Of a DNA stretch of 64,000 bases, positions 1 through 64,000 are shown piece by piece. Below the pieces are notes generated by a model that did not search any database, was not told the DNA's origin, and was given only the letters and a program-made list of their open reading frames with translations. This stretch comes from Methanothrix sp. (GTDB taxonomy: Archaea; Halobacteriota; Methanosarcinia; Methanotrichales; Methanotrichaceae), in the NCBI RefSeq assembly GCF_024518575.1, contig NZ_JANIHG010000003.1:1-64000 (forward strand), read 5' to 3'. Position numbers and translations under genes: made by a program. Numbering within the stretch: the first letter of the stretch is position 1; every line of letters starts with the position of its first letter.

Positions 1-52
1 TTCCGAGCAGCTCATGCGTCTCAGGCTGCTGGGCGCTGGAGATGATAGGGGC

Positions 53-700
53 ATGAGGCTTCTCGTCGTGGGGTATGGTGACGTGGGACAGAGGCTGGTA
101 AGGCTCCTGTGCGAGCATGGGATCAGGCCTGTGGTTGTGGACAGGCGGGATCTGGCCACAGACCGGTTCGAGCATGTCAAGGGCGATGGCTACTCAGAGG
201 ATGTGCTCATCAAGGCCGGCATAAAGGACGCCTCATGCATAATGATCATGCTGAACAACGATCATGATGCGATATACGCGACACTTGTCGCCAGGAACCT
301 GAACCCGGGTGCGTTCATAATATCCAGAGCAAACCATCTCCTCTCCACAGAGAAGCTTTACAGGGCCGGAGCTGACTACGTGGCATCGGTGCCGCTGGTC
401 GCGAGCAAGATGCTTCTCACCATGGTCACACCTGCGAGCGAGGATCTGACGATACTCCACGAGGGGCTGGAGCTCAGGAGGTATGAGGTTCGCAGGAGAT
501 CTGCGATGGCCCACAGGACTCTGAGGGAGGTGGCGCTCATAGAGCGCTTCGGCTGCACTGTTGTGGCGATCGATAGGGCAGGTGATCCGGTACTGAGCAT
601 CTCAGGAGAGACCGAGATCCTGCCGGGAGATGTGCTGGTGCTCCTCGGACCGCCGGGATCGATGGACAGGTTCAGCAGGACCTTCGGGGATGGAGGATAG
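53..700 (+). CDS. TrkA-like NAD-binding regulatory protein
   Basis: Residues 1-120 form a Rossmann TrkA-N (RCK) domain with the nucleotide motif GYGDVG near the N-terminus. The C-terminal ~80 residues look like a TrkA-C domain (EILPGDVLVLLG). In this family the protein gates K+ channels or transporters by binding NAD(H) or nucleotides at the membrane's cytoplasmic face. I chose ATG 53 because GGAGATGAT at 38-46 is a near-perfect ribosome site 6 nt upstream, giving 215 residues. The same frame is open back to base 1, so an N-terminal extension or a fused channel domain cannot be excluded from this window. truD begins directly after the stop. Confidence 0.8.
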   Translation: MRLLVVGYGDVGQRLVRLLCEHGIRPVVVDRRDLATDRFEHVKGDGYSEDVLIKAGIKDASCIMIMLNNDHDAIYATLVARNLNPGAFIISRANHLLSTEKLYRAGADYVASVPLVASKMLLTMVTPASEDLTILHEGLELRRYEVRRRSAMAHRTLREVALIERFGCTVVAIDRAGDPVLSISGETEILPGDVLVLLGPPGSMDRFSRTFGDGG

Positions 701-1990
701 ATGCAGGCAATTCTTCCGGCGCCTGAACGAGACAAAGCTTTGGGCATGGAGATCTACGTCACAAGGACTCCAGGCATCGGCGGGGTTATACGCGCGGTCC
801 CGGAGGATTTCATTGTGGAGGAGATCTTCGATGATGATCGTTACGAGGGCGGAAGGTATCTTGTCATCGAGGTTGAGAAGCGGGACTGGGATACGCACAA
901 GCTCATAAGAGAGATCTCGAGGGCCCTCAGGATAAGCCAGAGGAGGATCAGCTTCGCAGGCACTAAGGACAAGAGGGCTCTCACGAGGCAGAGAATGGCG
1001 ATCATGAATATCGATGAGGAGGCCCTGAGTGATCTGAGAATCCCGGATCTCAGGATCTCTGTTCTTGGAAGAACAAACAGGCCTCTCGGCCTTGGCGATC
1101 TGAGGGGTAACCGCTTCAGGATTGTGATACGAGACCTAGCTGTCGATACGGATTCAGCGAGGGAGCGCATGGAGCGCATAACCTCTGAGATCTCAGAGAC
1201 AGGCGGCGTTCCGAACTACTTCGGTGTGCAGAGGTTCGGCGAGACCAGGCCTGTGACGCATCTTGTCGGCGAGGCCATCATAAGGGGAGATCTGGAGCGT
1301 GCTGTTTTCACATATCTCGCGATGCCATTTCCTGATGAGCCCGAGGGGACGAGAGCAGCACGCGAGGAGCTCTGGGAGTCAAGGGATGTCAGATCCGCGC
1401 TCAGGAGATACCCGAGACATCTCACATACGAGCTGGCAATGCTTAACCATCTGGTATCCAATCCCGGGGATCATGCAGGCGCTTTGAGGGTCCTCCCCGA
1501 GAACCTGAGGAGGATGTTCGTTCACGCATACCAGTCGTATCTGTTTAACAGAATGCTAAGCGCTCGCCTGCAGAGATGCCTATCATTCGAGCCGGTGGAG
1601 GGAGACATCGTCTGCTTCTCCAGGAACGGGATGCCAGACGTGAGCAGGACGGAGAAAGTGACAGCTGAGAAGGTCGAGGCAGTGAGGAGGCTGTTCGAGA
1701 GAAGACGCGCGTTTGTCACCCTCCCTCTCATCGGATACGAGACAGAGCTCGCTGATGGAGAGCAGGGCGAGATCGAGCGCCAGATCCTGGAATCTGAGGG
1801 TATATCCAGGGAGAGCTTCTCAGTCGCTCTCTTTCCGGATCTGGGCTCACGCGGCGCAAGAAGACCTGCTCTTTTGCAGGTCGATCCGATGTTTGCTTTA
1901 AGAGAGGCGAGCGTATGCATTCAGTTCTCCCTGCCAGCCGGATCCTATGCCACTGTTGTGCTGAGAGAGTACATGAAGGATAAGGGATAG
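701..1990 (+). CDS. truD: tRNA pseudouridine synthase D
   Basis: TruD isomerises a uridine to pseudouridine in tRNA (U13 in bacteria and many archaea). The catalytic-loop motif FAGTKDKRALTRQ is present around residue 90, with Asp90 as the expected nucleophile, and the family signature NYFGVQRFG lies near residues 171-180. The 429-residue length is normal for archaeal TruD, which carries a large insertion domain. The start is supported by GGAGG at 692-696, 4 nt from ATG. It follows the TrkA-like gene without a gap, so the two are probably co-transcribed, although no functional link is evident. Confidence 0.95.
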   Translation: MQAILPAPERDKALGMEIYVTRTPGIGGVIRAVPEDFIVEEIFDDDRYEGGRYLVIEVEKRDWDTHKLIREISRALRISQRRISFAGTKDKRALTRQRMAIMNIDEEALSDLRIPDLRISVLGRTNRPLGLGDLRGNRFRIVIRDLAVDTDSARERMERITSEISETGGVPNYFGVQRFGETRPVTHLVGEAIIRGDLERAVFTYLAMPFPDEPEGTRAAREELWESRDVRSALRRYPRHLTYELAMLNHLVSNPGDHAGALRVLPENLRRMFVHAYQSYLFNRMLSARLQRCLSFEPVEGDIVCFSRNGMPDVSRTEKVTAEKVEAVRRLFERRRAFVTLPLIGYETELADGEQGEIERQILESEGISRESFSVALFPDLGSRGARRPALLQVDPMFALREASVCIQFSLPAGSYATVVLREYMKDKG

Positions 1991-2111
1991 CAATTGATGC
2001 ATCACATGGGGTGCGGATATCATGATAGATGGAAGACCAGTGCACTTTGATTTAATGCCAGATTTGCTGATCTCACTACGCAAGCCGGACCCGACATCCC
2101 GGCTACGCGAT

Positions 2112-2127
2112 AACAAATATTAATATT
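2112..2127 (+). promoter_or_regulatory. TATA box for the secreted-protein/cyclase pair
   Basis: An AT-rich block (AAATATTAATATTAG) sits about 25-30 bp before ATG 2148 in otherwise GC-rich sequence. This spacing predicts a leaderless transcript starting at or near the ATG. Confidence 0.55.
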
Positions 2128-2147
2128 AGCAGGTAGACCTGATATCT

Positions 2148-2774
2148 ATGTTCAGATGCCACTGGTCTCATGCGGCCCTTCTGCTCGTACTCATGTTTTT
2201 CTTCACATGCGGAGGGCTGGCCCAGAACGTAACCGCCGATCAGCCTGCTCTCGAGGGCATATGGAGAGTCTCGCTCGGTCAGAAGGCAGTGACCATGGTC
2301 CTCCACCAGTTCGAGGGGCAGCTCTTCGGATCCGCCAGCTCCTCTGAGGAGTCCTGGAACGGCGTTGTTATGGGGTCGGCGAACAGCAGCTCCCTGGAGC
2401 TGACGATCACGCTCTTGAGAGAGGGGGGTCTCGCTGAAATAAAACTGATCGGCAGCTGCACAGACGAGGAGATGCGCGGAACATTCTACAGGGCTGACCA
2501 CATCGGGAACGCGGAGAGCGGTGAGTTTGAGGCGATCCTGATAAATCCGGATACCTCTGGGTACACGCCTGTCAAGGAGGCGCAGCCAGAGATCGGTACC
2601 GAGTCCTCAATCACATCTGATAACACATCATCCTCCTCCGGGACGCAGGCAACGGGCGGACAGAGCAGGTACACAGATGTCCACTCCCTGGCGCACCTCG
2701 TGCCTCCTGCAGCGGGCGTGATTCCGCCGGGCATCAACATGGGCGGAGCTGGCGGCATGGGGATGATGGGATAG
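2148..2774 (+). CDS. Secreted protein of unknown function
   Basis: The first ~25 residues form a signal peptide with a long hydrophobic core (LLLVLMFFF) ending near CGGLAQN. The Cys there could also be a lipobox Cys. The mature part starts with a short beta-rich region (residues ~35-130, containing EGIWRV and MVLHQFEGQLFGSA), continues into a Ser/Thr-rich spacer (about 150-185), and ends in a Gly/Met-rich tail (GGAGGMGMMG). I do not recognise the family. Its stop touches the ATG of the cyclase gene, so the two are translationally linked. It is presumably exported to the cell surface. Confidence 0.75.
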   Translation: MFRCHWSHAALLLVLMFFFTCGGLAQNVTADQPALEGIWRVSLGQKAVTMVLHQFEGQLFGSASSSEESWNGVVMGSANSSSLELTITLLREGGLAEIKLIGSCTDEEMRGTFYRADHIGNAESGEFEAILINPDTSGYTPVKEAQPEIGTESSITSDNTSSSSGTQATGGQSRYTDVHSLAHLVPPAAGVIPPGINMGGAGGMGMMG

Positions 2775-3386
2775 ATGCTCTCTCATCTAAGGATTTACGA
2801 TGTAACACATACGATGAGCAGCAGGCTGCCTGTGTATCCAGGAGATCCGGGATTCTCCAGAGATGTGCTGAAAAGCCTGGAATGGGGAGATCCGTACACG
2901 CTCTCAGCTCTCCATCTCAGCGCCCACGCAGGCACGCACATCGACGCCCCTTCACATTTTATCAGAGGCGGCAGATCCGTTCATGAGATACCCATAGAGA
3001 GGCTGATCATGATTGTTGATCTCATCGACACCGGGATTGTCGTGGATTACGGGGATCTATCGCATCTGGACCCTCTCGCAGATGGCGTCATCTTCAGAAC
3101 AGGATCTCTCATGGGACGGATCTCAGAGAGCGCTGCCAGAGCATGTGTGGATCTCAAATTAAAACTGATCGGAACAGATGCGCTCTCAGTGGACAGCTCA
3201 GAGGATGGTGCTGTGCACAGGACGCTGTTATCGAATGACATACTGATCCTCGAGGGGCTCTCTCTCGAGGGCGTTCCGGCCGGCATGCACACACTTCTCT
3301 GGATGCCGCTCAAGATCGAGGACGCTGAGGCATCTCCGGTGAGAGCCATCCTGGCTCCGGCTGAGTGGCATCAGTGGATCCGCTGA
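2775..3386 (+). CDS. Cyclase-family metal-dependent hydrolase (kynurenine formamidase-like)
   Basis: The signature HAGTHIDAPSHF around residues 51-62 is the metal-binding motif (HxGTHxDxPxH) of the cyclase/KynB family (Pfam Cyclase), whose members hydrolyse amides or lactones with divalent metals. The 203-residue length is typical. The substrate cannot be told from sequence. Methanogens generally lack kynurenine catabolism, so the KynB label should not be taken as a function. The ATG directly abuts the stop of the secreted-protein gene. Confidence 0.85.
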   Translation: MLSHLRIYDVTHTMSSRLPVYPGDPGFSRDVLKSLEWGDPYTLSALHLSAHAGTHIDAPSHFIRGGRSVHEIPIERLIMIVDLIDTGIVVDYGDLSHLDPLADGVIFRTGSLMGRISESAARACVDLKLKLIGTDALSVDSSEDGAVHRTLLSNDILILEGLSLEGVPAGMHTLLWMPLKIEDAEASPVRAILAPAEWHQWIR

Positions 3387-3417
3387 GCTCTCCAAATCTA
3401 ATTCATGAGGGAATGGT

Positions 3418-6400
3418 ATGGATGCTGATCAACCAGCAGTGTATGTATTTGATGATAAAGGTCGTATCAGATACCTGAGCAGGACCGCTGAAATGCTATC
3501 AGGAAGTCTTTCGAGATGCAGATCCATCTATGAGCTCCTGGGGGCATCATGCAGCGACTCCCTTGCCTCTGCAGTTGTATCTGATGCTCCCTCGAGGATC
3601 AGGGCGCGGATAGGCAGCTCCAATTCTGAGATGCCCCTCTCTGTTATTCCCCTCAGGGATGCCGACGGCTCCACGGGGCTTATGGTCATCTCAGACATCT
3701 CTGGCTCCTTTGAGGAGGGGAGAGAGGAGCGGTGGTACAGGACCGCGCTCGACAGATGCAGCGATGCTATAATTTTTGTGGAGGCTGCAAGCAGAAGGAT
3801 CCTCGATGCAAATGCGGCCTTCCAGGAGCTGCTGGGGTACCCTCCTGAGGAGGTCCAGTCACTCTCACTCTATGACATAATGGAGCAGGACAGGGAGGAG
3901 ATCGATGAGCTCCTGAGGCACGCTGTGAGCCGGGAGACCGAGAGCGTCCAGGCATACAGATCCATCGACGGCTCGAGCATCCAGATGAGGGGTAGGTTCA
4001 GCCCGGTCGAGGGCGATGGAACTCTGTGCGTGATCCTATCCCCCTGTGAGAAAGAGGAGCAGATCCAGAAGAGGGATGTGCTCCTAGCTGGCGTCGCCAT
4101 GGCTGCAAACCAGCTCCTCACAGTGGATGGATTCGAGACGGGCCTGATGAACGCGCTCGAGTTCCTCGGGTCTGCAGCGGATGTCGATCGTGTTTACGTA
4201 TATCAGAACAGCGAGTCCGGGGATGAGGCCGTGCTCAGGTTCAGGTGGGAGAGGGGCAGCGTCCCCGCGAGCCTTGACGATAGGATTCGCTACGATGAGC
4301 TGCCGCGGTGGCGCGAGCGTTTCCTGAAAGACAGACCTGTCCATGGGATAGTGGACGAGATGCCTCCACAGGAGAGGGATATGCTGAAATGCCGCGGCGC
4401 GCGATCCGTCCTGATCTTTCCCATAACCATCAGCGACAGGTTCTGGGGGTTCATAGGCTTCGAGGACTGCGAGCGCGAGCGATCCTGGAGCTGGAACGAG
4501 ATATCCATACTCATGCTTGGTGTGGCCAGCATAGGCGGCGCGATAGCGAGAAGCGCAGCTGAGGAGAACCTCCGCAGGAGCGAGGAGAGGTACAGGGAGC
4601 TCGTCGAGAGCGTTAACAGCATAATCCTGCGGCTGGACAGAAGAGGTAACGTGAGGTTCATCAACGAGTTCGCCCAGCGGTTCTTCGGCTACTCGGAGAG
4701 CGAGATCCTGGGGAAGTGCGTTATGGGCACGCTCGTCCCTGAGATAGAGTCGACGGGAAGGGATCTCAGGGGGATGATCGCGGAGATACTAAAATCCCCG
4801 GAGAACTACAGGACGAATGTGAATGAGAATATAAAAAAGAGTGGAGAGCGCGTCTGGGTGGCCTGGACGAACAAGCCGGTCGTCTCTGAGAGCGGAGAGC
4901 TCGAGATTCTGTGTGTCGGAAACGACATAACAGAGCTCAGGCTCGCAAAGGAACGGCTTGAATCAACGAACCAGAGGCTTCTCGAGATAATAGAGTTCCT
5001 TCCGGATGCAACTCTTGTTATAGATTCAGATGGAAATGTGATGGCGTGGAACAAGGCTATGGAGGAGATGACAGGGATCCCGAAGAGCGAGGTGCTGGGG
5101 AAAGGGAATTTCATCTATGCCATGCCATTCCATGGATGCAGGAGACCGATGCTCATAGATCTTGTCATGAGATACGATGAGCGTATCGCATCCCTGTATG
5201 AGAATCTTGAGAGAAAGGGCGATACCCTCTACGCCCATGTCTATGTTCCGTCGCTCTACAACGGCCGCGGTGCATATCTCTGGGTTAAATCCTCTCCCCT
5301 CCGGGACAGCGATGGCAGGCTTGTGGGCGCGATCGAGTCGATGAGGGACATCACCGAGAGCAGGATGGCCGAGATGGAACTGCTCAGGAGAGACCATCTT
5401 CTTGCCGGCTCAGCTCTTGCTATAAGCAGCCTTCTCTCTGGAGATGACTATGAGTCGTCGATAAACGAGGCGATGCAGATTCTGGGCATGATCTCAGATG
5501 TGGATCGCGTCTACGTCTTCGAGAACCATGAGGGCGGTGAGCCACAGCTCTGCCTGCGGTTCGAGTGGTGCAGGGACGGAATCAGAAGCTGGATAGACGA
5601 TCCGATCTTCAGGAGTCTCTCGTACAGCAGGTTCCCAGGATGGTACGAGCTCCTCAGCTCTGGCAAGGTCATAAAGGGCATTGTGCGTGATCTTCCATCC
5701 CCTGTGAGAGAGATCCTTGAGCCGTATGGCGTTCTATCCATCCTCATCGTCCCGATCACGGTGGGCGGGAGGTTCTGGGGTTTCGTCGGAATCGATGATA
5801 CAACTTTCGAAAGAGTATGGACCGATGCCGAGGTCTCGATCCTGGTCGCCTCTGCCAGCACCATAGGCGAGGCGGTGGCGAAAAATGATGCCATTGAGCG
5901 AATGCGGCTCCTCGAGTCCGCAGTGGTAAACAGCAACGATGCGATCGTCATAGCCGCACCTGATCCATCTGACGGCATGCCCAAGATCATTTACGTGAAC
6001 GATGCATTCACCAGGATGACAGGATACGGGAGAGAGGAGGTGCTCGGAAGGTATCCTGATTTTCTTGAGGGGCCAGAGACCGATAGATCGAGGACTCTGG
6101 AGATCCTGGAGGCGGTCAGGAAGGAGCTGCCCGTGAACCAGGAGCTCATTAACTACAGGAAGGATGGCTCGATGTTCTGGGTCGAGCTGAACATCTTCCC
6201 TGTGAGGGATCAGAGAGGCGAGGTCACCCACTGGGTATCGATACAGAGGGACACGACCGAGAGGAGGCTCGCCGAGGAGCGTCTCAGGCGGAGCGAACTC
6301 CTGATGAGATCCATGACGGAGAGCATACCCTTTGGATTCTATGTGCTCGACAGAGCGACAAAGAGGACTCTCTATCTCAACCACAGGTTCTGCGAGCTTC

Positions 6401-8496
6401 TGGGCGTTGAGGATCTCGAGGAGGATCTCAGAGCTGGAAGGCTGGATGGCAGCGGTCTCTTCTCTCGGATACGTCTGGTGCATCCGGATGCTGGAGAGTC
6501 CCTCCAAGAAATATACGATAGCACCGATGATGCTGAGATCGAGATCAGGACATCAGATGACAGGGTGATAAGGGTTTTAGCGACGGATATCAGGGATAGA
6601 TCCGGGAGGTACTTCGGGAGGCTGGGCATCTTCGAGGATGTGACTGAGGATATGAAGGCGGCTGAGGAGCTCAGAAAAGCGAAGGAGGCTGCTGAGGAGG
6701 CTGCGAGATCGAAGGCCGAGTTCCTTGCGAACATGAGCCATGAGATCAGGACCCCCCTGAACGCGATCATAGGCATGTCAGGGCTCCTGCTCAGAACAGG
6801 CGTCACCCAGGAGCAGAGGTCGTATGTCAGCGCGATACAGAGCAGCGGAAATGTGTTACTTGAAATGCTCGCTGAAATACTAGACCTCTCGAAGATCGAG
6901 GAGGGGAAGCTAGAGCTCGATTCGAGCCCCTTCAACATCATGGAATGCGTTGAGTCATGCATTGATATTCTGTCCGTAAAAGCAAGCGAGAAGCAGATCG
7001 AGCTTATCTATCTCATAGATGAGGATGTGCCGGAGCTGGTTCTGGGCGATGTCACAAGGCTCAGACAGGTGCTGATCAACCTTCTTGAGAACGCGATCAA
7101 GTTCACAGAGAGGGGAGAGGTCTTCCTGAGGGTGAGCTGCCGGCATATGGATGAAGGTCTGTCGGAGCTCCACTTCTCCGTCAGGGATACCGGCATAGGG
7201 ATTCCTGCGGAGAAGATGGACCGCCTATTTCATACATTCAGCCAGGTCGACTCCTCGATCACAAGGAGGTACGGCGGAACAGGTCTGGGTCTTGCGATCA
7301 GCAAACATCTTGTTGAGATGATGGGCGGCAGGATCTGGGCTGAGAGCTTCCCTGGAAAGGGCTCGACCTTCCACTTCACGATACAAGCAGGGGTCTCAGA
7401 GCAATCGCAGGAAAGGAGCGACCTGCTGAAGGGGAGACGCGCCCTGCTGATCTACAGAAACGATACCGCCAGAAATGCGCTCAAAACGCTGCTCCTCTCT
7501 TATAATATCGATGTCTTGGATGCGCCCTGCCTCGACGAATCTCTTCTGAAGGGAGAGTTCGATTTTGTGCTTGCAGAATCTGCTGAAGGCAGCGATATCA
7601 TGAGGATAAAATCTGCTCTGCCAGGCACATGGGTTCTCGCGATCACGGATCTGCTGAATCCAGATATTTCACCGGAGATTCCGGCGATCCCGAAGCCTGT
7701 GAAGCACTCGCAGATGATCTCAGCGATGATCAGCGCCATTGCTGGGGAATCAAAGGAGTTGATCGCACCTCAGGAGGTCGGGAGGAGCGACCTGAGGATA
7801 CTTGTCGCTGAGGATAACCCTGTGAACCTGAAGGTAACACTCATGATGCTCTCACATCTCGGCTACAAGGCAGATACCGCTCGTAACGGTCTTGAGGTTC
7901 TCAGCGCCCTCGAGCATCGCGATTACGATCTCGTGTTCATGGACATACAGATGCCTGATATGGACGGCCTGGAGGCGGCCCGGAGAATACGGGAGATGCA
8001 GGGATATGAAGGGCCATGTATCGTGGCGATAACAGCCTATGCCCTGGATGGTGATAGGGAGAGGTGCATAGCAGCGGGAATGGACGATTACATAACCAAG
8101 CCTGTGACGATGGAGAAGCTGAAGGCAGCGATCGAGAGGGTGGAGGATGGTTGTGCTCTTGACCGTTCGGCTCTCTCCAGGCTCAGAGAGCTCCAGGAGG
8201 CTGGCGAGCCGGATGTGGTGGCAGAGCTGGGGGCGATATTCCTAAGCAACGCTCCATCAAGGATCGCATCGATGCACCAGGCCCTTGAGAGGAATGATCC
8301 AGACGCTCTTTACAGGGCAGCTCACAGCATGAAGTCGGCAAGCGCGAGCATAGGGGCGCATCGTCTCTCCAGGATGTGCGCGGAGATTGAGGCGCTCGGA
8401 AGGGAAGAAAAGCTTGATGGTGTGGGGGAGAAACTGAGAGCTCTGGATGAGGAGTTCGAGAGGGTCAGGAGAGAGCTTGAGAGTATTGCAAAGTGA
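3418..8496 (+). CDS. Giant PAS/GAF hybrid histidine kinase with receiver and Hpt domains
   Basis: This 1692-residue protein is soluble, with no membrane segments seen. Approximate order: PAS (1-100), PAS (105-215), GAF (220-385), PAS (390-515), PAS (520-655), GAF (660-825), PAS (830-960), PAS (965-1085), HisKA with phospho-acceptor His1108 (MSHEIRTPLN), HATPase with NAIKF, DTGIGIP and GTGLGLAIS, a degenerate receiver-like segment (~1340-1445), a true receiver with Asp1509 (FMDIQMPDMDG), and an Hpt domain with His1636 (AHSMKSAS). The two GAF domains resemble each other (both have DRVYV and RFWGF), indicating internal duplication. PAS 5 resembles a LOV domain (GRYPDFLEGPETD) but lacks the photoactive Cys. 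A full His-Asp-His relay lies in one chain, and no separate output regulator is adjacent. Confidence 0.95.
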   Translation: MDADQPAVYVFDDKGRIRYLSRTAEMLSGSLSRCRSIYELLGASCSDSLASAVVSDAPSRIRARIGSSNSEMPLSVIPLRDADGSTGLMVISDISGSFEEGREERWYRTALDRCSDAIIFVEAASRRILDANAAFQELLGYPPEEVQSLSLYDIMEQDREEIDELLRHAVSRETESVQAYRSIDGSSIQMRGRFSPVEGDGTLCVILSPCEKEEQIQKRDVLLAGVAMAANQLLTVDGFETGLMNALEFLGSAADVDRVYVYQNSESGDEAVLRFRWERGSVPASLDDRIRYDELPRWRERFLKDRPVHGIVDEMPPQERDMLKCRGARSVLIFPITISDRFWGFIGFEDCERERSWSWNEISILMLGVASIGGAIARSAAEENLRRSEERYRELVESVNSIILRLDRRGNVRFINEFAQRFFGYSESEILGKCVMGTLVPEIESTGRDLRGMIAEILKSPENYRTNVNENIKKSGERVWVAWTNKPVVSESGELEILCVGNDITELRLAKERLESTNQRLLEIIEFLPDATLVIDSDGNVMAWNKAMEEMTGIPKSEVLGKGNFIYAMPFHGCRRPMLIDLVMRYDERIASLYENLERKGDTLYAHVYVPSLYNGRGAYLWVKSSPLRDSDGRLVGAIESMRDITESRMAEMELLRRDHLLAGSALAISSLLSGDDYESSINEAMQILGMISDVDRVYVFENHEGGEPQLCLRFEWCRDGIRSWIDDPIFRSLSYSRFPGWYELLSSGKVIKGIVRDLPSPVREILEPYGVLSILIVPITVGGRFWGFVGIDDTTFERVWTDAEVSILVASASTIGEAVAKNDAIERMRLLESAVVNSNDAIVIAAPDPSDGMPKIIYVNDAFTRMTGYGREEVLGRYPDFLEGPETDRSRTLEILEAVRKELPVNQELINYRKDGSMFWVELNIFPVRDQRGEVTHWVSIQRDTTERRLAEERLRRSELLMRSMTESIPFGFYVLDRATKRTLYLNHRFCELLGVEDLEEDLRAGRLDGSGLFSRIRLVHPDAGESLQEIYDSTDDAEIEIRTSDDRVIRVLATDIRDRSGRYFGRLGIFEDVTEDMKAAEELRKAKEAAEEAARSKAEFLANMSHEIRTPLNAIIGMSGLLLRTGVTQEQRSYVSAIQSSGNVLLEMLAEILDLSKIEEGKLELDSSPFNIMECVESCIDILSVKASEKQIELIYLIDEDVPELVLGDVTRLRQVLINLLENAIKFTERGEVFLRVSCRHMDEGLSELHFSVRDTGIGIPAEKMDRLFHTFSQVDSSITRRYGGTGLGLAISKHLVEMMGGRIWAESFPGKGSTFHFTIQAGVSEQSQERSDLLKGRRALLIYRNDTARNALKTLLLSYNIDVLDAPCLDESLLKGEFDFVLAESAEGSDIMRIKSALPGTWVLAITDLLNPDISPEIPAIPKPVKHSQMISAMISAIAGESKELIAPQEVGRSDLRILVAEDNPVNLKVTLMMLSHLGYKADTARNGLEVLSALEHRDYDLVFMDIQMPDMDGLEAARRIREMQGYEGPCIVAITAYALDGDRERCIAAGMDDYITKPVTMEKLKAAIERVEDGCALDRSALSRLRELQEAGEPDVVAELGAIFLSNAPSRIASMHQALERNDPDALYRAAHSMKSASASIGAHRLSRMCAEIEALGREEKLDGVGEKLRALDEEFERVRRELESIAK

Positions 8497-8592
8497 GATC
8501 TATTGCCAGCACAGGTGGAATCGCACGCGCCATCTGTTCAGCATCAGCTCACATGCGGGCTCCTGTACCCAAAGCACCCGTTTGTACGCCTG

Positions 8593-10041
8593 CTACCTTA
8601 TCATCACCCTGCCAAGGCTCACCAGAAACAGTGAGAGGAAGAACCAACCCAGGATCCCCTCCAGGATCACAAGGTACCTGTAGATGCCAGAGGGCCTGAA
8701 GTCCACGCTGCTTGTGGAGTAGAGATACACCAGCGCGCTGAAGTAAATGCTCTCATGAAGTGATGCTGGTGTTCCCTCAGTTGGCGCGGCCTCCTTAAGA
8801 TGTTCCGGATTCTCCTCTCGAGCTGCAGGCTGCCGGCGGATTCCCTTTCCGAGGTAGAAGGCCATCCCGAATAATGCCATCAGCACGATCGACCACAGGA
8901 AGGGGTAGCTCGGCCTGACCCCATACCCACATGTTATCCATGCGAGGTAATCGATGATCTTTCCCCAGCCGAGAGGCTTTCTGAGCTGCGCCTCCCTCCT
9001 GTAATCGTAGTAGCAGTCGTCTGCATCCTCAAACCACTCCAGCCCCTGGTAGTTCTTGACCAGAGCCAGATATGTTGCACCGTCGTAGAGGATATGATCT
9101 TTTATGTGGGACCAGGGTGCTGTGAGCCTCCTGAACTCAGCGCCCTTCAGGTTTATCCTCGATGCGCTCCCGAATGTGGTGTTGTCCAGAATCAATGCAT
9201 CGATGCTCGCGCTGTTCAGGTTGAGATCGCCCATGAAATGAGTGCCTGCGAAGTTTGCGAGACCCTCGAACTGTGCCAGCCCGAAGATCGCATCTCCCTC
9301 GAATGTCATATCGCCTAGGTAAACAGCCTTATCAAACCTTGTGAGGGCGAAGTTCGCATCACCTTTGAACACAGACCCATCGAAGGATGTGTATCCCGCA
9401 AAGCTCGACATGCCGAAGTTCGCGTCTCCGTTGAACTCCGCATTCATGAAGCCGGCCCCGTCGCCAAATTTTGTGATCAGGCAAAGAAAATCTCCGGAGA
9501 TCCGGGCTCCGTAAAAATCCGCAAACCCCTGGAATGAGGAGCTGGAAATGTGCAGACCCTCAAGAAACGAGCTGCCGGCAAAGTACCCGTAGTCGTCAAA
9601 GACTGTGTGGTTCATCTCAGCAGCTCCTGAGAACGCGGCTCCGGAGAAGCTCGCATCACGCTTGAATTGGGCGCCCTCGAAGCTGGCATCCCCAGAGACC
9701 TCGATCAGATCGAAGAACGCGCCCTGGGAGAACACAGATGATGCGAAATTCATATCGCCGATCCGTGTGCCGGTGAGGTTCACATCCCCCTTGAACTCCA
9801 GTCCGCTGAGATCTGCATCGCCGATCTCCGAGTTTGTGATAACAAACTCCCTCCTCACAATCCGCGGCTCTATTCCGGAGAGGTTCAGGCATCCCGAGAC
9901 CGTGACGCCATCAAGCATAACAGGCTCTCCAGATATCACCTTCTGCCTGATCTCATCAGCCGCGACTGTAACTGCCGACGAGTCTGATTGTGTGCTGATC
10001 AGCAGAAACAGAAGAATCAAGCTCCTGAGCCGTAAGATCAT
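8593..10041 (-). CDS. Pentapeptide-repeat protein with C-terminal channel-like membrane domain
   Basis: A signal peptide or N-terminal membrane segment (residues 1-~24, LILLFLLIS) precedes ~220 residues of pentapeptide repeats with Phe or Leu at the centre (ADLSG, ASFEG, ASFSG, ANFAG, LNLNS). These fold as a right-handed square beta helix. A Trp/Tyr-rich linker (about 300-350) leads to two or three membrane helices (LWSIVLMALFGMAFYLG and IYRYLVILEGILGWFFLSLFLVSLG) with a pore-helix-like stretch between them. The layout matches pentapeptide-repeat/Ion_trans_2 proteins, but no TVGYG-type selectivity filter is visible (YSTSSVDFRP lies in its place). Ion conduction is therefore unproven. It converges with the histidine kinase gene. 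Confidence 0.8.
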   Translation of the reverse strand: MILRLRSLILLFLLISTQSDSSAVTVAADEIRQKVISGEPVMLDGVTVSGCLNLSGIEPRIVRREFVITNSEIGDADLSGLEFKGDVNLTGTRIGDMNFASSVFSQGAFFDLIEVSGDASFEGAQFKRDASFSGAAFSGAAEMNHTVFDDYGYFAGSSFLEGLHISSSSFQGFADFYGARISGDFLCLITKFGDGAGFMNAEFNGDANFGMSSFAGYTSFDGSVFKGDANFALTRFDKAVYLGDMTFEGDAIFGLAQFEGLANFAGTHFMGDLNLNSASIDALILDNTTFGSASRINLKGAEFRRLTAPWSHIKDHILYDGATYLALVKNYQGLEWFEDADDCYYDYRREAQLRKPLGWGKIIDYLAWITCGYGVRPSYPFLWSIVLMALFGMAFYLGKGIRRQPAAREENPEHLKEAAPTEGTPASLHESIYFSALVYLYSTSSVDFRPSGIYRYLVILEGILGWFFLSLFLVSLGRVMIR

Positions 10042-10158
10042 CTTCTGTAAATTGACAGGCTACATATCTAAATCTGGCGGAATGTGCAGCAGTAACTCGC
10101 AGTTTCACATAGATCCGGATGTGCAGTAGCGAAAGATATGGTACTGCGGCTGGCCCGC

Positions 10159-10776
10159 TCAGATCATCGATGCTGCGGTCATCAGGGCGCCTGATACCAA
10201 AGGTATCGTGAAGTTATCGTCCACAGACCTGCCTTTCACGAAAATCGGCACCGAGTCAGCAATGGTCGCGCCTGCAGCTCCTGCCAGATATACATGTGGT
10301 GGAAGGTGCGTGACGCCGGAGAAGAGGAAGCCGAGAAGCATGCATACCGAGAGCATTGCCGCTGAAACGATCCTCGGTTTTCTCTTCCTCGGGGTACTGG
10401 AATCGCGCACGTTTGATCCCACGACCACAGATCCGACGATGCCGCTGGCTGCATCGCCTATGCAGAGCATGAGTATGGCGAGAGCTGCGATCATCTCGCT
10501 GAAGAGAATCACAGTCAGAAGACATCCTGATATGTAGAAGAAATAGCCTGCCACACGCCCCTCTTCGCTCTCCCGAACCTCAGGAAGCCGTATCATCCCT
10601 TTGAGCCTGAGCGCTTCCAGAACGACTGCAACAGCAAGAGCTGTGGCGACGAACCCAACCGTTATGCGCCAGCCGACACTGAGGAGGAGGATTGGCACAG
10701 ACAGGCCGGTGAGATGTATGGACTTCCTTCTGATCTCCTTGATCAGGCAATAGCGCCAGTTCTCAGCGGCCATCAT
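10159..10776 (-). CDS. Polyprenol/dolichol kinase or CTP-transferase-like membrane protein
   Basis: This 205-residue integral membrane protein has about six hydrophobic helices. After a short N-terminal stretch comes EIRRKSIHLTGL, typical of the dolichol kinase / phosphatidate cytidylyltransferase-like family. The second signature is the conserved acidic loop CIGDAASGIVG. The archaeal branch is usually annotated as CTP-dependent polyprenol or lipid kinase. A role in archaeal lipid or glycosyl-carrier metabolism is likely but the substrate is unknown. Its ATG overlaps the glyS stop by 4 bp (ATGA), so the two genes are translationally coupled. Confidence 0.75.
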   Translation of the reverse strand: MMAAENWRYCLIKEIRRKSIHLTGLSVPILLLSVGWRITVGFVATALAVAVVLEALRLKGMIRLPEVRESEEGRVAGYFFYISGCLLTVILFSEMIAALAILMLCIGDAASGIVGSVVVGSNVRDSSTPRKRKPRIVSAAMLSVCMLLGFLFSGVTHLPPHVYLAGAAGATIADSVPIFVKGRSVDDNFTIPLVSGALMTAASMI

Positions 10777-12506
10777 GCTTTTACAGGTGCGCCGGCCTCT
10801 GAGAAGCAGAGAGCTCCGGATAGAAGATCCCTGATGACATCAACAGCTCTATCAGCTCCAATCCTGATCTGCTGCATCGTGTCCCTGTCCCGCACTGTGA
10901 CCGTTCCATCCTCGAGAGTCTGGTAATCGATGGTGATGCAGTACGGAGTCCCGATCTCATCGTTCCGCCTGTACCTCCGCCCGATGGATCCTGATGTGTC
11001 GAACTCCGCGAGCATTCCGCATCTCCTGAACGCATCGAAGATCTTCCTTGCAGGCTCGATCAGCTCATCCTTGTCCATGAGGGGGAGAACAGCGACATCC
11101 ACAGGGGATATGCCGGGCAGGAACCTCAGGACCACCCGGGCCTCATCCTCGAGATGCTCCTCATGATAAGAATGCTCGAGCACTGTGTACAGGATCCTGT
11201 CTATCCCGAAGGAGGGCTCGATGACATGCGGCACCACCTCCTCGCCGCGAATCTCCTCCTCGATCTCCTCCACAGATACGAGACTCCTCTCGATCTCGTA
11301 CGTCTCGCCGTCCACGGTGACCTTTATTGTATCATCTTTAAGATTCGAGAGATCCATCGACTGGAGGGCCTCTGCTATCGCCTTTGCCCTGCCCTTGAAC
11401 CTCGGCCCCAGCGCCTTCATATCAGGCTTTACAGCGATCCTTTTGCGCCTGACGGGCTCGGGGTAGTGGACGAAAACGCTCAGGTTCGCCTTGCTCAGCG
11501 CCATGTGAGACCTGAGATCGTAATCCGTGCGGTCTGCTATGCCGACGATCTCTATCCAGCCGAGACGGTCGAGCAGGACCTCAGCATCCCAGCAGTCAGC
11601 GGCATAATGCGCCATCTCATCTGCCTTGTGCTGTCTGAACCGAAGGCGATCTCTGTCAACGCCAACAGCCACCAGGTACTCATAGGTCCTTGCGACGAAG
11701 TATGCGAGGATCTCGTGTGCTATGATTCCGCGCTCCACGGCCTCTCCGATGCTCATCTCCTCGACCTGGCCGCGCTCCTGTGCTTCCCGGGAGTAGAGCC
11801 TCAGCCGGAGATCCCTCACCTCGGAGAATCGCGGGTGCCGCTTGCTCCTGGGATCTATGAAGACCTCTGCCTCGGCCTGGCTGAACTCCCTGAGCCTTAT
11901 CACTCCCTGCCTCGGAGATATCTCATTTCTGTAGGACCTCCCGATCTGGACAGCGCCGAACGGCAGAGAATCACGGTAGTACCTGAGAAGCCTCTGGAAG
12001 TTTATGAACATCCCCTGCGCCGTCTCAGGCCTGAGGTAGGCAGGATGCCTGTTGCCAGGGCCGATCGCGGTTCTGAACATCAGGTTGAACTCGTATACCT
12101 CAGAGAGCTCCCCACCGCACTCTGGGCAGGTGATATCGTTCTCCCTCATCACCCTGTAGATCTCCTCCGCGGAGAGCGCGTCAGGGACCTCCACGATGTG
12201 CTTTATGAGATGGTCCGCTCTATAGATCTCCTTGCACTCCTTGCACTCTGTGAGGGGATCTGAGAAGCCGCTGAGGTGGCCGGATGCCTTGAACACCTCC
12301 TCGATGCCTATCGTCGGGCACTCGATCTCTGCAAACCCCTCTCCTATTACGAAGAACCTCCTCCAGATGTCCTCTATCCGCCTCTTCAGCCTGGCCCCGA
12401 GAGGACCGTAGTCGTAGAAGCCCGCAGCACCACCGTAGAGCTCGAAGGACGGCCACATGAAGCCACGTCTTCTCGCCAGCTCGGTCACCTGCTCGTACCT
12501 GTCCAT
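10773..12506 (-). CDS. glyS: Glycyl-tRNA synthetase (archaeal/eukaryotic type)
   Basis: This class II synthetase of the alpha2 type charges tRNA-Gly. The N-terminus (FMWPSFELYGGAAGFYDYGPLGARLK) is diagnostic. Two CxxC pairs, C88/C91 and C127/C130, form a probable zinc-binding insertion. Class II motifs 2 and 3 follow, and the C-terminal anticodon-binding domain is PVDVAVLPL... at about residues 450-560. At 577 residues the length is normal. The start is supported by GGAGG 8 nt upstream of ATG. It overlaps the downstream lipid-kinase-like gene by 4 bp. The winged-helix gene upstream is on the same strand. Confidence 0.96.
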   Translation of the reverse strand: MDRYEQVTELARRRGFMWPSFELYGGAAGFYDYGPLGARLKRRIEDIWRRFFVIGEGFAEIECPTIGIEEVFKASGHLSGFSDPLTECKECKEIYRADHLIKHIVEVPDALSAEEIYRVMRENDITCPECGGELSEVYEFNLMFRTAIGPGNRHPAYLRPETAQGMFINFQRLLRYYRDSLPFGAVQIGRSYRNEISPRQGVIRLREFSQAEAEVFIDPRSKRHPRFSEVRDLRLRLYSREAQERGQVEEMSIGEAVERGIIAHEILAYFVARTYEYLVAVGVDRDRLRFRQHKADEMAHYAADCWDAEVLLDRLGWIEIVGIADRTDYDLRSHMALSKANLSVFVHYPEPVRRKRIAVKPDMKALGPRFKGRAKAIAEALQSMDLSNLKDDTIKVTVDGETYEIERSLVSVEEIEEEIRGEEVVPHVIEPSFGIDRILYTVLEHSYHEEHLEDEARVVLRFLPGISPVDVAVLPLMDKDELIEPARKIFDAFRRCGMLAEFDTSGSIGRRYRRNDEIGTPYCITIDYQTLEDGTVTVRDRDTMQQIRIGADRAVDVIRDLLSGALCFSEAGAPVKA

Positions 12507-12560
12507 ACCAAAATCCTCCGATGGTAGGATCGCACTTGATAATTTAACCTTTATCCTGGG

Positions 12561-12962
12561 CTAGAGGTTCTCCAGGCTGTTTCCGAGAACAGCGGTCCAC
12601 CACCATCTCGCCATGTCCACTAGATCCTTGCTGAAGGCTCCTGATAGCCTGTACTCGCCTCCTCTTATGGAGATCAGGCCTGCACCCAGAAGCTTGTTCC
12701 TCATGGCATAGAATGCCGACCTGCTTATTCCAAGCTCTCTGATCATGCTCTCCCACTCGTTCGTCTTCAGCGGATTTCCCTCACGCATCCTCTCCTCGAC
12801 GATGCCCAGGAACCTCCTGCCCCTCATCGCGGTCGTCTCGTCCTTGAATAAACGCAGCATCAGCTCGTGATACGGATCCCTCGATCTGCTTATCATGTAC
12901 TCCGGCTTCGATCTCACCTTGATCGTGGTCGCGGTTCTCGGCGCATTCTTGATGCTGGTCAT
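12561..12962 (-). CDS. Winged-helix DNA-binding protein
   Basis: The 133-residue protein has a basic N-terminal tail and a central helix-turn-helix (WESMIRELGISRSAFYAMRNKLLGAGLI, about residues 70-97). A beta-wing-like segment (ISIRGGEYRLS) follows, then a short amphipathic C-terminus with three consecutive Trp. This is the pattern of archaeal winged-helix regulators. No ligand-binding domain is seen. It lies directly upstream of glyS in the same orientation, with only 54 bp between them. Its targets are unknown. Confidence 0.7.
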   Translation of the reverse strand: MTSIKNAPRTATTIKVRSKPEYMISRSRDPYHELMLRLFKDETTAMRGRRFLGIVEERMREGNPLKTNEWESMIRELGISRSAFYAMRNKLLGAGLISIRGGEYRLSGAFSKDLVDMARWWWTAVLGNSLENL

Positions 12963-13135
12963 GGTCTGAAACCCCTGTTATCTGCATCCATACAAATTCT
13001 GCAGTTCTGCAGCCTGATGATATCTCACCATTGAGACAGAAGATGTGGGCCACCATAATTCATACGGTGAACACGCCCGTGAACGTTGATTTTAAGACAA
13101 CTCGGTTATTTCGAGCCCACTCTCCTGCAGCACGC

Positions 13136-13336
13136 TTATCTCCTCCGCGGTCTGTATCTTCTTGTGACGAATCTGTGAGCTCTGTAGTCCCTGCCCACAG
13201 AATCCCCGACGAACCTCTCAACCCTCATCTCCCTTTCCCTTCTGCTTCTAGCCATGTAGACAACCACCAGGTAGTTCAGGGCAAAGAATGCAGGCAGCAT
13301 AAGGAGACATATCAGCAGGATCTTCCACATCTCCAT
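13136..13336 (-). CDS. Small single-pass membrane protein, basic tail
   Basis: With ATG 13336 this is a 66-residue protein: one N-terminal transmembrane helix (residues ~4-28, ILLICLLMLPAFFALNYLVVV), then a strongly basic, Arg/Tyr-rich cytoplasmic tail ending RRYRPRRR. A TATA-like CTTTATAG lies about 25-30 bp upstream of this ATG, which favours it over the longer open frame and suggests a leaderless mRNA. The 38-bp direct repeat pair lies just upstream. No family is recognised. Confidence 0.5.
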   Translation of the reverse strand: MEMWKILLICLLMLPAFFALNYLVVVYMARSRREREMRVERFVGDSVGRDYRAHRFVTRRYRPRRR

Positions 13337-13383
13337 GGAATGGTGTATACAACCACCACTATAAAGATGCATGTTGTTGTGCC

Positions 13384-13421
13384 AGTGAAGATCTGCGCTC
13401 TTATCGAACATCTCTCAGAAT
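13384..13421. repeat. 38-bp direct repeat, copy 1
   Basis: The sequence beginning AGTGAAGATCTGCGCTCTTA is identical over 38 bp to 13456-13493. A 34-bp unique spacer separates the copies. See findings. Confidence 0.9.
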
Positions 13422-13455
13422 CGCGGTTGGCTTCTACATGCACGAGCGCGAGTTG

Positions 13456-13493
13456 AGTGAAGATCTGCGCTCTTATCGAACATCTCTCAGAAT
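13456..13493. repeat. 38-bp direct repeat, copy 2
   Basis: This is an exact second copy of 13384-13421. I see no third copy at the same 72-bp period on either side and no cas gene in the window. The flanking 230 bp up to srp19 hold no convincing gene. Confidence 0.9.
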
Positions 13494-13724
13494 GGCCAGC
13501 AGCCCCATATTCGCATAAGCATCCTGTAACTCTGATGCACTGCACATATTGCAGTCGGGTTCTGGCACGGTTTTGAGACTGCCTTGCTGCCAAAAGAGTG
13601 GGTTGCAGGTCTGCAGAGTGGTCAGCCATGATATCGACCCGCAATGATACACAATGATACAGGCTATGGCCTGTAATTCATAATTGCCCAAAAGCTTAAG
13701 TGGATACTGGATAGAGCTGCTCAC

Positions 13725-14006
13725 ATGCCTGGGGATCGGCTAGTAATATGGCCGGCTTACTTTGATCTGGAGCGGAGCAGGGATCAGGGCCGAAGGGTCG
13801 CCACAGCTGATGCGGTGCGCAATCCGAAGCTGGAGGACATATTCCGAGTCTCCGCGGATCTGGGCCTGGATCCTGTGGTGGAGCGGGAGAAATGCTATCC
13901 CAAGAGCTGGTACGACCAGCCCGGCAGGGTGCTCGTCCTGAAGAAGGGCAGCAAAACTAAGACGCTGAGGAGCATAGCGAGGGCGCTGAAGAGGAGGAGA
14001 TCCTAA
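13725..14006 (+). CDS. srp19: Signal recognition particle 19 kDa protein
   Basis: SRP19 binds helices 6 and 8 of 7S RNA and prepares it for SRP54 binding in co-translational membrane targeting. The N-terminus ([19 protein letters not shown]) is the family signature, the Lys/Arg-rich C-terminus is typical, and the 93-residue length is normal for archaea. Its stop overlaps the end of the convergent DUF211 gene by 4 bp. A weak TATA-like element (GCTTAAG) lies about 30 bp upstream of ATG. Confidence 0.95.
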
Positions 14007-14284
14007 GGCTCCTGGCAGGTATCGATCTCCTCCACCATCTCCCTGCCAGCGACGACCTGGTCTATGCTGTGAACTGCGCCGCCGAACTCCTGGATGAGCT
14101 TCTCCACGGCGAGGTAGTCTATGTTGTCCCCCTCGATGGTGACCTTCACCGTCTCCGTCTGCCTGTCTACCTCGAAGATGCTCATGTTGACCCCCTTAAT
14201 GCCTTTGAGATTGCTGAGCACGTTCGCGAGCTCTATGATGGTGGGCTTGTGCGGCTTCAGCACATCTAGAACTATGCGTCTTAT
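14003..14284 (-). CDS. DUF211 family protein with a probable AUA start
   Basis: The protein belongs to the DUF211 family (like MTH889), a small ferredoxin-fold archaeal protein that forms rings and binds metal. Visible motifs are [29 protein letters not shown] and [13 protein letters not shown]. The family's first beta strand (RRIVLDVL) is present in the DNA but lies upstream of the first standard start, GTG 14263. A strong ribosome site GGGAGGT (14297-14291) is placed 6 nt before an ATA codon at 14284-14282. An ATT immediately after the ribosome site is the only other candidate. I therefore annotate 93 residues from ATA. If GTG were used, the first strand would be lost and there would be no ribosome site. 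Confidence 0.75.
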
Positions 14285-14515
14285 CGTAATACCTCCCGAA
14301 TTCTGGATCGATCGTATACATTAAAAACGTTGCATACTCGGATCGCGATCGTGTAATTGCTTCCACTGACCTTCTGCCTGAGAGACGCTGTTAGCTATAT
14401 CTGCAAAATTATATAATCGAAACTTGAATATCGGATAGATCTCTCGGATCGCAATCATCCACAAGTACAGATCTCTTCCATTACACATTCCAGGCAGGGG
14501 AATGGCAGAGAAATG

Positions 14516-15625
14516 CTAAACTTTTGCTTCGATCACGCTCTTCGACTCTGCTATGAACCTCTCCACGAGCTCTCTGGCCACCTCGTCCGGGTACTGGACA
14601 GGGGGATGCTTCATCGTGTAGGATGAGATCTCCAGCAGGGGTCCGCCGATGCCTCTCTCGATCGCAAGCTTGCATACCCTTATCGCATCGATTGTGCAGC
14701 CTGCGCTGTTGGGCGAATCCTCTACAGACAGCCTCAGCTCCAGGTTTATGGGGACGTCCCCGAAGATCCTCCCCTCCATCCGCAGGAAGCAGACCTTGTT
14801 GTCCTTCTGCCATGGTATGTAATCACACGGCCCTATGTGTATGTTCTCAGGATCAAGAGGCGCATCCAGGACAGACTGAACAGCCTCCGTCTTGGATATC
14901 TTCTTCGATCTCAGACGGTCCCTGCTGAGCATGTTCAGGAAGTCTGTGTTTCCTCCGACGTTGAGCTGGTAGGTCCTGTCGAGCCGGCAGCCTCTGTCCA
15001 TGAAGAGCTTTGCCAGCGTCCTGTGGACTATTGTGGCACCGATCTGCGATTTTATGTCATCCCCTACAACAGGGATGCCCCTCTCCTGGAACCTCATCGC
15101 CCATTCGCGGTCAGACGCTATGAAGACAGGCATGCAATTTATGAAAGCAACGCCAGCATCCAGGGCAGCCTGCGCATAGAACCTCGTCGCTCTCTCAGAT
15201 CCCACAGGCATGTAGTTTATCAGTATCTCAGCGCCGCTGTCCTCAAGCTCCCTTCGGACATCGCATGGCGGCTGATCAGATACGACGAATGTGCTCTCCT
15301 CAGGGTAATCCATCATGTGCGGCGCCACGCCATCGAGCACCGGGCCCATCCTGACCTCGACACCCTTGTACGGAACATCTGGATAGAAAACCTTGGTGCA
15401 GTTCGGCCTGGCAAATATGGCCTCGCTTATATCATGACCCACCTTCCTGGCATCGATATCGAAAGCTGCCACGACATCTATGTCGCCTGGTCTGTAACCG
15501 CATATGTCGTAGTGCATGAGGCCAACACATTCCTCTGCGCTCCTGTTTTTGTAATATTCAATGCCCTGGATCAGAGAGCTCGCGCAGTTGCCCACCCCTG
15601 CTACTGCCAATCTAATCTTTTTCAA
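14516..15625 (-). CDS. ino1: Myo-inositol-1-phosphate synthase
   Basis: The enzyme converts glucose 6-phosphate to L-myo-inositol 1-phosphate with NAD+, the precursor of archaeal inositol lipids and of thermophile osmolytes. The N-terminal NAD-binding motif is VAGVGNCASSLIQGIEYY. Core motifs include NYMPVGSE, GDDIKSQIGAT and NVGGNTDFLNM. The 369-residue length fits the short prokaryotic type. The start is TTG 15625, supported by GGAGGGG 8 nt upstream. A TATA-like ATATA block near 15692-15703 may be its promoter. The product is the expected substrate of the CDP-alcohol transferase gene at about 50.1-50.7 kb. Confidence 0.95.
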   Translation of the reverse strand: MKKIRLAVAGVGNCASSLIQGIEYYKNRSAEECVGLMHYDICGYRPGDIDVVAAFDIDARKVGHDISEAIFARPNCTKVFYPDVPYKGVEVRMGPVLDGVAPHMMDYPEESTFVVSDQPPCDVRRELEDSGAEILINYMPVGSERATRFYAQAALDAGVAFINCMPVFIASDREWAMRFQERGIPVVGDDIKSQIGATIVHRTLAKLFMDRGCRLDRTYQLNVGGNTDFLNMLSRDRLRSKKISKTEAVQSVLDAPLDPENIHIGPCDYIPWQKDNKVCFLRMEGRIFGDVPINLELRLSVEDSPNSAGCTIDAIRVCKLAIERGIGGPLLEISSYTMKHPPVQYPDEVARELVERFIAESKSVIEAKV

Positions 15626-15732
15626 TACCTATTCCCCTCCTGGAATCCCTGGAAGCTGGAACTCTGAGACCGACTCACGCTATTTAGGTAGACGTATATA
15701 ACTCTATATGATGTATAGCTTCAGAGATCCTT

Positions 15733-16593
15733 TTATAGGTTGAGGACCGGCCCCAGAAGATCATTCAGCGCCCTCTCGAGATTCGACCTCATGGACTGCA
15801 TATCAGACGGGCTGTACGGGAGCGTATGTCCAGGGAGTGCCAGGCGCTCTCCCTCCACGTGGATTATCAGAGCTGGTTTTCCAACAGTCTGTGCCATCCC
15901 CAGGCCGTACATGACATCTGCGTCTCTATCTGTGAGATCTGCAATGACCAGTCTTGAACTGCATATCGCACGCCATGCCTGCCTGAGGGCGATCTCTGTC
16001 CCTGTTATGCCTCTGAGCAGCACCGGCTGGACCCTGAGGTTATCGAGAGCCTCCGCGACCTCATCGTATACCCCATCCCCTCCCGCGGGAGAAAGGATCG
16101 CGCAGCTGTTCTCCAGGACGTATGGCGCGGGTCCGAAGGCCGGCCTCAGTCTGAGCATGCTGAGCATGCCCATGAAGCGGAGAAACTCTGAATCGACATG
16201 CTCTTCGGCTATCCTTCTCAGCGCATCTGCGCGATCCGCAGATGGCATATCAAGCATATCCGCAGGGAACTGGAGCAGGAAGGGGTCTTCGAAGCCGAAC
16301 TCCCAGCTCGCCTTTGAGAGAGCCTGGTCTGCGGCGAGCTCGAGGTGCTCCGCTGAGATGTACATCGATGAGAGGTTGCTGGGCCTGAACTGCGCGATGA
16401 CAAGAAGCTTGCTGCGGTCCAGAACGACCACGATGCTGCATGGCAGGGATGATCGCGCGATCCCGCGCTGCAGATGTCTCGAATCTGAGATCTCATTGAC
16501 GAAGCCGACGAACTCGTCGAGAAGAGCATCAACCTTCTCCTGTGTCTCAAGCGGCATCGTGCCGCCCTTAGTTCTCATGCCCCTGTGGATCAT
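15733..16593 (-). CDS. Uncharacterised protein with nucleoside deoxyribosyltransferase-like C-terminus
   Basis: This is a 286-residue soluble protein. The N-terminal ~180 residues are unrecognised (helical, with SIVVVLDRSKLLVIAQF). The C-terminal ~90 residues (GTEIALRQAWRAICSSRLVIADLTDRDADVMYGLGMAQTVGKPALII) resemble the Rossmann-like fold of nucleoside 2-deoxyribosyltransferases and related nucleotide-sensing domains, including the typical DLTxxNxxVxYELG-like stretch. Catalytic activity cannot be inferred. A TATA-like CATATACC sits ~25 bp upstream of ATG 16593, consistent with a leaderless start. Confidence 0.6.
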   Translation of the reverse strand: MIHRGMRTKGGTMPLETQEKVDALLDEFVGFVNEISDSRHLQRGIARSSLPCSIVVVLDRSKLLVIAQFRPSNLSSMYISAEHLELAADQALSKASWEFGFEDPFLLQFPADMLDMPSADRADALRRIAEEHVDSEFLRFMGMLSMLRLRPAFGPAPYVLENSCAILSPAGGDGVYDEVAEALDNLRVQPVLLRGITGTEIALRQAWRAICSSRLVIADLTDRDADVMYGLGMAQTVGKPALIIHVEGERLALPGHTLPYSPSDMQSMRSNLERALNDLLGPVLNL

Positions 16594-16720
16594 AACTCCT
16601 AGCAGAGCATTTTAGGTATATGAAGCTGCCACACAGAAGATTGGAGGATGCATCCCCGCATGAATCCTCACGGAGATATGAGTTCACAGCCCGCACATCG
16701 CAGAACTGGGGTGATCGGTC

Positions 16721-17212
16721 TTGGATGTTGAGATCAGGCGTTCAAAACGCAGGCAGAAGACCATCGAGATTAGGCTCAGGGGAGACAAGATAGAGGTCCT
16801 TGCTCCGGCTGATATCTCCGATAGGGATCTCGAAGCGCACATCGCCAGGTTCAGTAGCAGGGTGGAGAGGAGGAGATCAAGAGATGAATCCCAGCTGGAG
16901 CAGAGGGCCAGGCAGCTCAACATGAAGTACCTTGGAGGTGCAGTCTCCTGGAAGAGCATCTCATACTCAGATAGAATGGAGAGGCGATATGGATCCTGCA
17001 CACCATCTGATGGCACGATAAGGATAAGCTCCAGACTCAGAAGCATGCCGGTCTGGGTGGAGGATTACGTGATCGTGCACGAGCTCGCGCACATGATCGA
17101 GCCGAACCACGGGCCGCGATTCAGGTCGCTGGTGAACAGGTATCCTTTAGCTGAGAGGGCTCGCGGATTCCTTATGGCGATGGATATGTGCAGGGGGAAG
17201 AAGGAGGCGTGA
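16721..17212 (+). CDS. YgjP/DUF45-type zinc metallopeptidase
   Basis: The 163-residue protein carries the gluzincin motif H120-E-L-A-H124 with a further His at 130 (MIEPNHGPRF), which is the YgjP-like (WLM/SprT-related) zinc site. The N-terminus (IRRSKRRQKTIEIRL) is also typical. Family substrates are uncertain: a peptidase fold is predicted, and a UTP-related activity has been reported for the bacterial YgjP. The start is TTG 16721, chosen because GGGGTGATC at 16708-16716 is a near-perfect ribosome site 4 nt upstream. Confidence 0.85.
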   Translation: MDVEIRRSKRRQKTIEIRLRGDKIEVLAPADISDRDLEAHIARFSSRVERRRSRDESQLEQRARQLNMKYLGGAVSWKSISYSDRMERRYGSCTPSDGTIRISSRLRSMPVWVEDYVIVHELAHMIEPNHGPRFRSLVNRYPLAERARGFLMAMDMCRGKKEA

Positions 17213-17314
17213 ATGCGCTTAGGCATGTGCAGCCGGATCGTGAATACCTCAGTGCCATACTGCTGATAAAGCTGGGATGGGCTGACATACAGAATATCAG
17301 ACCGAGGCGGAAGA

Positions 17315-17878
17315 ATGGTGAATGTGTACCCCCCATCAGAGGATACGTATCTCCTCATGCGTGCTGCGACCTCTGAGGCCAGGCCCGACGACTCTGTCAT
17401 AGAGATCGGCTGTGGCTCGGGGGTGATATCGGCGTCTCTGATTGGAAGGGTGAGGAGCATACTTGCCACGGATATAAACCCTCATGCTGTAAAGGCTGCG
17501 GCATCTCTCGGCTTACCCGCGGTCAGAGCGGATCTGTTTCATGGGATAAGATCGAGATTCGACCTCATTCTCTTCAACCCGCCATACCTGCCGGAGGAGA
17601 GCGAGCTTGACCCGGATCTAACGGAGGATCACTGGCTTTCAGCGGCGCTCAATGGCGGAGCTGATGGGAGAGAGGTGATAGCGAGGTTTCTGAAAGGCGT
17701 GAGTGATGTAATGAGCCCGCGAGCTAGGATACTCTTGCTCATATCATCCCTCACTGGGCTTGAGGAGGTCATGGAGCTCGCCCGGGCGTCGGGCTTCACC
17801 ACAGAGATCGTGGCCAGGGAGAGATACTTCTTCGAGGAGCTGTACGTTCTGAAGCTCAGAAGTTCAGCTTTACGATAA
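17315..17878 (+). CDS. HemK/Mtq2-like release-factor glutamine methyltransferase
   Basis: This SAM-dependent methylase has motif I EIGCGSGVISA (residues ~30-40) and the amide-methylating motif NPPY at 88-91. The first residues (YPPSEDTYLL) are typical of the archaeal/eukaryotic Mtq2 branch that modifies the GGQ glutamine of aRF1/eRF1. The 187-residue length is also as expected, without the bacterial PrmC N-terminal domain. The 102 bp upstream contain only a small frame overlapping this start, which I do not support as a gene. Confidence 0.88.
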   Translation: MVNVYPPSEDTYLLMRAATSEARPDDSVIEIGCGSGVISASLIGRVRSILATDINPHAVKAAASLGLPAVRADLFHGIRSRFDLILFNPPYLPEESELDPDLTEDHWLSAALNGGADGREVIARFLKGVSDVMSPRARILLLISSLTGLEEVMELARASGFTTEIVARERYFFEELYVLKLRSSALR

Positions 17879-17963
17879 AGACATGGGCCTAAGGCCGGTT
17901 GAGATTCAATCACACCTGCCAATCTCCAAAAGATATATCACACCTCCCATGTACCCTCAAAGC

Positions 17964-18962
17964 ATGCCCATACTCAGAGATATGTCGATTCTGGTAACTG
18001 GCGGCGCAGGGTTCATAGGATCTCATCTTGTCGATGCACTGATAAAACACAACGAGGTTACAGTCATAGACAATCTGAGCACGGGGAAACGGGATTATCT
18101 CAGTGCGCACGAATCCAATCCGCGTTTCAGGCTCATAGAGGCAGATCTGCTCGACAGGCTGGAGGTTTATGATGCTGTGAAGGACAAGGACATTGTGTTC
18201 CACCTCGCTGCCAACCCATCTGTGGCAGTGGGCGAGACCGATACAAGGGTCCACCTCGAGCAGAACGCCCTCACCACATACAACCTTCTCGAGGCGATGC
18301 GCCGGGCGAGGGTCAGGAGAATAGCGTTCACCTCCACATCGACTGTTTATGGTGAGGCGAAGATCATACCGACGCCAGAGGATTACGGCCCGCTGAAGCC
18401 GATATCGCTCTACGGGGCGTCGAAGCTCGCATGCGAGGCGATGATATCATCGTACTGTCACACCTTCGATATGCAGGCCTGGATATACCGCTTCGCGAAC
18501 ATAGTGGGAGAGCGCGGGAATCACGGCGTGATCGTGGATTTCATAAGAAAGCTCAGGACAAACCCGAACGAGCTCGAGATCCTCGGATCAGGAGCGCAGC
18601 GTAAGTCCTATCTCGATGTCAGGGACTGCGTGGATGCGATGATCCACTGCGTTGAGCATGCGGACGAGCAGGTGAACATATACAACATAGGCTCTCAGGA
18701 CACTGTAGATGTCAGGGAGATCGCGGATATAGTCGTCAAAGCGATGGGTCTGGACGGCGTGAGGTACAGATTCACAGGCGGGATCGACGGGAGGGGCTGG
18801 AAGGGAGATGTGAAGCTTATGTGTCTGTCAACAGACGCGATAAGACAGCTCGGCTGGAGGCCGAGGCTGAGCTCACGAGAGGCCGTGGCCAGGGCCGCAG
18901 AATCGCTGCTCAGGGAGATCCGCGAGATGCCGCAGCCAGGAAAAGATGGCCGATCCATGTGA
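17964..18962 (+). CDS. NAD-dependent sugar-nucleotide epimerase (UDP-glucose 4-epimerase family)
   Basis: This extended short-chain dehydrogenase has the NAD motif TGGAGFIGSHL, the catalytic YGASK (Tyr-x-x-x-Lys) preceded by TSTSTVYGE, and RFANIVGERGNHGV. It probably interconverts UDP- or TDP-sugars for surface glycans. The frame is open from 17883, but a TATA-like AAAGATATAT at ~17927-17936 places transcription start near 17960. I therefore chose ATG 17964; ATG 17982, right before the Rossmann strand, is also possible. The MITE-like element lies just downstream. Confidence 0.88.
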   Translation: MPILRDMSILVTGGAGFIGSHLVDALIKHNEVTVIDNLSTGKRDYLSAHESNPRFRLIEADLLDRLEVYDAVKDKDIVFHLAANPSVAVGETDTRVHLEQNALTTYNLLEAMRRARVRRIAFTSTSTVYGEAKIIPTPEDYGPLKPISLYGASKLACEAMISSYCHTFDMQAWIYRFANIVGERGNHGVIVDFIRKLRTNPNELEILGSGAQRKSYLDVRDCVDAMIHCVEHADEQVNIYNIGSQDTVDVREIADIVVKAMGLDGVRYRFTGGIDGRGWKGDVKLMCLSTDAIRQLGWRPRLSSREAVARAAESLLREIREMPQPGKDGRSM

Positions 18963-19036
18963 TTCAGCGAATCACATTGGCAGAGCCAATTATCGATGTC
19001 CAGATGTCACCTGCGCTTGCATATCCGGTCCAACCG

Positions 19037-19153
19037 TGCTGTGTTGGATAAGTCCTGAAATTCGTAACCGGAAGGCCATTAGGGGTAAAGATGGAAATTA
19101 ACCAAGAATCGATGCCTAGAGATGGAATTCTGAAAAAGTTATCCAACACAGCA
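19037..19153. mobile_element. MITE-like element A (117 bp, 15-bp terminal inverted repeats)
   Basis: The ends TGCTGTGTTGGATAA (19037-19051) and TTATCCAACACAGCA (19139-19153) are perfect inverted repeats. They are flanked by GTCCAACCG (19028-19036) and GTTCAACCG (19154-19162), a 9-bp direct repeat with one mismatch that looks like an aged target-site duplication. There is no open frame inside. The ends match element B at 59093-59208 at 14 of 15 positions. Confidence 0.75.
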
Positions 19154-19211
19154 GTTCAACCGTACCAAAAATTTTGTGGATGCCCGCCAAACTTCAGCCG
19201 GGCGATGAGAT

Positions 19212-19448
19212 CTACCAGATCCTCTCCCAGCCGCCGTCCTTGGGCCTTATCCTGTATGTCTTGCCCTTGGCAAGAAGATAATTGTGGAGATCTGCCGCAT
19301 CCCTGAAGAAGCGCTTATCGTGGAGGTTGTTGTATATATCCTCTGATGTAAAACCGCTCAGCTTGCCCCTTCCGTAGATAATCCTCTCGATTGTGTAGTA
19401 TATATCATCAAACTTCCTGATCGGCCGGGTCCACTCCTTGAACTTCAT
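19212..19448 (-). CDS. Small uncharacterised protein
   Basis: This 78-residue, charged, Tyr/Arg-rich protein (KEWTRPIRKFDDIYYTIERI, then YNNLHDKRFFRDAADLHNYLLAKG) has helical patterning and normal codon use. I recognise no family. The composition (many Asp, Lys, Tyr, Trp) is that of a genuine small soluble protein rather than a chance frame. A weak GGTGG lies 4 nt upstream of ATG. It is divergent from the frame at 19458. Confidence 0.55.
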   Translation of the reverse strand: MKFKEWTRPIRKFDDIYYTIERIIYGRGKLSGFTSEDIYNNLHDKRFFRDAADLHNYLLAKGKTYRIRPKDGGWERIW

Positions 19449-19457
19449 CAGACCACC

Positions 19458-19691
19458 ATGCGTGATGGGTCGCGGCTGAATATCAAACTTTCGTCCCGTG
19501 CGGCGTCAGCGTCTGGATCATCTCTGTTCCCGTGGAATCTGAAAGAGATCGCTGATTCACTTGAAGAGATCAGGCAGAATCGTGAATCCCGTGATACAAA
19601 CAAAGATCTTCGTGGTCGCATGTTGTTAGAGGTAGCCCAGAGGATCGAGGCCACCATTCGATATGTAAAGGCCAAGATATTTTGCCGATAA
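19458..19691 (+). CDS. Possible small helical protein
   Basis: This is a 77-residue frame. Residues 24-77 have a plausible amphipathic-helix pattern (WNLKEIADSLEEIRQNRES ... LLEVAQRIEATIRYVKAKI). The first 20 residues are Ser/Ala-rich and less convincing. There is no ribosome site. It lies between the divergent 78-residue gene and the RNA methylase. It could be real but may equally be a chance frame. Confidence 0.35.
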   Translation: MRDGSRLNIKLSSRAASASGSSLFPWNLKEIADSLEEIRQNRESRDTNKDLRGRMLLEVAQRIEATIRYVKAKIFCR

Positions 19692-19708
19692 ACATCCACC
19701 ACCCAAAC

Positions 19709-20617
19709 ATGGGACATGAGCACCTGGAGAGGTACCGCGATATAATACCTGATTTCAGTACATTCCTGGATTTCATGAGCAGGCCGCTGCCTGTGACCGT
19801 CAGGATAAATACGCTGAAGACCTCGGTCCAAGAGCTGTTAACCAGGCTTGATCGCGCTGGGATCGGGTATGAGCGCATGCGATGGTATCCGCTCGGGTTG
19901 AGGCTCGATATGGAGAGGCCGGGAAGGCTTATGGAGTTTCAGATGGGGCTGATCCACATACAGGAGGAGATCTCAATGCTGCCTCCGCTGGTCCTCGACC
20001 CGCAGCCAGGCGAGCGGGTTCTGGATCTCTGTGCAGCGCCCGGAGGAAAAGCGGCGCAGATCAGCATGCAGATGTCGAACAGGGGGATGGTGGTCGCGAA
20101 CGACAGCTCCTCTGCACGCATCGTGCCGCTGAGAGCAAATCTGGAGCGGCTCGGCTCGGTCAACGCTGTGGTCACATCTTATGATGGAAGGCGCTTCCCT
20201 CAGTACACATTCGACAGAGCGCTTGTTGACGCCTCATGCTCGAGCGAGGGCACCGCTCGAAGGTACCCTGGAGTGATCGCGAGATGCTCTGTGAAGAGGA
20301 GCATGGATCTCCAGAGCCTACAGGTATCGCTCCTGCGCAGGGCGATAGAGCTCACAAGGCCTGGCGGTGTCATCGTCTACTCGACATGCACATTCGCGCC
20401 TGAGGAGAACGAGGGAGTCGTCTCGAGGGTGCTCGATATCGCTGATTTGGAGAGCTTCACAATCCCAGGACTCCAATCAAGCCCGGGTCTTGTATCCTGG
20501 AATGGAGTTGATTACGGCGAGGAGCTCTTGAAATGCAGAAGGTACTATCCGCATCAGAACGACACGGGGGGATTCTTTGTCGCGAAGCTCCGCAGAAGGT
20601 TTTCAGCTGGTGAATAA
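19709..20617 (+). CDS. NOL1/NOP2/Sun-family RNA cytosine-5 methyltransferase
   Basis: This SAM-dependent RNA m5C methylase has motif I LDLCAAPGGKAAQI, motif IV VDASCSSEG (usually DAPCSGEG; the Pro is replaced by Ser here), and motif VI YSTCTFAPEENE with the catalytic Cys. It likely modifies tRNA or rRNA. The N-terminal RNA-binding portion is short. The normal C-terminal PUA-like domain is missing and is encoded by the next gene, which overlaps by 8 bp in another frame. ATG 19709 was chosen over TTG 19682 because a TATA-like GATATTTT lies ~28 bp upstream. Confidence 0.9.
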   Translation: MGHEHLERYRDIIPDFSTFLDFMSRPLPVTVRINTLKTSVQELLTRLDRAGIGYERMRWYPLGLRLDMERPGRLMEFQMGLIHIQEEISMLPPLVLDPQPGERVLDLCAAPGGKAAQISMQMSNRGMVVANDSSSARIVPLRANLERLGSVNAVVTSYDGRRFPQYTFDRALVDASCSSEGTARRYPGVIARCSVKRSMDLQSLQVSLLRRAIELTRPGGVIVYSTCTFAPEENEGVVSRVLDIADLESFTIPGLQSSPGLVSWNGVDYGEELLKCRRYYPHQNDTGGFFVAKLRRRFSAGE

Positions 20618-21089
20618 AGATACAGTGGTATCGATGTGGGTGGAGAGGTTTGGAATCCCTGAAGATGTCTTCGAGGGATTCAGCTTCTTCAGACGCGGCA
20701 GAATGATATGGGCGTTCAGCCTCCCAGAGATCCCGCCGTTCAGATGCGAGAGCATTGGGATGAGGGTTATATCGATGCGCGAGAGCCCGTGGAAGCCAAC
20801 AACATACGCCCTCCAGCTCTGGGGACGGCATGCGAGAAAGAACGTCATCGATCTGGATGATGAGATGGCGAGACGCTTCTTCGCGGGCGAGAGCCTGGAG
20901 CTGAGAGCGCAGGTGGATAGAGGTTACGTGGTCGTCACGCACATGGGCTCTGTGATGGGGTGCGGCCTGTACACGCCCGGAAGGCTGATCTCGCAGCTCC
21001 CAAGGGAGCGCAGGATTCTTGAGATCGATGATAGATCCGCATCAAGATATGCACAGCCTGAGGATGCGCATCATGAATGCTCAGAGTGA
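20610..21089 (+). CDS. Stand-alone PUA-like RNA-binding domain of RsmF/NSUN methylases
   Basis: This 159-residue protein resembles the C-terminal PUA-like module that RsmF-type methylases normally carry in the same chain (FFRRGRMIWAF, ALQLWGRHARKNVIDLDDEMARRFFAGESL, GYVVVTHMGSVMGCGLY). The GTG start at 20610 overlaps the methylase stop by 8 bp. A longer frame from 20577 would overlap more. It presumably positions the RNA for the methylase encoded upstream. Its 3' end overlaps cofH slightly. Confidence 0.75.
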   Translation: MNKDTVVSMWVERFGIPEDVFEGFSFFRRGRMIWAFSLPEIPPFRCESIGMRVISMRESPWKPTTYALQLWGRHARKNVIDLDDEMARRFFAGESLELRAQVDRGYVVVTHMGSVMGCGLYTPGRLISQLPRERRILEIDDRSASRYAQPEDAHHECSE

Positions 21090-22134
21090 ATCCTACAAAT
21101 ACGAATCTCCAGACCGCGCGATGCTGGACCGCGATCTGATGCGATCCCTCTGGCGCAGCCCGATGAGGCTTTTCTCCCTCTCACGCCGGCTGCAGGAGAA
21201 GTGCTGCGGCAGAGAGATAACCTATGTCATAAACAGGAACATCAATTTCACAAACATATGCGTTGGAAGCTGCAGATTCTGCGCATTCAGGAAGGAAGAT
21301 GGTTACATCCTTACACATGAGGATCTCCTCCGGAAGGCAGAGGAGGCTGAGAGGATGGGCGCCACGGAGATCTGCCTCCAGGGCGGGCTGGCGCCAGGAT
21401 TGACCCTGGAGGACTACTGCGAGATGCTTGAGGTACTGAAGTCCAGCTATCCCTCGATGCATCTCCATGCCTACTCACCAATGGAGGTACTTCACATGTC
21501 GAGGGCCTCCGGCGTGGATATCAGGGACGCGCTCCGCGCTCTGAGAGATTCCGGCCTGGATTCGATGCCAGGAACCGCTGCTGAGCTGCTGGTCGACTCT
21601 GTGAGGCGGCAGATATGCCCTGATAAGCTCAGCACAGCAGAATGGTCTTTTATCATAAAATCTGCACACAGGATGGGCATACCAACGACATCGACCATGC
21701 TCTACGGTCACATAGAGAATTTCGAGGAGAGGCTGAGCCATCTGGAGATCATCCGCTCCATACAGATGGAGACCGGAGGGTTCACAGAGTTCGTGCTGCT
21801 TCCCTTCGTCCCGGGAAACACGGAGCTCAGAGGGGTCGCGAAGACTCCGGATATCCTTGAGAACCTGAAGATGCATGCACTGGCAAGGGTGGCGCTCTAT
21901 CCGCATATCAAGAACATCCAGGCGAGCTGGGTGAAGCTCGGCAGGGAGGTCGCAGGAGCCGCAATGGAATGGGGAGCCAACGACCTCGGCGGGACGCTCA
22001 TGGAGGAGAACATATCGAGATGCGCAGGATCCAGCGAGGGGCAGTACATGTCACCGGATGAGTTCAAGGATCTGATAAAGAGGCATGGGAGGATACCTGT
22101 CCAGCGGGACACGCTGTACAGGAAGATTTGCTGA
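21073..22134 (+). CDS. cofH: FO synthase subunit 2 (7,8-didemethyl-8-hydroxy-5-deazariboflavin synthase)
   Basis: This radical-SAM enzyme of coenzyme F420 biosynthesis joins tyrosine-derived and pyrimidine substrates to make the deazaflavin FO together with CofG. The cluster motif NICVGSCRFCAF gives Cys63, Cys67 and Cys70 from the chosen start. GATEICLQGGLAPG, DSMPGTAAELL and GGTLMEENISR are diagnostic of CofH. ATG 21073 is chosen because GAGG at ~21060 sits 9 nt upstream; the frame is open from 21019 but would overlap the PUA gene further. cofG is not in the window. Confidence 0.93.
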   Translation: MNAQSESYKYESPDRAMLDRDLMRSLWRSPMRLFSLSRRLQEKCCGREITYVINRNINFTNICVGSCRFCAFRKEDGYILTHEDLLRKAEEAERMGATEICLQGGLAPGLTLEDYCEMLEVLKSSYPSMHLHAYSPMEVLHMSRASGVDIRDALRALRDSGLDSMPGTAAELLVDSVRRQICPDKLSTAEWSFIIKSAHRMGIPTTSTMLYGHIENFEERLSHLEIIRSIQMETGGFTEFVLLPFVPGNTELRGVAKTPDILENLKMHALARVALYPHIKNIQASWVKLGREVAGAAMEWGANDLGGTLMEENISRCAGSSEGQYMSPDEFKDLIKRHGRIPVQRDTLYRKIC

Positions 22135-22183
22135 TATCTGGGCGTGCGCAAAAATCCCTCGAATCTTGGTGCCGACCTCGAGC

Positions 22184-22276
22184 TCAGTATCCTCTCATTA
22201 TCTTCACCACGATCCTCGCGATCATGTAGGCGATCAGAAACACTATCACGTAGAAGAGTATCTCAGCGATCTCCAA
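22184..22276 (-). CDS. 30-residue single-helix membrane peptide
   Basis: This short frame has a perfect ribosome site GGAGGT (22289-22284) 7 nt before a TTG start at 22276. The product is Met-Glu-Ile-Ala-Glu followed by an uninterrupted hydrophobic helix (ILFYVIVFLIAYMIA) and a basic tail (RIVVKIMRGY): the topology of a regulatory micro-membrane protein with the C-terminus inside. It begins 35 bp after the aconitase stop on the same strand and is probably co-transcribed with it. No family is recognised. Confidence 0.6.
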   Translation of the reverse strand: MEIAEILFYVIVFLIAYMIARIVVKIMRGY

Positions 22277-22311
22277 CCACGCAACCTCCTTTTATCATCA
22301 GTCGAATCATA

Positions 22312-24252
22312 TCAACTTCTTCTCACAGTGTATGGAAGCAGCCCACCTGCGATGAGTATATCCCTCTGACGCCTGCTGAGCTCCATCCGGAGCGGGATCT
22401 CCTGATCTCCAGCAATCGCCTTTACCTGTGACTCCCCGCTCTCCAGGGCCCGCCGGATCTCAGGAATGGTTATGCTCATGCCCTGATAGAGGCTATCGTA
22501 ATCGGATTCCCTGACGAAGTAGAGCGGCAGTATCCCGAAGTTCACCAGGTTCGCGGCATGTATCCTCTCTATGGACTTCGCTATGACCGCCTTCACCCCA
22601 AGATACATCGGACACATCGCAGCATGCTCCCTCGATGATCCCTGGCCGTAGCTCACACCCGCTACAATGATGTTATGCAGTCCCTTATCACGGATCTCCG
22701 CCGCCCTCCTCGGGAACTCCTGGTCTAGCGGCTCGAAGACGAACGTCGAGTACTTCGGCACGTTCGACCTGTACTTGAGCCGCGAGCCGGCTGGCATTAT
22801 GTGATCCGTGGTTATGTTGTCCTCTACCTTTATTGTGACGACCCCTTTTATGCTCTCAGGCATCGGCGTGTTCCTCGGAGGCTCGCCTATGTTCGGACCT
22901 CTGAATATCCTTACTTTGGCCCTCTCCTGAGCTGGCTTTGGAGTTATGATCATGCTGTCATCTATCTCAAACCTCTCCGGCATCTCCACCCTCGGAAACT
23001 CGATGCCGAGATCTGATGGATCGACAAACTCGCCTGCTATCGCAGCTGCAGCCGCGACCACGGGGCTCGTCAGGTAGACATTTGCGCTCGGAGTTCCTGA
23101 TCTGCCCTTGAAGTTCCTGTTGCTCGTTCTGACCGAGACAGCATCTGTGCCCGGCGACATGCTGTTGCCTATGCAGAAGCCGCATGCGCTCTCGAGGATT
23201 CTAGCGCCGAAGGCTATGAGATCGTCAAGTGCGCCACTCCTGGCCATCATCCTGAGAACCTGTCTCGAGCCGGGGGCGACCCCAAAGCTGACGCCTGGCG
23301 GCAGATGCCTTCCCTTGACCATTCGAGAGACGGTCATCATATCAGTGTATGACGAGTTTGTGCAAGAGCCTACGAGCACCTGGTCAACACGCATCCCCTC
23401 AACATCGCGCAGTGGGACCACATTCCCAGGGCTGTGTGGAGCGGCAACCAGCGGCTCTAGCTCCGAGAGGTCGATCTCGATGGTCTTATCGTACTCTGCA
23501 CCTTCATCAGGTGCAAGCGGCATCCAATGCTCAGGCCTGCCCTGTGCCGCCAGGAACCTTCTGGTCTGATCATCGCTCGGGAATATCGATGTCGTGACGC
23601 CCGTCTCAGCGCCCATGTTAGTGATCGTCGCCCTGTCAGGCACGGTGAGCCCCTGAATGCCCTCGCCAGTGTACTCGCAAACCCACCCCACATTCCCCTT
23701 CGTCGAGAGTATCTGCAGCACCTTCAGTATGACATCCTTCGGGGTGACCCAGGGCTGGAGCTCTCCTGTCAGATGCACCTCCATCACCCTGGGAGCTGTC
23801 AGGTAGTAAGGCCCGCCGCCCATGGCCACAGCCACATCGAGCCCACCAGCGCCTATGGCTATCATCCCCAGGCCGCCGCCTGTCGGGGTGTGGCTGTCCG
23901 AACCAAGCAGCGTCTTTCCGGGCCGCCCGAACCTCTCAAGATGTACCTGATGGCATATGCCATTGCCAGGGCGTGAGAAGTATATGCCGTAACGCTCAGC
24001 GACCGACTGTAGATACCTGTGATCGTCAGCGTTCTCGAACCCGACCTGTATCGTGTTGTGATCAACATAGCTCACAGAGATCTCTGTGGCTATGCTCTCG
24101 AGTCCCATCGACTCGAACTGAAGATACGCCATAGTGCCGGTCGCATCCTGTGTCAGGGTCTGGTCTATCCTTATGCCTATCTCGCTTCCCGGCTCATATG
24201 TGCCATCCACGAGATGATCCCTCAGGATCTTCTCAGTAAGGGTGTATCCCAT
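22312..24252 (-). CDS. acn: Aconitate hydratase
   Basis: This [4Fe-4S] enzyme interconverts citrate and isocitrate, here serving 2-oxoglutarate and glutamate synthesis from acetyl-CoA. Cluster ligands are GSCTNSSYTDM and SACGFCIGNS (CGxC). Substrate motifs GSDSHTPTGGGLGM and YGQGSSREHAAM are present. The swivel domain (C-terminal ~170 residues, GEPPRNTPMP, TTDHIMPAGS) is fused, giving 646 residues as in the compact Aquifex-like type. Start ATG 24252 is chosen because GGGGAGGG lies 7 nt upstream; the frame is open to 24288. 3-isopropylmalate or homocitrate enzymes are shorter and split, so aconitase is the best call. Confidence 0.93.
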   Translation of the reverse strand: MGYTLTEKILRDHLVDGTYEPGSEIGIRIDQTLTQDATGTMAYLQFESMGLESIATEISVSYVDHNTIQVGFENADDHRYLQSVAERYGIYFSRPGNGICHQVHLERFGRPGKTLLGSDSHTPTGGGLGMIAIGAGGLDVAVAMGGGPYYLTAPRVMEVHLTGELQPWVTPKDVILKVLQILSTKGNVGWVCEYTGEGIQGLTVPDRATITNMGAETGVTTSIFPSDDQTRRFLAAQGRPEHWMPLAPDEGAEYDKTIEIDLSELEPLVAAPHSPGNVVPLRDVEGMRVDQVLVGSCTNSSYTDMMTVSRMVKGRHLPPGVSFGVAPGSRQVLRMMARSGALDDLIAFGARILESACGFCIGNSMSPGTDAVSVRTSNRNFKGRSGTPSANVYLTSPVVAAAAAIAGEFVDPSDLGIEFPRVEMPERFEIDDSMIITPKPAQERAKVRIFRGPNIGEPPRNTPMPESIKGVVTIKVEDNITTDHIMPAGSRLKYRSNVPKYSTFVFEPLDQEFPRRAAEIRDKGLHNIIVAGVSYGQGSSREHAAMCPMYLGVKAVIAKSIERIHAANLVNFGILPLYFVRESDYDSLYQGMSITIPEIRRALESGESQVKAIAGDQEIPLRMELSRRQRDILIAGGLLPYTVRRS

Positions 24253-24288
24253 CCAGTTGCCCTCCCCAAACAGTGATCTCCAATTCAA

Positions 24289-24681
24289 TCTTCCGTATCA
24301 GGGACCTCTTCAGCATCTCACATGCCCCGTAGAGCGTGACGACTTCCCTCCGACGCTGTGTCCCGCCTCGATACGCCATCTGTATGCTGCGTGTCCCATT
24401 AATCACACAAACAGCTGGCGCTCTGCATAGCGAATGGATGTGGCGCAGAAATTTCCAGCGCTCACAGAGCTGTTGGATGTCGAAACTGCTGATACATAAT
24501 TCCGAGCCAATTGATATACACTTTTCTGTTGTAGTCCGGAAACTGAGACCGCGACCATCATGCGCAGTGCAGCATCTACAAACCATAGGCGTACCGATCC
24601 GGCTAATAGCCAGCATCTGCAAAGCCCAAATACCCTCTCCCGAGACTCCCTCCGGAGCGATGGAAAGGTAAACTTTCCGGC
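24289..24681. other. Intergenic region without convincing gene
   Basis: There are about 390 bp between the aconitase and thioesterase genes. Frames here are short, overlap the neighbours' ends, and lack ribosome sites. A 6-bp inverted repeat GGAAAG-GTAAA-CTTTCC at 24662-24678 lies just beyond the thioesterase stop and could mark transcript ending. It has no T-tract. Confidence 0.5.
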
Positions 24682-25104
24682 TCAGTCGAACTGTATGCTC
24701 TTGTCCATTCTGTAGGCCATCGCAAGGCATGCGGCCTTCAGCTCACCCTCCGCGTTTCTGACCTCTATGTTGTAGGTGGATATCCTCCGCGTTCTGCTGA
24801 CCTCTCTCGCCTCTGCGTAGAGCGTCTCATCAGGAGTTGCAGGCCTGAGATAGTCCACTGTCACGCTTATCGCCACAGCGACTGTACCGTGAGAGTTCGC
24901 AGCTGCGCCGAATGCCTGGTCTATCAGGGAGAATATCGCCCCGCCATGGACGGTTCCGAAGAAGTTTTTGTTATCATCGGATGGCTCCATCTCGACCTTC
25001 GAGTATCCCTCCTTCAGCTCAACCAGCCGCATGCCAAGCCTTCGCGCGAAAGGCTGCTCATCGACCTTTGCATGAAGCCTCTCCAACACCCCAGGTGGTT
25101 CCAT
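24682..25104 (-). CDS. PaaI-type hotdog thioesterase
   Basis: This 140-residue hotdog-fold acyl-CoA thioesterase has the signature NFFGTVHGGAIFSLIDQAFGAAAN. The catalytic Asp/Glu-type position is in the helix after HGG, and YLRPATPDETL is also present. It probably hydrolyses a small or aromatic acyl-CoA. ATG 25104 is chosen because a promoter box GGGTTTTATGTAC lies ~25 bp upstream, giving a leaderless start. The same 13-mer precedes cdhA, suggesting that thioesterase and ACDS expression share features. The longer frame to 25197 would run through this promoter. Confidence 0.88.
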   Translation of the reverse strand: MEPPGVLERLHAKVDEQPFARRLGMRLVELKEGYSKVEMEPSDDNKNFFGTVHGGAIFSLIDQAFGAAANSHGTVAVAISVTVDYLRPATPDETLYAEAREVSRTRRISTYNIEVRNAEGELKAACLAMAYRMDKSIQFD

Positions 25105-25125
25105 GGGTGATGCTTGTCCAAGGAT

Positions 25126-25138
25126 GTACATAAAACCC
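25126..25138 (-). promoter_or_regulatory. TATA box of the thioesterase gene
   Basis: Minus-strand GGGTTTTATGTAC is identical to the box upstream of cdhA (33824-33836). Its position predicts transcription start at about 25104, the ATG itself. Confidence 0.65.
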
Positions 25139-25274
25139 ATGTTCTTATGGGCCCTTATCTCCCAGAACGTCATTTTGCGGGGCGATCTGGCCGGCACACC
25201 TCAACTAGGGCACCTGCCACATCCGGAAAGCTGAGAAACGGGACGAACAGCAGTTGTAGGGTCGTGACCGCAGA

Positions 25275-25317
25275 AGAAAAAGAGAAACAGAGAGCTGCAG
25301 GGGGCATCAACCCCCTG
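25275..25317 (-). terminator. Terminator of the cdh operon
   Basis: A perfect hairpin CAGGGGG-TTGATG-CCCCCTG (25317-25298 on the minus strand) begins 5 bp after the cdhE stop. It is followed by a T-rich run (TTTCTCTTTTTCTTC), as expected for archaeal intrinsic termination. Confidence 0.75.
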
Positions 25318-25321
25318 GGCT

Positions 25322-26734
25322 TCACTTCGGTGGCCAGTAGCTCTTCATCCAGTCGACTATGCGCCCGGAGTCCTCTGGACCAACCAGAATCTTCACCTTT
25401 CCGCCGAAGAGATCCTCGAGCTCGCCGCTGAACTTCGCCGCCATGCCCGGCAGAACAATCGACGGATACTTCATCTTCGTGAGGTCGAAGTCGGCTTCCT
25501 TGAACGCATCGACGATCTTCTGCGGGTTCAGCTGGCCGCCAGCGACAGATGCCTGCACGCCGATGCCATCGGTGTTGATGGACATGATGTAGGCGTCGAT
25601 GTTGTTCGAGGCGACATCCGATTCCACTGTGTAGTATGTGAGGGCGAAGTTGGTCGTGACAAAGACGGGAGACTCCTCCGTCGGGTTCCCGACCTTGTAG
25701 ATTCCCGGCTTGACCTGGACAGGTCTTCTCGGGTCGGTGTAGATGTTGTACCTGAGATGCATGTCAGGCATCACGCAGTGCGGCTCGATGCAGTGCTTGA
25801 TCATTATCGAGGCGCCGCGTATGACAAACGTCGCTGTAAGTATCGACTCCCAGTAGGCAGCCCTCACTGGGTCCTTGGTCGTGAACCATGCGTTGATGGG
25901 CAGGGCGATCGTCGGGTATGCGATATCCTTCTGCCCCTCCTCCAGCGCCGCTCTTCTCAGCTTGAGAAGGTTGTGCAGCGACTCCTGGAGCTTCTTGCCG
26001 TTCGGAGCAGTCCCGAAGTCCAGCACCAGGTCATGGATGCCCATCTGCTCAAAGGTAACAGCCATCGATTTGAGGCCGTCAAGATCGAAGGGCACGCTTA
26101 GAACGACCGGCACGTTGAACTCGTGGACGAGCTTTGCTACCTCCTGCCAGTTCTCCTTGTTGGCTGCGTAGACCAGCGGCCTGGTCTTGGCTGCGACCTC
26201 GAGGCCTGCCCTCAGGACCTTCGGATCGAATGAGCACAGGATCATCGGATAGTCTGTGGTCTCCATGACCTTCTTCACGCACGCTGCGAACTTCGCGGGA
26301 TCGCCAGAGGTCGACCGGACGGCGATCATCTCCACGCGTTCCCACTTGCCTATGTAGAACTTCTTCCAGGTGCTTATCTTCTTGACGCGCTCGACGAGCG
26401 CTGCCTCCTCCATTGTATCTGTGACATCGTAGGCGAACGGCGGCTTGTTGAAGAACGTCATCTGGTGGCGGTACATGACATCCTCGCCGCCGACCTTCAG
26501 CTCCTTATCCCCTGTGCCAACATATACAAGGCGTATCTCAGGAGCGACTATGGACTTGAGCGTCTCGTACTTCTTCGCGTACTTCTTCTCCTCGGCCAGC
26601 GGTGTGCACTCCTCAACGCGCTTCGACCTGTCGATCAGAGCTGCTGCAAACGCCATGCATGTCTGCAGCCCGCACTTGCCGCAGTTGGTCTGGGGAAGAT
26701 GTTTGTAAAGATTCAGGGGGCTCTTTTCCTTCAT
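25322..26734 (-). CDS. cdhE: ACDS gamma subunit, large subunit of the corrinoid iron-sulfur protein
   Basis: The protein moves the methyl group between the A cluster and tetrahydro(sarcina)methanopterin. The N-terminal cluster motif NCGKCGLQTCMAF with a later Cys in EECTPL binds the [4Fe-4S] cluster that keeps the corrinoid reduced. A TIM barrel follows and the C-terminal ~130 residues form the cobamide-binding domain. The 470-residue length is normal. The start is supported by GGAGGT 9 nt upstream. It is the last gene of the operon, 5 bp after cdhD, and is followed directly by a hairpin terminator. Confidence 0.97.
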   Translation of the reverse strand: MKEKSPLNLYKHLPQTNCGKCGLQTCMAFAAALIDRSKRVEECTPLAEEKKYAKKYETLKSIVAPEIRLVYVGTGDKELKVGGEDVMYRHQMTFFNKPPFAYDVTDTMEEAALVERVKKISTWKKFYIGKWERVEMIAVRSTSGDPAKFAACVKKVMETTDYPMILCSFDPKVLRAGLEVAAKTRPLVYAANKENWQEVAKLVHEFNVPVVLSVPFDLDGLKSMAVTFEQMGIHDLVLDFGTAPNGKKLQESLHNLLKLRRAALEEGQKDIAYPTIALPINAWFTTKDPVRAAYWESILTATFVIRGASIMIKHCIEPHCVMPDMHLRYNIYTDPRRPVQVKPGIYKVGNPTEESPVFVTTNFALTYYTVESDVASNNIDAYIMSINTDGIGVQASVAGGQLNPQKIVDAFKEADFDLTKMKYPSIVLPGMAAKFSGELEDLFGGKVKILVGPEDSGRIVDWMKSYWPPK

Positions 26735-26739
26735 CGCTA

Positions 26740-28098
26740 TCAGACCTCCATCTTGACCCAGTTGGTAATATCAGGAGTCTGCGCATCTATCAGTCCCATG
26801 AGAGTCTGTGTGATCTCCTGGAGGTAAGCGACCGCCATCGGATGCATCATCATGAACAGATCCACACCGGCCATCGCGAGCGAGAAGCCTGTTATGATCT
26901 CCCATATCGGGCCTCTGAGCATCCTGTCGCCCCAGTCGGAGTCCTCCTTGTTGGGCGAGCGGACCATCCAGGCCTCCCTCACGCCCCAGGCGTTTGTCGT
27001 GCCTGAAGACATCGGGAATGTGAGCTCCTCGTCTCCCTTCAGGGCACCGAGCCTTATGCGCTCCATGTTGGTGTACGCGAAGTCGAGACCGTATGCGAGA
27101 GCAGCCGTGGTCGGATCCATCACTATCGACTCCCTGGGAACTCCGGCGACCTTCATCAGCTTCCTGTTGAGCTCCTTCTGGGAGTTGATCTCGAGCTGCG
27201 TCCATGCCAGGCAGACATGTCCGTTGTCAACGCACGCCTTCCCGATCTTCTCCCAGTCCATGTTCAGGTTGGCGCTTGCAATGAGCGCGCGCTCGCCCTG
27301 GGCGACCTCAGCGGCTGCCTTGAGCACCTCAGGATCCTTGTCCGGGTTGCCCGAGCCGCCGATGCATATCGGGACGTCCACAGCCTGGAGAACCTCCTCA
27401 ACGGTCTTCGCAGCCTCTCTCGGCGGCGTATCCTTCAGGAGCGGATCTGTGCTGATGAGGTGTATTGTGACGAGATCAGCGCCGAACTTTTTGACAGCCT
27501 TCTTCGCCCACTCGCCGGGATCGTTGATGACATCCTCGTAGTGCATCTTGACTGCCTTTGCCATGCCGATGGGCATGTCGAAGACGTCCATCGTGACCAC
27601 GGGCCTGTGTGGCATTGGCGCATCGTAGAAGAACGGCAGCGCCTTCTCCCCGCCGATCTTTATCGTGTGACCTCTGCTTCCTCCATCAGCCTTCGTGGCT
27701 CCAAGCGTGACCTCCTGGATCGGGTACTTCCAGGTATCATCGATTCCGACCTGGAACTTCGCCTGGACCAGGCTGGTGGCAACCTTCCACTCAGGCACCT
27801 TGGCTGCCGCCTCCACCACCGCAGCTGGAGCTGGAGATATCGCGTGTGCAACTGCAGCAGGCTGCAGCAGAGCATCGACCGGATATCCCATGCTCCTGGC
27901 GAACTTTACGAGCTGCACCGCGATCTGGGCAACCTCCTGACCGAAGTAGTAGGCGAAGAGCGGCCCTATCCCAGCAGCTCCTGTATCTATCTCGATCTCT
28001 ATATCGCCCTCGATGGATACACCCTCGATGGCCTCAACGCCATATTCCGCCAATGTCTTGTTCAGATCTGATAATTTGATCTTCTTCTCCTCTGCCAT
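26740..28098 (-). CDS. cdhD: ACDS delta subunit, small subunit of the corrinoid iron-sulfur protein
   Basis: This TIM-barrel partner of CdhE in methyl transfer has 452 residues from ATG 28098 ([13 protein letters not shown]), which has GGGTGAT just upstream. The frame is open to 28107. Visible family features are [30 protein letters not shown] and [22 protein letters not shown]. An Ala/Pro stretch around residue 100 links the N-terminal extension to the barrel. cooC lies 12 bp upstream and cdhE 5 bp downstream. Confidence 0.96.
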
Positions 28099-28110
28099 AT
28101 AAATCACCCT

Positions 28111-28872
28111 TTAAATACCCAGAGCCTTGACGACATGCTCCTCGATCTCCTTCACCGAGGGGGTGTCATCAGGCAGGTTGATCAATGGGTCTCCCACCAG
28201 ATCGAAGTTGGCTAACCTCTCATCGTAGGGGATCGTGCCGATAACATTGAGGCTCACGGACTTGGCGTTCTCGATGATCTTCTCCCTGTTACCCTCTGTC
28301 ACCTTGTTCGCGATGACGTAGAGGTTGTTGTACTTGAGACCCAGCTCCGCGGCCAGTTCCCTGATCCGCTCTCCTGTGGTGAGACCACGTCTGGAGGAGT
28401 CCGTCACCACGATCAACGAGTCCAGATCCGGGATCACCTTCCTGCTGAAGTGCTCGAGGCCTGCAGCTGTGTCTATTATGGTGATATCGTACTGATCTAT
28501 CAGCCTGTCCATTATGCCTCTCAGAAGATTGTTGACAAAACAGTAACACCCCGAGCCCTCGGGTTTGCCCATGACCAGGAGATCGTAGCCATTCTCCTCC
28601 ACAAGGATCTCGAAGATCTTCGCCTCGAAGAGCCTCTCCTTGTCCGTGTCAGGCGGTGTGGTGTACCTGGCCTCCTGCATGAACTCCCTCATGTCCCCGA
28701 CGGTCTTCGTCACCTCAACGCCAAGAGCATCGGCGAGGTTTGAATCCGGATCTGCATCTATCACAAGAACGCGGTATCTTTTGCCGCTTTTGATCAGATA
28801 TCTGACCAGAAGAGCGGAGACTGCAGTCTTGCCAGTACCGCCCTTGCCCGTTATCGCTATTACTCTCCCCAA
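28111..28872 (-). CDS. cooC: CooC-like nickel-insertion ATPase
   Basis: This SIMIBI/MinD-type ATPase has deviant Walker A GKGGTGKTA at residues ~10-18, followed by VIDADPDSNLADALG. CooC-family proteins mature the nickel-containing C cluster of CO dehydrogenase. The motif GSGCYCFVNNLLRG (Cys-x-Cys) fits the family's metal or cluster-binding pair. The 253-residue length is normal. The start is TTG 28872 with GGAAGG 7 nt upstream. Its position inside the ACDS operon supports the maturation role. Confidence 0.93.
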   Translation of the reverse strand: MGRVIAITGKGGTGKTAVSALLVRYLIKSGKRYRVLVIDADPDSNLADALGVEVTKTVGDMREFMQEARYTTPPDTDKERLFEAKIFEILVEENGYDLLVMGKPEGSGCYCFVNNLLRGIMDRLIDQYDITIIDTAAGLEHFSRKVIPDLDSLIVVTDSSRRGLTTGERIRELAAELGLKYNNLYVIANKVTEGNREKIIENAKSVSLNVIGTIPYDERLANFDLVGDPLINLPDDTPSVKEIEEHVVKALGI

Positions 28873-28885
28873 GATCGAGCCTTCC

Positions 28886-29083
28886 TTACTTCTTCTGCTT
28901 TATGACTACTTCCTGAATATGTACACTCGCGCCTCTGAGCTCCAGGATTATGCCCTGAGATCCGCCGGCTGCGGGCATGGCAAACGCCGGGGCTGCAGCG
29001 GGTGCAGCAGCCGCAGGAGCTGCAGCAGCGGGAGCAGCCGCGGGCGCAGCCGCCTCCTTCTTCTTAAGCACTAGCTTCGCCAT
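28886..29083 (-). CDS. Ala/Pro-rich mini-protein 2 of the cdh operon
   Basis: This 65-residue protein has three parts: a basic N-terminus (MAKLVLKKKE), an Ala/Pro linker (residues ~11-38, repeats of PAAA), and a short beta-like C-terminus after GGS (GIILELRGASVHIQEVVIKQKK). ATG 29083 is preceded by GGAGGT 7 nt away. It is a paralogue of the gene at 29138-29326: 104 bp covering most of the linker differ at only one base. The C-terminal strand pattern resembles what I recall of the tail domain of Methanosarcina CdhC. A detached ACDS beta tail or adaptor is inferred. No family is firmly recognised. Confidence 0.75.
   Translation of the reverse strand: MAKLVLKKKEAAAPAAAPAAAAPAAAAPAAAPAFAMPAAGGSQGIILELRGASVHIQEVVIKQKK
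28962..29065. repeat. 104-bp duplicated segment, copy 1
   Basis: The segment encodes the Ala/Pro linker and flanks of mini-protein 2. It matches 29205-29308 at 103 of 104 positions. Confidence 0.9.
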
Positions 29084-29137
29084 CTTCAAAACCTCCCTCT
29101 CTTTCTCCCTCACAAAAATATATGGTAGACAGGTGTT

Positions 29138-29326
29138 CTACTTTGCCAGAACCACCTTGTCTATTGTTATCTTCGCGTCCTTCAGCACCAGCTTTATGCC
29201 AGCACCGCCGGCTGCGGGCATGGCAAACGCCGGGGCTGCAGCGGGTGCAGCAGCCGCAGGAGCTGCAGCAGCGGGAGCGGCCGCGGGCGCAGCCGCCTCC
29301 TTCTTCTTCAATACCAGCTTGCCCAT
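29138..29326 (-). CDS. Ala/Pro-rich mini-protein 1 of the cdh operon
   Basis: This is a 62-residue paralogue of the next gene with the same three-part plan: MGKLVLKKKEA, an Ala/Pro linker, AMPAAGG, then GIKLVLKDAKITIDKVV. The N-terminal KLVLK is echoed in the C-terminal KLVLKDAK. The start has GGAGG 8 nt upstream. It begins 16 bp after the cdhC stop, so it is expressed with the ACDS genes. CdhC here ends without an Ala/Pro-rich tail, so this may be that tail encoded separately. That is inference. A swinging-arm or subunit-tethering role is imaginable but unproven. Confidence 0.75.
   Translation of the reverse strand: MGKLVLKKKEAAAPAAAPAAAAPAAAAPAAAPAFAMPAAGGAGIKLVLKDAKITIDKVVLAK
29205..29308. 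repeat. 104-bp duplicated segment, copy 2
   Basis: This copy lies in mini-protein 1. The single difference from 28962-29065 is A/G in a GCAGCC/GCGGCC codon context. Confidence 0.9.
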
Positions 29327-29342
29327 TTCAAAATCCTCCAAC

Positions 29343-30752
29343 TCACTCTAGCACGCCATCGGCCTGGAGCGCCTCGACAACCTGCATGAACTGCCCCTCG
29401 CTCATCAGGAGCTCGTTCTTCACGTTGTCTGTATCGATCTCGCCTCCATACTTCTCGATGAATGCTATGACCTTCTCCTTAAGCTCGTCGGTGACCTCCT
29501 CGAACTTCCAGCCCTCGGTTATCTTCTTGCCATCGACCGGCCTAACGACACCAGTGACGACTGGATGATCTACTTTGAGCAGGAACTTCTTAAGGGACTC
29601 GAGATCTTTCGCATCATCCTCTGTGGCGATCTTGTCGTACATCTCCGCGGGTATGCCCTCCTTCACCCTCTCCTTGAGCCTCTTGGACATCCAGACGATC
29701 CTGCGCCAGCCGCCGTCCGCCTGGAGGAACTTCGGGGAGAAGTAATACAGCACGCCCATTCCGAGGAAGCCGACTACCTGCTTGCCACCGCCGGTCTGTC
29801 CGGCCATGGTCGAGAACGGCAGGCCGTTCGGAGCAGCGCCCTTGAAGTCGCGGTCAGCGATGCCTATGCCGTCGACCTCGGGCATGTAGAATCCGATCGT
29901 CTCGAAGCAGCCGCATGATGTGTGGGGCGCATCGAAGAAGGTGTACAGCTTCATCACTGTGTACTCGCCGCCGGACCTCTTCGCGGCCATCTGGTTGATG
30001 CTCTCGTACTCTCCAGTGATCGGGTCCTTCAGCCCCTCCTTGGGTATCGGGAACTGCGGGCCCTCGGGGTCGACCTTGGAAGCAGCACGCCCATCGAACC
30101 ATGTGATGGCGCCGCAGAGCGATGGCCTGTCGGGCGTCACGACGCAAGCGCTTGTCGGAGCGAACGCCTGGCAGAGCGTGCATCCGTAGAAGACATCGAC
30201 GTCTTCATCGTGCAGACCCTTCGCCCTCTCGTCCCTCGCCTTGTAGACCTGCATCGCCTTCTCCAGCTCCTCCTTTACCTTAGCCGGATCTGTGATGACG
30301 GTTACCTCCATCTTCTCGATGAAGGGCATCTCGGCCTTGTACAGGTTGATGACAGGCTTGAAAATCTGCTCCCATGATGTGACACCCTTCTTCTGCAGGC
30401 TCTTGCCCAGCCTCATCCAGATATCGTACCTCTGGTTGAGGTGCATGAGGCCGCTTATGTAGGAGAGCAGAGCATGGTTGCGCCTCTCTATGATCGACTC
30501 CAGGTCCTTCTCGATCTTCTCGCCCGCGACCTTGAATATCATTCCGAAGGGGATCGTTGAGCCCTCCTTGACATCCTTCAGGTCAGGCCCGATGATCGTG
30601 ACCTTCCCGTCCTCCACCTCGTCCATCGAGGCTGCAAGGGTCAGCTCGAAACCGTCTGCCTTCGGGCCGCCCATCTCTACCCACAGGTCTTCCTTCCTTA
30701 TGCGCTCCCCTTCGTACATCGGGGATATGTCCAGTTGAATCTCTTCAGCCAT
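29343..30752 (-). CDS. cdhC: ACDS beta subunit, acetyl-CoA synthase
   Basis: The subunit carries the A cluster (Ni-Ni-[4Fe-4S]) where acetyl-CoA is cleaved or formed. The ligand region is FYGCTLCQAFAPTSACVV and SLCGAITW, and a later SCGCFETIGFYMPE is also conserved. The chain is 469 residues and ends at LQADGVLE. No Ala/Pro-rich linker or tail domain follows in frame; such sequences are in the two small genes immediately downstream. It lies 50 bp after cdhB. A 7-bp inverted repeat is in that gap. Confidence 0.97.
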   Translation of the reverse strand: MAEEIQLDISPMYEGERIRKEDLWVEMGGPKADGFELTLAASMDEVEDGKVTIIGPDLKDVKEGSTIPFGMIFKVAGEKIEKDLESIIERRNHALLSYISGLMHLNQRYDIWMRLGKSLQKKGVTSWEQIFKPVINLYKAEMPFIEKMEVTVITDPAKVKEELEKAMQVYKARDERAKGLHDEDVDVFYGCTLCQAFAPTSACVVTPDRPSLCGAITWFDGRAASKVDPEGPQFPIPKEGLKDPITGEYESINQMAAKRSGGEYTVMKLYTFFDAPHTSCGCFETIGFYMPEVDGIGIADRDFKGAAPNGLPFSTMAGQTGGGKQVVGFLGMGVLYYFSPKFLQADGGWRRIVWMSKRLKERVKEGIPAEMYDKIATEDDAKDLESLKKFLLKVDHPVVTGVVRPVDGKKITEGWKFEEVTDELKEKVIAFIEKYGGEIDTDNVKNELLMSEGQFMQVVEALQADGVLE

Positions 30753-30771
30753 TTCTACACCTCTCCTAATA

Positions 30772-30787
30772 CCAAAATAAATTTTGG
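30772..30787. repeat. Inverted repeat between cdhB and cdhC
   Basis: CCAAAAT-AA-ATTTTGG is a perfect 7-bp palindrome in the only sizeable gap of the early operon. It could act in mRNA processing or differential expression of cdhAB against cdhC. Confidence 0.5.
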
Positions 30788-30802
30788 AATTATTATTTCA
30801 CA

Positions 30803-31351
30803 TCACTTCTTCAGTATTGCGATCAGCTCATCGATCGCCTCGTGGTATCCTGCCGAGTCGAACGCCAGGTTCCCGAATGTCATATCCGCGTTGACATGGT
30901 AGTACCTGTCGATGGAGATCCTCTTGATGTCCCTGTTGAAGTGCTTCAGAGCAGAGAACATGGCGTTGGCGAACTTGTAGAAGATACCCATGAAGATCAC
31001 TACGTCATACTGTCCCTGCCCATCAAGGCCCTTCCAGTCCTTGAAGCGCAGGTAGTTCGTCAGCGGATGCAGGCCGATCGTATAGACGTTAGTCATGTAC
31101 CCCCTCTCGAGAAAGCCCTTCACCGTGTGAGCCGTCGCTGCAATTGGCATGTTCTTCGCCTTGGCGATCTCGATCGCCTTGTCGAACATGATCGGGTCAT
31201 CGAAGAGCTCTGCTCCCACAACAAGCAGCGGCCTCTTGGCCTTCTTTATGATGGCGCCTATGACCTTTACGGGATAGGTTTTTGCCATCTCGGGCCCGGG
31301 GATCTGGGCCATCTCAAAAGGTATGGGGTTTTTGGTTGTGTCGACTGCCAT
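30803..31351 (-). CDS. cdhB: ACDS epsilon subunit
   Basis: This Rossmann-like partner of CdhA in the alpha2-epsilon2 CO dehydrogenase module is thought to mediate electron or FAD/ferredoxin interactions. The N-terminus MAVDTTKNPIPF and KAKRPLLVVGAELFDD are family hallmarks. From ATG 31351 it has 182 residues. A GTG at 31360 would overlap the cdhA stop, but the family usually starts with the xVDTTKN stretch. Confidence 0.95.
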   Translation of the reverse strand: MAVDTTKNPIPFEMAQIPGPEMAKTYPVKVIGAIIKKAKRPLLVVGAELFDDPIMFDKAIEIAKAKNMPIAATAHTVKGFLERGYMTNVYTIGLHPLTNYLRFKDWKGLDGQGQYDVVIFMGIFYKFANAMFSALKHFNRDIKRISIDRYYHVNADMTFGNLAFDSAGYHEAIDELIAILKK

Positions 31352-31356
31352 TTCCC

Positions 31357-33774
31357 TCACTTCCTAACCCTGATCTTCCTCTCGATGTTGGTCGGATCGA
31401 AGCTCACGTCTGCCGGCCTGATCGGGCCCTCGACGATCTTCTTCGCCTTCCAGTCGATCTTCCAGCCGTACTTCTCCTCGAGCTCCTTCATCATCTGGTC
31501 CTTCCAGGCGAGCGGAAGCTCAGAAGCGTGTCTCACGAAAATGGGCCAGTCATCCGGAAGCTTCCCGAAATATTTCATCGATATATCGCAGTAGTGGGTC
31601 AGCTTGATCATTCGTCCAATGGAGTTGTCGCTGGGCCTGAAGCAGAGCTTGGCCATCATCAGCATGGCCTCCTCCTTTGTCTCTGCCACATACAGCATGT
31701 GCTCGGGGGCAGGCTCGATCCTGACCTTAGACCCATCTCTGGCATCTATGACGATCCAGTCCTCAGGCACGTCTGTTCTGGAGAGGAACGCCCTGCGGTA
31801 TATCACAGAGTGCGGCTGCACAACAACGGGTACGCCGATCCTGTTGACTCCGGTTGCGATCGAGGCAGCCTTCTGAGAGTAAGCGCCCCACGCTATGCCG
31901 CATGCTCCGACCTTGGAGAGGATGTAATCCGCGATGTCATCGTAGTTTGCACGATGGTTCCTGTGAGCGAATATCGTGGCAACCTTAATCGCAGCTCCGT
32001 GTATGTGGGCATTTGCAACACATGATCCGATATTGCATATATTTCTGCCATCGAATGCGCCTGGATACTGCTCCCAGATCGTCTTGCCATCTGCATCAGT
32101 GTACAGGGACATATCCATCGCCATGCATCCGGTGGTCACAACAATATATCCTCTGTCGACGAACTCCTTGGCGATATCGTATGCCTCCTTAGTGCCATTC
32201 GGATAGTTGCTGCATCCGACAAGCGCAATCACTCCGGGGATTGTGCCGAGAACTATGGGAGCTCCTACTGCCCTGATCTCCGTATCCCTGACAGGTCCTC
32301 TGCCAGCCCTCATCTTGAACTTCTGGTTCCTGATGTACTCCCTGTTGGCGTACTCATACATCTTCAGGATCGGCAGATCCTGCCTGCAGACCTGCTCGCA
32401 TCTGCCGCATCCAACGCAGACCTCGTATGTCGAGGAGAACGGCTCCAGGTTGCCCTTTGCGGCTTCCTCCATGAGATGGCTTATCCTGATGTGCGGCGGG
32501 CAAACGAATGCGCACTCGTTGCACTTTGTGCAGCTCGAGACCAGCTTCTTGAACTCATCCTCTGTAAGCACACTCTTGTTCTTGATATCTGCGCGCTTTG
32601 GCTTCACCGCAATGGCTGTCTTAACACCGACCTCTCCGGCCTTGACCGGATCCAGTATAACAACACCCGGCACCCTGAAGTTAACAAGATCATCCACGAT
32701 CTCATCGACCGGGTCATTCGTCCTGTCCTTGAGGCCCAGCATAATCTTATCATTGGTGGCGATCAGGGGGATCTTCCGCTCCTCGCAGTCCTTCAGAGCA
32801 TCGCACCAGACACACTGCTCATCGATCATCACCGTGTCCATGATGCCTGCCCTGACCATCTTTCTCCACCAGCCGATGGCACCGACAACCTTTGCCTTGG
32901 TTCCCACCATATCCGGAACCTTCTTCTCGCCCATACCCTCGCCGATCCTGGTGAGATCTATGGCCGTGCAGCAGACGCCACCTATATCGACCTTGTCCCA
33001 GAGGTTGTTTGCCTCGGTGTAGAACATAGCCTCGGCGCCGGCTGCAAGGTTGTGACCGTATGCGATCAGGACCGCCTTGTTCTGATCCAGTGTGCCCATG
33101 CCGATCTCGACAAGGGGAGCGTTCGGATCGCCGCGCGGCATGTTGTAGGCCACGATCTGCAGCATATCGCAGATCTCTTTTCCAAGAGAGTCTATCATGC
33201 CTGCGTGAAGGGCCTTGGACTCGAAGTCAACGTAGTTGCCCTCCTGGCCGGTGTGCGTGGCCGCCAGGAGCTGTGTGATCTGCTCCTCGCAGTACTCAAG
33301 AGCCTTGCCGAAGTCTTTCAGGCTCTTCGGCCTGATGCCGATTATGGTCTCAGTCAGGGGTGCGGTCACAAGTATGTCGGTGCCCATGTCGAATTTCATG
33401 TCACCGAACTTGTCAAGCGTCCAGTGGTACAGATGTCTTCCATGAGCCGTATGAGCGCATGTGCCCATCAGGCATGCGACAAGAACGATCTTACCGCACG
33501 TTCCAGCCATGTCTATGCCGCATGCTCCGCGCTTGTTGCCGGTGAGATCGCATGGACCGTATGTACAGAGTGTACATGTATCGTCTGCAGGCGCGTAGAA
33601 TATTCTATAACGATTCAAAATCTTGAAGTCCCAGTCGCGCAGGGTTGCGATCTGCGGCTTCGGGAACGGACCCATCGGCTGGTCCCATTCCTCTTCCTCC
33701 TTAACGACAGCCCCTATGTTGATCTGGACATTCTTCATGTCCTCAACTGTAAAGCTGCCCTCGAGCTTTGCCAT
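31357..33774 (-). CDS. cdhA: ACDS alpha subunit, nickel CO dehydrogenase
   Basis: This is the 805-residue catalytic subunit interconverting CO and CO2 at the Ni-Fe-S C cluster. N-terminal Cys motifs (CTLCTYGPCDL and GACGIDMAGTC) bind the B/D clusters. Two ferredoxin-like motifs in the middle (CTKCNECAFVCPPHI and CVGCGRCEQVC) carry the extra clusters typical of the archaeal enzyme. C-cluster ligands occur in GCSNYPNG and further Cys residues. It is the first gene of the operon. GGAGG lies upstream of ATG, and a TATA box at 33824-33836 gives a leader of about 25 nt. Confidence 0.97.
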   Translation of the reverse strand: MAKLEGSFTVEDMKNVQINIGAVVKEEEEWDQPMGPFPKPQIATLRDWDFKILNRYRIFYAPADDTCTLCTYGPCDLTGNKRGACGIDMAGTCGKIVLVACLMGTCAHTAHGRHLYHWTLDKFGDMKFDMGTDILVTAPLTETIIGIRPKSLKDFGKALEYCEEQITQLLAATHTGQEGNYVDFESKALHAGMIDSLGKEICDMLQIVAYNMPRGDPNAPLVEIGMGTLDQNKAVLIAYGHNLAAGAEAMFYTEANNLWDKVDIGGVCCTAIDLTRIGEGMGEKKVPDMVGTKAKVVGAIGWWRKMVRAGIMDTVMIDEQCVWCDALKDCEERKIPLIATNDKIMLGLKDRTNDPVDEIVDDLVNFRVPGVVILDPVKAGEVGVKTAIAVKPKRADIKNKSVLTEDEFKKLVSSCTKCNECAFVCPPHIRISHLMEEAAKGNLEPFSSTYEVCVGCGRCEQVCRQDLPILKMYEYANREYIRNQKFKMRAGRGPVRDTEIRAVGAPIVLGTIPGVIALVGCSNYPNGTKEAYDIAKEFVDRGYIVVTTGCMAMDMSLYTDADGKTIWEQYPGAFDGRNICNIGSCVANAHIHGAAIKVATIFAHRNHRANYDDIADYILSKVGACGIAWGAYSQKAASIATGVNRIGVPVVVQPHSVIYRRAFLSRTDVPEDWIVIDARDGSKVRIEPAPEHMLYVAETKEEAMLMMAKLCFRPSDNSIGRMIKLTHYCDISMKYFGKLPDDWPIFVRHASELPLAWKDQMMKELEEKYGWKIDWKAKKIVEGPIRPADVSFDPTNIERKIRVRK

Positions 33775-33823
33775 TGGGTTCTTGGCCTCCTTTCCTGTAT
33801 ATGCAGCTCCCCTTTTGCGCGAA

Positions 33824-33836
33824 GTACATAAAACCC
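33824..33836 (-). promoter_or_regulatory. TATA box of the cdh operon
   Basis: Minus-strand GGGTTTTATGTAC lies about 50 bp before cdhA ATG, so transcription would start near 33800. The same 13-mer precedes the thioesterase gene at 25126-25138. Confidence 0.65.
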
Positions 33837-34279
33837 TTTCGGCGGGCGGTTGTTTTATAAAATTGATAACACTGTTAAATATGTTTTAAGCAATATTTGA
33901 TAATAAAAATAATAACAAAAAGCACATTAGATGCGATCATAATTCATAACTTTGATAACAAATCTGAATTTTTTGATTTAGAGCAAATTGATGTGATTAT
34001 TATGATATCCACGCATCTTCGCCTTCCCTAAGAAGATACCGGAAATGGGATGTTGCATAACATGCACGCCCCTCTTTGGAGATATAGATGCATTCGGTGC
34101 TACATGCCGGGATCGCGAGTTGATCTGACCTCTAAAAGATCCCATTCGAGGTGAACCCATCGTGAATATCTGAGCGTCGTGAAGACTGAGGGCTTTCCTG
34201 CAGCTCAACATTCCTCCTCCAGCGTCCAGCTCGCTGATGTATCGCTAGGTTCAAATCATTGAGGTTCGACGGGCTGTGG
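33837..34279. other. Divergent intergenic region between cdhA and cobD
   Basis: The region has about 440 bp. Bases ~33850-33985 are strikingly AT-rich (runs such as AATAAAAATAATAACAAAAAG) compared with the GC-rich surroundings. Such a region may hold regulatory sites for the cdh operon. Bases 33986-34258 contain only weak short frames without ribosome sites. I support no gene here. Confidence 0.5.
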
Positions 34280-35374
34280 ATGAGAGTTCGCAGAAGCTTT
34301 GCGGCGGTTGAGCCGTGCGAGCATGGAGGCAGGATTCTTGAGCTTTCCCGAAGGCTCGGGGCCCAGATTCTTGACTTCAGCGCCAGCATCAACCCCCTCG
34401 GCCCCCCTCCCCTTGAGGATCTCGTGCTGAGCGAGCTGAAAAACATAAGCCATTATCCGGACATCAAATACAGCGATTTCAGAGAGGCTGCAGCATCATT
34501 CGTCGGCGTTGATCCTGAGAATATAGTCCCCGGAAACGGCTCATCGGAGATCATAAGGATCTTCTCAGAGGTCTGTCTCGAGGATGATGAGATCGCACTG
34601 ATTCCCGCGCCCACCTTCGGTGAGTACGAGACCCAGTCGAGGCTTGCTGGCGCGCGCATCGTGAAAACCGACCTGGGCGTCGAGGCTCCAAGAGCTCTCG
34701 ACTCCGTATTCGATGAACCGCTGCTGAGAGATGCAAAGGCGGCATTCTTCTGCAACCCGAACAATCCCACAGGTAAGCTCACGGAGAGAGAGGAGCTCAT
34801 CAGGCTTGCCGAGCGTTGTGAGAGCCGCGGGGTCTTTCTTCTCCTCGATGAGGCTTTCATAGAGCTCTCAGATCCCGATCAGAGCCTGGCAGATCTCGCG
34901 CCAGATATGGAATCTCTTGTGGTCATGAGATCCCTCACGAAATCATTCGGCGTTCCAGGGCTTAGGCTCGGATTCGCTGTCACGAACAGATGGCTTGCGG
35001 ATATCATGAACAGGGCGCGCATACCCTGGTCGATAAGCTCGATAGCGTCTGCCGTAGCTGTCCATCTTCTGAAGGATGAGGAGTTTCTGGAGAGGAGCAG
35101 AGAGTCGATCATCAAGGAGCTTGAATGGCTGACAGGTGCTCTCAGGAGCATAGGGCTGAGACCGCTCAGGAGCAGCACGAACTTCATACTCGTTGATGTA
35201 AAAGACACCGGACTGGGCTCAGGCGAGCTCGCAGATAGGATGCTGAATGAGGGTATCCTAATAAGAGATTGCAGATCGTTCGGCCTGGATGGCTACGTGA
35301 GGGTAGCTGTGCGAAGAAGGGATGAGAACGAGAGGCTGATCCTCGCGTTCAAGAATGTCCTGGAGGCGAGATGA
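34280..35374 (+). CDS. cobD: L-threonine-O-3-phosphate decarboxylase-like aminotransferase
   Basis: This PLP fold-type I protein makes the aminopropanol phosphate linker of cobalamin. The CobD-type N-terminus is EHGGRILELSRRLG with DFSASINPLGPP. FFCNPNNPTG and the PLP-lysine motif SLTKSFGVPGLRLGF follow. HisC is its closest relative, but a separate hisC exists at 51.2-52.2 kb and the next two genes are cobalamin-linked, so the cobalamin role is preferred. ATG 34280 was chosen; the frame is also open from TTG 34259. Confidence 0.85.
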   Translation: MRVRRSFAAVEPCEHGGRILELSRRLGAQILDFSASINPLGPPPLEDLVLSELKNISHYPDIKYSDFREAAASFVGVDPENIVPGNGSSEIIRIFSEVCLEDDEIALIPAPTFGEYETQSRLAGARIVKTDLGVEAPRALDSVFDEPLLRDAKAAFFCNPNNPTGKLTEREELIRLAERCESRGVFLLLDEAFIELSDPDQSLADLAPDMESLVVMRSLTKSFGVPGLRLGFAVTNRWLADIMNRARIPWSISSIASAVAVHLLKDEEFLERSRESIIKELEWLTGALRSIGLRPLRSSTNFILVDVKDTGLGSGELADRMLNEGILIRDCRSFGLDGYVRVAVRRRDENERLILAFKNVLEAR

Positions 35375-35607
35375 GGGAGAGCTGCGATCGTTACCCGTGC
35401 CACTTCGAGGGACAGGACTGCACATTCTGTTTCTGTCCGTTCTACCCGTGCCTAGACGAATCTCTGGGGTGCAGGATCGACGGTGTCTGGAGGTGTGACA
35501 ACTGCACGCTTCTGCACAGGCCTGACGTGGCAGCTGAGGTTGTTGAGGATCTGCTCAGAGGGGATGATATAGCTCTGGTCTGGAGGAGGGTGAGATCGCA
35601 GATATGA
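35371..35607 (+). CDS. Cysteine-rich small protein of the cobalamin cluster
   Basis: This 78-residue protein has ten Cys residues in the first ~50 positions (SCDRYPCHFEGQDCTFCFC, FYPCLD, GCRID, WRCDNCTLLH), suggesting a metal or Fe-S site. This cysteine-rich small domain is known as a fusion to, or neighbour of, cobalamin and cobalt genes. It overlaps the preceding gene (ATGA, 4 bp) and cbiB (4 bp), so all three are translationally coupled. A role in cobalt or corrinoid handling is inferred. Confidence 0.8.
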   Translation: MRESCDRYPCHFEGQDCTFCFCPFYPCLDESLGCRIDGVWRCDNCTLLHRPDVAAEVVEDLLRGDDIALVWRRVRSQI

Positions 35608-36545
35608 CAGATCCAATATTGGTCCTAATCATAGCGCTTCTGATCGATATACTGCTGGGAGAGCCGCCGTCAGCGCTCCATCCGGTCGTTTTAATGGGGA
35701 AGATGGTAGATCTTCTCAGGCGGATGATGCCGCGCAGGAAGCTCTCCGGCCTTATGATCACACTGTTTGTTATCTTTGGAGCCGTGGCTGGAGGCAATGC
35801 CCTGATCCGCATCGCCCATGCTCCTGGCGATCTCGCCGGATCCCCTGCGATCGGGGATATCCTGGCCCTTCTCATGGCCTCGTATCTCCTTAAATCCACA
35901 TTCGCATTCAGAAGTCTGATCGAGACCTCCAGGGAGATCGGCGGTCTCATCGATAAAGATCTCGATGCTGCAAAACGCCTCCTTCCGGCGCTGGTGAGCA
36001 GAAATCCTCTTACTCTTACACACGCCCAGGCCAGGTCTGCTGTAATCGAGTCGCTCTCCGAGAACTACGTCGATACGATCGTCTCTCCTCTCTTTTACTA
36101 CGTGACATTCTCGTACATAGGCCTCGGCGTGGAGGCTGCGCTCGCCTTCAAGGCTGTCAGCACGATGGACAGCATGCTCGGTTACAAGACCGATGAGCTC
36201 CGCGAGATCGGGTATGTTCCTGCCCGTCTTGATGATATCATGAACTGGATCCCGGCGAGGCTGAGCCTGCCACTGCTGATGATAGCCTCTCCAGGAAGAG
36301 CGGCTGATATACTAAGGGCATGCATGCGATACCGCTCAGCCACACCCAGCCCCAACTCCGGATGGCCGATGGCAGCAGCTGCGGGCGCTCTGGGCACGCG
36401 GCTGGAGAAGCCCGGAGTATACAAAATACTTGATGACGGTCGGGAGCCGGAGAGCGAGGACATATCATCTGCCATCTCGCTCATCGGAAGGGCGATGATC
36501 CTTGCTGCTTTGTTATCGGTGTTGCTGCTCATCCCGCTCAGATGA
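35604..36545 (+). CDS. cbiB: Adenosylcobinamide-phosphate synthase
   Basis: This membrane enzyme attaches aminopropanol (phosphate) to adenosylcobyric acid. LLIDILLGEPPSALHPVVLMGKMVD is the N-terminal signature, ENYVDTIVSPLFYY and KAVSTMDSMLGYK are conserved core motifs, and there are about five hydrophobic segments in 313 residues. The upstream threonine-phosphate decarboxylase supplies its co-substrate, giving a coherent three-gene cobalamin operon next to the corrinoid-dependent ACDS. Confidence 0.95.
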   Translation: MTDPILVLIIALLIDILLGEPPSALHPVVLMGKMVDLLRRMMPRRKLSGLMITLFVIFGAVAGGNALIRIAHAPGDLAGSPAIGDILALLMASYLLKSTFAFRSLIETSREIGGLIDKDLDAAKRLLPALVSRNPLTLTHAQARSAVIESLSENYVDTIVSPLFYYVTFSYIGLGVEAALAFKAVSTMDSMLGYKTDELREIGYVPARLDDIMNWIPARLSLPLLMIASPGRAADILRACMRYRSATPSPNSGWPMAAAAGALGTRLEKPGVYKILDDGREPESEDISSAISLIGRAMILAALLSVLLLIPLR

Positions 36546-36649
36546 GATCGACGTCCAAAAGGCCTCCTGCCGGTGATTCGGAGGATCAGCAATCTCGCAG
36601 GAAGATGTTGTGTCGGTTGGATTGGAGTGATTCAACCACATGAGCCCCA

Positions 36650-36685
36650 TAAAATAAGATCGGATCTGTGATCGCTCACAGATCC
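36650..36685 (-). terminator. Terminator of the surface-protein gene
   Basis: A perfect 10-bp stem GGATCTGTGA / TCACAGATCC with a 4-nt loop (36662-36685) abuts the stop codon and is followed on the minus strand by CTTATTTTATG. Confidence 0.7.
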
Positions 36686-38338
36686 CTACCATCCTGCCCT
36701 GAAGGAGTATGGCGGTTTGAGCCAGGATCTGAACGATGTGTAGTATCCTCCGAAGTCCGGCCTCCACGCCATGAATGAATATCCCTTCTGTATCGTGAAG
36801 TCCGCGTCGCTCGTGTCAGATGCCTGGGCGCCGGTATCGTAGATCACCGTGACCTTGACGCGCGCCTGCGTTGTTGCTATGTTCGGCGGTCGCCAGGTGA
36901 AGCTCGTCGCAGGTCCCATTATGCTCGCAATCGTGTGCGGGAATGTCTTTCCTCCGTCAGTTGAGTATGATAGCACCACGCCTGAGACTGATGCTGATGA
37001 CGGCATCGTCCAGGTTATCGTGAATGGAATCTGCCTCTTCAGGACCTCTCCACCATTTGGAGTTATGAGCCTGACCAGAGTGGAGTCCATCGCCTTGACG
37101 AACAGCCAGGTCTCGGTTATATCTGGCGCACCAGCTCTCGTGAACCTGAATGTTATGACATGGCTGCCAGCTCCAAGCCTGGCCCATTCATCATCTGTCA
37201 TCGACCATCCAGGATAGTACCAGCTCTTGGCGTTTATGCCTGTGCTTATTATAGTCCAGTTACCGCCATCGATCTTGTACTCTGCCTTGAGCAGATCCCA
37301 TATTGACTCCACCTGGAATGTTGTGAGTACAGGCTTGGTCGTATACGGTACAGGGCTCGATGCTGGCTCTATTGTAACACTGTAATCCTTGCCCGCGAGA
37401 GCAATCGGAGATCCTGTGAGCAGAGATGCTGAGAATTTTCCGCTAACACGGTTCTCGGCCGCGTTTACAACAGTATCAGTGGCCGCGATCCAGTTATTGC
37501 CATCCCAGACGTAGAGGTTGAGCGAGTTCTCGGCAACGTATGCGAGATCTGCATCAGCGTAGGATGTGGTTATTGTGGCCACTCCGCCCGGATTGCCTGT
37601 GAGTATGACATCAAAGTACCTGATCGGTATCGCAGGCAGTTTCGATGCGTCGTATGGCTCCTCTCCAGGCATGTATGCAGCGCTGCCCATTATGGTCCCG
37701 CTGTACACAATTCCTCTCAGCTCGACCCTGATACCGGCATCTGGATTGTCGAAGACCACAGGAGATGCATTTGTTACCTTTCCGTTTATGGTCCTGGCCG
37801 TGAGCCACGGGGCGTAATCCACGGAGCCGATCACGATATTGTTCGGGCTCACAGGCTTGCCTTTATCCCTTCCGACTCCACCATCACCCCAGAAGCATGC
37901 CCTCGAGAGAATCGTTGACATCAGGGTATTTCTGAGGCCTACGCCATTTCTCTCTATGTTGTTGTATAGTATCAAGGGGCTTGTGTTTGAAACATCTATG
38001 CCGGTGCCGGTCGATGCGCCTGTGATCGTGAATCCGGTCAGAACCACAGAGGATCCGGTGATCGATACAGCGTTTACTGATGGAGTGGCTGCGTTAATTG
38101 TGGGATTATTTATGCCTACGAGCTTCAGCGTCTTATCAACCACAACATTCTCGTTATACGTTCCAGAGTATACCACGATGGTGTCTCCCGGGCTGGCATT
38201 GTCGATGGCATCCTGAATGCTGCTCTTGGTACAGCCAGATGGACATACAGTATAAGTGGCAGCATCAGCTGATGCAACCAGGATCAAAATCGCCAGCCAG
38301 AGAGGCAGAACTGAGCTTACCCCCCTTCTTGAAATCAT
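36686..38338 (-). CDS. Secreted surface protein with beta-helix and Ig-like domains
   Basis: The 550-residue exported protein has a signal peptide (1-~26, ending SADA). An N-terminal NosD/pectate-lyase-like right-handed beta helix follows (SIQDAIDNASPGDTIVVYSGTYNENVVVDKTLKLVG split over residues ~40-75, continuing to ~140). A long unrecognised middle comes next, then a C-terminal Ig-like module beginning LITPNGGEVL (about residue 430), a common repeat of methanogen surface proteins. No C-terminal membrane anchor is visible, so it is probably released or bound to the sheath or S-layer. It has its own TATA box and terminator. Confidence 0.8.
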   Translation of the reverse strand: MISRRGVSSVLPLWLAILILVASADAATYTVCPSGCTKSSIQDAIDNASPGDTIVVYSGTYNENVVVDKTLKLVGINNPTINAATPSVNAVSITGSSVVLTGFTITGASTGTGIDVSNTSPLILYNNIERNGVGLRNTLMSTILSRACFWGDGGVGRDKGKPVSPNNIVIGSVDYAPWLTARTINGKVTNASPVVFDNPDAGIRVELRGIVYSGTIMGSAAYMPGEEPYDASKLPAIPIRYFDVILTGNPGGVATITTSYADADLAYVAENSLNLYVWDGNNWIAATDTVVNAAENRVSGKFSASLLTGSPIALAGKDYSVTIEPASSPVPYTTKPVLTTFQVESIWDLLKAEYKIDGGNWTIISTGINAKSWYYPGWSMTDDEWARLGAGSHVITFRFTRAGAPDITETWLFVKAMDSTLVRLITPNGGEVLKRQIPFTITWTMPSSASVSGVVLSYSTDGGKTFPHTIASIMGPATSFTWRPPNIATTQARVKVTVIYDTGAQASDTSDADFTIQKGYSFMAWRPDFGGYYTSFRSWLKPPYSFRAGW

Positions 38339-38378
38339 AGCTACTCACCTATTTGCTTATTGAGTAATGATTATTAGC

Positions 38379-38392
38379 ATGTTATATATATA
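38379..38392 (-). promoter_or_regulatory. TATA box of the surface-protein gene
   Basis: Minus-strand GGTATATATATAAC sits about 40-55 bp before ATG 38338, which also has a GGTGAG ribosome site. Confidence 0.6.
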
Positions 38393-38485
38393 CCTTCCTG
38401 CAAAGCAAATCTGTACTTGGTTTAAAAAATATTATAAACTAAAAAAGTTATTAACATTATTATTTTATAGCTTTCCCTGCTGGGT

Positions 38486-39244
38486 ATGGACAACTTTGCA
38501 GAGGAGCTGAAGGTGGAATCCGTAAATACACAACCTTTATCACGGGGGGCATGGAGAGAGTCTTATCTGCTGAACAAGCTCGATTTAGGAGTTGCCCTGA
38601 TGGAGACCCTGGGAGATCTGATCCGCGGGCTCCGGGAGATTTCGCGCGCGGAGCCCGAGAGCGATGATGTTGAGAGAGTATTCGGATGGCGCCCTGAGTC
38701 CATACGGCTCCTCGCGCCCTCGGAGGATGAGAGCATCATGCACATCGTCTTTGAGAAGGGCGTGGTGCTCGAGGTCCGGTACTTCCTCAACGACAGCCTG
38801 ATAGCCCTGGGGGACGATATGGAGATGCGTCTTATGCTCCAGGTGGATATCACCTCCAGGGTGGGATACAATGTCTTCTACTCAAAATACATTCACGGAC
38901 AGGGATACATAAGGGTATCACTGAGGGATGTTGAGAACAAGATGGTCCAGAAGATCCTGGAGGACTACTATCTTCCAAGACTCAGAAGCATATTCAAGCC
39001 TGTAATTATTGAGTTCAGAGGTTTCTCAGACAGGGACTTCTTCGGCGTCGAGGCCGGGAGGGAGCACGGCTACATCTACTATTCCCCTGTGAGGCCAAAG
39101 AGCGGAGAGAACGAGGTGAAGATCATTGATGTGATCTCCAGACTCTACCATCTGGACTCTCTCCTGAGAAACAGAGATATCCCGCACCAGCTGGCGGAGC
39201 TCGAGCTGCAGATGAGCTTTCTGCCGAGTGTGATGTGGATGTGA
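38486..39244 (+). CDS. Uncharacterised protein
   Basis: This 252-residue soluble protein is acidic and Leu-rich, with alternating strand/helix pattern (LNDSLIALGDDMEMRLMLQVDITSRVGYNVFYSKYIHGQGYIRV) and a helical C-terminus. I recognise no domain. ATG 38486 lies ~22-25 bp after TTTTATAG (about 38461-38468), so a leaderless start is likely. It is divergent from the surface protein across a 147-bp AT-rich promoter region and converges with the AlkD-like gene. Confidence 0.75.
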   Translation: MDNFAEELKVESVNTQPLSRGAWRESYLLNKLDLGVALMETLGDLIRGLREISRAEPESDDVERVFGWRPESIRLLAPSEDESIMHIVFEKGVVLEVRYFLNDSLIALGDDMEMRLMLQVDITSRVGYNVFYSKYIHGQGYIRVSLRDVENKMVQKILEDYYLPRLRSIFKPVIIEFRGFSDRDFFGVEAGREHGYIYYSPVRPKSGENEVKIIDVISRLYHLDSLLRNRDIPHQLAELELQMSFLPSVMWM

Positions 39245-39330
39245 GCGCCAGGAGCGACCTGGCCGGATGCACGGGATGCGGGTAACGAGAACTCCGTCAG
39301 GCCGGGATAGTGGAGCGCATAACCTGCTTT

Positions 39331-40047
39331 TCAGCGGGGCCTCTCCATCGCCAGTCTTCTCATGTCCGGAGGCATCTTCTCGATGGCGTAGCGGAGCGTG
39401 GTCCTGGGCATCTCGTTCTTTCGGGACATTACGTAGTTGAAGACCTCCTGCTGGTGGCACCTGCTGGCCTCCTTGAGAAGCCAGCCGCAGCCCTTCTGGA
39501 CCATATCATCAGCGTCTCGGAGCAGCATATCAGCGATCTCGAGCACATCGCTCAGGAACAGACCTCTGCGCGCTGGAAGTATCATGGTCGCGGCTGCAGC
39601 CCTGCGCACCCACCGGTTCTCTGATGCAGACCAGCTCTTCAAATTCTGGATGTACGCAGGGTACATCTCAACGAATGTTCCGAGCGAGTGGTTGCAGAAT
39701 GTATCGCACTTGACCCAGTTGTTGATGTAAGCTGTGACCCAGCGCTCGAAAACCTGAAAATCCGGGGGCTCGTAGCTCCTCCGGAGGGAGTATGCCCAGT
39801 CGAATGCCACGATCGCATCCTCTGTGTAATCCGTCTCCAGAAGGTCTTCGCAGAGCTCGAAGATCTCCCTCTTCCTCATGTGGCGGATCACCCTGAAATG
39901 ACGCCTGGCGATCTCTCTTACCACAGGAGTCCTCACCCCGTAGAGCCTCACAGGCTCCCTGAAGAAGCGCTGCGCAGACTCCCGCGTTTCGTCGTCAGCG
40001 TTCTGCAGCAGCTCTGCTCTTATCAGAGATACGAGATCCTCGCACAT
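39331..40047 (-). CDS. AlkD-like DNA alkylation repair HEAT protein
   Basis: The protein is made of HEAT-like helical repeats of the DNA glycosylase AlkD superfamily, which excises alkylated bases such as N3/N7-alkylpurines. Visible features are RLYGVRTPVVREIARRHFR, NWVKCDTFCNHSLG (WVxxDxxC, the AlkD-type Trp/Asp region) and VQKGCGWLLKEASR. The length is 238 residues from ATG 40047, the start I prefer because the longer frame (40152) is Arg/Ser-rich and lies over the preceding gene. It is the last gene of the minus-strand series beginning near 46.5 kb. Confidence 0.85.
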   Translation of the reverse strand: MCEDLVSLIRAELLQNADDETRESAQRFFREPVRLYGVRTPVVREIARRHFRVIRHMRKREIFELCEDLLETDYTEDAIVAFDWAYSLRRSYEPPDFQVFERWVTAYINNWVKCDTFCNHSLGTFVEMYPAYIQNLKSWSASENRWVRRAAAATMILPARRGLFLSDVLEIADMLLRDADDMVQKGCGWLLKEASRCHQQEVFNYVMSRKNEMPRTTLRYAIEKMPPDMRRLAMERPR

Positions 40048-40075
40048 TTCCTCTATGCTAGAATGTTCATGGGAT

Positions 40076-41314
40076 TCAGGACTGCTGGATCTGCGATCCT
40101 CCACCAGCCTTCCTGATCTCCTCGGCAAGCATCGGCAGGAACGTCCCGACATCTGTGACCAGGCCTATCGCCTGGGCTGTGCCCCTGTCCATGAGCTTGG
40201 TGACGGTTGCAGGATTGATATCTATACAGAGCGTCTTCACGTAAGAGGGAAGAAGGTTTCCGGTCGCTATGGAGTGCAGCATTGTAGCCATCATCAGTGC
40301 CATATCCACTCCCTTCAGTGCCTCTGCCATCGCATCCTTCGCCTTCACCGTATCTGTTATGACCTCGGGAAGCGGCCCGTCATCTCTTATCGAGCCGGCA
40401 AGCACGAATGGTATTCCTTTTTTTATGCACTCGTACATTATGCCGCCTCTGATCTTCCCCTCCTTTATCGCGTTCTCTATCGAGCCGCTGGCGATGATCT
40501 CGCTTATCGCATACAGATGGTTTCTGTGGCCCCCTGATGTCGCATTTCCCTTCATGTCCATTCCCAGGCTTGTGCCGAAGAGCTGTCTCTCGATGTCATG
40601 AACAGCGAGCGCATTTCCTGAGAGGAGGATATCGATGTAGCCGTCTCGGATAAGCTGCGCGAGCGCAGGCGCAGCGCCGGTGTGGACCACCGCCGGGCCG
40701 CATATCGCAGCTATCCTTCCGCCCTTTCTCTTTGTCGCAACAATCTCTGCTGCGATCTGCCTCACGATCTCCACGCTCGGACGCTCAGATGAGACCTCAT
40801 TCCTCATGAAGCCGAAGAAAGATTTCTCGCGGGGCCGCTCGGGTGGCACGACCTTCACGCCGGTGGTCCCCACGACGACCATGTCTCCCTTTTTTATGTG
40901 GTGTATCGGAGTGCATCTCGCGCTGCTGCCTGAGACAACTATAAGACAGTCCATCCGGCTCCCCTCAACAGGGATCCAGGTTCCTCTGAGCCTGATATAC
41001 GTGGGATGGTTTGTGGTCGAGTAGAACCCTCTGGGAACCACCATGTCATTGGGCGCAGGCTCGAGCCTCACATCCTCTGAGTCCACGAGCCTCGCACCCA
41101 GCGCGTTCAGAGCCTCCAGGATCTGGTTGAGATGCGCCGGGTCTTTACCTATAAGCGTGAGCCTGACATGGCTCGGCTCGTCCTTTCTCTTGCCAACCTT
41201 GAACTCCTTTATCTCGAACTCGCCCCCCATGTCCATGATCTTGTCAAGCGCCTTTGTCAGGATCAGCGAGTCTATCAGATGCCCCTCCATCTCTATATCG
41301 CATATCTCACTCAT
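40076..41314 (-). CDS. Archaeal ornithine cyclodeaminase-type (LOR/SDH-domain) protein
   Basis: This belongs to the LOR/SDH family (TIGR00300), whose archaeal member has been reported to convert ornithine to proline and ammonia. The N-terminal domain is EGHLIDSLILTKALDKI, then NDMVVPRGFYSTTNHPT (around the substrate Asn/Asp). The C-terminal Rossmann-like domain has KGGRIAAICGPAVVHTG and SGNALAVHDIE. From ATG 41314 it is 412 residues. A GTG at 41344 overlaps the RNA ligase stop (GTGA), but the family begins near the later ATG. Confidence 0.85.
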   Translation of the reverse strand: MSEICDIEMEGHLIDSLILTKALDKIMDMGGEFEIKEFKVGKRKDEPSHVRLTLIGKDPAHLNQILEALNALGARLVDSEDVRLEPAPNDMVVPRGFYSTTNHPTYIRLRGTWIPVEGSRMDCLIVVSGSSARCTPIHHIKKGDMVVVGTTGVKVVPPERPREKSFFGFMRNEVSSERPSVEIVRQIAAEIVATKRKGGRIAAICGPAVVHTGAAPALAQLIRDGYIDILLSGNALAVHDIERQLFGTSLGMDMKGNATSGGHRNHLYAISEIIASGSIENAIKEGKIRGGIMYECIKKGIPFVLAGSIRDDGPLPEVITDTVKAKDAMAEALKGVDMALMMATMLHSIATGNLLPSYVKTLCIDINPATVTKLMDRGTAQAIGLVTDVGTFLPMLAEEIRKAGGGSQIQQS

Positions 41315-41340
41315 ACAAACAACAGCTCCAAAAACTGCGC

Positions 41341-42462
41341 TCACCAGGGCTGGCCCTCGATGACCGCCAGGGTCTTGTCGTTCGTGGACATCACCTGCTT
41401 CAGGATTCTGACCACGTACCTGTCTCCGTCCTGCTCAGGTATATCAAATATGGCCTTCGTCCCCATTCGTCTGAGGTGCTGCTCGAAGTCACGCGCAGTC
41501 TGTATCGATCTCACCCTTATCTGCACCTGCTGCACGATCTGCTCGCCCTGCATTCTTCTCCGGATCGTATCGGTGAGCGGCACCAGTATGCTCTCACCAA
41601 GCCTTAAAGCTCTTTCTCTCAGTGCCGCTTCATCCTCATTCCATTCTACAGACTGGAACCCCTCACGAACGACCCTTGAGAAGAAGAAGTCCTGCGCGTA
41701 ATCATTGTAGTACCTGAAGGCGAACTCCAGGTCGCTGCAGTTGCTCTCCGAGGCGGTGTACTTCAACGGGCTCGCCCGATTCTCAGGATCCTTTATGACG
41801 ACTCCCTCCCGCCCGGCCCTCCCTAGCCTCTTTATTATGCGAAATATCTCATCCGCAGCCCTCTCAACCGGGAACTCGCCGAAGAACGGGACGTGCTTAA
41901 CGCAGTACTCCTCTGCAAGCGCATGCGTGGCATGAACGCCCATCATCGAGCGGCAGTTCTTCTTTGAGATATCAAAGAGGTAGAAGTCTATGCTCTCAAC
42001 AGGATAGACTTCCTTAGGCACGTAGGGATTCTCCGGACCGACCATCTCCCCGCACAGTACAACATCTGGATGATCCTCGAAGAGCTCCGGATCCACCCTC
42101 TCCCGAACGATCTCTGTAGAGAACGGGCATATGTATCCTCCCCTCGTCAGAGCATACACATCACCGTCGACAGAGACTGCTCTTATGTTGTAGCCATTCA
42201 TCTTCTCCTCGACAGCCACCCTGTCGAGAAAGTTCCTCCTGATCGCAGGGCCCAGCATCATGGCCCTCCTTATCTTCGGATATCCGTGGACTACATCACC
42301 GTTCTCAAATATCACAGTCCCGGGCTCGACGCCGGATATGCCCTTCTCGAAGCGCAGGAGGCGGGGCTCAGGCCAGCTGGAGAGCTTCAGTATGCCTTCC
42401 GTCAGAGATTCAAGCCTCTCAACAGGCACACCCAGGCTCCTCGCTGCCCTGCTCAGGTTCAT
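41341..42462 (-). CDS. ATP-dependent RNA ligase (Pab1020 family)
   Basis: This nucleotidyltransferase has the adenylation motif EEKMNGYNIRAV (the K-x-N/D-G motif I; Lys is the adenylated residue), then FPVERAADEIFRI, EGVVIKDP (motif IV) and KYT (motif V). The 373-residue size and C-terminal dimerisation region match the archaeal Pab1020-type ligases, which circularise or join RNA in vitro; their cellular role is unsettled. It lies 25 bp after the CBS array on the same strand, a position worth noting because CBS domains sense adenylates. Confidence 0.92.
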   Translation of the reverse strand: MNLSRAARSLGVPVERLESLTEGILKLSSWPEPRLLRFEKGISGVEPGTVIFENGDVVHGYPKIRRAMMLGPAIRRNFLDRVAVEEKMNGYNIRAVSVDGDVYALTRGGYICPFSTEIVRERVDPELFEDHPDVVLCGEMVGPENPYVPKEVYPVESIDFYLFDISKKNCRSMMGVHATHALAEEYCVKHVPFFGEFPVERAADEIFRIIKRLGRAGREGVVIKDPENRASPLKYTASESNCSDLEFAFRYYNDYAQDFFFSRVVREGFQSVEWNEDEAALRERALRLGESILVPLTDTIRRRMQGEQIVQQVQIRVRSIQTARDFEQHLRRMGTKAIFDIPEQDGDRYVVRILKQVMSTNDKTLAVIEGQPW

Positions 42463-42487
42463 GATGAAGAGCCCCTTAAAAAGAGGA

Positions 42488-43276
42488 TCAGGCGGCCAGG
42501 GCCTTTGTCCTGACCAGGTAGTCTATGAGGCACCTCCTGGTGATCATCCCGGCCAGAGATCCGTCCCTGTTGAGCACCGGAAGGCCTCCGCGATTCTCCT
42601 CCAGGATGATCCTTCGGACCTCTTCCAGCGGAGTGTCCACGTAGACGTACTTCACATCCTGGGTCATGACATCAGATACCAGAAGGTTCTTTATCCTGCC
42701 CTCCTGCTGGCGCCATGAGACCAGATCGCGAAACGCCCTGAACGCTCTTGCTATATCTCTCTCCGTGAGTATGCCGACGAGCTTTCCGCCATCGAGAACA
42801 GGAAGCCTCCCGATATCCCTGTCCATCATCATCCTTCTCGCGTGAATGAGCCTGTCGCTGGGGGCTACTGTGAGGGCGGAGCGCATCGCATCCTTGGAGA
42901 TGCCTGTGAGCTTGACGTTAGCGAGGATCTCCCTCGGCCTAACCCAGCCCAGGATCTCATCGTTCTGGGTGACAACCAGAACAGAGGTCTTCTGGAGCAG
43001 CAGTATCGCCTCCTCGATGCCCATCTCGGGGTGTACCGGTATAACGGCATCAAGAGTCGCAGCTGCCACGTGCAGGGATGACGCTGGCATACCAAGCCGC
43101 TTCCTTGTGCCGAGAACCCTGGCGATCTGCCTCATCGTTATTATGCCACCGAGCTTGCCGTTGTTTGTCACAAGCAGTCTCCTGGTGCCGTGCTTCTCCA
43201 TCAGATCGAGCGCATGCCCGAGACGCTCAGATTTGTCTATCGTTATCGGCGGTGTCATTATATCCTTAACCTGCAT
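42488..43276 (-). CDS. Four-CBS-domain protein (CBS array member 5)
   Basis: This 262-residue protein consists of CBS motifs only. The four begin near VKDIMTPPITID, LDAVIPVHPE, MRSALTVAPSD and VSDVMTQDVKYV, forming two Bateman modules. Such modules bind AMP, ATP, SAM or similar ligands and usually regulate an attached or partner protein. No effector domain is present. A GGTGATG ribosome site precedes ATG. It lies 3 bp after the neighbouring CBS gene. Confidence 0.92.
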   Translation of the reverse strand: MQVKDIMTPPITIDKSERLGHALDLMEKHGTRRLLVTNNGKLGGIITMRQIARVLGTRKRLGMPASSLHVAAATLDAVIPVHPEMGIEEAILLLQKTSVLVVTQNDEILGWVRPREILANVKLTGISKDAMRSALTVAPSDRLIHARRMMMDRDIGRLPVLDGGKLVGILTERDIARAFRAFRDLVSWRQQEGRIKNLLVSDVMTQDVKYVYVDTPLEEVRRIILEENRGGLPVLNRDGSLAGMITRRCLIDYLVRTKALAA

Positions 43277-43279
43277 GCA

Positions 43280-44128
43280 TCACCATCTCCCTATCTCTGC
43301 GACAACCTCTCTCGTGGAGAAAAACCCAACCATGCTATCGTTCTCGATGACAGGCATGCCGCATATGCTCTTCTCCACGAGAACCTTCGCATCATCAACC
43401 GCTCTGTCATCGACACGCGCAGCTATGATCGGAGACGACATTATGTCCTCTGCGACGAGCGGCACCTGCTTTATGTACCTGTACTGCTTCCTTCCGGCCG
43501 TGCTCTCCTTTCTGGTCATCTTTATGCTCTTCATCCTCGGCTGATCGAAGGAATCGAAGATTCCCGCAAATGTCAGGTTCGATCTTGTTATAACTCCTAC
43601 AGGCCGCATGTTGTCCTCGTAGACCAGAACCCTGCTGACTCCATGGAGATTCATCTGCTCCACGACATGCGCTATCGTGTGATGCCTGTGAACGCTGACC
43701 ATGCCCTCGGACATGAGGTCCCCCACCTTCGAGTCGAGGTTCTGCTGTGCGAAATACTTGAGCAGATCCCTGGATGTTATTATGCCGACGAGCTCTCCGT
43801 CCTTCTCCACAGGGAGACCATCGATCTCGTTCTCCATCATGAGCTCTGCAGCCTGGGTGAGCGTTGCATCCGGGTATATTGTGATCGGGTTCTCTGTCAT
43901 CACAAGCTGCACAGGGATCCTGTCGATCGGCCTCCTCCTCCATTCAGGCGCCGCCTGAGCGAGCCTGTTCGATATGTCGTACTTTGTGACTATTCCCACA
44001 AGCTTCCCCTTGTCCATCACGGGAAGCCTGCTTATGTCATGCTTGAACATCAGGTTCCTGGCCCTCTGGATGGGCTCATTTTTCTCCACTACCCAGACGG
44101 GTGTTGCCATGTAATCCTTTACTCTCAT
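43280..44128 (-). CDS. Four-CBS-domain protein (CBS array member 4)
   Basis: The 282-residue protein has two Bateman modules (motifs starting VKDYMATPVWVV, PVQLVMTENPIT, VGDLMSEGMVSV and AEDIMSSPIIAA). A basic linker (SIKMTRKESTAGRKQYRY) lies between motifs 3 and 4. There is no effector domain. It overlaps the preceding CBS gene by 4 bp (ATGA), so translation is coupled. Ligand and target are unknown. Confidence 0.92.
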   Translation of the reverse strand: MRVKDYMATPVWVVEKNEPIQRARNLMFKHDISRLPVMDKGKLVGIVTKYDISNRLAQAAPEWRRRPIDRIPVQLVMTENPITIYPDATLTQAAELMMENEIDGLPVEKDGELVGIITSRDLLKYFAQQNLDSKVGDLMSEGMVSVHRHHTIAHVVEQMNLHGVSRVLVYEDNMRPVGVITRSNLTFAGIFDSFDQPRMKSIKMTRKESTAGRKQYRYIKQVPLVAEDIMSSPIIAARVDDRAVDDAKVLVEKSICGMPVIENDSMVGFFSTREVVAEIGRW

Positions 44129-45087
44129 CTCGCAACTCCCCTATGCTCCGCCAACGCTCTCAGGAAATCCCTCTCGGTTATGATCCCCACCATTGAGCCG
44201 CCCTCCATGACAGGCAGGGAGCCCACATCCTTCTCCACCATCAGGTTAGCAGCGTCATTCAGCCTTGTCCTTGGATCTGTCATGATGAGTGATCTCTTTA
44301 TGAGGCCCTTTATCGGCTGCTCCATCACATCCTTTATATCGCCTGTTATGATCTTGCTGAACGCCTCTCCCGAAGCCATGTACTTCATGATGTCCGAGGC
44401 TGTTATTATCCCTGTCAGAACGCCATCCTGAATTACCGGAAGGCGCCTGAATCCTTTCTGCACCATCATCCTGGAGGTCTTCTCTATGGACATGCTGGCG
44501 GGGGCTGTAACCACATTCGGGCTCATGTAGTCCCTGACGGTCTTATCCATCTCAAGGCCTCTCACAACCTCCACGAAGTCCTCCTCTGTGACGATCGCCT
44601 TTATTCTCGACCTTTCATCCACGATCGGAAGACCGCCCACGTTACGCTCGTACATGATCTTCAGCGCCTCATCCACCGTAGCGGTATCCGGGGCTGAGAT
44701 CACCTTTGTGCTCATGATCTCCCTTATCTCGGCATTGATGGCCGCTAGAATATTGCCCTCGTACTTCTTTCTCACAAGGTTGTGCCTTATGCCCCCTCCA
44801 AGGAAGTCCACGATATCCACGCAGGTCACGAATCCCAGAAGCCGGTTCGTTCCAGCATCCGCTATTGGCAGCCTCCTGAAGCCGTAGCTGTTCATTATCT
44901 TGATCGCGCCGATTATCGTTGTCGTGGGTGGAGCGGTAACAACCTCTGTGCTCGCCATGCTGAGAATGTCTCCCTGGCGTCTCGCCACCCTCGAATCAAA
45001 CTCGACCGGTCCTCTGTCCATGCTGCCCGGAGGAACTGGTATCCCCTCGACCCTCTGATCCCCAATCCTGTGATCAACTCTCTTCAT
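44125..45087 (-). CDS. Four-CBS-domain protein (CBS array member 3)
   Basis: The 320-residue protein has an N-terminal ~40-residue basic/polar extension (KRVDHRIGDQRVEG ... DSRVARRQGD). Four CBS motifs follow (DILSMASTEVVTA, IREIMSTKVISA, VRDYMSPNVVTA and IKGLIKRSLIMT). It begins at the base after the next CBS gene's stop and overlaps the following one by 4 bp. The extension is the only part of this protein that is not CBS. Confidence 0.92.
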   Translation of the reverse strand: MKRVDHRIGDQRVEGIPVPPGSMDRGPVEFDSRVARRQGDILSMASTEVVTAPPTTTIIGAIKIMNSYGFRRLPIADAGTNRLLGFVTCVDIVDFLGGGIRHNLVRKKYEGNILAAINAEIREIMSTKVISAPDTATVDEALKIMYERNVGGLPIVDERSRIKAIVTEEDFVEVVRGLEMDKTVRDYMSPNVVTAPASMSIEKTSRMMVQKGFRRLPVIQDGVLTGIITASDIMKYMASGEAFSKIITGDIKDVMEQPIKGLIKRSLIMTDPRTRLNDAANLMVEKDVGSLPVMEGGSMVGIITERDFLRALAEHRGVAR

Positions 45088-45873
45088 TCAAACATCACCA
45101 AGGACCGCTTTAATAAGATCGTACCTATCGACTATACCTACAAGCACATCATTCTCCACAACAGAGATCCGTCCGATATCGTGCTTTCGCATCACCTCTA
45201 TTGCCTGCTTGAGCGGGGCGTCTCTCTTAATGCTGTACAGCGGAGTGCTCATCAACTTCTCCACCCTGATCTTGGCGGTGTCCTTCGATCTGTACATATC
45301 CTCCTTGCCCAGCCTGGCCCACCCCCTCTTCAGTATATCAAACCTGGTGATGACCCCAATAGGTCTTCCGGATTCGTTCACCACCGGCAGACCCGTGATG
45401 TCCTCTTCAAGCATCCTGTCCCATACCTTCGATATCGGGTCGTCGGGCCTGGCTGTGATCACATCTCTGGACATGATGGCATCGACCGGCATATCCGGAA
45501 CCCTGCTGAGGTCGAGATTCCTGAATACGTCAAGAAGGCTCACAACGCCTCTGAGCATTCTATTGGCAGGCGAGTCCACCACAGGGAGAAGCGTCACCTT
45601 CTCCTGAAGCATCACCCTGGCCGCCTCCATCATATCCATATCCTCGGTGATGAGGGGCACGCTGACCGTGAATCCCGCCACAGTGACGTTCGACCTCGTG
45701 GAGGTTATCTTGAGCATATCCTGGTTTGTCACGATCCCAATTACCCGGCCCTCTGAGTCGAGGACGGGAAGTCCGCGCACATGATTATCTCTTATGAGCT
45801 GGCGCGCCCTGGTCGCAAAATCTGTCTTCTCCACATAAAGTGGATCCCTGGACATAATATCAGCTACTTTCAT
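45088..45873 (-). CDS. Four-CBS-domain protein (CBS array member 2)
   Basis: The 261-residue protein has motifs starting VADIMSRDPLYV, a divergent second (FTVSVPLITEDMDM), VDAIMSRDVITA and VEKLMSTPLYSI. It consists of two Bateman modules with no other domain. It is separated by 48 bp from the first CBS gene and directly abuts the next. It may assemble with the other array products as stacked CBS rings; that is inference. Confidence 0.92.
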   Translation of the reverse strand: MKVADIMSRDPLYVEKTDFATRARQLIRDNHVRGLPVLDSEGRVIGIVTNQDMLKITSTRSNVTVAGFTVSVPLITEDMDMMEAARVMLQEKVTLLPVVDSPANRMLRGVVSLLDVFRNLDLSRVPDMPVDAIMSRDVITARPDDPISKVWDRMLEEDITGLPVVNESGRPIGVITRFDILKRGWARLGKEDMYRSKDTAKIRVEKLMSTPLYSIKRDAPLKQAIEVMRKHDIGRISVVENDVLVGIVDRYDLIKAVLGDV

Positions 45874-45921
45874 TGTTGCTCCCCATCCAGAATGCCTGAC
45901 AATAATCCGAAGCAGAGAATA

Positions 45922-46479
45922 TCATCTGCTGATATCCCGACAGCTCCAACAGAGCATCTCCCCATCAACGGAGACCAGAGAGTCTGAAAGCTGGCCGCAG
46001 CGCTCGCATATCCCCCTGACCATCTCTCTCGGCTCATCGAAGTGCACGCTCTCCCTGTGCATCTCGATCAGATCCGCCAGAATGTCATTCAGCCCGAGAG
46101 ATGCACCGGAGACCAGATCAGTGTCGGTGATAATCCCCACCAGTCTGCCATCATCGGAGATGACCGGAAGCCGCTTCACGCCGGATTTAAGCATGAGCTC
46201 GGCAGCATCACGGAGGCTTGCATCCGGGTGGATCTTTATGAGCGGGGAGTTCATGACATCCCCCACCCTAGCCTTTCTGGGGTCCTCAGCTCTGGCGACT
46301 ACTTTCTTCACAAGATCTCGCTCGGTTATGATTCCTATGGGTTTCCCCTCCCGAACCACTATCAGGCTGCCAACGTTGGCAGATATCATCCTGCTTGCAG
46401 CATCCAGCACATCCATATCTGCATCGACGGTCAGCACCGGGCGGCTCATGATCTCTCGCACACGTATCGTAGTCTCCAT
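45922..46479 (-). CDS. CBS pair with C-terminal zinc ribbon (CBS array member 1)
   Basis: The 185-residue protein has two CBS motifs (VREIMSRPVLTV and VGDVMNSPLIKI) followed by a helical linker and a zinc ribbon CERCGQ ... CWSCRD (two CxxC pairs, residues ~158-180). This CBS-zinc-ribbon layout recurs in archaea and may bind nucleic acid or a partner in response to a nucleotide. It is the first gene of the array, with GGAGGT upstream of ATG and an AATTATAG TATA-like box ~40 bp upstream, so it probably heads the operon. Confidence 0.92.
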   Translation of the reverse strand: METTIRVREIMSRPVLTVDADMDVLDAASRMISANVGSLIVVREGKPIGIITERDLVKKVVARAEDPRKARVGDVMNSPLIKIHPDASLRDAAELMLKSGVKRLPVISDDGRLVGIITDTDLVSGASLGLNDILADLIEMHRESVHFDEPREMVRGICERCGQLSDSLVSVDGEMLCWSCRDISR

Positions 46480-46669
46480 CGCCTTAACCTCCGTTTCTTC
46501 ATACTCTATAATTCCGCATTCAAATTCTTAGCGAACTCAACCTATAAAAGAGTCTCTGTGCATCAGCAGATGCGTAAACGCAGCCCCGACTGCAACGGTC
46601 GAAAAGCTCTGCTGCTCTGGCCAGCCACGCTGGAACTGATGGCATGGAGGCCGCACGCTCCTCGGAAGA

Positions 46670-47158
46670 TCATCTGCCCCGCGCGTGCTGCAGTATGTGC
46701 TCAAGCTCCTGCAGGATGAGCTCGATCCCGAGGGACGCAGCTGCGGGCGATCCCGGTATGGCAAATACCGGCACGCCGCTGATCAGACCTGCAGATGCCC
46801 TTGTGAGCATCGCCCTTGTGCCGACCTGCTCCAGGCTCTTCAGCCTGAAGATCTCCCCAAACCCTGGAATGCTCTTCTCAAAAAGCGGCTCGATCGCCTC
46901 TATGGTGAGATCGCTCGGTGTTAGGCCTGTGCCCCCGCAGAAAATCACAGCGTCGCTGTTCCGCTCGATGCTCTCGAGCAGAGCAAGGCGCACGGGCATG
47001 ATGCCATCTGGAATCAGCCGGTATCTGAAATCATGACCTGATGCGGTTATCCCGTCAACCATCCTCCTCCCGGAGACATCCTCCGCATCATCAGGGCTGG
47101 ATACAGAGCCGTACCGGTTGAAGCGCGAGGTGCTGACTGTGATCGAATCGATGATCAT
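46670..47158 (-). CDS. moaB: Molybdenum cofactor biosynthesis protein MoaB/Mog type
   Basis: This molybdopterin-binding fold adenylates molybdopterin or supports metal insertion for molybdo- or tungstoenzymes such as formylmethanofuran dehydrogenase. The hallmark GGTGLTPSDLT is at residues ~96-106, with VFAIPGSPAAA near the C-terminus. The 162-residue length is normal. A TATA-like TTTTAATATC lies 25-30 bp upstream of ATG 47158. It sits upstream of the CBS array but is separated by 190 bp and probably has its own promoter. Confidence 0.92.
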   Translation of the reverse strand: MIIDSITVSTSRFNRYGSVSSPDDAEDVSGRRMVDGITASGHDFRYRLIPDGIMPVRLALLESIERNSDAVIFCGGTGLTPSDLTIEAIEPLFEKSIPGFGEIFRLKSLEQVGTRAMLTRASAGLISGVPVFAIPGSPAAASLGIELILQELEHILQHARGR

Positions 47159-47309
47159 CAGATGGAGGCTGATATTAAAAGATAAAGACGTTTCGATACT
47201 CTTGTGATGAAAGTCATGGCCTGCGCCGGTAAAAGCCGGAATAAATTCAGCACGCTGTCCCTCCCAGGTTGTGGAAACGTAGATATACGATCTCCGTGCA
47301 CCGAATCAC

Positions 47310-47555
47310 ATGCTCAGCCAGATGGAGCAGGCGATTGATGGATTCGAAAGGATGAGCGCTGATAAGAGGGCGGCCATGCGTGTGATTCTTCAGAGATACG
47401 TGGAGGGAAGCATAGGAATCGACGAGGCGTACTATGAGCTTCTGGATACAGGCCTGATACCGATGCCTAGCAGGTGTGCGATGAAGCCGAAGATCGCGTC
47501 TGAGGGCGATGAGGCCAGGCTGAAGGATCTGATACGGACCAGGATACTGCGTTGA
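47310..47555 (+). CDS. Small uncharacterised protein
   Basis: The 81-residue helical protein (EQAIDGFERMSADKRAAMRVILQRYVEGSIGIDEAYYELLDTG, then a basic C-terminal helix RLKDLIRTRILR) has no recognised family. ATG 47310 is ~22-25 bp after a GATATACG TATA-like element (about 47281-47289), consistent with a leaderless gene. This, with ordinary composition, makes it credible. Confidence 0.6.
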   Translation: MLSQMEQAIDGFERMSADKRAAMRVILQRYVEGSIGIDEAYYELLDTGLIPMPSRCAMKPKIASEGDEARLKDLIRTRILR

Positions 47556-47679
47556 TGGGGGACGTATGCGAGATCATCCCGGACGGGAGAAGGGGGCCCT
47601 CTGTGACTTCAAAGCTGCAACGTGACCAGCAAAGCTGCCCACGCGCCCTCAAATATTTCTGAGCATCAAGAGATGCTCT

Positions 47680-47976
47680 TTACGGGCTCCTCTCCAGGGC
47701 CTTCAGCTTCGTGTCTATTGATATCTCCTTGTCCAGCCTGTAGTCTATTGTCACAGTGGTTATCACCCTCTGCACCTCCATATCCGTCAGTATCTTGTTC
47801 GCCCTCTCGATTATCATGCAGACCTGCTCTATCGATTCCGCCTCAATGGTAGTGCACATAGCACCTGGCACGAATCTGATTCCTGAGCTCCTCAACATCT
47901 CATGCACCGCACGGATGTACCTGCCAGCGCTTGTGCCTGCCCCCATGGGTATAAGACTGAACTCTGCAACTATCAT
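47680..47976 (-). CDS. MTH1187/YkoF-like thiamine-binding protein
   Basis: This 98-residue ferredoxin-fold protein of the DUF77 family begins MIVAEFSLIPMGAGTSAGRYI and contains SSGIRFVPGAMCTTIEA, both typical. Family members bind thiamine or hydroxymethylpyrimidine and associate with thiamine genes; thiC is 6 kb away. ATG is preceded by TATA-like sequence in the 47990s. Confidence 0.88.
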   Translation of the reverse strand: MIVAEFSLIPMGAGTSAGRYIRAVHEMLRSSGIRFVPGAMCTTIEAESIEQVCMIIERANKILTDMEVQRVITTVTIDYRLDKEISIDTKLKALERSP

Positions 47977-48044
47977 GATGATAAATGTGAGCTGATCCTA
48001 TAGAAATATTTTGAAGAGAACGCCAGCAAAAATTGATGTGACGA

Positions 48045-48118
48045 TGGGCCCGACGCGATTCGAACGCGTGATCCCCGCCGTGTAAGGGCGATGTCATGAC
48101 CACCTAGACCACGGGCCC
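48045..48118 (-). tRNA. tRNA-Val (UAC anticodon)
   Basis: The 74-nt cloverleaf has acceptor stem GGGCCCG/CGGGCCC with discriminator A. The anticodon stem-loop is TCGCC-CTTACAC-GGCGG, giving anticodon UAC. The T-arm is CGCG-TTCGAAT-CGCG. No CCA is encoded and there is no intron. Confidence 0.95.
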
Positions 48119-48152
48119 TCTCGCCACCTCTGAGACATTTTGGTATTAGACG

Positions 48153-49685
48153 TTATCGCTTGCTCTTCGGGCGAATGTACATGCCGGTCATCGTTGTATC
48201 CAGCACATCCACCGGAGGCGATCTGGTCAGAAGGCTCACCACCACCATGGCTGCTATCGATAGAATGAATCCATAGAAGCTGAAGTGCACTGGAAGTGGC
48301 GAGACGAACCAGTGGTACCATCCTGCCACAAGCGCCCCTATGAGGCCGAGGGACATAGAGGCGATAGCGCCCTCCCTTGTCGCCCTCCTCCAGTAGAGAC
48401 CGGCAAGTATCGGCACCACAAACGTGGCGAGCATTATGCCTATCCCCATCCATATCAGGAATGCCAAAAGCTCCGGTGGCTTCCTCCACGCAAGTACCAG
48501 CGTCAGTATCACTGAGAAGACTATCGCTATTCTGCTCACCAGGGTTATGCTTCTATCCGAGGCTTTTTTATTGAAGAACATCTTATAGATGTCCCATCCG
48601 ACATAGCTCCCTATTGTGAGCATGAGCCTGTCGGTGGTCGACATCACTGCGGAGAGCACGATCACAGCGACCAGGGGGCCTGCGATGTTGGGGAAGATGT
48701 GCATCGCAGCGACAACAAATGCGTAATCCTGTGGATTGGATACGTTTGTCGGAAGCGCTATCATCCCCTCCGCTACCATCGCCCTCGAGGCGAAACCTGA
48801 GATCTTGACCAGGTACATCACAACAAGGTACAGAACAAATGCAGCAAGCGGAGACCACCGGAAGAATTTCTGACTCCTCGCAGAGAGAACGTTGTTTATG
48901 ACATGCGGAGCGCTCGCAAGCCCGAAGGTCAGGAGGAAGAAGAATGATATCAGATACATTGGTGTCATGAAGGCGTATTTCGCATACGGTGGGTGCATCT
49001 GTGGATACCAGATCTTCACGTAGTTCGGATCTATACCTGCCAGGATGTTATTGACATGTGTGAGCCCTCCTGCTGACTGGATTATGAAGGGCGAGACCGC
49101 AAGAACTCCGATTATTATAAGAATACCCTGGACAAGTGAGACCCAGGCGATCGCGTAGAGCCCGCCCATTATTGTGTATATCATGACTATTATGGCGCCG
49201 ATCAGCAGCGCATCTGTGTACGAGATCTTGAGCATCCAGCTCAGGACCATGCTTATGGCGACGTACTGCCCCACCAGGTAAATCAGCGATACAAGTATTC
49301 CAGCCACTGCTGAGAGCCCGCGCAGCCCGCGCTGGCTGTAAAATCTCTGAGCGAGGTAGTCCTGTATTGTGATGTATCCCATCCGCTCGGAGATCGCATG
49401 GAGCTTCGTTCCGTATACCAGGATGACGAATGCAGCGCTCAGCGGCACGAAGATCTGCTCCCAGATCGTGGGCCATCCTCCGATGTATCCCAGGCCGCTT
49501 GTCCCGAGGATCGTCATACCGCTGCATATGCTCGCCACTATCATCAATGTGAGCAGCCAGAAGCCGAGGTTTCTTCCCGCGACAATGAAGTCCTCGGATG
49601 ATCTGACCTTCCTCGAGGCCCATGCGCCTATGGCGAGAAGCCCCACCAGATACAGGCCGAGAATGATTGCCATATTGAAGTCCAT
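48153..49685 (-). CDS. Sodium/solute symporter (SSS family)
   Basis: This integral membrane protein of ~13 helices belongs to the SSS family (NSGMTILG-like SGMTILGTSGLGYIGGWP, RSSEDFIVAGRNLG, GLYAIAWVSLVQG). Family substrates include acetate, proline and pantothenate; acetate uptake would suit an aceticlastic methanogen but cannot be proven here. ATG 49685 (510 residues) overlaps the stop of a 39-residue membrane peptide by one base and has GAGGTGG 6 nt upstream. A short basic tail ends IRPKSKR. The tRNA-Val gene lies downstream. Confidence 0.88.
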   Translation of the reverse strand: MDFNMAIILGLYLVGLLAIGAWASRKVRSSEDFIVAGRNLGFWLLTLMIVASICSGMTILGTSGLGYIGGWPTIWEQIFVPLSAAFVILVYGTKLHAISERMGYITIQDYLAQRFYSQRGLRGLSAVAGILVSLIYLVGQYVAISMVLSWMLKISYTDALLIGAIIVMIYTIMGGLYAIAWVSLVQGILIIIGVLAVSPFIIQSAGGLTHVNNILAGIDPNYVKIWYPQMHPPYAKYAFMTPMYLISFFFLLTFGLASAPHVINNVLSARSQKFFRWSPLAAFVLYLVVMYLVKISGFASRAMVAEGMIALPTNVSNPQDYAFVVAAMHIFPNIAGPLVAVIVLSAVMSTTDRLMLTIGSYVGWDIYKMFFNKKASDRSITLVSRIAIVFSVILTLVLAWRKPPELLAFLIWMGIGIMLATFVVPILAGLYWRRATREGAIASMSLGLIGALVAGWYHWFVSPLPVHFSFYGFILSIAAMVVVSLLTRSPPVDVLDTTMTGMYIRPKSKR

Positions 49686-49804
49686 CAGCTCCACCTCAAC
49701 GCCCAGCCCAGAAGAACAAGAGCTATGATGCCGGGCACCATTGTCACCGCGATGAGAGTTTCAGTCGGCAGACCGAACAAAGATATCTCCTCCCTCTGAT
49801 GCAT
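49685..49804 (-). CDS. 39-residue membrane partner of the sodium/solute symporter
   Basis: A short frame begins at ATG 49804 (MHQREEISLFGLP) and continues into a single hydrophobic helix (AVTMVPGIIALVLLGWAL), ending RWS. Its stop TGA overlaps the symporter ATG (TGATG). A TATA box CCTTTATATG at 49825-49834 predicts a leaderless start here. An internal TTG at 49780 with GGAGG 8 nt upstream is an alternative. Small membrane partners encoded just upstream are common for SSS transporters. Confidence 0.7.
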   Translation of the reverse strand: MHQREEISLFGLPTETLIAVTMVPGIIALVLLGWALRWS

Positions 49805-49824
49805 GATAGCGTGTTTCATTGTGG

Positions 49825-49834
49825 CATATAAAGG
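49825..49834 (-). promoter_or_regulatory. TATA box of the symporter operon
   Basis: Minus-strand CCTTTATATG is centred ~25 bp upstream of ATG 49804. Confidence 0.6.
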
Positions 49835-50069
49835 TGGCGTGTGGATCACTCGATCTTTGAATAAATGCTGTGATTTGCAGGGAAAAACATGAAGAACGAT
49901 CAGTTTATTAAAATGTCTATTATTATTGGTATTAATGCATTATTTTGATCATCATTACCATCCTTTGAATTTGCCCAGAACAACCTGCTCTCCTCGAGAG
50001 GTCGCAGACCATCGATAGCGTCGGCTGTTTTGAACAGTCTCAGGAAACCACGATTCAAAGCTGCATTCG

Positions 50070-50678
50070 TCATCTCCCCAGGCTCCTCCAGATGTAGATG
50101 AAACGCTGTACTGCCGTGATGTGGCTCAGTACCATAGTGATCAGCACCATCCAGCCGAGGATTTGGAGGCCTCCAATCCTGTGGGGGTGTATAGCGTTTG
50201 CAAGCGTCGCGACGACCAGAAAAACCAGCCGGTCGGCCCTGCCGAGCATGCCTCCGTAGCATCTCCTGAGATTCACGGCCTGTGCCTGCGTGCCGATGTA
50301 GCTGGTCATGAGAACGCCTACGACAGCTAGAAGACCCACCTCCCACCGGACGTATCCGGCGAAGATTACTCCTGACAGCATAAGCACGTCTGAGTATCTG
50401 TCGATCACGTGGTCGAGAAGATCTCCTCTGCGATCCGCATATCCCATCTTGCGGGCGAGCGCACCGTCCACAGCATCCGCAATCCCGTTGAGCATGACCA
50501 TGATCGCAGCTGCAAAGAGCATCCTCTGATCAGAGGCTGATGTGTAGTAGAGCAGGAATGCGAGAGATGAGAAGCAGAGGGAGAGCGCGGAGAGCATGTT
50601 CGGGGTCAGACCCGCCCGTTCGACGAGCTCAGCCACCGGCTCGGTGATAGATCTCGATGCCTCTCTGAGATCATCCAA
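50070..50678 (-). CDS. CDP-alcohol phosphatidyltransferase (archaetidylinositol-phosphate synthase-like)
   Basis: The signature is D-x2-DG-x2-AR-x8-G-x3-D-x3-D (DAVDGALARKMGYADRRGDLLDHVIDRYSD). There are five or six membrane helices in ~200 residues. The archaeal enzyme joins CDP-archaeol and L-myo-inositol 1-phosphate. The ino1 gene in this window supports that substrate, but glycerol or serine cannot be excluded. TTG 50678 has GGAG 7 nt upstream; TTG 50684 is also possible. The gene is the last of a five-gene overlapping minus-strand operon. Confidence 0.88.
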   Translation of the reverse strand: MDDLREASRSITEPVAELVERAGLTPNMLSALSLCFSSLAFLLYYTSASDQRMLFAAAIMVMLNGIADAVDGALARKMGYADRRGDLLDHVIDRYSDVLMLSGVIFAGYVRWEVGLLAVVGVLMTSYIGTQAQAVNLRRCYGGMLGRADRLVFLVVATLANAIHPHRIGGLQILGWMVLITMVLSHITAVQRFIYIWRSLGR

Positions 50679-51192
50679 GGTCAATCTCCGGATCCCCCAG
50701 CCAGTCGATGCCTCCAGGGGGCATCTCGATCTCTCTCTTTACCACGGCGGTTACGATAGATGCGACCTCCTCCGGGCTCAGATCAGTTGTATCAATCTCA
50801 TGGACCCTTGAGCACAGCTCAAGCGCCTCAACCAGTATGAGATCGATCGCCTCTGACTCGACGTTCTCCCTGATCTTGCTCTCATTATATCCACGGGCCT
50901 CCAGCCGTCTGCGGAGGAGGTTCGGATGCAATCTTAAGACTATCGCCTCGTCTGCGAAGTGATGCGCGAAATGCCCCTCGATTATAAGAATCTCATTCTC
51001 ACATGACCGCTCGATCTCTCGTATCCTCTCCTCAAGAGCATCCATGTCTGCCTCCAGGCATTCCCTATCAGGGTCGAAGCCTGCGCTCATCCCTGCTCTC
51101 ACCAGATCATTGAGATCCACCACCCTGAATGGAAGGAGCTTGGAGACAGTGGTCTTTCCTGTCCCGGGAGTGCCTGTCAGCGCTATCCGCAT
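50671..51192 (-). CDS. Fap7/AK6-type adenylate kinase-like NTPase
   Basis: The Walker A GTPGTGKTT is at residues ~7-15. A short NMP-binding region (IIEGHFAHHF) and the AK6-like RGYNESKIRENVESEAIDLIL follow. The archaeal/eukaryotic Fap7 family works in late small-subunit ribosome assembly with protein S11 and also has adenylate kinase activity. The 173-residue length is normal. It overlaps hisC by 10 bp and the lipid synthase gene by about 8-14 bp. Confidence 0.9.
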   Translation of the reverse strand: MRIALTGTPGTGKTTVSKLLPFRVVDLNDLVRAGMSAGFDPDRECLEADMDALEERIREIERSCENEILIIEGHFAHHFADEAIVLRLHPNLLRRRLEARGYNESKIRENVESEAIDLILVEALELCSRVHEIDTTDLSPEEVASIVTAVVKREIEMPPGGIDWLGDPEIDLG

Positions 51193-52247
51193 AGCTCTCT
51201 GTACGCCTCCAGGAACCGCGCGTTCTGCTCCGGAGTTCCCACAGTCACCCTGATGTGGTGATCGCCAGCATCCCTGAAAGATCTGCAGTCCCTGACTATG
51301 ATGCCCTTCCGGAGCATCCTCTCTGTGAGGACATCAGATCTCTCAGAGGTCTCTATGTAGAGGAAGTTGCCCCACGAGGGACTCGCCTCGACGATCTCTG
51401 AGAGCAGCAGCCCCCTCTCTCTCTTTATAAGCTCCACAGATCGCCGCATGTGCTCCAGGTCGCTCAGCGCTGCAATGCCAGCCGCAACCGCAGGGGTCGT
51501 GACTCCAAAGAACGGCGGAGCAGCCTTTCTGTAAGCCTCAGCGATCCATTCGGGGGCAAGCGCATAGCCGAGGCGGACTCCAGCGAGGCCGAACGCCTTC
51601 GACATGGTCCTACCGACGACGAGATTATCGTAATCGTTCAACAGATCCACCATGCTCCTCTCCGCGAACTCCACGTATGCCTCGTCCAGGAAGACCACCG
51701 CATCTGTGGACTCGATCACCGATCGCAGCAGATCCTCATCGATGACCTCGCCGGTTGGATTGTTCGGAGAGCATATGAAGACCATCCCGATTCTGTCGTC
51801 CCTCACACGCTCGATCAGATCTGAAGGATCTGATCGCCTGACAAACACCGGCTCTGCGCCGCAGAGGATGGTCACGATCTCGTAGAAGCTGAATGTCGGG
51901 GTGGGGATCAGCGTGCGAACTCCGTGATCCAGGAAGAGTCTGGAGAGAGTATCGATCACACCATCCATTCCAGAACCGATGAGCACCTGGCTTTCCGGAA
52001 ATCCTGTGTATGATGAGATCGATTTTATGAGATCATCGACCTCCGGATACAGATTCAGAGGTGCCTCAGCTATCGCTTTTTTCACCGCAGGACTCGGTCC
52101 GTACGGGTTCTCGTTGCTCCCCAGCTTCACGATCCTCTCCGGAGGTATTCCGTAGATCCTGGAGATCTCCTCGATCCCCCTGCCCGCAACGTACGGCCTG
52201 AGGCTGGAAAGCACAGGTCTGAGTCTAGAGCGTCTCTCCAATGACAT
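51183..52247 (-). CDS. hisC: Histidinol-phosphate aminotransferase
   Basis: This PLP fold-type I enzyme of histidine biosynthesis (imidazole acetol phosphate to histidinol phosphate) has KLGSNENPYGPSP, ICSPNNPTGEV, FLDEAYVEF and the PLP-lysine motif RTMSKAFGLAGVRLGYA. These are canonical for HisC, and the 354-residue length is right. It overlaps argD by 23 bp upstream and the Fap7 gene by 10 bp downstream, so translation is probably coupled. Confidence 0.94.
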   Translation of the reverse strand: MSLERRSRLRPVLSSLRPYVAGRGIEEISRIYGIPPERIVKLGSNENPYGPSPAVKKAIAEAPLNLYPEVDDLIKSISSYTGFPESQVLIGSGMDGVIDTLSRLFLDHGVRTLIPTPTFSFYEIVTILCGAEPVFVRRSDPSDLIERVRDDRIGMVFICSPNNPTGEVIDEDLLRSVIESTDAVVFLDEAYVEFAERSMVDLLNDYDNLVVGRTMSKAFGLAGVRLGYALAPEWIAEAYRKAAPPFFGVTTPAVAAGIAALSDLEHMRRSVELIKRERGLLLSEIVEASPSWGNFLYIETSERSDVLTERMLRKGIIVRDCRSFRDAGDHHIRVTVGTPEQNARFLEAYRELCG

Positions 52248-53367
52248 TCACCACGCGATCTATCTCATCTTTTGTTACAACAAGAGGCGGTACCAGCCGG
52301 AGCGTGTGCTCGCCTGTGCTGTTCAGCAGCACCCCCCTCTCGCGGGCGGCATCCACAACAGATCTCGCGTCCCCTTCTATGTCCACACCGACCATGAGAC
52401 CAAGCCCGCGGAGACTGACAGGCAGCCTGCTCAGCTCTCTCCTGAGGTAAGAACCCATCTCCTCTGATCTCCTTACAAGATTCTCATCCCTTATTGCAGA
52501 TATCGACGCCAGTGCTGCTGCGCATACCAGGGGCCCGCCGCCAAATGTGGATGCATGATCCCCGCGCTGGAAGCATCCGGAGATGCTCTCTGTGGAGAGC
52601 ATCGCGCCCATGGGGAGCCCGCCGGCAATCGCCTTCGCAAGGGTCATTACATCGGGCATCACGCCGCTGTGCTCCTTCGCAAACCATCTTCCTGTTCTTC
52701 CGAACCCTGTCTGGACCTCGTCGAAGATCAAAAGAGCCCCACAGTCATCGCATATCTCCCTGGCAGCGCGCAGGTACTCGTTCGATGCAGGGTAAACCCC
52801 TGCCTCGCCCTGGACCGGCTCCAGGATCACAGCTGCAGTTCTTTTGCTCACCGCCGATTTCAGCGACTCTGTATCATTGTAGGGCACAAATGTGGCCTCG
52901 TTGAGGGGGCGGAACGGCTCCCTGTAGTTCACCTTGTATGTCAGCCCCAGAGCACCCAGCGTCCTGCCGTGGAAGCTGCCGGTCGCTGCAACGACCTCAT
53001 ACCTTCCGGTGGCCCGCCGAGTTAGCTTCAGTGCGGCCTCCACGCTCTCGGTGCCTGAGTTGCAGAAGAAGACCTTGTCCATGCCGCTCAGCGATTTCAG
53101 CTCCTCTGCGAGCCTGACCTGGTTCTCTGTGTAGTAAAGATTCGATGTGTGTATGAGGATCTCGCACTGCCTCTTTATCGCCTCTACCACCCTCGGATGG
53201 CAGTGTCCGACGTTGTTCACAGCTATACCTGCAACGAAGTCTATGTACTCCCTGCCGTCCAAGTCCCAGACCCTGGCCCCTGAGCCGCGAACTATCAGGA
53301 CTGGCTGTCTCGTATATGTCTGGAATATCGCCCCTGCCTCTCTCCTCACGATCTCATCGATGCTCAT
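52225..53367 (-). CDS. argD: Acetylornithine aminotransferase
   Basis: This class III PLP aminotransferase of arginine biosynthesis has RGSGARVWDLDGREYIDFVAGIAVNNVGHCHP, FCNSGTESVEAALKL, IFDEVQTGFGRTG and the PLP-lysine motif TLAKAIAGGLPMGA. The 380-residue length is usual. In archaea it may also serve lysine biosynthesis. It overlaps the MBL gene upstream by 4 bp and hisC downstream by 23 bp. Confidence 0.95.
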   Translation of the reverse strand: MSIDEIVRREAGAIFQTYTRQPVLIVRGSGARVWDLDGREYIDFVAGIAVNNVGHCHPRVVEAIKRQCEILIHTSNLYYTENQVRLAEELKSLSGMDKVFFCNSGTESVEAALKLTRRATGRYEVVAATGSFHGRTLGALGLTYKVNYREPFRPLNEATFVPYNDTESLKSAVSKRTAAVILEPVQGEAGVYPASNEYLRAAREICDDCGALLIFDEVQTGFGRTGRWFAKEHSGVMPDVMTLAKAIAGGLPMGAMLSTESISGCFQRGDHASTFGGGPLVCAAALASISAIRDENLVRRSEEMGSYLRRELSRLPVSLRGLGLMVGVDIEGDARSVVDAARERGVLLNSTGEHTLRLVPPLVVTKDEIDRVVNVIGETL

Positions 53368-54005
53368 AGGAACCTCCTAGCAAACCTCAGGCTCTCTCTT
53401 ATCTGCGCCTTTACATTATTGCACGTTATCCCCATATGCCCGGGGTACATGCAGCTCACATCCAGCTCCAGCAATTTCTCTATAGATCTCACGAGATCCT
53501 CTGTGGATCCTCCGAACAGATCCGTCCTTCCTATATTCCCGTCCGGAAATACAGTATCCCCTGAGAAGAGGATGCCATCACGCCGCTCATAAAGGCATAT
53601 GCTCCCGGGGGAGTGTCCCGGCGTGTGTATCACCTCAAGCTTCGCATCTCCCAGATCGAGGACCATACCATCTTCCAGGGGCATATCCACCTCAAACTCC
53701 GGCGCGGTGTCGCCGAAAAGGTACGCCACTGTCGCCAGATCATCGCCCACAAGACCTATCTCCTCTTTTGATAGCAGGATCCTGGCGCCAGTCCTCTCCT
53801 TTATCGCAGGCGCAGCTGCAGAGTGATCGTGATGGCAGTGAGTGAGAATGATCATCTCGAGCTCCTCTGGATCGATGAACCTTCCGATATTTCTGATTGT
53901 GGGCTCTGAGAACATCCCTGCATCGATCAGGACCGGCCGCTCGGCCATGACCAGGTATGCGTTGCCGTCGTAGGCCGCACCGCTAACCTTATGCACCTCA
54001 ACCAT
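53364..54005 (-). CDS. Metallo-beta-lactamase-fold hydrolase
   Basis: The zinc motif TxHxHxDH ([13 protein letters not shown]) is at residues ~57-66. Further ligands are [16 protein letters not shown] and YPGHMG. The family resembles glyoxalase II-like hydrolases, possibly thioester cleaving; the substrate is unknown. The 213-residue protein heads the five-gene operon. It is divergent from thiC across ~45 bp that contain a single ATATATAA box. Confidence 0.88.
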
Positions 54006-54033
54006 CTAAACACCTTCTGGCCAGATAACGTCT

Positions 54034-54044
54034 GGATATATAAT
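54034..54044. promoter_or_regulatory. Shared TATA element between MBL hydrolase and thiC
   Basis: GGATATATAAT reads as a TATA-like box on both strands. It is ~30 bp before MBL ATG 54005 and 16-26 bp before the two candidate thiC starts (54051, 54060). Confidence 0.5.
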
Positions 54045-54050
54045 GGTAAC

Positions 54051-55331
54051 ATGACTCTGATGGAAGACGCAAAAAAGGGGAAAATACCCGATGCGCTCAG
54101 GAGGGCTGCCGAGACTGAGGGAGTGGATCCGGAAGCGCTCAGGAGGCTCCTGGCAGCAGGTCGTGTAGTGGTCCCCATGAACGCCCGGAGGATGAGAGAG
54201 AGGGCGGTTGGCATAGGAGAGCTTCTGTGCACAAAGGTCAACGTCAACGTCGGCACATCCCCCTCGCTCTCCGATCTAAGTGGCGAGGTGGAGAAGGCAG
54301 TGGCTGCCGTGAACGCCGGAGCTGATACGATAATGGATCTATCGACCGGCGGGAATCTAGATGAGATACGAAGGGCTGTGCTCAAAGCCGTAGATGTCCC
54401 CGTTGGAACTGTGCCGATATATCAGGCTGCTGTGGAGGACAAACTAACGTCACAGGGCATGTTCAACGCCCTGGAGCTCCATGCAAAGGATGGGGTCGAT
54501 TTCGTCACGGTCCATGTCGGCGTGAACAAGGAGTCGATGAGGCGCCTGAGCAGGGATCCGAGGCTCATGGGCGTTGTCTCACGTGGCGGCTCTCTCACAA
54601 TCAAATACATCACAGAGACCGGAGAGGAGAACCCGTACTACGAGGAGTTCGACTACCTGCTCGAGATCGCGAGGGAGCACGACCTGACCCTGAGCCTGGG
54701 CGATGGTCTCAGGCCAGGATGCATAGAGGATGCGAGCGACCGGGCGAAGTACATGGAGTTCATACTCCTCGGCGAGCTTGTCGCGCGGGCCAGGGAGGCG
54801 GGCGTCCAGGCCATGGTCGAGGGCCCGGGCCACGTGCCCGCAGATGAGATAGAGACCAGCGTGAAGGCGATGAAGCATCTTACAGACGGAGCTCCCCTGT
54901 ATCTTCTCGGTCCGATAGTCACAGACATAGCTCCAGGGTATGATCACATCACAGCTGCCATGGGCGGTCTGATCGCTGGCATGGCAGGCGCCGACTTCCT
55001 CTGCGCCACCACGCCCAGTGAGCACCTCGATCTCCCCACTTTGGATGACATAGTCGAGGGAACTGTGGTTACCAGGATCGCGGCCCATGCAGCCGATCTC
55101 ACCAAGCCCGGGGTCAGGGAGCGCGCCAGGGCATGGGACAGGAGGATGGCTGACGCCAGGGCCAGGCTCGACTGGGAGGCTCAGTTCAGAGAGGCGATAG
55201 ATCCGACAAGAGCGAGAAGGATCCGCCACAGAAGAGGTATCGATGTGGAGACCTGCACGATGTGCAGCGAACTCTGCGCGATACGGATCGCGAGAGAGGC
55301 CATGAAGCATGAGCGCCCTGATGAATCTTGA
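54051..55331 (+). CDS. thiC: Phosphomethylpyrimidine synthase
   Basis: This radical-SAM enzyme turns aminoimidazole ribotide into the hydroxymethylpyrimidine phosphate of thiamine. Core motifs are [43 protein letters not shown] and [11 protein letters not shown]. The C-terminal cluster motif is [11 protein letters not shown] (C-x2-C-x3-C; bacterial ThiC usually has C-x2-C-x4-C). The length of 426 residues fits the archaeal form. ATG 54051 gives the family-like [15 protein letters not shown] 54060 is also possible given the TATA position. nurA overlaps its end. Confidence 0.94.
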
Positions 55332-56328
55332 GAGGGCAGCGGAATCTCTCATTAGATATCTCAGTGTGGGGACTGATGATCTCACGCGTCACACCGGGAT
55401 AGGGGAGAAAGACTTCGTGCCCGTGGAGCCAGAGCCGTTCGAAGGCAGGATCTTCGCTGTTGACGGCTCCAACATCAAGGTCTGCGATCTCTCTGTGGTC
55501 AAGGCGAACCACATCCGTGTGGGGTATGTGGTTTACAGGGGCAGGAGACGGGAGAGGACAGAGGTAACATACAATGATATCTTCGTCGCTGACAGGCATA
55601 CCTACATGGAGTGGTTCAGGGAGCCGCTGGAGAGGCTCGACATTGATATCGATCTGAGCAGCCTCCGCGGGAGCGAGCTCGACAGGATATCAACATACTT
55701 CAGAGAGCTGCAGGAGTACCTGGCTCTCGATGCAGCGCTTTCTGAATCAGAGGAGGGCGATCTGCTTCTTTACGACGGCGGCTTCGCCATCTGGAAGGAC
55801 CGCCCCTTCGGAAGAGTAGTGGCTGATATCATAAAGAGAGCATCTGAGCGCGGGGTGGACCTACTCGGCGTGAGCAAGTCCAGCAGCTTGTCGTGGGGAG
55901 ACATATCAATGCCTCTGGTCTACCATGTCTCCCGTCTCGGGAAGAGCCTGCTGCCCGGAAGGGCATGGTATCTTGATCTCAGCGGAAAGAACGTCAATCC
56001 GGATCCGCTCGAAGAGCGCTGGCACGGGCGCATTTGCATCGTGCTCTTCCATCCGCTGGCCGATCGGGCATTCAGGGTTGATATACCCTCTTATCTGAAT
56101 GGGCGCATATCCACCGCGCTCTCGAAGGCTGCCGCGTTCTCGGGATCTTCTGAATGTCTCGGCTATCCGCATGCTCTGTTCAGGGCGCACCACGACCTGA
56201 AGATATCCGCTCCTGAGGGAGATACGATCTGGATCAAAATGATGGAGTTGATAGCGCAGCGCCAGGGCGTGAGGATGAGGGATCTCAGAAACGTCACAGA
56301 CTACCACGAGATCCTGGACAGCCTCTGA
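55309..56328 (+). CDS. nurA: NurA-family nuclease
   Basis: NurA is a 5'-3' nuclease that works with the HerA helicase in archaeal DNA end resection. The first catalytic Asp is in FAVDGSNIK (D52), a second acidic motif is [13 protein letters not shown], and a later HDLKIS-type region is also present. The protein is 339 residues. It overlaps thiC by 23 bp. Neither HerA nor Rad50/Mre11 is in the window. The sequence is divergent from Sulfolobus NurA, so the assignment rests on motif order. Confidence 0.8.
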
Positions 56329-56335
56329 CGCCAGA

Positions 56336-57544
56336 TCATAATATATGGCTCAGAATGGCATGCGGATCTATGAGACCCATCCGATGCCATATGATGTATA
56401 TCCCCAGAAAGGTGCCCAGGGTTGCACCCAGGTTTGCGAGGGCGGCGACGAGCACCACTCTGAAGAACCGGTTCTCCATCATCTCTTCCATGCTCTCGGC
56501 GCTCGCCAGGCGCTTAACATCCCCCACAGTTGGTTTCCTCTTCCAGGCCTCGACCATTCCGGCGAACCATCCTGCAGCGACCAGCGGATTCAGTGTGGTC
56601 ATCCAGGCTATCATGAATGCTGTGAGGATCGATAAGGGATGGCCCTTTGCAGCCACGACACCCAGCGCTGCAAGCCCGCCGGTCACCAGGAACCATATGC
56701 CAAATGCTAGGAGCACCACGCCGCTCGAGTATCCTGCGGCCAGGATGTACACAAACGTGGCGATTATCAGCAGCGTCACCGCGACGCCGAATACCTTCCC
56801 CATGCTGAATCTCTTTGCGGAAGGCATCTCGAGGGCCGAGGTCTCTGGTATAAGCGATGGATCTGCCAGGTAGCGCGTTATGCCCTCCCGATGGCCCGCC
56901 CCGACGACCGCGAGAACTCTGCCGTGTTTCGAGAGCTCGTAGAGATTCCTGGCGATGTATGCATCCCGCTCATCTACAAGCGCCCTGGCAGCAGACGGCG
57001 CGATCTTCCTGAACTCCGCCACGAGCTGGGATACCACATCCGAATCGGTGACGCTGTCCACATCGAGATCCTCCTTGCCGAAGCCGAGTGCGGCTGCGAC
57101 GAGACTCCAGAGCATCTTCATCTTCTCCCAGATGCCCATCGCCGACCAGAAGCGCTGTATCGTTATGCCGATGTCTCTGTCGACCAGGGCAACCCTTGCA
57201 TTGACTGCTCTGGCAGCCTCTATGGCTGCGAGCATCTCAGCTCCCGGCTTCACGCCCATCTCAGAGCCTATCTGTCTCTGCAGATATGCGAGCAGCCACT
57301 GGACCAGAACCAGGTAGATCTTCCCACCGCTCAGAAGCTCGCTTATTTTTATATCCTCATCCCTCTCCTGGTTGGTGAGGGCGAGATACCGCCTCTGACA
57401 GAGCTCGACAGCCACTATATCAGGCCGGGTCTGCTCTATCGCCTCTCGCACCTCAGCAACGCTCTTCTCCGAGACGTGTGCAGTGCCTATGATCACGATC
57501 TCGTTTCTTGCATCCGTTACCGATCCTTCCGTGATATCTGCCAT
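56336..57544 (-). CDS. TraB/GumN-like membrane protein
   Basis: The N-terminal ~230 residues form the TraB (pheromone-shutdown/Tiki-related) domain with GTAHVSEKS, VAVELCQRRY and VVGAGHREGI, which hold the conserved metal/acid residues. The C-terminal ~160 residues carry four or five membrane helices, as in archaeal TraB proteins. A protease-like activity is proposed for related Tiki proteins, but the archaeal function is unknown. It abuts the S2P-CBS gene upstream and is probably co-transcribed with it, suggesting a membrane proteolysis unit. Confidence 0.85.
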   Translation of the reverse strand: MADITEGSVTDARNEIVIIGTAHVSEKSVAEVREAIEQTRPDIVAVELCQRRYLALTNQERDEDIKISELLSGGKIYLVLVQWLLAYLQRQIGSEMGVKPGAEMLAAIEAARAVNARVALVDRDIGITIQRFWSAMGIWEKMKMLWSLVAAALGFGKEDLDVDSVTDSDVVSQLVAEFRKIAPSAARALVDERDAYIARNLYELSKHGRVLAVVGAGHREGITRYLADPSLIPETSALEMPSAKRFSMGKVFGVAVTLLIIATFVYILAAGYSSGVVLLAFGIWFLVTGGLAALGVVAAKGHPLSILTAFMIAWMTTLNPLVAAGWFAGMVEAWKRKPTVGDVKRLASAESMEEMMENRFFRVVLVAALANLGATLGTFLGIYIIWHRMGLIDPHAILSHIL

Positions 57545-58657
57545 TTACAGCCTCACATCCGAGCAGAGCTCGATGGCCCTGAGAAGGTCCTCTCTTGATA
57601 TTATGCCCACCAGCCTGCCATCCTCGATGACGGGGAGCCTTCTTATCTTCTTATCGCCCATGATCTTTATTGCCGCAGTCGCCTCATCTTCCGGCCCTAT
57701 GACATATATATTTCTGGTCATGACATCTCCCACTGTGGTGGTATCGCGGAGCGATTCGGGGACGCGCTGGAGGTCGGTGATCGTAACTATACCAACAAGC
57801 TCGTCACCGACCATGACCGGGTAGCCTCGGTGCTTCTCGTAGAACATCAAACGCATCAGCTCCGATAAGCTCATCTCCGGAGGCACAACTTTCACATCCT
57901 TTGACATTATGTGCCTCACCTTTATGCCACTCAGGCTGTCTGTTATTGTGGTGCTCCTGTCCTCCTCAGATGCTGCGATGTAGAGGAATATGCCTATGAT
58001 GAGAGTGAGGAAGTTCAGCGTGAAAAGCCCGAGGAATATGAGAAATACCGCAAATATCTTACCAAGGGCTGCTGCGTTCTTTGTCGCGACCACATAGGGC
58101 ATCCTGGTCGAGAACCACGCCCTGAGCACGCGCCCACCGTCCATGGGAAACGCGGGGATGAGATTGAATATCATCAGGATGATGTTCATTATTCCCAGCG
58201 TCCACAGAAGTATTGAGAACGGATGGTTCTTGCCAAGCAGCGATTCCGACTGAGCGTAAAGCAGTATCGAGATCATGCCGAGAGCCCCGCTGACTGCAGG
58301 CCCGGCTATCGCCATTCTCAGCTCCATCGATGGGTTTCTGGGGATCTCCTCCATCGAGGCGACGCCGCCGAAGAAGTAGAGGGTGATGCTTCTTATCTCT
58401 ATGCCATACCTTTTTGCGATAAATGAATGGCCGAGCTCGTGAAGCCCCACGCAGACGAAGAGAAGCACTGCGAAGACGAGGGAGTATACCCATCTGATGA
58501 TAGGAGGCTCGACAGCGCCGAATCCGTAGAGTTTGCCGAAGACGTTTGCGCTGACGCTCCCGAAGAGATACGCAACCCAGGGAATGATCAGAAGAAATGT
58601 GACGTGAAGCCTTATCGGTATCCCCATGACCTTGCCGAGCTGTATGGAGCTTTCCAT
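57545..58657 (-). CDS. Site-2-type zinc metalloprotease with CBS pair
   Basis: This intramembrane protease of family M50 has the zinc motif H73-E-L-G-H77 in a membrane helix, the second motif NLIPAFPMDGGRVL, and six or so helices across residues 1-~240. Two CBS motifs (VRHIMSKDVKVV and VGDVMTRNIYVI) form a cytoplasmic C-terminal Bateman module that probably gates activity by adenylate binding. It is 370 residues. The stop directly precedes the TraB gene ATG. This is the sixth CBS protein of the window. Confidence 0.93.
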   Translation of the reverse strand: MESSIQLGKVMGIPIRLHVTFLLIIPWVAYLFGSVSANVFGKLYGFGAVEPPIIRWVYSLVFAVLLFVCVGLHELGHSFIAKRYGIEIRSITLYFFGGVASMEEIPRNPSMELRMAIAGPAVSGALGMISILLYAQSESLLGKNHPFSILLWTLGIMNIILMIFNLIPAFPMDGGRVLRAWFSTRMPYVVATKNAAALGKIFAVFLIFLGLFTLNFLTLIIGIFLYIAASEEDRSTTITDSLSGIKVRHIMSKDVKVVPPEMSLSELMRLMFYEKHRGYPVMVGDELVGIVTITDLQRVPESLRDTTTVGDVMTRNIYVIGPEDEATAAIKIMGDKKIRRLPVIEDGRLVGIISREDLLRAIELCSDVRL

Positions 58658-58803
58658 GTTATAAGCTTGTCAACTGGAGTTAATATCTTTTGGCTTTTCC
58701 CTGGACTCATCGGGCTGTCCGATAAGAGTTCGCTTATCGATGTGGTCATCTCAAGATCGTCACACATCGGTTCGGTTTGGTGTATTTTCCACTCACATTC
58801 CCT

Positions 58804-58836
58804 GGCATTGTCTTCTGCTATTTGCAGGACAATGCC
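58804..58836. repeat. 9-bp inverted repeat
   Basis: GGCATTGTC (58804-58812) and GACAATGCC (58828-58836) are perfect arms with a 15-nt loop, in the 600-bp gap between the protease and half-ferritin genes. The arms overlap the 3' end of the doubtful 64-residue frame. Confidence 0.5.
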
Positions 58837-59012
58837 GCTGATCTCCGATGATGGGATTCTCTGGCGGAGATTCTTGCTTTATGCTTGGCCTTTATGATTT
58901 CGAGCAGAGTTCGATCATCGATCGTTCTTCCTGGGAGGATGACCTCGAGTATCTCCCTGACGTCCTGGACTGTCAGGAGATCAGCATTTGAACAGAGCTC
59001 GATCTGCATCAT
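58818..59012 (-). CDS. Possible small uncharacterised protein
   Basis: This 64-residue frame has a plausible helical core (LTVQDVREILEVILPGRTIDDRTLLEIIKAKHKARI) and a basic tail. It has no ribosome site or recognised family. The rest of the 58658-59262 gap holds the inverted repeat at 58804 and the MITE-like element, so this frame may be a remnant of something older. Confidence 0.3.
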   Translation of the reverse strand: MMQIELCSNADLLTVQDVREILEVILPGRTIDDRTLLEIIKAKHKARISARESHHRRSAALSCK

Positions 59013-59092
59013 CTAGACAGCGAGCATTGCGAGCAGGACCATCGCGACATGATGTTTGGAGCATTCACCGCCGTGCCACTTCTCTCTTCTCC

Positions 59093-59208
59093 TGCTGTGT
59101 TGAATAATTAAGAGCTTTAAGGTCGATAGCTATTGATTTTTACTAGGATTGCAATTCGTATGAATCCAGCCTATGCTATCGGATTCTCAAACATTATTCA
59201 ACACAGCA
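59093..59208. mobile_element. MITE-like element B (116 bp, 16-bp terminal inverted repeats, 8-bp target duplication)
   Basis: The ends TGCTGTGTTGAATAAT (59093-59108) and ATTATTCAACACAGCA (59193-59208) are perfect inverted repeats. The element is flanked directly on both sides by TCTTCTCC (59085-59092 and 59209-59216), a clean 8-bp target-site duplication. The interior is AT-rich and has no open frame, so it must have been moved in trans. It shares its ends with element A. Confidence 0.88.
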
Positions 59209-59262
59209 TCTTCTCCGATAACTATTTCCGCCCATCCACAAAAAAGAGATCGGTGATTTTCG

Positions 59263-59568
59263 ATGCCTGAGTTTGCCACACCGTTTGCAGGCATGGCCGG
59301 CGATAGGAAGCTGACCAAGCAGGAGCTCGTGAGGGCGATAAGGTATGTCATCGCTGCTGAATACGAGGCGATCCAGCTCTACACGCAGCTCGCAGAGTCG
59401 ATAGACGATGAGCGTGCGAGGGCAGTGCTGATCGATATAGCGGATGAGGAGGTCGTGCACGCCGGGGAGTTTTTGAGGCTTCTAAAGGAGCTCGAGCCGC
59501 GTGAGGAGGAGCTGTATAAAGAGGGTTACGAGGAGGTCGAGGAGATACTGGAGAAGCTCAGAAAGTGA
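59263..59568 (+). CDS. EncFtn-like half-ferritin
   Basis: This 101-residue two-helix ferritin-like protein resembles the encapsulated ferritins and the ferritin-like domain fused to the Pyrococcus encapsulin. Iron ligands expected from that family are E33 (AAEYEAIQLY), E63 and H66 (DEEVVHAGEF, ExxH). A dimer or higher ring is needed to build a complete diiron site and oxidise Fe(II). The C-terminal helix (EELYKEGYEEVEEILEKL) is highly charged. No encapsulin shell gene lies in the window. The short distance to MITE-like element B (~55 bp) may affect its promoter. Confidence 0.85.
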   Translation: MPEFATPFAGMAGDRKLTKQELVRAIRYVIAAEYEAIQLYTQLAESIDDERARAVLIDIADEEVVHAGEFLRLLKELEPREEELYKEGYEEVEEILEKLRK

Positions 59569-59666
59569 TCTCTCAATTCAGGCCGCTGAGTCAGTTTGGT
59601 CTCGAGGCTCAGACTGTCCTGTCTGCTCGGCTTCACACGATGAAATCGATGTTCTTCGATCCTTAG

Positions 59667-60707
59667 ATGCGCGTCATAAAAAGAAACCTTCGCGGCGATG
59701 AGGGCGAGATATCGCTTGTTGCGGAGAGCCTCGACGATCTCTGGCACCTGAAACACCTCGTCTCTCCTGGAGATCTGGTGTTCGCAACAACACAGCGCAA
59801 GATCTCAGGCGCCACAGACAAGCTCAGGCCGGAGAAGGCCGAGCGGAGGACTGTGCGGCTTGGAATTGCAGTCGAGGCTGTGGAGTTCCACACGCACTCC
59901 AACTGGCTCAGGATCCATGGGGTGATAAAGTCAGGAGTCGATATAGGCTCATATCACACGCTCAACATCGAGGTCGGCTCAGAGCTCTCGATAATAAAGC
60001 GATGGCGCCCTGATGAGCTCCAGAGGATCGAGGAGGCTGTTGCGGAATCGAACCGTCCGCGGGTCGTCCTGGCGCTCGTCGAGGAGGGCGAGGCCACGAT
60101 AGGCGTCCTCCGGCAGTTCGGTGTCCAGACGGTGGCCGATATCAGGGGCGGGAGCGGGAAGGGCGCTGGAGCCGGTGGCAGGGATGAGTTTCTCAGAGAG
60201 GTCGCGGATCAGATTGCAAACTCAGCGGGCGATGAGGCATATGTTGTCCTGGCAGGCCCGGGCTTCACGAAGGAGGATCTGAGAAAGGTCATCGAGACGA
60301 GACATCCAGATATCCTCAGGCGTCTTATCATGGATGATGCGTCATCAACAGGCAGATCCGGATTCCAGGAGGTTCTGAGAAGGGGTGCTGTTGACAGAAT
60401 CGTCGAGGCGAGCAGGATATCGCGCGAGACGCGGCTCATGGACGATCTGCTCAAGGAGATAGCGACCGACGGGAGGGCTGCATACGGCCCGAGGGAGGTC
60501 AGGGAGGCTGCGAACTACGGAGCCATTGAAACCTTGATGATCACAGACAATCTCGTGCGAAGGGGTGACATGGAGGGCCTGATAAGAGATGTCGCAGCCG
60601 GGCGCGGGAGGGTTGTGATATTCAGCTCCGAGTTCGAGCCAGGGGAGAGGCTGGATGCGCTGGGAGGCGTCGCTGCGCTCCTGCGGTTCAAGATCCCGAG
60701 ATCATGA
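59667..60707 (+). CDS. pelA: Pelota (Dom34) ribosome-rescue factor
   Basis: The protein recognises empty A sites of stalled ribosomes and, with aEF1A and ABCE1, splits them. The N-terminal Sm-like domain is MRVIKRNLRGDEGEISLVAESLDDLWHLKHLVSPGD (split in the chain 1-36). The central domain, HTHSNWLRIHGVI and RGGSGKGAGAGG, replaces the GGQ domain of release factors, and the C-terminal eL30-like domain has YGPREVREAANYGAIETLMITDNL. The 346-residue length is normal. Confidence 0.96.
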   Translation: MRVIKRNLRGDEGEISLVAESLDDLWHLKHLVSPGDLVFATTQRKISGATDKLRPEKAERRTVRLGIAVEAVEFHTHSNWLRIHGVIKSGVDIGSYHTLNIEVGSELSIIKRWRPDELQRIEEAVAESNRPRVVLALVEEGEATIGVLRQFGVQTVADIRGGSGKGAGAGGRDEFLREVADQIANSAGDEAYVVLAGPGFTKEDLRKVIETRHPDILRRLIMDDASSTGRSGFQEVLRRGAVDRIVEASRISRETRLMDDLLKEIATDGRAAYGPREVREAANYGAIETLMITDNLVRRGDMEGLIRDVAAGRGRVVIFSSEFEPGERLDALGGVAALLRFKIPRS

Positions 60708-60927
60708 GGATGAGAGAAACTCAGATTGTGATATGATCTTAGCAACAGAATAGTCCGGAGGCCAGGGGATCATCTACCTGTAGCGATCATGTCTCATTAA
60801 ATCTTCAGAGGTTTATCTGCTCTGCAGCTGTGTTTCTGGGCATCGTTTCGATCAACAGATTAAAATAGGAGATTCGCAGAAGAGATAACAGTTTAAGTCT
60901 GTATCAAATTTAGATGGAGGGAAAGAT

Positions 60928-61911
60928 TTGAAGAGAGCGATACTGCTGCTTGCAGTTATGGTTATTATAACGGGGGTCTCCTCTGCGTATATTGATCCCA
61001 CTCCAGGGAAATATCCCTACGAGGTCGCGGAGAAGAACGTGACCTTCAACTTCGAGCAGGACGTCCAGGGCAGCGGCTACTTCATGACATACAGGTATGC
61101 TAAGGCCGGCGCACTTGCGTTCAAGGACTACGTCCACGGCTCCGGGTCCATCGATAACGAGTTCGTGATGTTCACACAGGAGCTCGACAAGAACACGCAC
61201 CCGATAGATGCTGACTGGGTCGACGAGAACGTCTCATGTATCTCCGTGAAGGAGGACAACGTGATGGTCTACTCGCCGTACCAGTTCGCGATCGGCAAGG
61301 GCTACTACGCTGTTAACCCGCTGGTCTTCGACTCGCTGCTCAAGGAGAAGACCTGGATCAAGAACTACCGCGCTGGAACCTCGATGCACCATGAGATAGA
61401 GTATGCGCATGGCATAGACAAGGAGCTTGAGGTCCTTGCGAAGGAGAAGTACTTCCACCAGTACGATCCGGTCTATGAGGGCGTTGGATACACACAGATG
61501 AAGATCAACGAGCACGTCGACAACGGCAAGGTCCACTTGGGAGTGCTCCAGGCATCATCCGACTACACCGCAAATTCAAGCGTGCTGGCATATCCAGGCA
61601 CCGCACTGACCGGCAGCGCGCTGAGCGGTATAAGGGCGTACAAGAACCCGGCGATAGAGATCGATGAGGACTACTTCGGCACATATGACATAACAAAGAA
61701 CATGACGCTGAACGTGCCGTACAAGCTAACCCAGAAGAGCGAGGACTGGCTCCCCTGCTGCTCAGGCGGATGGGCTGACATCCCGCCTGGACTGAAGAAG
61801 GGCTTCGGCTCGAGCGCTGCTGGCATATTCGACTGCTCCTGTCTCAAGACCGCCAGGGCAGGAATGTACGGACCGACAGATGTGAACCCGCCGTTCAAGG
61901 CGTGGGCATAG
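60928..61911 (+). CDS. Abundant-type secreted protein, probably cell envelope
   Basis: The 327-residue protein has a signal peptide (1-~20, ending GVSSA). The mature chain is rich in Tyr, Gly, Asp and Lys (GSGYFMTYRYAKAGALAFKDYV). A Cys-rich C-terminal region (DWLPCCSGGW and FDCSCLKTA) could form disulfides. There is no membrane anchor. Codon choice is strongly biased to AAC, GAC, AAG and TAC, as in highly expressed genes. TTG 60928 is preceded by GGAGGG ~6 nt away, and a hairpin terminator follows. A sheath or S-layer-associated role is inferred; I recognise no family. Confidence 0.8.
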   Translation: MKRAILLLAVMVIITGVSSAYIDPTPGKYPYEVAEKNVTFNFEQDVQGSGYFMTYRYAKAGALAFKDYVHGSGSIDNEFVMFTQELDKNTHPIDADWVDENVSCISVKEDNVMVYSPYQFAIGKGYYAVNPLVFDSLLKEKTWIKNYRAGTSMHHEIEYAHGIDKELEVLAKEKYFHQYDPVYEGVGYTQMKINEHVDNGKVHLGVLQASSDYTANSSVLAYPGTALTGSALSGIRAYKNPAIEIDEDYFGTYDITKNMTLNVPYKLTQKSEDWLPCCSGGWADIPPGLKKGFGSSAAGIFDCSCLKTARAGMYGPTDVNPPFKAWA

Positions 61912-61942
61912 ATAGGGTTCACCCCTATCTTCTGTTTTATTA
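61910..61942 (+). terminator. Terminator of the secreted-protein gene
   Basis: The stem AGATAGGG / CCCTATCT with a 5-nt loop starts inside the stop codon and is followed by TCTGTTTTATT. Confidence 0.75.
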
Positions 61943-61980
61943 ACAAGCTTTTTCTGCCCATCGCTTTTTATTTACGCAAA

Positions 61981-62613
61981 ATGCGCTTCGATGAATGGGA
62001 GAGGATCTACGGGAAGATCCTCGAGGATCTCGGATTCTCCCGATCGAGAGATGAGGAGGCGGCCCGCGTCCTCTCCTCGCTTCTCAGATCCGCAGATCAG
62101 GTCTCGCTGGAGGAGATCGATCAGATCATCCGCGGGAGGGACGTGGTCGTCTGCGGCAACGCCCCCTGCCTGAGAGATGATATCGGAAAGATAGGGCCAT
62201 CCGATGTGGTGGTGGCAGCAGATGGCGCCACGTCGGTGCTTCTCGAGCATGCCGTTCTCCCTGATCTCATCGTGACGGATCTCGACGGATACATGCCGGA
62301 TATCCTCGAAGCCAACAGGCGTGGATCCATGGTGGTTGTACATGCTCACGGCGACAACATCGAGAAGCTCATGGAATACGTCCCGCATCTCAGACGGATC
62401 TTGGGAACCACGCAGGCGCATCCCCTCGAGAACGTCCACAACTTCGGAGGGTTCACAGACGGTGACAGGGCAGTCTTCCTGGCGGTGGAGTTCAAACCGA
62501 GAAGCATCCGCCTGATCGGCTTCGATCTCGAGGATCAGAACGTAACTCCGAGAAAGATGAAGAAGCTCCAGTGGGCCAGGAGGCTCATCGAGATCGCACT
62601 TGGAGCGCCATGA
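61981..62613 (+). CDS. mptE: MptE-like 6-hydroxymethyl-7,8-dihydropterin pyrophosphokinase
   Basis: This DUF115-family enzyme, like MJ1634, transfers pyrophosphate from ATP to the pterin alcohol in methanopterin biosynthesis. Motifs are [39 protein letters not shown] and [15 protein letters not shown]. The 210-residue length is normal. A T-rich TATA-like element (CTTTTTATTTA) lies 10-20 bp upstream of ATG. It overlaps the open frame of aspS but not its preferred start. Confidence 0.9.
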
Positions 62614-62625
62614 TCGATCCCGGAC

Positions 62626-62640
62626 TGCTTTTATACCCGG
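62626..62640 (+). promoter_or_regulatory. TATA box of aspS
   Basis: CTGCTTTTATACCC lies ~35 bp before TTG 62669, predicting a short leader and ruling against the upstream start at 62600. Confidence 0.55.
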
Positions 62641-62668
62641 AGTCCATCTTTCGAAGGGTGAGGTTCCA

Positions 62669-63973
62669 TTGATTCTCAGAACTCATTATTCCGGTGAGAT
62701 CAGTCCGGATATGGACGGATCAGAGGTCACGCTGGCAGGACATGTGCACGAGATCCGCGACCTTGGAGGCATCTGCTTTCTCGTGCTGAGAGACAGAGAG
62801 GGGCTTGCGCAGGTAACAGTTCTCACTAAGAGAGCGGACAAAAAGCTCGTTGAGATCGTGCGCGGAGTGAGCAGGGAGAGCGTGGTTCTAGTTCGCGGGA
62901 AGGTCAAGTCGGAGCCGAAGGCGCCCAATGGCTTCGAGATCATACCTGAGGCTGTCGAAGTCCTTTCGAGGGCTGACTCGCCCCTGCCGCTCGATCCCAC
63001 AGGCAAGGTGGGCGCGGAGCTCGACACAAGGCTCGATGCGAGGTTTCTGGACCTGAGAAGACCCGCGTCCATGGCGGTCTTCAAGATAGAGTCCGCTGTT
63101 ATGAGAAGCCTGAGGAACACATTCTACGAGAATGGCTTCATCGAGGTCTGCACGCCCAAGATCGTGGCGACCGCCACGGAGGGCGGCACAGCTCTCTTCC
63201 CGATAAGCTACTTCGAGCGGGAGGCCTTCCTGAACCAGAGCCCGCAGCTCTACAAGCAGATGCTGATGGCCACCGGGCTCGACAGGGTCTTTGAGATAGG
63301 GCCGATATTCAGGGCGGAGGAGCATGATACCAGAAGACACCTGAACGAGGCGATATCTGTGGATGTGGAGGTGAGCTACGCGGATCACGAGGATGTGATG
63401 GCGCTTCTCGAGAACGCGGTTGCATCTGCCTACAGATACGTCTCGGAGAACTGCGATAGGGAGCTCCGGATTCTTGGAATTGAGCTTGATGTTCCTAAGA
63501 CGCCGTTCCGCAGGATCACCTACACAGAGGCGCTGGAGATGGCCAGCGAGTCGGGAAGGAGGAGCATGGAATGGGGAGATGATATCGATACGGAGACGGA
63601 GCACTATCTGGGATCCGTCATCGGCGAGCACTACTTCCTCACAGACTGGCCGAGCTCTGTGAAGCCGTACTACACGCAGCCTTATGATGATAAACCTGAG
63701 ATATGCAAGGGGTTCGATCTCATGCATCCATCGATGGAGCTCGCGAGCGGCGCGCAGCGGGTCCACGATTATGAGCTCCTAGTGAACAGGATACGGGAAA
63801 AGGGGCTGAACCCGGAGAGCTTCGAGTTCTATCTCAAGCCATTCAGGTACGGAATGCCGCCCCATGCAGGCTGGGGCCTGGGGCTTGCGCGCCTGGTCCA
63901 GACGATGCTCCGGCTGGAGAACATCAGGGACGCGGTGCTCTTCCCGCGGGACAGGAGAAGACTGGTTCCCTGA
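62669..63973 (+). CDS. aspS: Aspartyl-tRNA synthetase (archaeal type)
   Basis: This class IIb synthetase has an N-terminal OB fold for the anticodon ([34 protein letters not shown], split across ~15-50). Motif 2 is [20 protein letters not shown] and motif 3 [20 protein letters not shown]. The bacterial GAD insertion is absent. The start is TTG 62669: GAGGT is close upstream, the TATA position fits, and the 434-residue length equals that of other archaeal AspRS. Whether it also charges tRNA-Asn cannot be decided here. Confidence 0.95.
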
Positions 63974-63975
63974 GC

Positions 63976-64000
63976 ATGACGGTGCACGTTCACCTCTTTG
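63976..64000 (+). CDS. Start of a gene cut by the window edge
   Basis: ATG 63976, 2 bp after the aspS stop, opens a frame MTVHVHLF that runs off the window. It is too short to identify. The tight spacing to aspS suggests an operon partner. Confidence 0.3.

Follow-up and report, generated by a model that had tools for sequence, protein, structure and literature searches.

Two small genes between cdhC and cooC in Methanothrix: a detached CdhC tail and a paralogue as proposed tethers of ACDS

We describe two small genes, referred to here as mini1 and mini2, which lie inside the cdh (ACDS) operon of a Methanothrix sp., and propose, with a probability of roughly 0.6, that their products are ACDS tethers acting in trans, clipping onto the winged helix at the end of CdhC while a β-hairpin reaches other subunits. 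ACDS is central to the production of methane from acetate, and Methanothrix lives on acetate. Both minis are confirmed as real genes without annotation so far, and mini1 carries the tail that is missing from the CdhC encoded next to it. The window is the whole stretch of DNA analysed, 64,000 nucleotides in length, and the features discussed are listed in Table 1.

Table 1. Features of the cdh operon in the window and related loci (positions refer to the window unless a locus is named).
Feature	Position	Strand	Basis or remark
cdhA, CODH alpha	31357..33774	minus	Pfam/NCBIfam
cdhB, CODH epsilon	30803..31351 (approx.)	minus	Pfam/NCBIfam
cdhC, acetyl-CoA synthase beta subunit, without linker and tail	29343..30752	minus	PF03598/PF19436, NCBIfam
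CdhC winged-helix-like C-terminal domain, residues ~413-469	29346..29516	minus	weak PF24034; AlphaFold2
mini1, whole gene with stop; detached CdhC tail protein, 62 aa	29138..29326	minus
mini1 N-terminal motif MGKLVLKKK, proposed clip to CdhC	29300..29326	minus	common to mini2, co-varying; low-confidence AlphaFold2 strand
mini1 Ala/Pro linker	29201..29299	minus	sequence; length and composition change fast
mini1 tail GIKLVLKDAKITIDKVVLAK, matching the CdhC tail (type 1); predicted β-hairpin	29141..29200	minus
mini1-mini2 spacer, T-rich tract	29084..29137	minus
mini2, whole gene with stop; 65-aa paralogue with type-2 tail	28886..29083	minus
mini2 N-terminal motif MAKLVLKKK	29057..29083	minus	co-variation with mini1 N-motif
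mini2 Ala/Pro linker, lately homogenised with mini1 linker	28955..29056	minus	117/126 nt, N-half and linker
mini2 tail GIILELRGASVHIQEVVIKQKK, type 2; predicted β-hairpin	28889..28954	minus
Gene-conversion tracts, mini2 versus mini1	28955-29083 and 29201-29326		117/126 identical
cooC-like P-loop ATPase gene, operon neighbour	28111..28872	minus
CdhD N-terminal element LEGVxIEGDIEI, tail look-alike	~27980-28101		not significantly related
cdhD, CFeSP delta	26740..28101	minus	Pfam/NCBIfam
cdhE, CFeSP gamma	25322..26734	minus	Pfam/NCBIfam
Tail-only Archaeoglobi microproteins	L108:3561-3671, L118:4579-4659, L194:3140-3211, L195:2698-2796		mostly overlap both neighbours by a few bases
Further Archaeoglobi microprotein loci	L119, L120, L127-L129, L131, L136, L144, L149, L150

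The two genes and their place in the operon

An earlier note made from the DNA had placed two genes of 62 and 65 codons between cdhC and cooC, each with its own ribosome site, and this agrees with the coordinates and with the GGAGG (mini1) and GGGAGG (mini2) sites found a few bases 5' of the ATG codons. There are 16 nt between the cdhC stop and mini1, 54 nt between mini1 and mini2, and 13 nt between mini2 and the cooC start, and each mini is present as a single copy in the source genome. The common plan that the note had described, an M[AG]KLVLKKKE start followed by an Ala/Pro linker and a short tail, can be read from the translations (mini1 is MGKLVLKKKE...GIKLVLKDAKITIDKVVLAK and mini2 is MAKLVLKKKE...GIILELRGASVHIQEVVIKQKK, with MGKLVLKKKEAA as the N-terminal peptide of the pair), and a Pfam search of both proteins assigned neither to a family. 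In the open literature we found no published report of these small proteins or of minis in a purified complex, and no trace of them in proteomics or ribosome profiling.

The position of the minis inside the operon is conserved among relatives. When the pair was sought in other Methanothrix cdh operons, each of the six genomes in the genus had both genes at this position, and the arrangement recurs across the Methanotrichaceae (the family which includes Methanothrix/Methanosaeta and Methanocrinis). With a mini2 profile, 37 of 50 family genomes, belonging to nine genera, yielded a short ORF at E<=1e-11; many of the genomes with no match are incomplete assemblies, and in one further genus the mini2 gene is broken by masked bases. 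Within the genus, pairwise comparison of the mini1 tail gives 0-2 synonymous changes and none in the amino acids; for the mini2 tail it gives 0-2 non-synonymous and 0-5 synonymous changes. These data confirm that both minis are conserved across the Methanotrichaceae and are under purifying selection.

The two genes need not occur together. M. harundinacea has a second cdhABC cluster with mini1 only, followed by hdrE-like and hdrD-like genes and no adjoining cooC, and its other cdhC has both minis 3' of it; mini1 thus goes with cdhC, and mini2 probably with the cooC-cdhDE side of the operon. We note that Mhar_0789 is CdhA and Mhar_0792 is HdrE, and that the numbers between them leave room for cdhB and cdhC only (PMC3349665), so that mini1 is probably unannotated in this species. 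Two further second cdhC copies, in M. concilii (L013) and in an M. harundinacea-like MAG (L100), have the winged-helix end and no mini in the downstream sequence examined, with an HdrE-like gene directly 3' of cdhC in the latter. Linkage in cis is therefore not strict, and such copies may borrow minis in trans.

The spacer between the minis, in this window and elsewhere (L077:7618-7665 and equivalents), includes a T-rich tract conserved 3' of mini1 which in many species lies within an inverted repeat, CTCCC-TTTTTT-GGGAG. This repeat may be a partial terminator, or a site of processing, that separates cdhABC-mini1 from mini2-cooC-cdhDE; RNAalifold gave support for only three pairs of the spacer hairpin.

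Tail types and the end of CdhC

The source CdhC has no tail of its own, as the earlier note had recognised: it matches NCBIfam PRK04456 (E 1.6e-212) only as far as position 416 of 464, and its match to the NCBIfam cdhC model TIGR00316 ends at position 421-427 of 460. The part of TIGR00316 that is absent from this protein, positions 428-460 of 460, is matched by mini1 (E 1.4e-4). Comparison of the 22-residue mini1 tail with the sequences of solved structures returned a single match, residues 447-466 of Methanosarcina thermophila CdhC (9c0s_E, E 0.05), and the alignment of these residues (GGIKLTFKNAKITIDRMIIS) to the mini1 tail bears out the earlier note's statement that Methanosarcina CdhC carries a C-terminal linker and tail. 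A profile built from mini1 tails only gave scores of 20-34 bits to 10 of 12 tails from other archaea, the mini2 profile scored the same tails at -3 to 15 bits, and all CdhC tails score higher with the mini1 profile than with that of mini2. In a class scan of 238 genomes, the CdhC proteins of the other six families mostly run in one frame to model position 458-460, whereas Methanotrichaceae CdhC comes to an end near 418-445 or extends to 459-460 only if stop codons are read through, and among the cases listed only this family had the tail in a separate frame; linker and tail share one CdhC frame in other Methanosarcinia, Archaeoglobi, GoM-Arc1-type and Methanoperedens genomes. Judged by these matches, the last 20 residues of mini1 are the CdhC tail, which we refer to as type 1.

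The mini2 tail falls outside type 1 and belongs to a separate subfamily of the same superfamily, as the mini2 profile finds CdhC tails at E values of about 1e-6 to 1e-3 and the HMM-HMM comparison of the two tails gives a probability of 96%. The proposal that the minis are the CdhC tail freed and duplicated thus stands in its first half for mini1, on the TIGR00316 and 9c0s_E matches, and does not hold as a simple duplication in its second, as the tails are only ~31% identical and each is conserved on its own. We found no tail fused to ACDS subunits other than CdhC, the loci examined showing CdhC C-termini and small ORFs only. The N-terminal element of CdhD resembles the tails by eye and was rejected as a homologue (hhalign probability 1-2%).

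Methanotrichaceae CdhC ends in a domain of ~57 residues with three helices and short strands. The corresponding end of Methanoliparum CdhC scores above the cut-off for the Pfam winged helix HTH_24 (PF13412), and other such ends match DUF7343 (PF24034) weakly. The same CdhC end is accompanied by a detached type-1 mini in the Methanoliparia (Methanoliparum and Methanolliviera) and in a third family, f12 (genome G242), the N-motif of these minis being LKLK/LKIK, and a winged helix ends CdhC in all the detached cases that were inspected. The f12 genome is a single contig of 1.07 Mb in which the locus (L185, G242:C1:243500-250500) includes a winged-helix CdhC and a detached mini of ~58 aa (MSDKKPLKLKIKKKE...GGIKLVLKNAKIHIDQVIIRKK). 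A phylum scan of 393 genomes, with frames cut by contig ends set aside, found short-frame type-1 tails, among the matches listed, only in the Methanotrichaceae, f12 and f13; the other type-1 tails end CdhC-sized frames. In these three families the tail is not covalently part of CdhC and is encoded by a separate ORF with its own start and ribosome site.

The tree of the CdhC core, in which the root is unknown and the f12 and f18 branches are long, does not unite the lineages with detached tails in a single clade, and a single-clade origin of the winged-helix/detached state was rejected by the AU test (p 3.4e-6); f12 CdhC is sister to a fused-tail sequence in this tree. The winged helix and detachment of the tail travel together, via repeated gain, module transfer or repeated loss, and ancestral presence with later re-fusion, or transfer as a module, are possible alternatives for the combined state.

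Type-2 tails also occur outside the Methanotrichaceae. With a joint type-2 profile, many Archaeoglobaceae genomes were seen to encode microproteins of this kind, at E values as low as 1e-12, and matches at 1e-14 to 1e-7 were obtained in families f1 and f10. The Archaeoglobi microproteins have 22-32 residues (the shortest noted, MKIELKGAKIYVEKIVFKKKKR, has 22), consist essentially of the tail, often with an acidic end, and lie between cdhC and cooC, where the start of the microprotein gene typically falls on the stop of cdhC and its end within the start of cooC. They are like mini2 in having a type-2 tail and in occupying the slot directly 5' of cooC, but differ from it in having neither N-motif nor linker, and the Archaeoglobi CdhC keeps its fused tail. 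A mini2 profile made from Methanotrichaceae sequences only beats the mini1 profile for seven of nine Archaeoglobi microproteins, which makes the link between mini2 and these proteins a moderate one, and profile searches detected no type-2 tail in the Methanosarcinaceae examined. There is moderate support for type 2 being an old component in its own right, with the N-motif and linker added to it in the Methanotrichaceae.

A shared N-terminal motif and two distinct tails

Compared across 23 genomes, the N-terminal 14 residues of the two minis are 86% identical within genomes and 64% identical between genomes, and none of 5000 permutations gave an identity as high as the within-genome value (0.86). 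Over the same genomes, tail identity between the two minis is only 31% within a genome, but among orthologues it is 88% for type 1 and 74% for type 2. This indicates that the N-ends are either under one constraint or homogenised, and that the tails are kept distinct. Both minis share an N-terminal LxLKxK motif, which co-varies within each genome, and carry two separate conserved tails, much like one socket with two plugs.

In the source genome the N-half and linker of the two minis are identical at 117 of 126 nt (tails excluded), compared with 88-100 of 126-138 columns (gaps included) in congeners, and over this region the source mini2 is closer to the source mini1 than to its own orthologues from other species. 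The two genes resemble each other here, in what the earlier note had taken for paralogy, largely because their N-halves and linkers have lately undergone gene conversion, and the co-variation of the N-halves could come from gene conversion alone. A simple recent duplication was rejected because the tails are old and distinct and only the N-halves have lately become alike; the divergence of the tails is much older than the homogenisation.

CdhC tethering and its alternatives

The cryo-EM analysis of the Methanosarcina thermophila enzyme published in 2024 describes an ACS extension of ~75 residues (residues 398-472) which was not resolved, is of unknown function, and likely plays a role in the swing of ACS between CODH and CFeSP; both the movement of CdhC between these two and the job of its tail were stated as open (PMC11474084). 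This extension (PDB 9C0S/9C0T) is similar to the minis in having a flexible low-complexity linker and a tail of ~20 residues (KIxLKNAKIxIDKIIIK), whereas Methanothrix has two separate polypeptides with an N-motif and a CdhC which ends in a winged helix. The Ala/Pro-rich linkers of E2-type swinging arms and BCCP proteins (2-oxoacid dehydrogenases and biotin carriers) are also reminiscent of the minis, but profile matches are at chance level (those to NCBIfam linkers lie far below the cut-off) and the minis have no lipoyl, biotin or catalytic domain; Pfam found no carrier domain with a modified Lys in either, so that they may at most work alike without being members of these systems.

In the mechanism we propose, the N-terminal LxLKxK strand of each mini would clip onto the winged-helix domain that stands in place of the linker and tail at the CdhC end, the Ala/Pro linker would provide the slack of the strap, and the C-terminal β-hairpin would bind another ACDS component. 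As the clip is common and the hairpins are different, the straps could link a single CdhC to two different places, such as CODH and CFeSP, as it moves from one to the other. The main argument for docking of the N-motif on the winged helix is that the winged helix and tail detachment co-occur. AlphaFold2 models were obtained for read-through chains in which CdhC and the minis are joined, with stop codons read as Gly and few sequences as input. The N-motif is a strand in both models (pLDDT about 44-62), and in the longer chain both tails are β-hairpins (pLDDT 44-54), the shorter construct having no tail hairpin; as a test of docking this was set aside, the confidence being too low to decide and the single chain artificial. 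We infer that the minis are translated, have a place in ACDS and act mechanically, and a tether function may reasonably be inferred.

Other explanations would give the minis a different role. They could be glue for self-assembly, with the tails pairing (type 1 with type 2, or the N-strand with a tail) to join ACDS protomers, which would suit two predicted β-hairpins belonging to one family (see the HMM probability above) and the finding that in Archaeoglobi the CdhC tail has a basic end and the type-2 microprotein an acidic one. We consider this unlikely, however, as the Methanosarcinaceae and most other families have the CdhC tail and no detectable type-2 partner, and the AlphaFold2 model shows no confident packing of tail on tail. 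Rather unlikely, too, is a role as transient assembly or maturation factors, for example in bringing CdhC to the CooC-type ATPase so that nickel can be inserted. The minis are directly 5' of the cooC-like gene, and the Archaeoglobi microprotein shares a few bases with cdhC on one side and with cooC on the other, but the type-1 tail is a covalent and permanent part of CdhC in most archaea examined, the second M. harundinacea cluster has mini1 with no cooC next to it, and the minis have no metal-binding pattern (there is no Cys in either, and a single His, in mini2).

It is very improbable that the minis are decaying by-products of a tail that became dispensable once CdhC gained its winged helix: the second cdhC copies without adjoining minis speak for such remnants, but the tails are strongly conserved across the family and present in nine genera, and purifying selection within the genus and the genes' own ribosome sites also argue against decay. 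An artefact, in which a frameshift or gene-calling fault has left CdhC to be read in pieces, can be dismissed with near certainty, since the layout is the same in dozens of independent assemblies (including finished Methanotrichaceae genomes attributed to M. thermophila PT, M. concilii and M. harundinacea 6Ac) and the minis have their own ATG and ribosome site, often in another frame than cdhC. Tethering in trans is the reading we prefer, and we speculate that a non-covalent strap would fit the report that CODH purified from Methanosaeta is a two-subunit enzyme, the five-subunit complexes coming from Methanosarcina (PMC4500148).

Our analysis predicts an overlooked class of proteins of 22-66 residues in archaeal cdh operons. 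The winged-helix CdhC end found wherever the tail is detached, the N-motif shared by the minis, the tail-only microproteins of Archaeoglobi and the gene conversion of the N-halves are new here. As the tail is cut into separately expressible peptides and has a predicted docking domain, its job becomes open to binding and add-back experiments. We suggest tentatively, at somewhat less than even odds, that the ACDS of Methanothrix and its relatives has two tether subunits with one common clip for CdhC and two docking hairpins, that the synthase would be handed between CODH and CFeSP by these interchangeable free straps, and that the type-2 hairpin may be an older, overlooked microprotein component of ACDS which stands alone in the Archaeoglobi.
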